IMG/VR virus record: IMGVR_UViG_3300008113_000501
Span: 1 to 24,397 of that record
DNA length: 24,397 bases
DNA from: a virus
Reading direction: 5' to 3' (one strand)
In this document: positions 1-24,397 of the stretch, one piece after another
Layout: each line of letters opens with the position of its first letter
Position numbering within the stretch: position 1 is the stretch's first letter
Made by a program: the position numbers and the translations under genes
The notes under the pieces: model-generated
Seen by the model: the letters and a program-made list of their open reading frames with translations, nothing else
Told to the model about the DNA's origin: nothing
The model's database searches: none

Positions 1-19
1 GAATGTGCTAGGTATACTT

Positions 20-280
20 TCATTTCTCTTTGGCGTCTACTTTTATAATCCTATCCAAGAGTTCTGCAAGTTCTGCTGCGTTGTCAATAGACCACCCTTC
101 CGTACGCAAGACGAAGAACCCATGATGAAGATCAAACGGATTCTGATATTCGATGGTAATCTCTTCGTACTCGCTCGTGGTTCCTTCGGTGTTACCTTCT
201 TGCCCAAAGGTGAAGCTGGCGGACATAAGTTCTGGTTTCATATTATTAGATTTTGCTGGGGTTTTAGATTTGTACCTCAT
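20..280 (-). CDS. Small hypothetical phage protein
   Basis: 86-residue ORF of unknown function. The body is acidic with a hydrophobic, Leu-rich C-terminal segment (residues 60-80), so it is probably a small soluble protein. No family was recognised. An internal ATG at codon 14, preceded by the A/T-rich stretch TCTAATAAT, may be the real start and would give about 73 residues. It is the last minus-strand gene before the window edge and lies about 80 nt downstream of the 360-641 gene. Confidence 0.55.
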   Translation of the reverse strand: MRYKSKTPAKSNNMKPELMSASFTFGQEGNTEGTTSEYEEITIEYQNPFDLHHGFFVLRTEGWSIDNAAELAELLDRIIKVDAKEK

Positions 281-344
281 CGGGTATTCGTTGTAAATTA
301 TAGCGTGTTTTTACAACCTTTCGGGTACACTTTGCATAGTTGAC

Positions 345-391
345 TCCTGAAAAGTGTAGTCAATCCTCATTTGAATGTCCTGAAAAGTGTA
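345..391. repeat. 14-bp direct repeat TCCTGAAAAGTGTA
   Basis: The 14-mer TCCTGAAAAGTGTA occurs at 345-358 and again at 378-391, offset by 33 bp. The copy at 378-391 codes for the end of the 360-641 protein (Leu-His-Phe-Ser-Gly). The other lies just past its stop codon. This is most easily read as a local duplication around the gene end. No function is implied by the sequence. Confidence 0.7.
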
Positions 392-641
392 ACGGGGGTA
401 GCACAATGGTCTTTGCACCTTTGATTTCCTTTAGGTCAAACCATGTGTTTACTTCAAAGGGTTTTCCTTGTAAGTAGTCATCTTCATAGTCTATAGCTAC
501 ACAGATATAAGGATACCATGCTCCTTGGATGGATGTCAGAAAGATACGCTCTTGCCATTCCTCCCCATCTCGACTAACAAGGACTTTAGTTCCTGCTTGG
601 ATTCCAGTAAACTCAAAATTGTTTTTTCCTGTGCTGTACAT
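360..641 (-). CDS. Small hypothetical phage protein (VLVSRDGEEW type)
   Basis: 93-residue protein with a beta-rich pattern: a central VLVSRDGEEW followed by an RIFLTS strand, YPYICV, and a Trp-containing tail. From memory, Bacteroidota phages and their hosts carry many small proteins with the pattern VLVRD...W....F......Y.CV, and this seems to belong to that group. I know no function for it. The gene lies downstream of tRNA-Met and of an unusual cluster of inverted repeats. Confidence 0.6.
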   Translation of the reverse strand: MYSTGKNNFEFTGIQAGTKVLVSRDGEEWQERIFLTSIQGAWYPYICVAIDYEDDYLQGKPFEVNTWFDLKEIKGAKTIVLPPLHFSGHSNED

Positions 642-666
642 TCTATTAGTTCTTAATAGGGTGAAT

Positions 667-724
667 TGATGCTTATAAGCATCATTAAGGTTTCTTTGAG
701 CCGATAATGATGCTTATTCGGCTC
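667..724. repeat. Competing inverted repeats built on TGATGCTTAT
   Basis: TGATGCTTATAAGCATCA (667-684) is a perfect 18-bp palindrome. The half-site TGATGCTTAT recurs at 708-717, inside the loop of a second inverted repeat, GAGCCGA (698-704) with TCGGCTC (718-724). In minus-strand RNA the loop sequence ATAAGCATCATT is complementary to the downstream AATGATGCTTAT, so at least two exclusive folds are possible. The element lies between tRNA-Met and the 360-641 gene. No U-tract follows, so a simple terminator is unlikely. Confidence 0.7.
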
Positions 725-728
725 ATTG

Positions 729-802
729 TACTCCCTGTTGGGCTTGAACCAACGACCCGCGGATTATGAGTTCGCTGCTCTAACCGACTGAGCTAAGGGA
801 GC
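729..802 (-). tRNA. tRNA-Met (anticodon CAT)
   Basis: The reverse strand folds as a complete class I tRNA. The acceptor GCTCCCT pairs with AGGGAGT (first pair G-U), the D-arm contains AGCTCAGTCGGTTAGAGC, the anticodon loop is CTCATAA, and the T-arm is GTTGG TTCAAGC CCAAC. The discriminator is A and CCA is not encoded. The anticodon stem GCGAA/TCCGC has an A-C mismatch at pair 30-40. CAT could also mean a lysidine-modified tRNA-Ile. The lack of three G-C pairs below the anticodon loop argues against an initiator. Confidence 0.9.
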
Positions 803-803
803 G

Positions 804-836
804 AAAAAGGGAGCCTCTACGTTTAGAGACTCCCTT
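804..836 (-). terminator. Intrinsic terminator or tRNA-flanking hairpin
   Basis: Minus-strand RNA forms AAGGGAGTCTCTA, loop AACG, TAGAGGCTCCCTT, a 13-bp stem, ending in a run of five T. One pair is G-U on the minus strand but would be a C-A mismatch on the plus strand, so the minus-strand RNA is the functional one. It ends 4 nt before the mature 5' end of tRNA-Met and follows the MazG-like gene. Confidence 0.8.
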
Positions 837-869
837 CGTATTTACTTGTGCCGAAAGTAAACAACCAAA

Positions 870-1175
870 TCAATCTTTCACAAAGGTACCGTTTACAGTT
901 TTACCAGTACGGTTTTCAATCACTTCATATGCTTTATTAAGAACGTAGTGAGGGCTATACCCTAACTGCTGGGTTAGGATGATAAGGGTGACAAAGGTAT
1001 CACCCAGACCATCGACTAATTCGTCCTCGTTGTTCTTGAGTAAGGCACCAGCTGTTTCACCCATCTCCTCAACTACCTTGAGTGCTTGGCGAACAGCATT
1101 GTCTCTATGAATTAGATTCCGCTTATCTGCCCAAGCTGTTACCAGGTGGCAGAGGGTATTCATATCTGGGTTCAT
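870..1175 (-). CDS. MazG-like nucleotide pyrophosphohydrolase
   Basis: A 101-residue single-domain all-alpha NTP pyrophosphatase. Enzymes of this superfamily hydrolyse NTPs or dNTPs to the monophosphate and pyrophosphate, and phage members may adjust nucleotide pools or (p)ppGpp. The EExxE motif is at residues 36-40 (VEEMGE). The second metal-binding motif is around 52-59 (ELVDGLGD), with Asp55 and Asp59. Length fits the short phage MazG-like group, not the two-domain bacterial enzyme. The ATG overlaps the upstream stop as ATGA, which supports this start and suggests translational coupling. A dUTPase-like all-alpha enzyme remains possible. Confidence 0.78.
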   Translation of the reverse strand: MNPDMNTLCHLVTAWADKRNLIHRDNAVRQALKVVEEMGETAGALLKNNEDELVDGLGDTFVTLIILTQQLGYSPHYVLNKAYEVIENRTGKTVNGTFVKD

Positions 1176-1627
1176 TTAACAGTAGCTAACAGTTGTTGTA
1201 GCGTGTAGGGACCATCCCACGTAACGTCGTCATATCCTTCGCTACGATAGATACGCATCTTGGTAATTACCTTACCCTCAAAATCTTTCGGGTTAAGGAT
1301 AAAGATTTGTGTCGCATCGTCGGCACAGTCAATGCTCGCATGATCAACGATCTCCGCTGTCTTCGTACCGTCTGAGAATAGAAAGATGATTCGGCTCCGC
1401 GGAGTACCAACGCAGCCAATATCAGCTGTAGTAAAAAGATACAGCCCAGTCGTCTGAGCGATATTAAATGCAACTCCATGAGCTAGACCATCTCCTTTTC
1501 CGAGGATGTAAAGGTCTGTCATTTTCTGTGCAATTCCAGTAAACTCATCAATCTCATTCTCGGCTAATTTTTGAGCAGAGACATAAGTAGACACCAAAGC
1601 AAACGCCAATACTGCAAAACTTTTCAT
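1172..1627 (-). CDS. Secreted hypothetical protein with signal peptide
   Basis: 151 residues when started at the internal Met at 1627. A longer in-frame reading reaches 1663, but it overlaps the small gene upstream and places a signal peptide internally. From 1627 the N-terminus is MKSFAVLAFALVSTYVSAQ, a typical signal peptide with cleavage after SA. The mature part is beta-rich with two Cys that could form a disulfide. No family recognised. Probably exported to the periplasm of the infected cell. It sits in the same transcription unit as the M43 metalloprotease, also exported. Confidence 0.7.
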   Translation of the reverse strand: MKSFAVLAFALVSTYVSAQKLAENEIDEFTGIAQKMTDLYILGKGDGLAHGVAFNIAQTTGLYLFTTADIGCVGTPRSRIIFLFSDGTKTAEIVDHASIDCADDATQIFILNPKDFEGKVITKMRIYRSEGYDDVTWDGPYTLQQLLATVK

Positions 1628-1646
1628 ACTAAAAAAATTAAAGGGA

Positions 1647-1784
1647 TTAAAGGTCATAGTCATCTTCCCAGTCTTCTAGAGGTTCTTTGTGGTTGTTCTG
1701 ATATTTAGCACATAACGAGCATTGAATCTTGCATGGAACAGCGTCCGGATTCACCATATCATTTTGACAGTAGAACTCTTCCAT
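1647..1784 (-). CDS. Small Cys-rich protein, possible zinc binder
   Basis: A 45-residue ORF starting MEEFYCQNDMVNPDAV and ending in the acidic tail EDWEDDYDL. Four Cys at 6, 18, 22 and 25 (C-x11-C-x3-C-x2-C) could bind zinc or form disulfides. There is no signal peptide, so zinc is likelier. Its stop lies 20 nt upstream of the 1627 start and it fills the gap before the DUF3310 gene, so spacing supports a real gene. Function unknown. Confidence 0.55.
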   Translation of the reverse strand: MEEFYCQNDMVNPDAVPCKIQCSLCAKYQNNHKEPLEDWEDDYDL

Positions 1785-1801
1785 AGTACTTGGGAAATAA
1801 A

Positions 1802-2110
1802 TCAGTTGTTAGGCAGGTCTTTGTATTTAATCTTATCTACTTGCTGTGCGGTTGCGAGTTCGATAAGAATGTTAATGTAATGACGTGCTTTCAGTAAGTC
1901 CTGTAAGCCGTTCTTCTCTTTGTGGCGAGTCACATACTTGATGATGTTACCCTCGCAGAAACCAATGTTGTTTGCCACGATGTATTCTACAGGTTCAATC
2001 TTACAATCCTTGTAGTGTTCTCCACCTACTTGGATATTTAAAGACTCAATCTCTTTCTTTTTTCTAGGTTCGTTATTCTCCATAGTCTTGTAGTTGTCGA
2101 AGTAATTCAT
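1802..2110 (-). CDS. DUF3310 family protein
   Basis: Contains the hallmark block QVGGEHYKDCKIEPVEYI followed by NNIGFCEGNIIKYVTRHKEK and a C-terminal helix with LLKARHYINILIE, the full signature of DUF3310. T7 gp1.7, a nucleotide kinase, is a known relative, so a role in nucleotide metabolism is plausible. Two starts are possible: 2110 (102 residues) or the ATG at 2083 (93 residues). The latter overlaps the metalloprotease gene by 11 nt instead of 38 and is somewhat more likely. The MazG-like enzyme is encoded downstream. Confidence 0.82.
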   Translation of the reverse strand: MNYFDNYKTMENNEPRKKKEIESLNIQVGGEHYKDCKIEPVEYIVANNIGFCEGNIIKYVTRHKEKNGLQDLLKARHYINILIELATAQQVDKIKYKDLPNN

Positions 2111-3227
2111 AAACGTCTTCAGGTTTTCTAGCCGGGGAATCGGGCACGACTAAATTATAGCAATTACAGTTATCTCCATATACATTAAGTAGATACAGTA
2201 AGTCATTGGAGGTAACGAAGTGGTCTAAATCCAAGTCACCATCCGTACAATACTCGCAACCCATTTGCGCAAGTAAGTATAGAATATCACTAGTACCCCG
2301 ATTACAATCACCATCTAAATCTCCAAAACAAAACACGTCATCAGAAAAGAGTTCAAGTCTTTGATACTCTAACAAGGCGTGCATCCGCTCAATCTGACCA
2401 GGTGTAAATACATCTCTACATTCCTCTTCACAATAGTCCATATGGTTATTGGCATAGAAGGGTACTCCACCATAGTTACTTGAAGGGCAGTAGTACCCCG
2501 GAACACCTGGGCAACCATAGCTAACCTTTGTGGGAGGAGTATCACATACAAAGTCTCCTGTATGTTCACACGGGCCAAGGTTCTGTCCGCAATACTGTAC
2601 TACTGTGCCAGCATCTTTAAATACGTGGTGCAGTCCGCAGTAGTGACCCATCTCGTGAGTGAGGGTTTCATTCTCGAATCTCCATGTAAGATGAGGACCA
2701 GTAAGACCCATCATCTCTGTCTCTACCCACACCCCGTCAAGTACACTCCAAGGAATGAATGTAGTCCAAGCAAAGCCAAGAATCGTAGAGCAGAAGTCTG
2801 GAGCCACATAGATGTTACAATACTCAGCTGTGTTCCACTTAACCAAGTTGGTCCACTGTGCCATCTGTGTGGTATACGTAGGGAAGCACACACCGCTTGT
2901 TGAACGGTATGAAGTAGCCCACCCAAACGAATTCAAGTTAGTGTAGGTAATATCTTCAAGAGTAAAGGAGATGTCAGTACCTATGAAGTCCACATTGAGC
3001 TGATCCATAGCAGCCTCAATGATAGGTTCTGAAATCTGGCTAGCAGTAAACGCTGTATCCCATAGGATATGGACTACACACCGAATCTCTTTCTGCAGAT
3101 ATACCCTGTTTTGAAAATGATTGCGTGGTAACGGGTCAGATTGGTCTCCCATTACCACGCAGTCTTGTTGGGCTACTATTGCTGTCGTAGGTATCAACAG
3201 CAATAATAAATTTAGGAACTGTCTCAT
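2073..3227 (-). CDS. Secreted M43-type zinc metalloprotease with dockerin-like repeats
   Basis: 384 residues from the Met at 3227. The N-terminus MRQFLNLLLLLIPTTAIVAQ is a signal peptide. The catalytic motif HEMGHYCGLHH (about 191-201) matches HExxHxxGxxH. It is followed by Cys-rich segments, DFVCDTPP, and a Met-turn HMDYCEEECRDVFTPGQIER (about 262-281). This is the order seen in pappalysin/cytophagalysin (M43) enzymes. About residues 300-352 contain two Ca-binding-like loops, GDLDGD and DGDLDLD, each followed by a LLYLL-type helix, resembling a dockerin or EF-hand pair. It would cleave extracellular or periplasmic proteins. TATCTTTG lies just upstream. An in-frame extension to 3254 would bury the signal peptide. 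Such a gene is unusual in a phage. Confidence 0.88.
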   Translation of the reverse strand: MRQFLNLLLLLIPTTAIVAQQDCVVMGDQSDPLPRNHFQNRVYLQKEIRCVVHILWDTAFTASQISEPIIEAAMDQLNVDFIGTDISFTLEDITYTNLNSFGWATSYRSTSGVCFPTYTTQMAQWTNLVKWNTAEYCNIYVAPDFCSTILGFAWTTFIPWSVLDGVWVETEMMGLTGPHLTWRFENETLTHEMGHYCGLHHVFKDAGTVVQYCGQNLGPCEHTGDFVCDTPPTKVSYGCPGVPGYYCPSSNYGGVPFYANNHMDYCEEECRDVFTPGQIERMHALLEYQRLELFSDDVFCFGDLDGDCNRGTSDILYLLAQMGCEYCTDGDLDLDHFVTSNDLLYLLNVYGDNCNCYNLVVPDSPARKPEDVYELLRQLQDYGE

Positions 3228-3245
3228 TAGGATGAATTTACACCA

Positions 3246-3275
3246 AAGATACAAGTTCCTATAAGTATAGGAATT
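3246..3275 (-). promoter_or_regulatory. Putative promoter and inverted repeat upstream of the metalloprotease
   Basis: On the minus strand TATCTTTG (3246-3253) matches the Bacteroidota -7 box TAnnTTTG and lies 18 nt before the ATG. Immediately upstream is the inverted repeat TTCCTAT-ACTT-ATAGGAA (3258-3275), which could be an operator. No TTG is present at the expected -33 position. The spacer between the endolysin-like gene and the protease gene is otherwise empty. Confidence 0.5.
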
Positions 3276-3286
3276 AAATAATTCCT

Positions 3287-3751
3287 TTACTCCTCATAAG
3301 GGATGTAAATAGTCTTACCTCCTTTCCGAATTGCACGCAGGATTTCTTTGTCGTTATTACCCTTCTGATAGGCGACGTGTACCCAATCAGGATTCTCATC
3401 ATCTCCAAACTCCCAGATAAGTTGTTTGAAGTCTAAGTTGTCTTTGATGTAGTTGAAGATGGCAACATTGGTGATGTATGTGTATCCATCTACATCCAAG
3501 TCTAAGGCACATCCCTTCATGTGGTCAGAGGTCTTGCTGCCTTTGATGAGCTTGTTTAATGCTTCGGAACGGAAGCCAGAGCTAACCTTGATAGGCACAC
3601 CGAAAAAGTCTCTCACGCGTTGAAAGACTTCGGTAGCAACCAGTTTTAAGTTTTCAAGTTGTTCATCGTTAGGCATATTGGAAATGCCGTTACGAACTGC
3701 GGTATCAGATTTGATTACCTCTTTGAGTGTGAGATGTTTGCTTAAATACAT
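3287..3751 (-). CDS. M15 family peptidase, probable endolysin
   Basis: 154 residues. The core is SSGFRS (57-62), then SDHMKGCALDLD (75-86), with zinc ligands His77 and Asp84, and WVHVAY with His125. This is the M15 D-Ala-D-Ala carboxypeptidase / L-Ala-D-Glu endopeptidase pattern common in phage lysis enzymes. It would cut peptidoglycan stem peptides. The N-terminus has no signal peptide, so export would need a holin or another route. No holin is obvious next to it. A virion-associated or host-modifying role cannot be excluded. Confidence 0.85.
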   Translation of the reverse strand: MYLSKHLTLKEVIKSDTAVRNGISNMPNDEQLENLKLVATEVFQRVRDFFGVPIKVSSGFRSEALNKLIKGSKTSDHMKGCALDLDVDGYTYITNVAIFNYIKDNLDFKQLIWEFGDDENPDWVHVAYQKGNNDKEILRAIRKGGKTIYIPYEE

Positions 3752-3755
3752 ACGT

Positions 3756-3763
3756 CAAATATA
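3756..3763 (-). promoter_or_regulatory. TATATTTG box before the M15 peptidase
   Basis: Exact TATATTTG on the minus strand directly after the CCA end of tRNA-Leu and 4 nt before the ATG at 3751. If it is a -7 box the transcript would be almost leaderless. Only a weak TTC is seen at the -33 distance, so this may be coincidental. Confidence 0.35.
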
Positions 3764-3764
3764 A

Positions 3765-3853
3765 TGGTAGCCGGAGCGGGAATCGAACCCGCACGAACCC
3801 TTCGGTTCAACAGATTTTAAGTCTGTCGTGTATACCAGTTTCACCATCCGGCC
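3765..3853 (-). tRNA. tRNA-Leu (anticodon TAA)
   Basis: Class II tRNA with a long variable arm. The acceptor GGCCGGA pairs with TCCGGCT (first pair G-U), the anticodon stem is ACAGA/TCTGT with loop CTTAAAA, the variable arm is around GAACCGAAGGGTTC, and the T-arm is GCGGG TTCGATT CCCGC. Discriminator A and CCA are encoded. It reads UUA. With tRNA-Met it is one of two phage tRNAs here. Confidence 0.93.
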
Positions 3854-3856
3854 AGA

Positions 3857-3880
3857 TGCTACGTTTCCGTAGCAAATATA
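3857..3880 (-). promoter_or_regulatory. TATATTTG box and GAAA-loop hairpin between UDG and tRNA-Leu
   Basis: On the minus strand TATATTTG (3873-3880) follows the UDG stop. It overlaps the start of the perfect hairpin TGCTACG-GAAA-CGTAGCA (3857-3874), which ends 3 nt before the tRNA-Leu 5' end. The hairpin has a GNRA loop and no U-tract. It may stabilise the mRNA 3' end left after tRNA processing. The box could alternatively be a promoter for the tRNA. Confidence 0.5.
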
Positions 3881-4564
3881 TCACCAGCTAATAGCTGAGG
3901 AACCCATACGAGAAAGGAAATCGTTTGCCTTACTGAAGTGCTTACATCCAAAGAAGCCAGCCTTACCTCCGCTGTATCCTTCTGCTGCAGGATGTGGAGC
4001 TTCCAGTACAAGATGGTATGGCATAGTAAACATACCCTTCGCATATAGCTGAGCCTTCTTACCCCATAGAATAATGACTAAGGGTTTCTCAGGGCGGTAT
4101 GCTAACTCCATCAGCACCTGGTTGATGAACTGTCCCCATCCTAAATGAGCGTGGCTGTTAGGGCTGCTTTGATTCACCGTAAGGATAGTATTGATTAGAA
4201 GTACCCCTTGTCTAGCCCAAGCATCTAACTCGCCTTGTGGAAGTATAGTACTGCCAATGTCATCAATAACTTCTTTGCGGATATTCCTTACAGACGGATT
4301 CAGGTTCCTATGTTCTGGCACACTGAATGCCAATCCATCAGCTGAGCCATCATGATAAGGATCCTGCCCGATGATAAGTACACGTACTGTATCGGGGTCT
4401 GTAAGCTTGAAGGCACGGAAGATATCCTTGTCTTCTGGATATACTTTGTTGTGCTGCTTCTCTACTATCAGTTTACGCTTCAACTCTTGCATAAACTCCA
4501 TCTGAAAGATTGGATGTAGCGTAGAAGCCCATCCCTCGCCTACTGCATTAATCGTCTTCTGCAT
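3881..4564 (-). CDS. ung: Uracil-DNA glycosylase, family 1
   Basis: 227 residues, the usual Ung length. Removes uracil from DNA. Motifs in order: GQDPYHDGSADGLAFS (66-81, catalytic Asp68, Tyr70), LLINTILTV (122-130), then a His-loop HPAAEGYSGGKAGFFGCKHF (191-210) ending in FSKAN. The His-loop differs from E. coli HPSPLS and is longer by several residues. The ATG lies inside the end of the nuclease gene (17-nt overlap), as in an operon. It would guard newly made phage DNA against deaminated cytosine or dUTP incorporation, in line with the MazG-like and DUF3310 genes nearby. Confidence 0.95.
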   Translation of the reverse strand: MQKTINAVGEGWASTLHPIFQMEFMQELKRKLIVEKQHNKVYPEDKDIFRAFKLTDPDTVRVLIIGQDPYHDGSADGLAFSVPEHRNLNPSVRNIRKEVIDDIGSTILPQGELDAWARQGVLLINTILTVNQSSPNSHAHLGWGQFINQVLMELAYRPEKPLVIILWGKKAQLYAKGMFTMPYHLVLEAPHPAAEGYSGGKAGFFGCKHFSKANDFLSRMGSSAISW

Positions 4565-5573
4565 CTAGTTTTAATGTGATAACACCCCCGATTAAACTTT
4601 CCATACTCGACCCCCAGTTATTCATATGCTTATGGAAAGCGATACGAGAGATAAGCTGGGAAGCCTCAATCCAACCTAACTCTAAGTAGTCCTCATCGAG
4701 AGTAAACACTTCACAGGGATACTCCTTATTGGTCTGTACAGCAACAATGAATACAGACTTACAGGTGTAGCCTTCGTACGCTTGACTCATAGCCCATTGG
4801 TAGAAGGCAAGCTGACGGTGATACTTATACTTGAATACTGTATCATCAAACATACCTATAGCTCCTCCAGTAGTCTTCAAGTCTACTAAGGAGTAGTACT
4901 TCTCCTCGTGGTTAATTAGAATCCTATCCAGCTTAGCCTTGAACTCCAGATTTATTTTGTCTGTTGTAGTATGGATTTCCCAATCCTTATCAAAGTAAAT
5001 CTCTATCTCGTTGTATGCTTCTTGATACGAGTGCCCAAAGCCTGTGCCTTCTATGAGGTCGGCTGCGAATGGATGCATACGAATAGAGTCCACGCAGCCA
5101 AGGATTTTATGGAACGTGTCTGAATCTACAATCGTCTTGTCTTGAGTTAAGCAGAGGGCTTCCCAATAAGGATTAGCTACCTTGAGGATAGAGTCCACCT
5201 TAGACTCTAACGTACGGTTGCTGTAGTAGTCATCAGGAATCACAATCCTCCACTCTTCTACGTCTACCTCAGATAGCTCAATAAACTCCATCAAGCCGTT
5301 GTGCTGTGACTTCAACCGTAGATACAAGTAGTCAATGATGTCCTTGACTTTTGGACCTGGCACATTAGCTGGCTCAATATCTATACTCTCTGGCTCTAAC
5401 AGTACTTGGTGAACCAGCGACCCCAACTCAAACGATGCTGAGGGTTTGTCCTGCAACAGTCCATCTAAATACTTCTTAAAGTATCTAGGACTACCTCCTG
5501 ATTCTGGGTCGATGTAATTGAGGGAAGAGTTATTGATTGCAATTACATCCCAGTATTTATCTCTGTCTATCAT
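4548..5573 (-). CDS. PD-(D/E)XK nuclease, RecE/Exo VIII or Cas4-like
   Basis: 341 residues. Signature elements of the PDDEXK_1 clan: GSLVH (51-55) with conserved His, LEFKAKLDRIL (209-219) with the acidic residue at 216, VDLKTTGG (230-237) giving DxK, and the QxxxY box QLAFY (254-258). These fit a RecE-type 5'-3' exonuclease that would supply single strands to the Sak4/SSB pair of this block. Exact specificity cannot be read from sequence. Its start overlaps the upstream gene by 17 nt and its end overlaps the UDG start. Confidence 0.85.
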   Translation of the reverse strand: MIDRDKYWDVIAINNSSLNYIDPESGGSPRYFKKYLDGLLQDKPSASFELGSLVHQVLLEPESIDIEPANVPGPKVKDIIDYLYLRLKSQHNGLMEFIELSEVDVEEWRIVIPDDYYSNRTLESKVDSILKVANPYWEALCLTQDKTIVDSDTFHKILGCVDSIRMHPFAADLIEGTGFGHSYQEAYNEIEIYFDKDWEIHTTTDKINLEFKAKLDRILINHEEKYYSLVDLKTTGGAIGMFDDTVFKYKYHRQLAFYQWAMSQAYEGYTCKSVFIVAVQTNKEYPCEVFTLDEDYLELGWIEASQLISRIAFHKHMNNWGSSMESLIGGVITLKLDAEDD

Positions 5574-5796
5574 TCGTGTAAAATTTGATAGGGTCTTCCC
5601 TAGTTATTTCTAAATCTAAGAATCTATCGAGAAGAGTCTGGCGTACCAATCTCTTAGCTTCTCTGTCTAATCCAATCTCATTACCATAATATCCTTTGAC
5701 AGTTATAAAGCCCTCTAAATCAATACCTTTGAACGATGTTTTATAGTTGTATTTATAGAGGACTAAGTCACCCGATTTGAATTTCTCCCCTGCCAT
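5557..5796 (-). CDS. Small hypothetical protein
   Basis: 79 residues from the Met at 5796 (MAGEKFKSGDLVLYKYN). The N-terminal KSGDLVLYKY and following strands suggest a small SH3-like barrel. The C-terminal half is helical and charged. An in-frame extension to 5859 would run back through the hairpin and the preceding gene, so 5796 is preferred. Function unknown. Confidence 0.65.
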   Translation of the reverse strand: MAGEKFKSGDLVLYKYNYKTSFKGIDLEGFITVKGYYGNEIGLDREAKRLVRQTLLDRFLDLEITREDPIKFYTNDRQR

Positions 5797-5800
5797 AGTA

Positions 5801-5837
5801 TAAAGGTAGAGAGAAGGGGAGCGTACTCCCCCTCTCT
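5801..5837 (-). terminator. Stem-loop, with TACCTTTA box after it
   Basis: Minus-strand RNA forms AGAGAG-GGGGAG, loop TACG, CTCCCC-(TT)-CTCTCT (5808-5837), 12 bp with a 2-nt bulge, starting at the stop of the preceding gene. There is no U-tract. It is followed by TACCTTTA (5801-5808), one base off TAnnTTTG. It may be a transcript boundary with partial termination or processing. Confidence 0.55.
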
Positions 5838-6059
5838 TTAATCTAGTTGGTTCTCCCAATCAACATCATACACACTCAATTCGTTTACCTCGTATTCAGA
5901 TACAGAGGCTTCAAGAAAAGGATTCTTGTTGATGGCATGGATAACTTGTTGTATGTACCCATCTACACGATGCGTTACATCTAGCGGGTCTGTACTCTCG
6001 TAACGGTTAACCTCGACTTGTATCGTTACATAGAGGATGCCATTGACAGTCTCATTCAT
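5838..6059 (-). CDS. Small hypothetical protein
   Basis: 73 residues, acidic, alternating strands and one central helix (GYIQQVIHAINKNPF). I recognise no family. It overlaps the upstream zinc-ribbon gene by 8 nt, so it is part of the same translational chain. Confidence 0.6.
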   Translation of the reverse strand: MNETVNGILYVTIQVEVNRYESTDPLDVTHRVDGYIQQVIHAINKNPFLEASVSEYEVNELSVYDVDWENQLD

Positions 6060-6249
6060 CTTGTCCGGGTTGTGCTACGATCGTATACAATCTGCCGCAT
6101 CCAGTGCATTCTGCTTCTTCATACCCAGCTGGTTGTAACATCTCTCCGCAGCGGGAGCAGTACAGGCTATAGGTATCTACTTGTTTCGTTTGTTTCGGTT
6201 GGGTACCTTCACAAATCTCTTCGTGGTAATATGCTTTAATCTTGCTCAT
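6052..6249 (-). CDS. Zinc-ribbon mini-protein
   Basis: 65 residues with two CxxC knuckles, YCSRCG (30-35) and CTGCG (48-52), separated by about 15 residues, a classic zinc ribbon. The N-terminus is polar and likely flexible. Possible roles are nucleic-acid binding or protein adaptor. Overlaps the upstream NinB-like gene by 14 nt. Confidence 0.7.
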   Translation of the reverse strand: MSKIKAYYHEEICEGTQPKQTKQVDTYSLYCSRCGEMLQPAGYEEAECTGCGRLYTIVAQPGQDE

Positions 6250-6679
6250 TTGGATCTGGGATTTCTAAACCTAGTTCTTCTGCAGCCCATTGACGGATAC
6301 GCTCTACGTAGTTTGTAAACTCGATAGAGGTCATATCCTTGGTGCTAATTGTTTCAATTTCAACTTCTTCGGTTATGATGTTGAACTTCTCACGTTGGGC
6401 AAACATAGACCGTAAGAAGTCGTGAACATCATTGCGTAACAAGTCTCCTGTACGAGTGGACAAATCAGACGCTTGGAGTCCACGTCCTTTTAGTTCAGTC
6501 CAAATCATGTACACGATAGTACCCCAGTAGTAGGCATTCTGATTAAGGGTGCGCTTAGGTCTGGGTATAATGACTATCTCTACTTCTCTACCACTTAGAC
6601 GCTTCAACTCATTGAGCCAAAGCATTTCTTCTAAGGGTACTATTTCTCCATTTACTATTCTACCAACGGTTTGTATCAT
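6236..6679 (-). CDS. NinB/Orf-like recombination protein
   Basis: 147 residues. The block RTLNQNAYYWGTIVYMI (43-59) is the typical start of phage NinB-like proteins. It is followed by a helical middle, a STKDMTSIEFTNYVE segment and a C-terminal RQWAAEELGLEIPDPNE. Lambda NinB (Orf) is a recombination mediator that helps load recombinases onto SSB-coated DNA. Its neighbours here (RusA-like, SSB-like, Sak4-like, nuclease) fit that role. Start is ATGA-coupled to the RusA-like gene. Moderate certainty, by motif memory. Confidence 0.6.
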   Translation of the reverse strand: MIQTVGRIVNGEIVPLEEMLWLNELKRLSGREVEIVIIPRPKRTLNQNAYYWGTIVYMIWTELKGRGLQASDLSTRTGDLLRNDVHDFLRSMFAQREKFNIITEEVEIETISTKDMTSIEFTNYVERIRQWAAEELGLEIPDPNEQD

Positions 6680-7251
6680 TTGTAAAAGGTGCTGTGATTT
6701 CTTGTATCTGGCTTGATGACAAATACAAGTTTACGTTCTTCTTCAGTTTCTACAGGATAGAACTCGATTGATGCTGACTTGGATATGTACTTGATGTTGT
6801 CGTCTGGAATCTTACCTGTATGTACAAGCAAGTCCTGAAACACTTTGCAGTAAATCCATTTGTTATCTAAGTCCCAATCAGACCTATCAGGTACATCATA
6901 GAAGTGGCACTCTAGCTGTACAGGAAAGGATTTGATTTTAGCGATTGGTTCTACAAAGGGTCGGAAGTAATCCTTGATAGCATTGACAATCTTTACACGG
7001 ATAATTGGACTAGCTACACCAGAGTAAAACTCTTGTCCATTAATCTTCTTGTATCGAGGCTTGTCTACGCTACGAGAGTTCTTCACAACTGGCTGGTTAT
7101 CAGGGCCAAGCAGTCTACCCTTAGCATCAAAGTTACATCCTGCAAACTTCTTTGGAATCTTGTCGGTCTTGGTATAGTACTTAGGACGACGGCTATTACT
7201 CATCTTTACTTGAGTAATAAAGTTTGGAATCTCAATGACTGTAGTGTTCAT
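6676..7251 (-). CDS. RusA-like Holliday junction resolvase
   Basis: 191 residues. The signature is DWDLDNKWIYCKVFQDLL (125-142) followed by GKIPDDNIKYI (146-156). It matches the RusA catalytic pattern DxDN...QD..... G.I.DDxxI, with Asp127, Asp129 and Asp150/151 as likely metal ligands. It would resolve branched recombination or replication intermediates before packaging. Longer than lambdoid RusA (about 120) because of a basic N-terminal extension of about 70 residues. Overlaps the primase gene by 20 nt. Confidence 0.75.
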   Translation of the reverse strand: MNTTVIEIPNFITQVKMSNSRRPKYYTKTDKIPKKFAGCNFDAKGRLLGPDNQPVVKNSRSVDKPRYKKINGQEFYSGVASPIIRVKIVNAIKDYFRPFVEPIAKIKSFPVQLECHFYDVPDRSDWDLDNKWIYCKVFQDLLVHTGKIPDDNIKYISKSASIEFYPVETEEERKLVFVIKPDTRNHSTFYK

Positions 7252-8218
7252 CTAGCAGCCAAGATATGCGTAAAGCAACATAGTTCATTCCGTGAAACTT
7301 TACGAGGTCACTGATGTCTTTAGCCCCTAGGTTCTCTGTACCGAATCTTCCGTTCGTAATAAAGAGGGGTTTGATGCCGTATTGCTTTCTCATATAGTTA
7401 GCCATAGACACACCCGCCTTATCAAAATCGTAGAGCGATACAACGAACCTGCTTTTCTGTTTCAATTCCTCGACCCAGGTGGCATCGGGATATACAGATT
7501 CGCTTTGTGGCGCAACAGCAGTTAGACCAAACTCGTGAAACACCATTACATCCTTCATACTTTTGGTGATGATGGTACCCTTCCTATAATTCCTTTCGAT
7601 ATGCTCTCCTTGAATTACAGTGCAGTTACATATAAATCTGTTTCCTCTTCTCTTAGGGAAATAGATTTTGTAGTCACCACCACCGAAGCAGTAAGCGTAA
7701 GCTGGGTCGTTTCTACTATACCCGTATACTATCTTCCCATTTACCCAGACGTTGTCTACAGCCACGACATCAAAAAGAGATAAGGTCTCTTTGGTAATGC
7801 CGAACTGTGTCCAGTAGTCTTTATCAGATAAGGTAAAGTCTCTACGCTTGATTTGTATAGAGGTCTTTGCCTTCTCTCCGGGTACAAACTCTAGGTACTC
7901 GATACGTGGAGCAGGGGTACCAGAAAGCAATCCAAAGTCATCTGCTATCTTACTAAGTGTGTCGTTGAAGTTCAAGCTGTAGTTGTCACTAACCAGTTTG
8001 AAACAACCAGCCACATAACCTGTAGCAAAGTCTTTGAAGAGTAGGTCTCCTTCCTTGGTATAGAAGAATCCACAACTAGGATTATTATCCTGCCGCAATG
8101 GAGAAGTAATCCGTTTGTGAAGATCAATCCTCACTCCCAGATACTTCTCCATTATTTGTTCTTGCGACAGCTGCGTCAGGATATAATCTTTGTTTAGATT
8201 AGGACGCAGTTCGTACAT
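7232..8218 (-). CDS. DnaG-like primase
   Basis: 328 residues from the ATG at 8218. That ATG shares one base with the upstream stop (TGATG). The N-terminal part (about 38-75) has SPLRQDNNPSC...FKDFATG, the layout of the DnaG zinc-ribbon domain, but with too few Cys to bind zinc in the standard way. The TOPRIM-like part (about 214-285) has IITKSMKDVMVFHEFG, then SLYDFDKAG with the DxD pair. The usual TOPRIM Glu is replaced in ITKSMKD. Followed by KDISDLV. It would make primers with the DnaB-like helicase. Phage DnaG relatives often look like this. Confidence 0.8.
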   Translation of the reverse strand: MYELRPNLNKDYILTQLSQEQIMEKYLGVRIDLHKRITSPLRQDNNPSCGFFYTKEGDLLFKDFATGYVAGCFKLVSDNYSLNFNDTLSKIADDFGLLSGTPAPRIEYLEFVPGEKAKTSIQIKRRDFTLSDKDYWTQFGITKETLSLFDVVAVDNVWVNGKIVYGYSRNDPAYAYCFGGGDYKIYFPKRRGNRFICNCTVIQGEHIERNYRKGTIITKSMKDVMVFHEFGLTAVAPQSESVYPDATWVEELKQKSRFVVSLYDFDKAGVSMANYMRKQYGIKPLFITNGRFGTENLGAKDISDLVKFHGMNYVALRISWLLDEHYSH

Positions 8219-8862
8219 CACCAGGGCGCATCAGCAGCAGAATCATAGGATTGCTCCTTCTTATCTTCTGCAAAGACAGATGTGGTATTGTACGTATCAT
8301 TATCAGGAACCGGAGGGGTAACATTGTCCCACTTCGGATCAATAGCCAAACGGTTAGGCTCTTTCATATTCTGAATGAAAGGCTTCAAGGCACGCTTAGG
8401 GAAGGTAGTATAGCCACTTGTGCCTTTGTAAACTGTCTTGATACGGACAGGTACATTGCGATGGTTATCTCCAATCAACTTGATGATGCCCTGAGCGAAG
8501 TTCTCAAAGCTGTCAGCCTTCACCACGCACTTATCCTTAGGGATAAAGCAGCTCAGGATATGCTTGATACGCTCACCTTGTGCTTCATACTCCTGCTTGA
8601 CATATGCTTCTGCATCAGCCGTAGACTTACCCCAACCCTTAGCGAGTTGAAGACGTTGAGCAAAGTCAATAGGGAACTCGATATGAGTAAACGTAGCACC
8701 TGCATCATCTGCAAATACAAACTTGATTACTTTATCTCCGCTTCCATCTGCTTTAAGATGGTCGTAGCTGATGTCCTTGAGATTGATATTCTCTACGATA
8801 CCAGCTGCAATCTTACCAAAGTTGCCACCACCTGTGGCAGTTGTTTCATCGAATCCGTACAT
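8218..8862 (-). CDS. Probable ssDNA-binding protein
   Basis: 214 residues with a beta-rich N-terminal two-thirds, then a polar linker and an acidic C-terminal tail ending DSAADAPW. An acidic tail closing on an aromatic residue is the hallmark of replication SSBs such as T7 gp2.5, where it binds partner proteins. The gene lies between the Sak4-like ATPase and the primase, as expected for such a protein. I cannot identify the OB-fold from sequence alone. The main alternative is an annealing-associated protein of unknown type. Confidence 0.6.
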   Translation of the reverse strand: MYGFDETTATGGGNFGKIAAGIVENINLKDISYDHLKADGSGDKVIKFVFADDAGATFTHIEFPIDFAQRLQLAKGWGKSTADAEAYVKQEYEAQGERIKHILSCFIPKDKCVVKADSFENFAQGIIKLIGDNHRNVPVRIKTVYKGTSGYTTFPKRALKPFIQNMKEPNRLAIDPKWDNVTPPVPDNDTYNTTSVFAEDKKEQSYDSAADAPW

Positions 8863-8870
8863 AGTTCTTT

Positions 8871-9560
8871 TTATTTAATAATATCAGGGTAGATTTCTTT
8901 CCAGTCCAATTCCATAAGTTGATTTGCTAGCCGTGGAATCCTGCAGCCAGCATCCGTATTGTTACCCGTACGGAAGTCAATCATAAGTTTGCCTTCTGCA
9001 CTGCGTGTAATACGGCCCACGCCATCCATAATCGAGCACAGGTGAGTCTTAAGCTTGCCCGTAAGTGCGACTTTCTCTACCTCAATCTGCTCCTCGCCAT
9101 GACCATCTTTCTGATGGCCCACAATGATGAGTTTGTTTGCAGCTTTAGCAAAGGTTTCTACTACCGCGATAGTTTGGTTACGAGCCATAGCCCAACCCTT
9201 ACCGTGTGGCAAGTCACCGATAGAAGCTACACGGTGTTTAGCGCAGATGTCTTCTGATACCCACGTCTCGATATGATCAATCGTATCGATGACAATGAAA
9301 TCAAACTCTGCACCATTGGCTACGATATACTTATGGGCTTCACGTAACGTTGGCAAGTCACCTACGATGATGCTGTATGCGCCATCACAGAATGATGTGC
9401 CGCCTACTGCACCGCCATCCTTAGTGCCTTTGATTTCTGTATCGATAATCAAATGCTTAGGGAGCTGTGCAATAGCAGTGGTCTTGCCAATCTTTGGTTT
9501 GCCATAAATGAAGAGACGATGTGGACTCATCGCTGCTTTCTGTACTTTAGGTTCAATCAT
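8871..9560 (-). CDS. Sak4-like RecA-family ATPase (AAA_24)
   Basis: 229 residues, a single RecA-like core. Walker A is YGKPKIGKTT (19-28), the strand IIDTE is at 38-42, and Walker B is FIVIDTID (88-95). This is the architecture of phage Sak4 single-strand annealing/recombination ATPases. It would act with the SSB-like protein encoded directly downstream, and Sak4 proteins are known to depend on a cognate SSB. The start overlaps the upstream gene by 8 nt. Confidence 0.8.
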   Translation of the reverse strand: MIEPKVQKAAMSPHRLFIYGKPKIGKTTAIAQLPKHLIIDTEIKGTKDGGAVGGTSFCDGAYSIIVGDLPTLREAHKYIVANGAEFDFIVIDTIDHIETWVSEDICAKHRVASIGDLPHGKGWAMARNQTIAVVETFAKAANKLIIVGHQKDGHGEEQIEVEKVALTGKLKTHLCSIMDGVGRITRSAEGKLMIDFRTGNNTDAGCRIPRLANQLMELDWKEIYPDIIK

Positions 9561-9891
9561 CTTTCATAGGTGAAAAGGTTTCTTCAATAACATTTATAAA
9601 GTGCTTGTTCATCAGTGCGGCAAGAGCCTTGTAACAATCGTTGTAGGCATCTGTATGTTTTTGTATCAGAGTATAGTCGTTGTCTAATACAAAGTAAGAG
9701 TGACCTTCAATACGTAGGTTACAGGTATAAACATTAAACACTAAAACCCTGTTACTCAACACAAAGGTGTATGTGTTGTCGCGGTTCATAAAGATACTAC
9801 CTACTTCTACTTCTGCATAATCATAGGGAAAATCTAGGTCTCGTGTCTTGAGCTGGCGAAGAACTACTTTCGTATTCGTCGAAGGTTCCAT
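9553..9891 (-). CDS. Hypothetical protein overlapping the helicase gene
   Basis: 112 residues, mostly beta strands (DYAEVEVGSIF, YTFVLSNRVLVFNVY, HSYFVLDNDY) and a C-terminal helix. No family recognised. The ATG at 9891 is preceded by AAATTTAAAAA-type A-rich sequence, which favours it as the start. It therefore overlaps the DnaB-like gene by 71 nt in another frame, covering that gene's Ser-rich tail. Confidence 0.6.
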   Translation of the reverse strand: MEPSTNTKVVLRQLKTRDLDFPYDYAEVEVGSIFMNRDNTYTFVLSNRVLVFNVYTCNLRIEGHSYFVLDNDYTLIQKHTDAYNDCYKALAALMNKHFINVIEETFSPMKDD

Positions 9892-10807
9892 TTTTTAAAT
9901 TGTTTGTGAGTAGTGTCAGGGCTGTTTGGCCGTGACGATTCTTAAGGCAGTGTAAGGCTACTAAGTTTTGAGTAGGGATATTTCTTCTACCATACGTCTC
10001 TAGACCCAACAGACTAGGCTGGTGGATTACAAGAACACAATCCGCTGCGTGGTACAGTTGCTTAGAGCCGTGGATGTCCGTCTTCATAGGGTAATGAAGG
10101 GTAGGAATATCGGGGTCTCTTCGCTTGTCACCTTCTATCTTATCGTTTAGCTGAGACACAAGGAGAATCATAGCATTGAATCTCTTACGTATCTCAATAC
10201 ACATCTTACCTAACTCGGCAAGCATCTGTATCTCGTTCTCTCCGGGTAATGGGGTTACCAGAAGAGTGTGGTCTAAACAGATTACGTAGTGGCAGTTGGG
10301 ATTGTTATCTATGAAAGCTTTGATAGTCTTAGCTATCTCCATTCGGGTACCAGGTTTCTCTACGAAATAGAGATCTGGTTCCTTGATTTTAGATAGCTTA
10401 TCATAAATCATAGACTTCTCGATGTCCGTCAGCTTGCTATCGGCTTTGAGAATCTTGTCCAGTCCAACAGTAGATAGGGCACTGATGCGTCGAATTAATT
10501 CCATCTCGGCACTCATCTCGAAACTAAAGTGTAGAATCTTCAGAGGCTTCTCGAAACTATTGAACACGGGTGAAGTAAAGTCCCTCATCAAATTGTTGAG
10601 GAACATACTCTTGCCGTGACCCGAAGCACCTGCGACCACATATACCATCCCGAATTGCAAACCACCAAGAAGCATATCATTGACACGCTTCCATCGGGTT
10701 TTCAATACAGGTACAGTGCCATCCATATAGGACTCAATGGTTGAAGTAGTAGAAGCTACTACCTCATCCATCGTCCTTATTGGAAGCTCATATGATGAGT
10801 CGGTCAT
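9821..10807 (-). CDS. DnaB-like replicative helicase (RecA domain)
   Basis: 328 residues. Walker A is GASGHGKS (60-67). It is followed by LHFSFEMS with Glu97 (92-99), a Walker B strand YVICLDH (174-180), LLVSQLND (215-222), HGSKQLYHAADCVLVI and KNRHG (289-293, arginine-finger region). These define the SF4 DnaB/gp4 helicase core. The N-terminal DnaB scaffold domain is missing. Only about 45 residues precede the core, so hexamer assembly must use this linker or a partner. The upstream gene 10788-11348 is a candidate partner. The polar tail is Ser-rich. Confidence 0.88.
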   Translation of the reverse strand: MTDSSYELPIRTMDEVVASTTSTIESYMDGTVPVLKTRWKRVNDMLLGGLQFGMVYVVAGASGHGKSMFLNNLMRDFTSPVFNSFEKPLKILHFSFEMSAEMELIRRISALSTVGLDKILKADSKLTDIEKSMIYDKLSKIKEPDLYFVEKPGTRMEIAKTIKAFIDNNPNCHYVICLDHTLLVTPLPGENEIQMLAELGKMCIEIRKRFNAMILLVSQLNDKIEGDKRRDPDIPTLHYPMKTDIHGSKQLYHAADCVLVIHQPSLLGLETYGRRNIPTQNLVALHCLKNRHGQTALTLLTNNLKNGTFDEYESSSSPAQDTRPRFSL

Positions 10808-11348
10808 TGGGCATATCTTCTGATGCTTTAGTCTCCATCATCTTCAGAATATCATTGTATGCCTCAGACTGTAACCACTTATCTATACGGATAGCAATCA
10901 TCTTATTGTCTACAGCAAAGCGCAGAGTACTGATAATCAGCTCGTGCTTTTCTGGAGACTTCACGTGTTGGTGGTAGTGTTTAATAAACTCTTCCTTGTT
11001 GACACCTTTAGCAGGAATCTTCTTGTTGTTGATGGTGATATACCCTGGATAGGTATCCCAGAATTCTTCTGCATTTTTCATAGTGGCATCGTAAAAGAGT
11101 TCAATAAACTTATCCGTTACCTCGTAGTAATCTGCATACATACTCTTAGCGTGTCTGTGGCAGTTCACTACAAGCTCTTTCATCTCCAAGTCGTCAATCG
11201 CAGCAGGCTCAAAATAATGACCCTCGTTGGCGATTTTGTAGAGTAAGTCGTAACGCTTTTCATGGAGGATTTGCAGAAAGAGGATCTGCAAGGGCGTGAT
11301 GTCTAGCTTTACTATGACATCCACGTATTTGTCCAGTTGTGGTAGCAT
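10788..11348 (-). CDS. Hypothetical protein, possible helicase partner
   Basis: 186 residues, helix-rich. The first 60 residues (LTPLQILFLQILHEKRY-like pattern, then DDLEMKELVV) could form a winged helix. The second half has EFWDTYPGYITINNKK, which resembles a segment in phage replication initiator/loader proteins. It lies between two helicase genes and overlaps the DnaB-like gene by 20 nt. A helicase-loading role is an inference from position and weak pattern only. Confidence 0.6.
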   Translation of the reverse strand: MLPQLDKYVDVIVKLDITPLQILFLQILHEKRYDLLYKIANEGHYFEPAAIDDLEMKELVVNCHRHAKSMYADYYEVTDKFIELFYDATMKNAEEFWDTYPGYITINNKKIPAKGVNKEEFIKHYHQHVKSPEKHELIISTLRFAVDNKMIAIRIDKWLQSEAYNDILKMMETKASEDMPNDRLII

Positions 11349-11350
11349 AT

Positions 11351-12595
11351 CTAATCTTTAAAGGGTAAGGGGTCTTTGAGCAAGTTGTCACCAATATGGG
11401 TCATCGCCTCCTCTACTGAGTGTGTCCAGATAACGTTCGTGGTCTTGGTCTGTCGAGCCTTTAACCACACAGCATCTTGAGTATCTTTCAGATAGAGGTT
11501 GATGATATACCCCGTCTTGTTCTCCTTAAATCTAATCGCTCTACCTGTACGTTGCAAGTCTTGTCGAGGAGTAGATGTACCAGAACATACAATTGCCATT
11601 TCGATACCATCAACATCAAATCCTTCATCGAGCGCACGTGCAGTATGGAGGATACGCAGGTCCGTACGCGGGTCAGAGAATCGTTTGAGGATAGAATACC
11701 GAGCAGCCTTGTTAATCTTGCTGTGATAGGCTTCGCTATAGGGTTGAGTCTTACGATTCAAGGCGATAGCAAAGTCCACGCTTTCTCCGAAGGTAATAAT
11801 AGGAACATCGTACGTGCTGATGAGTCTCTTGGCAGCATTCATCTTGGTCTCGGAGGTATACAGCATATTCTTCCTTGCTTGCATAGCTTTATTCCAAGCC
11901 CTTGCAGAGTTTAGAATTTGGTTGTCATCCCACCCTGCCATAGAACGTACATAGATGCTCCTATAAATCGGATCCTGAATACACTTCATAGCCGTATTGA
12001 ACTTGTTGTTGAATACAGCGAAGTGTTTGTAATAAGCATCTGTAATTTTCTTGTATGCTATCTCTTCTTGCTCACTCATACGTAAGCCGATATTGATAAC
12101 AGAAAACTTAGATACGTAACCTGCAGTCACAGCTTCCTTGAGGGTTACTGTATCAATCACAGGTGCATACTGCTCGACAATGAAGTGCCTAGCATCGTCT
12201 CGTTCTAACGTAGCAGTTAGACCGAGGATGTGTCGGTACTTTACATTATCAAATATATTCCTGAAAATATCAGAAGTATAGTTGTGAACCTCATCTAGGA
12301 TTAGCAAGTCACAATCCATTCGGAATCTGACAGCTGTGTTAATCACTAGTACTGAGGTATTTACAATACCTAAGTCATTGATTTGTCGCTCCCATTGGTC
12401 TTTGAGATTCACGGTGGGAACTACTACAATAGCAGTCCCACCGTGAAGATTCTCATTCATATCCTGAAGAATCAAGAGGCCTACGAAAGTCTTGCCGAAA
12501 CCTGTAACAGCTTCGAGTGTACCCTTCCTGCCTGCCTTGACCCAGCGATCAATAACTTTCTGTTGTCGCTCTAACCTCTTGTTGTCTACGCGCAT
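11351..12595 (-). CDS. SF2 DNA helicase (UvsW/XPB-like)
   Basis: 414 residues with two RecA-like lobes. Motif I is TGFGKT (31-36), Ia VVVPTVNL, II DEVH (101-104), III LTAT (126-129), V DEGFDVDG (323-330) and VI QRTGRAIR (348-355). The order and spacing match the Rad25/UvsW group of SF2 helicases, which remodel forks and branched DNA. T4 UvsW is the functional model, here by analogy only. It has no extra nuclease domain. Its end is 2 nt from the next start. Confidence 0.88.
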   Translation of the reverse strand: MRVDNKRLERQQKVIDRWVKAGRKGTLEAVTGFGKTFVGLLILQDMNENLHGGTAIVVVPTVNLKDQWERQINDLGIVNTSVLVINTAVRFRMDCDLLILDEVHNYTSDIFRNIFDNVKYRHILGLTATLERDDARHFIVEQYAPVIDTVTLKEAVTAGYVSKFSVINIGLRMSEQEEIAYKKITDAYYKHFAVFNNKFNTAMKCIQDPIYRSIYVRSMAGWDDNQILNSARAWNKAMQARKNMLYTSETKMNAAKRLISTYDVPIITFGESVDFAIALNRKTQPYSEAYHSKINKAARYSILKRFSDPRTDLRILHTARALDEGFDVDGIEMAIVCSGTSTPRQDLQRTGRAIRFKENKTGYIINLYLKDTQDAVWLKARQTKTTNVIWTHSVEEAMTHIGDNLLKDPLPFKD

Positions 12596-12598
12596 TAG

Positions 12599-13384
12599 TT
12601 ACACAACCAAGTCTTGAAGCTCACACTCTTCAAGGAACCAATTGGTAACGTTCGCATGACGGCTAACCCAGTCGCTTGCATTGCTACGCTTGAGTGCCTC
12701 TGTAGCGTTGTTGTAGAGTTGCCATACAGAGCCTTCGATAGATTCAATCCGTCCATTATCGAACTGCATAGCAAAGTCCTTGTTGGTATGGATAGACTCT
12801 TTGAAGTCAGCAACCATATGAGGGGTCAGCAGATCTTTCAATACGGCATCGCCCATAAAGGTGGAGACGTGATTGTAGTTGACCTTCATAGCTTGTGTAT
12901 GGATCTTCATAGAGCGTGCCTTACGAAGCTGCACATCGAGTTGTTCAATCTGCTCATCGGTAAAGCGTTTGATGTCTTCCCATACTTTGCCTTTGTGACG
13001 GCGTGAGAAAGAACCCATATCTCCGAAGAACATACCGTTGCTGCATACACGTACCGTAGCACCTGCAGCAATCTTTACCGAACGCATCTTGTTGTAGCTA
13101 TTCATAAAGGCGATGCTCCGGCTGATACCCAAGTCATCGTTGCTACCATCCTGTACATCCAGAATCGCCAAACCTACCTGACCCTTGTATGCAGTGACAA
13201 ATCGCTCATCACGGATAGCATATCCAGCAGAGTTGAGTTGCTCACCGATATGGTTGTACAGCTCCAGATTAGATACAGGGCTGTAATAGTTGGTAGCTAC
13301 AGGTACAGGGTGTTCAAAGAACTGTTGGCGTGTAGCAGCGTGGAACTTACTACCGTTGGTAGTTACTTGTTGAGAGGGATTCAT
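12599..13384 (-). CDS. DUF932-like phage protein
   Basis: 261 residues. Contains VCSNGMFFGDMGSFSRRHKG (112-131), the diagnostic segment of phage/plasmid DUF932 proteins, then a helical C-terminal region. Function unknown across the family. The members typically sit in replication or plasmid-like modules. The ATG overlaps the previous stop as TAATG. Confidence 0.72.
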   Translation of the reverse strand: MNPSQQVTTNGSKFHAATRQQFFEHPVPVATNYYSPVSNLELYNHIGEQLNSAGYAIRDERFVTAYKGQVGLAILDVQDGSNDDLGISRSIAFMNSYNKMRSVKIAAGATVRVCSNGMFFGDMGSFSRRHKGKVWEDIKRFTDEQIEQLDVQLRKARSMKIHTQAMKVNYNHVSTFMGDAVLKDLLTPHMVADFKESIHTNKDFAMQFDNGRIESIEGSVWQLYNNATEALKRSNASDWVSRHANVTNWFLEECELQDLVV

Positions 13385-13596
13385 TACTTTAAAACTTTAA
13401 GGATTTGCATAATACTGCGCATTTCTGTCATAATACGTTCTTGCTTCTCATCGGATAGATCAGTAGAAGACCGTAAGAAGTTATCCAGTTCTTTGAGATG
13501 TACAGCCCAGTAGTTGTACCTCTGTTCAAGGGTGAGAGAGTTGTAGTCAACCTTTTCAACCTTTGCTTTTGGATGAGGGATACTCATTTGCTCCAA
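13384..13596 (-). CDS. Small hypothetical helical protein
   Basis: 70 residues, predicted mostly helical (EQRYNYWAVHLKELDNFLR and the C-terminal third). No family recognised. A start at the Met at 13587 (MSIPHPK) is also possible. It bridges the PolA and DUF932 genes with a 13-nt overlap and a 1-nt overlap, so it is part of the operon. Confidence 0.6.
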   Translation of the reverse strand: MEQMSIPHPKAKVEKVDYNSLTLEQRYNYWAVHLKELDNFLRSSTDLSDEKQERIMTEMRSIMQILKVLK

Positions 13597-15458
13597 TGGT
13601 TTGTGATGTTTACTTCTGCTTTTAACAAATCGTTTTTCATAACATACTTAGCTGCCTTTTCCATAATGAGCTGAAGGGTTTGTTTCCAATCTTCAGCGTA
13701 ATCTGGATGGCAGATAGTATCAATCTGGTCGTGGACGGTGAGTACGAGTTTCGCAGGGAAGTTGGAATCTTCAAGATACTTGTGACATAGTACCAAAGCG
13801 TGTTTGGTCATATCAGCAGCGGTACCTTGGATAGGAGTATTCTTCGCTTGACGTTCAATCCTTGCCTTGACAGCCATCGGCATATTGCTAGGTTCCCATT
13901 CCGGGAACCAACGCTTACGAGACCAAGGAGCAAACGTTTCGATATATCCCCTACGTATACCCGACTTACTCATACTATCGAGAAACTTCTTGATAGCAGG
14001 AAACGCTTTAAAATATTTATCGATTAGGTCTGATGCTTCTTGCATAGGGATTTCCATTTGCTCAGAAAGCTTTTTCGGACCCATACCATACGCTAAACCA
14101 AAGTTGATACCTTTAACTACATTACGCAACTCTTTGTGTTTCTTGCAGTTACACTTTTCCTTCTGCGACATATAGACACAATCGTCTTCAGCAGCAGAAA
14201 TCCAGTCGTTGCCAAATACAAGCTCACCACATACAGAGTGCAAGTCGTGACCTTTGGTAAGGCATTCCAAGAATACAGGATCTTGAGAACCCTGCGCTAT
14301 GATACATAACTCCTGCGACGAGTAGTCACCAGATACAAATACCCAATCACTCCCAGAGATAAAACAATTACGATAGGTATTATCCGCAGGAATCTGCTGC
14401 ATATTAGGTTCCCTACACGAAGTACGCCCTGTAGACACCAGCTGCATAAAACTCGGATGAATACGACCATCCAGATATACGTGAGACAAGAAAGAGGTAC
14501 CAAAAGAAGAAGCCTTCTTACTCTTCTCCCTATAGTCCTGTAACAACCCAGCTAACCTATGCTTCCTCTTGAGCTTCTGTAGTATCTGATCTGAAGTAGA
14601 GATAATCCTAGAGTCAACACAATGGAATATATCCAGAGTAGCAGCAGGACTATCCCAACGATACCGATTAGATACCTTCTCGCCGGAATCAAACAAAGAA
14701 AGCTGTATGCTGTCAGGACGTACAGAAACAAACGTATCGTCAGTATCTACGATATGGTTCATCTCTTCCTCAATAACCTTAGCCTCGTTCTCAATGATAG
14801 AAACCTGGGCTTTCCATCTATCTATATCCAACCCAATACCGTTGTACTCCATAGTCATAAACGCTAGTACAGCAGCATTCTCCAAGTCAGCTATGTAAAG
14901 CAGATTGTGAGTCTTGAGTAACTCTATCTGCTGATGCATAATGAAGGAGAGGTAAGCTACGTCTAACGCTGCATACTGGAGTAGTGGTGATGATAGTGTA
15001 CAACCAATGGTGAAGGATTGCTGATGTGATTTATTGAGGTCTACAGAGCAATAGCGTTGTACTACGTTTTTGAGGCCGTTACGGGATTGAGTACCTGCGG
15101 TGAGGATTTGCTCACAGATGTAGGTATCATAGACTTGCTTGACGTTGAGTCCATAGCGTTTGAGGAACTTGAGGTCAAATTTGAGGTTATGACCTACGAG
15201 TGTTTTGGCATTGCTGAGTAGCTGTACTATGGCATCGATACGTCTTGTATCGTTGTCTACTATGAAGATGTATTGGTCTTCTTCGTTATGTGCTACTTGT
15301 ACGGTGACTATAGAGTCGGAGATGAAGTTTAGTCCTGTAGTTTCTATGTCTACGTACAGGGTAGCTGCTGTGGTGAGTACGCTATGGGCTTCTTGAAACG
15401 ATATAGGCTGGAATTGGGTAGGGTCTGGGGTTTCTGTTCTTCCTATAATGTAAATCAT
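13584..15458 (-). CDS. polA: DNA polymerase I (family A) with 3'-5' exonuclease
   Basis: 624 residues from the ATG at 15458, which is preceded by AAAAATTACGCT. An in-frame extension to 15494 passes through a hairpin and is unlikely. N-terminal DnaQ-type exonuclease: DIETTG (37-42), HNLKFD (90-95), YAALD (162-166). Polymerase: motif A GDYSSQE (377-383), motif B R445...K449..NFGLAYG (452-458), motif C VHDQID (575-580). Motif C has Gln where Pol I has Glu (HDE). A Cys-rich insertion CNCKKH (436-441) precedes motif B. It lacks a 5' nuclease domain. Probably the main replicative polymerase of this phage. Confidence 0.94.
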   Translation of the reverse strand: MIYIIGRTETPDPTQFQPISFQEAHSVLTTAATLYVDIETTGLNFISDSIVTVQVAHNEEDQYIFIVDNDTRRIDAIVQLLSNAKTLVGHNLKFDLKFLKRYGLNVKQVYDTYICEQILTAGTQSRNGLKNVVQRYCSVDLNKSHQQSFTIGCTLSSPLLQYAALDVAYLSFIMHQQIELLKTHNLLYIADLENAAVLAFMTMEYNGIGLDIDRWKAQVSIIENEAKVIEEEMNHIVDTDDTFVSVRPDSIQLSLFDSGEKVSNRYRWDSPAATLDIFHCVDSRIISTSDQILQKLKRKHRLAGLLQDYREKSKKASSFGTSFLSHVYLDGRIHPSFMQLVSTGRTSCREPNMQQIPADNTYRNCFISGSDWVFVSGDYSSQELCIIAQGSQDPVFLECLTKGHDLHSVCGELVFGNDWISAAEDDCVYMSQKEKCNCKKHKELRNVVKGINFGLAYGMGPKKLSEQMEIPMQEASDLIDKYFKAFPAIKKFLDSMSKSGIRRGYIETFAPWSRKRWFPEWEPSNMPMAVKARIERQAKNTPIQGTAADMTKHALVLCHKYLEDSNFPAKLVLTVHDQIDTICHPDYAEDWKQTLQLIMEKAAKYVMKNDLLKAEVNITNHWSK

Positions 15459-15476
15459 AGCGTAATTTTTATAGGG

Positions 15477-15514
15477 TAAAGTTAGGGGAGACATACGTTT
15501 ATGTCCCCCCTAAC
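15477..15514 (-). terminator. Strong hairpin upstream of polA
   Basis: Minus-strand RNA forms GTTAGGGGGGACAT, loop AAACGT, ATGTCTCCCCTAAC (15481-15514), a 14-bp stem in which one pair is G-U on the minus strand and a mismatch on the plus. It begins 17 nt after the upstream stop. It is followed by TAACTTTA (15477-15484) but no clear U-tract. It is a likely termination, attenuation or processing point between the OB-like gene and polA. Confidence 0.65.
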
Positions 15515-15531
15515 CTATCAACCCTATCCGG

Positions 15532-15999
15532 TTAGATTACACGGATAGCACGACGCTCTTTGATACCACCTGTCGGGATGGGATGCAATTGATCTGCGAG
15601 CGTATGTCCAGACTTCTCGAACGATGCGTTGATTGCTCGTTCGAACTCAGTAGCGTTACTAGGATTTCCTGCGACGAATACAGTAGCATACTCACGGGTG
15701 ACACCACCCAAGTCGTATGGAGCTACTTGGCGGCGGACGATTGCACCCTGCACGACCATGCCGGGTTTAGCGTTCCACATCCAGTCAGGAATTGCGCTAG
15801 CATCGGATTCCTCAAACAGATAAGGAACCTTGTAACCGATAGCACGGACAGTTGTAGCAGGAGCCAGTACAGCAGATACTTCGCCAGTTTCTGGGTCAAC
15901 GTATTGAGCGTTATCCATAGACTGGAGAGTTACACGCTTGTACTCACGGGCGTTGCGGTCGAAAGCGATTTCAGTTGCAATTACTTTTACGTAGTTCAT
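15532..15999 (-). CDS. Hypothetical protein, possible OB-fold DNA-binding protein
   Basis: 155 residues, strand-rich: MNYVKVIATEIAFD, YKRVTLQS, then PGMVVQGAIVRRQVAPYD and EYATVFVAGN. The first strand pair and the GMVVQGAIV..VAPY stretch look like an OB-fold of the kind seen in phage ssDNA-binding proteins. It is encoded just upstream of polA. This is a structural guess. No named family is claimed. It is divergent from the plus-strand gene at 16052. Confidence 0.5.
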   Translation of the reverse strand: MNYVKVIATEIAFDRNAREYKRVTLQSMDNAQYVDPETGEVSAVLAPATTVRAIGYKVPYLFEESDASAIPDWMWNAKPGMVVQGAIVRRQVAPYDLGGVTREYATVFVAGNPSNATEFERAINASFEKSGHTLADQLHPIPTGGIKERRAIRVI

Positions 16000-16051
16000 G
16001 GCTAAAAAGATTTGTTTGTAAATTAGAGGGATTATTTATTCTATTACTGAT

Positions 16052-16357
16052 ATGGCACGTAACGGACTCGCTGGTAAAGGGTTCTCTTATAAGAAAAGAG
16101 GTATGACTCAACGGAGTATTGAACGTAAGCGGGCGTATGATGCACAGTATCAGAAGCAAGAATCGGCTGTGAAGAAACGGGTAGCTATGAATAAGGCTAA
16201 CCGTCAAGCTGGTACCTATGGCAATGGTGATGGATTAGATGCCTCACATACCAAGGGAGGAAAGATTACGATGGAGCGTGCGTCAAGTAACCGCGCACGT
16301 AATGGAATGAAGAAGGGAAAAGCTACGCGGGCGAAGCGATCGGGAACGAAGCGATAG
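16052..16357 (+). CDS. Small very basic phage protein
   Basis: 101 residues, about a third Lys/Arg, no acidic clusters. It contains GTYGNGDGLDASHTKGG and RASSNRARNG. From memory, small phage proteins with SHT..G....ES.NR.RxG and HNH-like short proteins show a related pattern. A catalytic HNH is not shown here. DNA or RNA binding or virion internal role is likely from charge alone. It is on the plus strand among minus-strand genes, and its 3' end overlaps the opposing gene 16323-16580 by 35 nt. Confidence 0.6.
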   Translation: MARNGLAGKGFSYKKRGMTQRSIERKRAYDAQYQKQESAVKKRVAMNKANRQAGTYGNGDGLDASHTKGGKITMERASSNRARNGMKKGKATRAKRSGTKR

Positions 16358-16580
16358 GCCCATTACGCTTGCATAGATGGATGAACTCACGGATGGTGAG
16401 GCTACGCTCTAGGCAAGTGAAATTGATTGTAGTAGTATCCCCGTTTTGTACAAGGGTGACATAGAATGGAAACCCTTGTTCTTGTGGCATAAACAGAAAC
16501 GCATCTGCCTCTGTAAGTTGCTCATCAATTTCATCTGCGGATTGCCCTTGGTAACTGATGATGGCTTTGGAATCATCCAT
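16323..16580 (-). CDS. Small hypothetical protein
   Basis: 85 residues, acidic N-terminal half, strand-rich centre (FPFYVTLVQNGDTTTINFTC). No family recognised. Its last 11 codons are read antisense to the plus-strand gene 16052-16357, and the end there is low complexity (SFPIASPA) because of GCGAAGCGAT-like repeats. It overlaps the 16573-16782 gene by 8 nt. Confidence 0.55.
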   Translation of the reverse strand: MDDSKAIISYQGQSADEIDEQLTEADAFLFMPQEQGFPFYVTLVQNGDTTTINFTCLERSLTIREFIHLCKRNGPIASFPIASPA

Positions 16581-16782
16581 TGTGTTTCTGTTTTAGATGT
16601 GATATATAAAATCCTTCTGCTGAGTATATCTCTACAGGGTCTCTATCAAAGAGATTGTTGTAGGCACATACCATTACATCGTATCCAGCTGTTAGATAAT
16701 CCAACAGCGATGCAGACACATCATTTGCTGTACCTCCGAAGTAACAGTACTCGGTGTACTGGTCTTCAATGGTGTAGATCAT
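16573..16782 (-). CDS. Small hypothetical protein
   Basis: 69 residues, aromatic-rich (YTEYCYFGG, YDVMVCAYNN, GFYISH). No family recognised. Its start overlaps the 16779-17165 stop by 4 nt (ATGA-like coupling), so the two are co-translated. Confidence 0.58.
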   Translation of the reverse strand: MIYTIEDQYTEYCYFGGTANDVSASLLDYLTAGYDVMVCAYNNLFDRDPVEIYSAEGFYISHLKQKHNG

Positions 16783-17165
16783 AGGATGGAGTAGTCTGAT
16801 TGTGGGATAGGAATCTTACTAATTACTGCCCTCTCCATAATCTTTTCCACTTGAATCTCTTTGTTGTTGGCACCGTCAAGAGGTTCGTATCGGAAGAACT
16901 CGTCACCTGAAATCTCTACTTCGACGGTGACTACATCCTTGTGATAACGCAATGAATAGTCTGTATTCATCGCCTCGTCATAGCAATCGTTGAAGCCTGT
17001 GTCGTATGCAGTTTCAAGCAGCGCAATAACTTCTTTTTCAGTGAAGGTGTTGTTACTTGTTGGAATCTCGACCTTGTCAATGTCTTCTTTCAATGATTCG
17101 AGAGAAGATTTTAAGTTGTCGAGTTCCTCTTGGAGTTGTTGTAAACGTGATTCTGTTGTAGACAT
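16779..17165 (-). CDS. Coiled-coil hypothetical protein
   Basis: 128 residues. Residues 4-33 (ESRLQQLQEELDNLKSSLES...) form a clear coiled coil. Then comes an acidic helical block (40-70) and a strand-rich end. Unknown function. Probably a small oligomeric protein. First of a three-gene minus-strand run. Confidence 0.6.
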   Translation of the reverse strand: MSTTESRLQQLQEELDNLKSSLESLKEDIDKVEIPTSNNTFTEKEVIALLETAYDTGFNDCYDEAMNTDYSLRYHKDVVTVEVEISGDEFFRYEPLDGANNKEIQVEKIMERAVISKIPIPQSDYSIL

Positions 17166-17176
17166 GGTAAATAGGA

Positions 17177-17602
17177 TTAGAGGTCGTTGTGTTCAGCCAT
17201 TGAATAGTAGGCATCTTCAGTGAAGATGACATGGTCTAACAGTTTGATGTCGAAGAGCTTGAGACTTTCGGTAACGTTGTGTGTTAGTTTGCGGTCTTGA
17301 TCAGATGGTTTTGTAGTACCGCTTGGATGATTATGTACGAGGATACAGGCTGTAGCATTCTGAAGGATGAGGAACTGGGCGAGTATACGTAGGTCACATA
17401 CTGTAGATGTGATTGAACCGCTTGAGATTTGATAGGTAGATACCATACGATTGGCTTGATTAAGAGCAATCGCATACATCTCCTCTCTATGGTTGGTTCC
17501 GTGTTTGTACAGTCGCTTTTTAGCTTCCCATACATCTTCAGCTTTGCGGAAGTATACGTCCGGCAATTGTCTCTTGCTGATTACGATACGCGCACGATTC
17601 AT
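17177..17602 (-). CDS. RadC-like JAB/MPN+ domain protein
   Basis: 141 residues from the ATG at 17602, which overlaps the upstream stop as ATGA and is preferred to the in-frame Met at 17632. The JAMM zinc site is ILVHNHPSGTTKPSDQD (87-103): His90, His92, Ser100 and Asp103, with Glu40/41 as the upstream acid. RadC-type proteins are JAB-family metal proteins whose biochemical job is unsettled. Many phage and mobile-element copies exist. It could be a protease or deubiquitinase-like enzyme by fold. Confidence 0.82.
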   Translation of the reverse strand: MNRARIVISKRQLPDVYFRKAEDVWEAKKRLYKHGTNHREEMYAIALNQANRMVSTYQISSGSITSTVCDLRILAQFLILQNATACILVHNHPSGTTKPSDQDRKLTHNVTESLKLFDIKLLDHVIFTEDAYYSMAEHNDL

Positions 17603-17859
17603 TGTGGTTGTTCTGTAGGTGGGTCGAGCCACTCATCTTCACTAAGGTCACGCCAGTCAGTATAGCAATAGAGTTGTGCATCGTATGCCATCTCTAGCAA
17701 TAGCTCTTCACCTTCAGGAGCAGTAGCCACAATACCATACACCCGTCTGATAAGCTCAAGCAAAGCCTGTACGTTGGCTGCGTAGTACATATCAGATACT
17801 AGATAGCCCTCGTACATAGGTGTACCTGTAACGGTACAGTAGCGTGGTGCTAAGTCCAT
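17599..17859 (-). CDS. Small phage protein, TGxxMxEGY type
   Basis: 86 residues. The N-terminus has YCTVTGTPMYEGYLVSD, similar to the CT.TG..M.EG start seen in many short phage proteins. One Cys there and one at YCYTDW. The C-terminal half is acidic with DLSEDEW. No function known. Divergent to the 17884 gene over 24 bp. Confidence 0.62.
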   Translation of the reverse strand: MDLAPRYCTVTGTPMYEGYLVSDMYYAANVQALLELIRRVYGIVATAPEGEELLLEMAYDAQLYCYTDWRDLSEDEWLDPPTEQPQ

Positions 17860-17866
17860 TATTAAT

Positions 17867-17874
17867 TATATTTG
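17867..17874 (+). promoter_or_regulatory. TATATTTG -7 box for the 17884 gene
   Basis: Exact TATATTTG 9 nt before the ATG on the plus strand, in the 24-bp divergent spacer. No TTG is present at the -33 distance. It suggests that the isolated plus-strand gene has its own promoter. Confidence 0.5.
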
Positions 17875-17883
17875 ATTGTGAAA

Positions 17884-18024
17884 ATGATGAAACGTAAAGA
17901 CGGGTCTATGTCGCCACGTGGATTGTGGGATAATATCCGTGCAAATAAGGGTTCAGGTAAGAAGCCTACGAAGGCTATGCTGAAAGCTGAAGCCAAGATC
18001 AAGCGTAAAACCAAGAAGAAATAA
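17884..18024 (+). CDS. Lys/Arg-rich 46-residue protein
   Basis: MMKRKDGSMSPRGLWDNIRA, then NKGSGKKPTKAML and a Lys-rich tail ending KTKKK. Extremely basic and short. The pattern PRGLWDNIR..GSGKKPT resembles small basic proteins near structural genes in several marine phages (from memory). DNA packaging or virion function is possible. The real start may be the second ATG. Runs opposite to all neighbours and is followed at once by the minus-strand terminator hairpin. Confidence 0.6.
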   Translation: MMKRKDGSMSPRGLWDNIRANKGSGKKPTKAMLKAEAKIKRKTKKK

Positions 18025-18107
18025 AAGAGGGAGCCGAAGCCCCCTCATTTATGTATAGGATTTCTATACAGCTTAACTCGTATTACCCTAGGACTATCCC
18101 TTTAATC
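18020..18107 (-). ncRNA. Candidate small RNA
   Basis: A promoter-like pair (TTG at 18140-18142, 19-nt spacer, TATATTTG at 18113-18120) predicts a minus-strand transcript from about 18107. The transcript contains hairpin TGTATAG-AAATC-CTATACA (18052-18070) and ends in GAGGGGGC-TTCG-GCTCCCTC (18027-18046) followed by TTTTATTT. It has no ORF worth naming and is about 85-90 nt long. Its end overlaps the 3' end of the 17884 gene antisense. Confidence 0.45.
18021..18046 (-). terminator. UUCG-loop intrinsic terminator
   Basis: Minus-strand RNA: GAGGGGGC, loop TTCG, GCTCCCTC, then TTTTAT. The stem is fully paired with one G-U on the minus strand and mismatched on the plus. A C(UUCG)G tetraloop adds stability. 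It terminates minus-strand transcription and overlaps the stop codon of the plus-strand gene 17884-18024. Confidence 0.8.
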
Positions 18108-18112
18108 GTATC

Positions 18113-18142
18113 CAAATATAAGGACACGATACAGTAATACAA
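18113..18142 (-). promoter_or_regulatory. Best Bacteroidota-type promoter in the window
   Basis: TTG (18140-18142) is separated by exactly 19 nt from TATATTTG (18113-18120), matching the -33/-7 layout of Bacteroidota primary sigma promoters. Downstream, 18047-18112 has no gene. Confidence 0.6.
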
Positions 18143-18162
18143 TAAGCATATAGAAACTTGGT

Positions 18163-18177
18163 ATCACATTATGTGAT
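18163..18177. repeat. Palindrome ATCACAT-T-ATGTGAT
   Basis: Perfect 7-bp arms around one base, immediately after the stop of the 18177 gene and about 20 bp upstream of the TTG of the small-RNA promoter. It could be an operator or an mRNA 3' hairpin. Confidence 0.6.
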
Positions 18178-18398
18178 TACATCCCGGTATCGTAGGATTC
18201 CTGCTTGAATACTTCTCGTGATTCGTACACCCAGCCATGGGTTTTCCAGTAGTTGGTCTGTACGTGGATTCTGGCAAGTTCCTTAGCGCGTGGCAATGAC
18301 GAGGCATAGAAGGCATGACGCTTCTTAAGTCCTTCGTTGATTGCTACGCATTTGTACGTCTTGGTAGACGGGTTCTCACGATTGGACGGCGTAGACAT
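18177..18398 (-). CDS. Small hypothetical protein
   Basis: 73 residues, basic centre, with CVAINEGLKKRHAFYASS, ARIHVQTNYWKTHGWV and a polar tail. No family recognised. Overlaps the 40-residue gene upstream by 23 nt. Confidence 0.55.
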   Translation of the reverse strand: MSTPSNRENPSTKTYKCVAINEGLKKRHAFYASSLPRAKELARIHVQTNYWKTHGWVYESREVFKQESYDTGM

Positions 18399-18498
18399 AA
18401 TGCTCTTGATTACGCTCGTGTGCCAGTATCCCAGAAGGAGTAATGAACTGCTGCCCGTTACGGGTGTAGATGTAGGCGTGAACTGTTTCGTCCATCAT
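18376..18498 (-). CDS. 40-residue hypothetical protein
   Basis: MMDETVHAYIYTRNGQQFIT, then PSGILAHERNQEHYVYAVQS. The first ATG overlaps the stop of the upstream membrane-protein gene as ATGA, so it is likely translated by coupling. Strand-rich, unknown function. Confidence 0.5.
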   Translation of the reverse strand: MMDETVHAYIYTRNGQQFITPSGILAHERNQEHYVYAVQS

Positions 18499-18767
18499 GA
18501 AAAGGAGTTGATGTAGAGAATGGTTACTGCGACGGAATAGACTACAAAGAATGCTCCGACGATAGCAAGTACAGTAGCAAGTTTACCCATCTGATGGATA
18601 ACCTTCTCTAGTTGGTTAGAGATTTCGATGATGTTGAATCCTGCAGAGACGTTAGCTCTGTGCTCAAGATCCTCGTCGTCGTATGTATTAGCCTTTTTGA
18701 ATTTCTCCATCGCATAGTTCTGGAGAAGTTTCTGCGCTACGGCAGCTGTGTCGAAGTATTCTTTCAT
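18495..18767 (-). CDS. Small C-terminally anchored membrane protein
   Basis: 90 residues. Residues 1-60 are soluble and helical. Residues 63-86 (LATVLAIVGAFFVVYSVAVTIL) form one transmembrane helix, with a short YINSFS tail. No signal peptide. It could be a membrane-associated inhibitor or a lysis-related protein, but nothing specific shows this. It lies 3 nt after the 18771 gene. Confidence 0.65.
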   Translation of the reverse strand: MKEYFDTAAVAQKLLQNYAMEKFKKANTYDDEDLEHRANVSAGFNIIEISNQLEKVIHQMGKLATVLAIVGAFFVVYSVAVTILYINSFS

Positions 18768-18770
18768 AGG

Positions 18771-19235
18771 TTACTGGATGATAAAGTCCTCTTGAGATTT
18801 AGGCATACGGCAAAGATTGCGGAATGCCTCAAGATCTTGCGAAGCTACTTCACGGAGTTTGTGGATGTATTTCTCAAGGTCGGAGGTGCGGGCGTTAAGA
18901 TACTCCAAGCTATCCAAGGTCCGAAAGGTAAACTTGGCGAAGTTGGCATCGATTGTCTTGTAGCCATTGTTTACGTTGGTAGCTGTAGAGTAATCCATAT
19001 AGTCTATGAAGTTACGTCCGTACTGAATCGCGAAGTAGTCAGAGGTATAGTATACCCGCACAAAGAGAGCATCCGGTAGAGGAGCACTACCACCTGTACC
19101 AAAGTGATCGGCGCCGTTACTCAAGGTGAGGAACGTAGGGAGAGTACCTTGGTCTCCTTTGTAGATGGTAGAGACAGCAGACAGCGCATACTGTGCGGTG
19201 TTGTGTACGTTGTCTCGGAAGGTGTTGAAGTCCAT
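18771..19235 (-). CDS. Hypothetical protein
   Basis: 154 residues. N-terminal helices, a Gly/Ser-rich loop (NGADHFGTGGSAPLPD), strands with DALFVRVYYTSDYFAIQYG, and a long C-terminal helical part (ANFAKFTFRTLDSLEYLNARTSD onward). No family recognised. Preceded by a strong terminator and a TAACTTTA box 13 nt before the ATG, so it probably starts its own unit. Confidence 0.6.
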   Translation of the reverse strand: MDFNTFRDNVHNTAQYALSAVSTIYKGDQGTLPTFLTLSNGADHFGTGGSAPLPDALFVRVYYTSDYFAIQYGRNFIDYMDYSTATNVNNGYKTIDANFAKFTFRTLDSLEYLNARTSDLEKYIHKLREVASQDLEAFRNLCRMPKSQEDFIIQ

Positions 19236-19248
19236 AGTTGTGAAGAGA

Positions 19249-19291
19249 TAAAGTTAATAAAAATAAGAGAGGAGGTATTACCCTCCTCTCT
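19249..19291 (-). terminator. Intrinsic terminator followed by TAACTTTA box
   Basis: Minus-strand RNA AGAGAGGAGG, loop GTAATA, CCTCCTCTCT (19266-19291), 10 bp perfect, then TATTTTTATTA. Directly after it lies TAACTTTA (19249-19256), the same octamer as upstream of polA. Confidence 0.82.
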
Positions 19292-19300
19292 CGCATATAA

Positions 19301-19540
19301 TCACCATTTGACGCAGGTACCTGGTCGACGGCCCCAGTCGCCATGGACTCGACGCTGGTAGGCATTGAACGTACGGTCTCCACGCTTACGGAGTTCCCAC
19401 GTATGGTTCTTCCATGAGTGGTAGCTACCCGAGTAGGCAGGACGCATCCAGCTACCCATACGACGCTTAACAGGACCTTCGGCTTGTGCGTTGATAGAGA
19501 AGGCAGCAAGCAAGAGAGAGAGGAACAAGAAGTTTTTCAT
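19301..19540 (-). CDS. Secreted small basic protein
   Basis: 79 residues. MKNFLFLSLLLAAFSINAQA is a signal peptide with cleavage after the AQA. The mature ~59 residues are very basic and Trp/Arg-rich (KRRMGSWMRPAYSGSYHSW, WELRKRGDRTF, HGDWGRRPG). No family recognised. A positively charged exported mini-protein could act on the cell envelope. It is a single-gene unit ended by a strong terminator. Confidence 0.7.
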   Translation of the reverse strand: MKNFLFLSLLLAAFSINAQAEGPVKRRMGSWMRPAYSGSYHSWKNHTWELRKRGDRTFNAYQRRVHGDWGRRPGTCVKW

Positions 19541-19564
19541 GGCACTTATTTGTTTAAGATGGAA

Positions 19565-19888
19565 TCAAAGAGAGAGTCGGAAATGGACAAAGAAGTTCTT
19601 ATCGGTATACCCACAGGATACAGCACGATAGTTTGGGAACAGGAAAAGGGCGTGACGGATGATGTCTCCACCAGAGTGTGGAACATCGAGTTCTCCAGGC
19701 CGCCCTTCATACAAGCGGTAAAGCTCAACACTTACGTCATCTACCATGACAGGAGGAGGACCTTCTATACGTTCAGAAGGACAGAAGAACATCTCCCCTA
19801 TAAGGATATTGTAAGATCCGTAGATATAAGGAGAGTCAGCGTAAGAGGTATTTACGTTGTAGTTCTCTACGTGGTATTTAGTACTCAT
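19565..19888 (-). CDS. Hypothetical protein
   Basis: 107 residues from the ATG at 19888. An in-frame ORF extends to 19966 but overlaps the upstream gene further. Strand-rich with tyrosines (YHVENYNVNTSYADSPYIYG), CPSERIEGPPP and a C-terminal FVHFRLSL. No family recognised. Overlaps the 19878 stop by 11 nt. Confidence 0.55.
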   Translation of the reverse strand: MSTKYHVENYNVNTSYADSPYIYGSYNILIGEMFFCPSERIEGPPPVMVDDVSVELYRLYEGRPGELDVPHSGGDIIRHALFLFPNYRAVSCGYTDKNFFVHFRLSL

Positions 19889-20078
19889 CGTAAATCTCAA
19901 AGTATTGGTAAGAAGGAACACGGTATACGATAGTCTTGTCTGAAGCAAAAGATCTAGACTCTTCAAGGAGGTCTTGAATCTCTTGGTTTACTGCAGAGAT
20001 AGTCATACGTGTATTGAGGTCGGGTAGTAGGTGGTTGTCATCAAGGAGTTCTTGCAAGATGTCGTTTAGAGCAGTCAT
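19878..20078 (-). CDS. Small acidic hypothetical protein
   Basis: 66 residues, acidic and helical in the first 45 (NDILQELLDDNHLLPDL, NQEIQDLLEESRSF), then a short strand end. No family recognised. Its 5' leader is 20079-20202. Confidence 0.55.
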   Translation of the reverse strand: MTALNDILQELLDDNHLLPDLNTRMTISAVNQEIQDLLEESRSFASDKTIVYRVPSYQYFEIYDEY

Positions 20079-20202
20079 CTTAGCGTTTACAGCAGATGGA
20101 ACTGCGTGAGATACTATAGGTAGAGAGAATAGAATAGAATAGAAGGACTAATACAGGAGTGATGAGTATAGAGTACTACAGAGCTGATGATATGATAGTG
20201 TA
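20079..20202. other. Non-coding spacer
   Basis: About 125 bp without a credible gene on either strand. It holds an AGAAT repeat at 20126-20145 and is CT-rich on the minus strand. It is the likely leader of the 19878-20078 gene. No TAnnTTTG box seen. Confidence 0.6.
20126..20145. repeat. AGAAT pentamer repeat
   Basis: Three consecutive AGAAT units and one AGAAG. Short and probably a slippage product. Confidence 0.7.
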
Positions 20203-20240
20203 CAAAAGAACGTAGAGACTAGGTTACCCTAGCTCTACGT
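20203..20240 (-). terminator. Intrinsic terminator after tiny membrane ORFs
   Basis: Minus-strand ACGTAGAG-CTAGG, loop GTAA, CCTAG-(T)-CTCTACGT (20210-20240), 13 bp with one bulge, followed by TCTTTTG. It starts 3 nt after the stop of the 20244 ORF, which supports that ORF as real. Confidence 0.75.
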
Positions 20241-20243
20241 CAA

Positions 20244-20351
20244 TTAAGATAAGATAGATCTACGTACACTACGATGCATTAAGTAGCGTAGGATAGATAA
20301 GCACACGATCGCATTAGCGAAGTGTACAAGGAAGATGGTCGAGTCAGTCAT
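20244..20351 (-). CDS. 35-residue hydrophobic mini-protein
   Basis: MTDSTIFLVHFANAIVCLSI, then LRYLMHRSVRRSILS. One hydrophobic stretch (about 6-24) followed by a basic tail, typical of a tiny single-pass membrane protein. ATG lies 4 nt after the previous stop, and the terminator follows directly. Function unknown. Confidence 0.5.
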   Translation of the reverse strand: MTDSTIFLVHFANAIVCLSILRYLMHRSVRRSILS

Positions 20352-20355
20352 AGGA

Positions 20356-20454
20356 TTAGCCGTTGGTGTGGTGTTCTACGAATGCTACGATAACAGAGCC
20401 AATTACAACGTATGCAAGAAGCACTGCAAAAAATACCAGATTGTAGGTGTCCAT
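20356..20454 (-). CDS. 32-residue single-pass membrane mini-protein
   Basis: MDTYNLVFFAVLLAYVVIGS, then VIVAFVEHHTNG. Residues 6-27 are a continuous transmembrane helix. Middle gene of three tiny ORFs ending in the 20203-20240 terminator. A holin-like, regulatory or toxin-like role is possible but not shown. Confidence 0.55.
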   Translation of the reverse strand: MDTYNLVFFAVLLAYVVIGSVIVAFVEHHTNG

Positions 20455-20481
20455 TGTAGGAATGTTAGACGATTATTGGAA

Positions 20482-20502
20482 TACACGTAGGTTTTACGTG
20501 TA
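20482..20502. repeat. Inverted repeat TACACGTA / TACGTGTA
   Basis: Perfect 8-bp arms around GGTTT, upstream of the 20454 ORF and overlapping the end of the 20562 ORF. Possible operator or RNA hairpin. Confidence 0.65.
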
Positions 20503-20562
20503 CGAATTGCAGATGATCGCAGATACAATGTCTAATACGCTATCTATAAAAGCGTATAACAT
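20494..20562 (-). CDS. 22-residue hydrophobic mini-ORF
   Basis: MLYAFIDSVLDIVSAIICNS then YT. Hydrophobic and in the same unit as two other tiny ORFs. At this length chance is a real alternative. An inverted repeat ATACGCT/AGCGTAT (20535-20557) lies inside it. Confidence 0.3.
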   Translation of the reverse strand: MLYAFIDSVLDIVSAIICNSYT

Positions 20563-20643
20563 TGCACACTTGTAAACACTTGGTTTTGTAATAGTGGCGT
20601 ACACCCTACAAGAGGATGCACGCCACCATTAACATACTCACAA
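20563..20643. other. Short spacer with an imperfect hairpin
   Basis: No gene seen. GTGGCGT/ACGCCAC arms (about 20593-20627) form an imperfect hairpin on the minus strand after the stop of the 20644 gene. Tandem ACACTTG units occur at 20567-20583. No exact -7 box. Confidence 0.5.
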
Positions 20644-20991
20644 TCAAGCAGGTACGAGGGTGTTCCAGTATTTCACGTTACCGTTTTGGTCTGTGACAGG
20701 AACTTCTTTCGCACCTTCTTTGCGAACGACTGGCTTAGGTTTGCCATCGTTTCCGAGGGTTTGGGTAAGCTTAACGTTTTCGATCAAGATACCCTGCTCG
20801 TTACCAAAGGTTCCGAGGTTATCGTACCCGCTAGTTGCGAAGGTTTGGCTCACGTTCAATCCGAGCAACCGCGTCTGAATTACGGGCATCGTGATCCATT
20901 GCGGAGACTGCCCGAAAGCGTGTACCTGTGCAACGAGGGAACCTGATTCGGTGATGCGCATCGGCACCAGTACAAGGGAAGAGGTGTTCAT
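20644..20991 (-). CDS. Hypothetical protein, possibly beta-rich
   Basis: 115 residues from the ATG at 20991. Mostly strands (SLVLVPMRI, SLVAQVHAFG, QWITMPVIQTRLL), then GYDNLGTFGNEQGI and VTDQNGNVKYW. No family recognised. The frame stays open to 21072 with only a TTG there. The upstream frame at 20831-21121 overlaps it heavily. See the separate entry for a possible frameshift. Confidence 0.55.
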   Translation of the reverse strand: MNTSSLVLVPMRITESGSLVAQVHAFGQSPQWITMPVIQTRLLGLNVSQTFATSGYDNLGTFGNEQGILIENVKLTQTLGNDGKPKPVVRKEGAKEVPVTDQNGNVKYWNTLVPA

Positions 20992-21121
20992 AGGACAAGT
21001 GTTTACACAGGTTGCGAAGTTGCAACGCTGCCAATGCCGAGGAGTCGTTCTTGGGGAAGTACGCGTTTCCAAAGTCAGAAGAGATGTATTCCAATGGGGG
21101 GTATTCGAAGAGGAGTGCCAT
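20831..21121 (-). CDS. Overlapping ORF, possibly an N-terminal part of the 20644 gene
   Basis: MALLFEYPPLEYISSDFGNA begins a sensible-looking protein for about 43 residues (to around 20992). After that the frame reads Arg/His/Ala-rich sequence typical of a wrong-frame shadow of the 20644-20991 gene. Either this is a separate gene with a long overlap, or a frameshift (true or an assembly error) joins both into one ~158-residue protein. The ATG follows a run of seven C. Confidence 0.4.
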   Translation of the reverse strand: MALLFEYPPLEYISSDFGNAYFPKNDSSALAALQLRNLCKHLSYEHLFPCTGADAHHRIRFPRCTGTRFRAVSAMDHDARNSDAVARIEREPNLRN

Positions 21122-21183
21122 GGGGGGGAGGTGTATATAGGGTGCTACCCATAAGTCTCCATACAGTCTCCACAAGTATCCAT
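21122..21183. promoter_or_regulatory. Divergent control region with phased AGTnTCCA repeats
   Basis: Spacer between the minus-strand 21121 start and the plus-strand 21184 start. It has AGTCTCCA at 21154 and 21165 and AGTATCCA at 21175, starts 11 and 10 bp apart, so on one helix face. GGGT-GCT-ACCC and G/C homopolymers lie beside them. No TAnnTTTG box. Confidence 0.55.
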
Positions 21184-21474
21184 ATGGTATTTAGTGTCGG
21201 TATAGTATTATACCTTTGGTTTATGGGATACTATGATAATACGGAGATTAGGGAAAAGATTGACTCTTTGTTGAGGGTTAATGCAGCTATCCAGGCGAGT
21301 GTAGGTACTAAGTCCAAGCATGACGTAGGGGGCTATAAGCAGGCGAGGGATATTTGGATTCAGCTGTTGTATGAGATACGGGTTTTGGATGAGGAGTACT
21401 ACAAGCTACTTACGACCCCGGAGGAGCAGAGGGCTGTAGAGAGGTTAGGTATTGTTCTACCGGGTGTTATATAG
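21184..21474 (+). CDS. Small N-terminally anchored membrane protein
   Basis: 96 residues from the ATG at 21184. MVFSVGIVLYLWFMGYYDN is a signal-anchor-like helix. The rest is helical and charged (EIREKIDSLLRVNAAIQ, RDIWIQLLYEIRVLDEEYYK). An in-frame upstream extension to 21034 is opposite the 20644/20831 ORFs and is rejected. First gene of the late plus-strand block. Function unknown. Confidence 0.6.
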   Translation: MVFSVGIVLYLWFMGYYDNTEIREKIDSLLRVNAAIQASVGTKSKHDVGGYKQARDIWIQLLYEIRVLDEEYYKLLTTPEEQRAVERLGIVLPGVI

Positions 21475-21483
21475 GTATATTTG
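21452..21483 (+). promoter_or_regulatory. Promoter for the 21504 gene
   Basis: TTG at 21452-21454, 21-nt spacer, TATATTTG at 21476-21483 and a 20-nt distance to the ATG. This has the Bacteroidota -33/-7 layout. It could drive the Acb2-like gene and the late genes downstream. Confidence 0.58.
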
Positions 21484-21503
21484 GACATTTAATTTAAATT
21501 GCT

Positions 21504-21815
21504 ATGGAAGTATTACAGCCAGGTGTAGAATATAAGCTGCACAATTTTAAGTCTGAGACTGAGGGGCAGCTGATTCGTTTTACGGAGAAGACTGCTACTG
21601 GATATAACGGGGGGACTACGAATGAGGAGGTAATTACGATGTTGGTTGATAGGATGTATGAGTTACAGAAGAAGAACTTCTCTGTAGAGAATCAGTGTAT
21701 TATTATATTGTTGAAGAATATTCGAGTGTTATTGAAGAAGAGGTTAAATAAGAAGATTGACAGAGTTAGCAAATACGAGGAGAGCAATGGAACTAGCCAT
21801 ACATACGACCAGTAA
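21504..21815 (+). CDS. Acb2/Tad1-like hairpin-domain protein (candidate anti-defence)
   Basis: 103 residues. Residues 36-80 have GGTTNEEVITMLVDRMYELQ and then VENQCIIILLKNIRVLLKKR. From memory, phage DUF7681 (Acb2/Tad1) proteins carry GxTNEEV..mLidR...L......EN..I..L...L..L..R, and this stretch aligns position by position. Acb2 and Tad1 sponge cyclic-nucleotide signals of CBASS or Thoeris. The N-terminal 35 residues (VLQPGVEYKLHNF) are a small beta domain. Own TATATTTG promoter. Binding-pocket residues were not verified. Confidence 0.5.
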   Translation: MEVLQPGVEYKLHNFKSETEGQLIRFTEKTATGYNGGTTNEEVITMLVDRMYELQKKNFSVENQCIIILLKNIRVLLKKRLNKKIDRVSKYEESNGTSHTYDQ

Positions 21816-22119
21816 GAGTTACTTACGGTATTACTTGGAGTTGTTGAATGGGATATTGAAATTGACTCCTCGGGAGTTGGATGCTTTGTTGTTGTTTATA
21901 GAGTTTGACAAGGTTATTGCTTGTAGTAGGGACGCTAGGGTATATGTAGCTTCCCAGATGAACTTCAAGACGGTGACTGTAGTAAACAATTATGTAAAGA
22001 ATTTGAAAGACAAGGGGGTTATTGTATATGACTCTGATAAGGGGGGATATACATACAATGCTATACTTACTCCACCTGACCCTTCCGATGGAATCAAATT
22101 CAAGTTTGTTATCGAATGA
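21787..22119 (+). CDS. Winged-helix DNA-binding protein
   Basis: 110 residues from the ATG at 21787, preceded by GAGGAGAG. LTPRELDALLLFIEF, then the recognition segment FKTVTVVNNYVKNLKDKGVI, then a YDSDKGGYTY wing. Matches a small transcription-type winged helix of the kind next to the packaging genes of crAss-like phages. A TTG start at 21757 is possible. Overlaps the Acb2-like gene by 29 nt. Probably a late-gene regulator. Confidence 0.7.
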   Translation: MELAIHTTSKSYLRYYLELLNGILKLTPRELDALLLFIEFDKVIACSRDARVYVASQMNFKTVTVVNNYVKNLKDKGVIVYDSDKGGYTYNAILTPPDPSDGIKFKFVIE

Positions 22120-22294
22120 GGGTAATTTCTACTTGGTATATGAGTTTGATGACTTTCAGGCTCTATTTGATTTTGAATATGCAGCGGTGGATAGACTCTT
22201 GGAGATGGGTTATTGGGTTGACACTGCTATACACATTGGGGAATACACGTATATATTGAGTTTTATATTTAATGCCAAGGAACAACCCGATTAA
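22088..22294 (+). CDS. Small hypothetical protein
   Basis: 68 residues from 22088 (MESNSSLLSNEGNFYLVYEF). In-frame Mets at 22058 and 22022 lie in the upstream gene's frame shadow. Strands and one helix (DFQALFDFEYAAVDRLLEMGY), no Cys, no family recognised. Overlaps the IHF-like gene by 23 nt. Confidence 0.55.
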   Translation: MESNSSLLSNEGNFYLVYEFDDFQALFDFEYAAVDRLLEMGYWVDTAIHIGEYTYILSFIFNAKEQPD

Positions 22295-22541
22295 GAATAG
22301 GATGGCTCGTGAGATAGCCAAGGATATTGGAGCTGACCCCAAGGAGGTTCTTAATATTATTGAGTCTCAGTTTGAGCATCTGAAGTATAGTATGGAGAGG
22401 GGAGAGCTATCTACGGTACGTCTACCCTATCTCGGAAAGTTTTATGTTAAACCTGCACGTATATCGCAATTAGTAAATGGGCTTATTCAAAGAGGAGAAT
22501 TTTCGGGTAGTAGTGGATCCGCAGATACTGCTGATTCCTGA
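22272..22541 (+). CDS. HU/IHF-like DNA-binding protein
   Basis: 89 residues. REIAKDIGADPKEVLNIIES, then a long helix, then GELSTVRLPYLGKFYVKPARI (44-64), the usual HU-core saddle strands (G..V.L..LGKF.V). The long beta-arm of HU is absent or much shortened. An IHF-like gene near the terminase is typical of crAss-like phages. Probably architectural for packaging or late transcription. Confidence 0.72.
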   Translation: MPRNNPIKNRMAREIAKDIGADPKEVLNIIESQFEHLKYSMERGELSTVRLPYLGKFYVKPARISQLVNGLIQRGEFSGSSGSADTADS

Positions 22542-23037
22542 GTTTAAGGCTGTCTATAGGAAGGACAAGTCTAGGGAGAAGATTTACTGTGTAAAGGAGT
22601 TTGCGTTTATCTACTTCATCTACGACCACCGTAGTCCTTATGCTATATATCCTGTAGAGGAGAGAGAGGTAAGGGTAAAGAAGGATTTGAAGCTGGATGA
22701 CTGGGAGGTAGATGACGTGGTCAAGAAGGCGATTGACCGGTATCTGGAGATGAGTTCTACTCCTGCAGTACGGACTCTGACCTCGATACGGGATGGTCTT
22801 ATTACTTCCAGCAAACTTATAGATACGCTACGGGTACGTATTGACGAGGCACTCAACGGGGGGGATATAGATGATATAGAGCCTGTGGTAAGGAGTGTGC
22901 AGCGTATGCTAGAGATTGCAGAGAAGCTTCCCAAAGCAATTGAGAATATCTCCGCCCTAGAAGAGAAGATTAAGAGGGAGGAAACTACCGACACCAAGAT
23001 TCGTGGGGGAGGTAAGAAAGGACAATTTGAAGATTGA
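22477..23037 (+). CDS. Hypothetical protein, small-terminase position
   Basis: 186 residues. An N-terminal beta part (VVVDPQILLIPEFKAVYR...) is followed by helices, SSTPAVRTLTSIRDGLITSS, and a C-terminal coiled coil (AEKLPKAIENISALEEKIKR). It overlaps the terminase ATG by 1 nt (TGATG) and the IHF-like gene by 65 nt. By position it is a candidate for the small terminase, but no HTH or other diagnostic motif is seen. Confidence 0.58.
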   Translation: MGLFKEENFRVVVDPQILLIPEFKAVYRKDKSREKIYCVKEFAFIYFIYDHRSPYAIYPVEEREVRVKKDLKLDDWEVDDVVKKAIDRYLEMSSTPAVRTLTSIRDGLITSSKLIDTLRVRIDEALNGGDIDDIEPVVRSVQRMLEIAEKLPKAIENISALEEKIKREETTDTKIRGGGKKGQFED

Positions 23038-24397
23038 TGCTTACCAATACACAAGAGTTCCGTAGAGAGGCTTTACACTTTGTGAAGCACGGATTCTATT
23101 GTCCAGACCCTCCAGGATCTGCAGCATATTTTGAGTATTGGTCCACTCAGCTCGACCGCTGTGTCAATGGGTATGAGGTGGGTGGGGTACGTATCACAGG
23201 TCACCACTACTTCTATCTCAACTTCACACGTATCAAGCTTACAGAGGACGCACGTAAAGCGCAGAGCAAGGTGCTTACGTTCCCTTCCTTCTGGGATGGG
23301 GACTATGAGTTCTTCTGGCTACTCGACATCGCTCGCAATGGAATTACGAAAGAGGGGTATAAGAAATTGGGCCTTTCGACCACGGTCTCTCTTGAGAATC
23401 TAAACGGAGGTAAGCATCTAATCGTAGGTAAGGCGAGAAGAAAGGGATTCTCCTATAAGAACGCATCCCTTGTAACCAACACCTTCAATACCGTACGTAA
23501 TAGCTATTCTCTGCTGTGTGCGTTCGATAAGAAGTACCTATACCCTAAGGGTATTATGGCGATGGTTACAGACAATATGAACTTCCTGAACGAGCATACG
23601 GGATGGACTAAGAGACGCCAGCTCGTAGACAAGCAGAACCACAGGAAAGCTAGCTACCTAGAGTATATGGGAGGGCAGCCTGTAGAGAAGGGATACAAGA
23701 GCGAAGTAGAAGCTTTGACCTTTTTAGATAACCCCGATGCGGCGAGAGGTAAAGACGCAAACATTGTCATCTTTGAGGAGTGTGGGGTATTTGACAACCT
23801 GAAGGCTTCTTACCTAGCTACTCAGCCGTGTGTAGAAGACGGTGAGGTAGTGACGGGGCAGATTGTTCTCTTCGGTACGGGTGGGGATATGACTGGAGGT
23901 ACGATTGACTTTGAGAGTATGTTCTATAATCCCGAAGCGTACAACCTGCTTCCTATCCAGAACATCTGGGACGAGGGAGCAGATCACCAGAACTGCGGAT
24001 TCTTCTTCCCCTGTTTTAAGAATAAGGTAGGGTATATGGACTCTGATGGTAACTCCTTGATTGACAAGGCAGTACAGTCGGAGAATGCTATCCGAGACCA
24101 GAAGAAGCGCGACTCGAAGGATGCTGGCGTAGTAGATAAGTACATTACGGAGTACCCCTTCAACCCCAAAGAGGCATTCTTACAGCATAGCAGCAATATG
24201 TTCCCGTCCGCTATGCTTATGGACTGGCGTGCGGAGATTATGCGCTCTGGTGCATACTCCAATATCGCTACAGCAGGTAGGCTTGTAGAGGGCAAGGAGG
24301 GTATCAAGTTCAGACCAGACGATTCTGTACGTCCAGTTACCAAATTTCCTCACCAACGGGGCGACGATGTGACTGGTGCTATCGTTATCTACCAAGC
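23037..24397 (+). CDS. terL: Terminase large subunit (partial, runs off the window)
   Basis: 453 codons visible, 3' end outside. The N-terminus has AYFEYWSTQLDRCVNGYEVG and VRITGHHYFYLNFTRI, the crAss-like terminase opening. Walker A is VGKARRKGFSYKN (130-142), an unusual form. Walker B is IVIFEECG (243-250). The coupling motif is FGTGGDM (279-285). The ATPase motor packages DNA into the capsid. The nuclease domain is not in the window. Clear anchor for the phage assignment. Confidence 0.93.
   Translation, partial: MLTNTQEFRREALHFVKHGFYCPDPPGSAAYFEYWSTQLDRCVNGYEVGGVRITGHHYFYLNFTRIKLTEDARKAQSKVLTFPSFWDGDYEFFWLLDIARNGITKEGYKKLGLSTTVSLENLNGGKHLIVGKARRKGFSYKNASLVTNTFNTVRNSYSLLCAFDKKYLYPKGIMAMVTDNMNFLNEHTGWTKRRQLVDKQNHRKASYLEYMGGQPVEKGYKSEVEALTFLDNPDAARGKDANIVIFEECGVFDNLKASYLATQPCVEDGEVVTGQIVLFGTGGDMTGGTIDFESMFYNPEAYNLLPIQNIWDEGADHQNCGFFFPCFKNKVGYMDSDGNSLIDKAVQSENAIRDQKKRDSKDAGVVDKYITEYPFNPKEAFLQHSSNMFPSAMLMDWRAEIMRSGAYSNIATAGRLVEGKEGIKFRPDDSVRPVTKFPHQRGDDVTGAIVIYQ

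Follow-up and report, generated by a model that had tools for sequence, protein, structure and literature searches.

A phage-encoded M43B metallopeptidase with a C-terminal dockerin-type module and its possible part in host lysis

Pappalysin-type proteases occur in bacteria and have a place in human pregnancy biology, and a gene for such an enzyme in viral DNA raises the question of whether it is a stray piece of host DNA or a maintained phage gene and, if the latter, what it may do during infection. The gene studied here lies in a stretch of 24,397 nucleotides (positions 1 to 24,397 of the IMG/VR record IMGVR_UViG_3300008113_000501), called the window throughout. The original prediction described it as encoding a secreted M43-type metalloprotease with dockerin-like repeats, unexpected in a phage, that could alter the host surface, assist lysis, act on an animal gut or marine environment or be recently captured host DNA. 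In the literature searched on M43 proteases and pappalysins in phages or viruses, and on metalloproteases in lysis cassettes, no such phage protein has been described, and in the same literature no proteolytic step of phage lysis carried out by such an enzyme was found. The features of the locus are listed in Table 1.

Table 1. Features of the protease locus in the window, with positions, strand and basis of assignment.
Feature	Position	Strand	Basis or remark
CDS of 384 aa, secreted metallopeptidase of M43B (pappalysins) with a dockerin-type module at its C-terminus	2073..3227	(-)	ORF, PF05572, phmmer, AlphaFold, VIA
Pair of dockerin-type I repeats with two Ca-binding loops, aa 297-357	2157..2339	(-)	Dockerin_1, 2y3n, invariant residues
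Metzincin catalytic domain, aa 46-292	2352..3092	(-)	Pfam, phmmer, AlphaFold, Foldseek, VIA
Met-turn NHMDY, aa 261-265	2433..2447	(-)	M263 and Y265 invariant among viral members
Zinc-binding motif HEMGHYCGLHH (HExxHxxGxxH), aa 191-201	2625..2657	(-)	Invariant H191, E192, H195, H201
Cys23, putative pro-segment cysteine-switch residue	3159..3161	(-)	Invariant; mirolysin counterpart
Predicted Sec signal peptide, aa 1-19	3171..3227	(-)	Hydrophobic stretch, then [AGS]Q; putative cleavage before Q20
TATCTTTG, putative promoter box ahead of the protease gene (Bacteroidota -7, TAnnTTTG)	3244..3251	(-)	Kept in place in L011
Inverted repeat CCTATA-N2-TATAGG (CCTATANNTATAGG), possible operator	3258..3271	(.)	Absent from L011
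M15 peptidase, putative endolysin, directly upstream of the protease gene	3287..3751	(-)	Peptidase_M15_3 E=1.6e-17; phrog_894 E=1.8e-35

The protease, its zinc site and its dockerin-type module

The ATG at 3227 is the likeliest start of the protease reading frame, with a TTG at 3254 as another possible one. The N-terminus of the protein is hydrophobic and the predicted signal peptide ends in ...TTAIVAQ. A simple rule, a hydrophobic stretch followed by an [AGS]Q site, recognized 69 of 77 viral members, and those failing it were mostly shortened by the start codon chosen. From these features the protein would be exported, in agreement with the secretion originally proposed, and a lipobox-like cysteine was present in 17 viral members.

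The Peptidase_M43 profile (Pfam PF05572), whose cut-off is 23 bits, gave the protein a score of 51.5 bits (E=1.4e-13), and a phmmer search of PDB chains retrieved ulilysin (3lum, 5.6e-15) and mirolysin (2.2e-14), as well as PAPP-A and PAPP-A2, while no family for it was found in PHROGs (best E 0.12). A structural model built with AlphaFold from a 91-sequence alignment reached a pLDDT of 84.8 and a pTM of 0.78, superseding a poor model obtained from 20 sequences (pLDDT 58.7). Searched against the PDB with Foldseek, this model again had its best matches in ulilysin and mirolysin, with E values from 2.1e-15 to 1e-14. Its alignment with pro-ulilysin (8cdb) by VIA-align gave a Z of 24.3 and an rmsd of 2.9 over 248 residues, followed by mirolysin (Z about 23), PAPP-A/PAPP-A2 (about 20-22) and the snake-venom and ADAM metzincins (about 13-14). 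The four zinc-site residues H191, E192, H195 and H201 were invariant in the 91 aligned sequences (47 viral and 44 cellular), and G198 is also present in the zinc motif of the window protease. Within its cysteine-rich core, C213, C239, C247 and C270 of the catalytic domain were likewise invariant in 91/91 viral and cellular sequences and may form the two disulfides that are conserved in M43B. The M43 core, the zinc motif and the Met-turn, originally read from the sequence, were thus confirmed, and by every testable sequence and fold feature the protease is a member of M43B.

The closest known enzymes are the prokaryotic M43B proteases ulilysin and mirolysin (3lum, 8cdb, 6r7w and 6r7v), which share with the phage protease the catalytic fold (220-248 residues, Z 23-24, 27-30% identity), the HExxHxxGxxH motif, the Met-turn and the tyrosine following it, the four catalytic-domain cysteines and a pro-segment at the N-terminus in which a cysteine occupies the switch position. 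In contrast to these enzymes, the phage protease is encoded by phages, has extra conserved cysteines, lacks the Arg21 anchor and, in the group of the window, the Cys-Gly form of the switch, always carries the C-terminal dockerin-type pair and is often found in a lysis cassette. The animal pappalysins PAPP-A and PAPP-A2 belong to the same catalytic family (Z about 20-22), but they are giant multidomain proteins with other ancillary domains, known IGFBP substrates and no link to viruses. Among viral proteins, the Tupanvirus 'Ulilysin' and a Yasminevirus protein have a predicted fold of M43 type (Foldseek E=2.8e-13 and 9.2e-9), although they come from giant viruses of protists and are 21-23% identical to the phage protease. 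The phage M43B protease with its dockerin-type pair represents a new viral form within M43B.

Cys23, a residue unmentioned in the original prediction, was invariant in 47/47 viral members and is commonly located three residues past the predicted cleavage site. In the window protease it corresponds in number and location to Cys23 of mirolysin, which blocks the zinc and so keeps the mirolysin zymogen latent; a further switch of mirolysin activity is a double calcium site (PMC6949598). In the window protease Cys23 is followed by Val rather than Gly (CVVMG), and the group that includes L029 has CGT or CAT. With valine in this place, latency of the window protease by a cysteine switch is likely rather than certain.

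Two complete EF/dockerin loops are present in the C-terminal part of the window protease (D303/D305/D307/D314 and D331/D333/D335/D342), and D303, D314, D331, D342, C300 and C354 were invariant in 47/47 aligned viral members. Of 37 aligned family members, 34 matched Dockerin_1 (best 2.1e-9), and the family profile found solved cellulosomal dockerins in the PDB (2y3n, E=2.3e-7). The dockerin or EF-hand pair suspected earlier is thereby substantiated at the level of the family; the repeat pair of the window itself, searched alone, gave no Pfam match, though all loop aspartates are present. The module resembles the type I dockerins of cellulosomal enzymes in its two Ca-loop repeats and differs from them in the additional Cys300 and Cys354. 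A search for a cohesin partner (PF00963) in 29 phage records gave no match, and a cohesin of the host may serve as partner instead.

Distribution, age and exchange of the gene

A scan of IMG/VR with the protease alignment revealed at least 126 loci that encode relatives, 80 of which were kept. No close relative was found in an isolated phage among 50,697 records, where the single weak match was a short unannotated faecal contig (26.5% identity), and a megablast of the entire window against the phage records gave no match. The opinion that such a protease is unexpected in a phage thus stands for isolated phages and falls for uncultivated ones.

Cellular relatives recovered by a genome scan, mostly from Bacteroidota, were about 25-36% identical in the best segment, and one match of 42% spans just 100 residues. 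A tree built from 129 core domains placed the viral sequences without exception (56/56) on one side of a branch with an SH-aLRT of 95 and a stem of 0.91, a long stem for which the tree tool flags a long-branch warning. The dN/dS ratio was 0.04-0.19 in 19/19 pairs with unsaturated dS, indicating strong purifying selection, and both GC3 and codon use of the protease gene fell inside the range of the other genes of the window. The locus is also syntenic with another contig, L011, in which the gene order, including the protease, is kept and most genes are 58-82% identical, the M15 gene being the best conserved (82%).

These data bear on the suggestion that the gene is recently captured host DNA, or an assembly chimera derived from host contigs, with no role in the phage. 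A few cellular genomes, for example those of the Phycisphaerales (L083 and L085), have an M43 match that extends into the dockerin region, which would speak for this suggestion. However, this explanation is scarcely tenable, considering the 126 viral loci, the single well-supported viral clade far from the cellular relatives found, the low cellular identity, the ordinary codon use and the copy in L011, together with the recurrence of syntenic or context-matched copies in many independent contigs. The tree, the viral loci, the dN/dS values and the codon use point instead to an old, maintained and virus-only phage gene rather than a recent capture.

The protease of the window is 77% identical to that of a distant phage, L002, while the terminases of both phages are 38% identical and two neighbouring genes 29-47%; compared with the syntenic copy in L011, the identity is only 67%. 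In agreement with these values, the window and L002 proteases are sisters in the tree and that of L011 is placed elsewhere. Since the similarity with L002 exceeds both that of the terminases and that of the L011 copy, these sequence comparisons indicate that the gene moves between distant phages. A lysis gene adjoins the protease on both sides of this exchange, M15 in the window and a holin in L002. Another contig, L039, has a protease 74% identical to that of the window and no further ORF in common with it. It was set aside as proof of transfer because it and the window may cover different genome regions, and L002, which shares the terminase, was used. The terminase matches also make a crAss-like affiliation plausible. 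In L007, which is 99.8% identical to the window, a frameshifting deletion of 178 bp was observed in the protease gene (L007 10001-10967 versus window 2270-2447), which takes out the Met-turn and the first dockerin loop and is either a real variant or a misassembly.

Genes and signals around the protease

The protease gene of the window is located 59 bases downstream of the M15 endolysin gene on the same strand, and both genes also adjoin in L007 and L011. M15 as a general partner of the protease was rejected, as in the reverse test it was found in 1 of 80 M15 loci and that one was the near-identical L007; the adjacency is special to the lineage of the window.

Immediately upstream of the protease, most of the other viral loci have a gene for a holin of the phrog_3427 type (E=5.5e-20), with a PF11351 match of 18 bits that is under its cut-off. 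This holin was found in 31 of the 44 records searched and lies at 1.5 kb or less from the protease in 25 of these 31, with 2.3 expected by random placement, a proportion to be taken as an effect size and not as 31 independent trials, since the holin-bearing records are partly related. Both genes were on the same strand in 25/25 cases and the holin was almost always directly upstream, with a gap of about 0-250 bp or an overlap. When IMG/VR was searched in reverse with the holin alone, the protease was found within 3 kb in 26 of 31 loci. Other lysis-type genes were also present: a holin of a different family (phrog_2359, E=5e-12) just upstream of the protease in L078, an M15 endolysin upstream of the holin and the protease in L020 and L021, an Amidase_2 gene 233 bp downstream of the protease in L055 and a DUF5675 gene near it in five records (L052, L053, L060, L065 and L074). 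L188 has no protease, but its gene for this holin overlaps one for an amidase; the holin cluster is therefore a real lysis cassette. The holin occurs without the protease in L188-L190, so the protease must be dispensable for some phages. An assistance to lysis, one of the roles first suggested, gains weight from this clustering. No sign was found of the effects on an animal gut or marine environment that had also been suggested.

No recognized lysis gene was found beside the protease in three groups (L029, L030, L033-L036 and L038; L043-L045; L046 and L048), nor near it in some members of the largest group (L072, L073, L075-L077, L079, L081 and L082). In the first of these groups the protease is directly ahead of phage GroEL- and GroES-like genes. 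In the second, genes close to it encode an adenylosuccinate-synthetase-like protein (PurA/PurZ type) and a nucleotide-sugar dehydratase, the locus of L044 being on a 152-kb contig. In L046 and L048 the M43 gene occurs twice in tandem (products of 377 and about 450 aa), and ahead of both lies the gene for a lipoprotein-like protein of 240 aa with half a dockerin-like repeat at its end.

Some smaller genes were also recorded. Clusters c59 and c60 form a conserved pair between the holin and the protease (L051, L053, L058, L059, L070 and L071), of which one member is a coiled-coil protein with a single TM and the other is small, secreted and possibly thioredoxin-like; in L188 this pair comes after the amidase and the holin, without the protease. 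The single-TM coiled-coil neighbours (clusters c46 and c59) were considered as spanins, but their matches were too weak for such an assignment (E 0.0025 or worse). The window encodes a second small protein with a predicted signal peptide ending in ...TYVSAQ (1172-1663, minus strand), with no Pfam or PHROGs family, whose L011 counterpart is 50% identical and is located two to three genes after the protease. It also contains a 79-aa ORF (19301-19540, minus strand) that begins like a signal peptide (MKNFLFLSLLLAAFSINAQ) and is otherwise basic and rich in Trp and Arg. A 90-aa protein with one C-terminal transmembrane stretch and no PHROG match (18495-18767, minus strand) is a possible membrane lysis factor of the phage.

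The box and the adjacent inverted repeat noticed in the original prediction are both present upstream of the protease gene. The box, TATCTTTG, is located 16 bases ahead of the protease ATG and agrees with TAnnTTTG, the -7 consensus of Bacteroidota. Counted simply as an 8-mer, it was seen once in the window against 1.2 expected, which is not above chance, and TAnnTTTG itself was not clearly enriched in the window. It has been retained as a putative promoter box because it is conserved at the same position in the otherwise diverged spacer of L011. The inverted repeat CCTATANNTATAGG was looked for in the L011 locus and was not kept there.

A possible role in lysis and its alternatives

A model in which the protease is a latent exported enzyme acting during or just after host lysis has about an even chance of being correct. 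According to this model, the infected cell would export the M43B protease through Sec ahead of time, as a latent zymogen in which the Cys23 switch of the short pro-segment blocks the zinc, and the C-terminal dockerin-type pair would bind calcium and probably position the enzyme. The breach of the envelope would then activate the protease, plausibly on contact with outside calcium, through the structural calcium site of the catalytic domain and the dockerin loops. The active enzyme may cut periplasmic, outer-membrane or surface-layer proteins, after which the outer layers would give way and the virions would be released from the debris.

The step proposed, after holin and endolysin, is the one attributed to spanins, which act on the outer membrane during phage lysis of Gram-negative hosts and with which the analogy is functional alone. 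Spanins fuse or disrupt membranes without enzymatic activity and are membrane-anchored coiled-coil or beta-rich proteins, whereas the phage protease is a metzincin, soluble or lipidated, with no homology to them. The Bacteroidetes phages in one survey had unimolecular spanins only (PMC12596118). A broader proposal, advanced here tentatively and with well under even confidence, is that phages of Bacteroidota-type hosts may have a dedicated enzymatic step of lysis, in which a Sec-exported, cysteine-switched and calcium-triggered metzincin would degrade proteins of the outer envelope, alongside or instead of spanins, and would be exchangeable between unrelated phages.

The same export features could also serve a remodelling of the host surface or receptors, in which the protease would trim outer-membrane or surface proteins and block superinfection or re-adsorption of the progeny. 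The signal peptide predicted in nearly all members suits this role, the lipobox-like cysteine of 17 members could tether the enzyme to the outer membrane and anchorage at the surface could come from the dockerin module; in addition, the window protease shares its strand with the genes for replication, and a conserved promoter-like box of its own lies ahead of it. This role is nevertheless unlikely, since by itself it gives no explanation for the repeated position directly behind a holin. It is rather less probable again that the protease is an auxiliary enzyme digesting extracellular or biofilm protein for the nutrition of the host or the spread of the phage. Its cellular relatives are secreted proteases of Bacteroidota, and there is a precedent in the matrixin-like metallopeptidase of the Maribacter phage Molly, proposed to aid the escape of the progeny from matrix or debris (PMC8776804). 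However, the overlap or short spacing with the holin gene favours lysis timing, and the viral branch is old, virus-only and not recurrently taken from hosts. The Molly/Colly enzyme is itself a short zinc metallopeptidase of a flavophage with a weak fold match to the phage protease (E=7e-5), and it differs in belonging to another metzincin family, in its size of 199 aa, in its lipoprotein domain and in that no dockerin pair has been reported for it.

An entry enzyme carried on the virion to open the surface layers of the next host is improbable, although a giant protein of 1,500-3,100 aa, possibly structural, precedes the holin-protease pair in some records. Virion proteins are assembled in the cytoplasm and would not be expected to bear a cleavable Sec signal peptide; moreover, the protease carries no fused structural domain and its neighbours differ among groups. 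Proteolysis during or just after lysis remains the preferred reading of the locus.

Little is known of how phages cross the outer envelope of Bacteroidota. The protease gene can now be removed from the list of odd host-gene captures, and with a widespread virus-only protease located behind holins and moving between unrelated phages, a proteolytic step of lysis becomes directly testable. If the proposed role is true, this protease would add a new type of enzyme with which the envelopes of Gram-negative bacteria can be opened.
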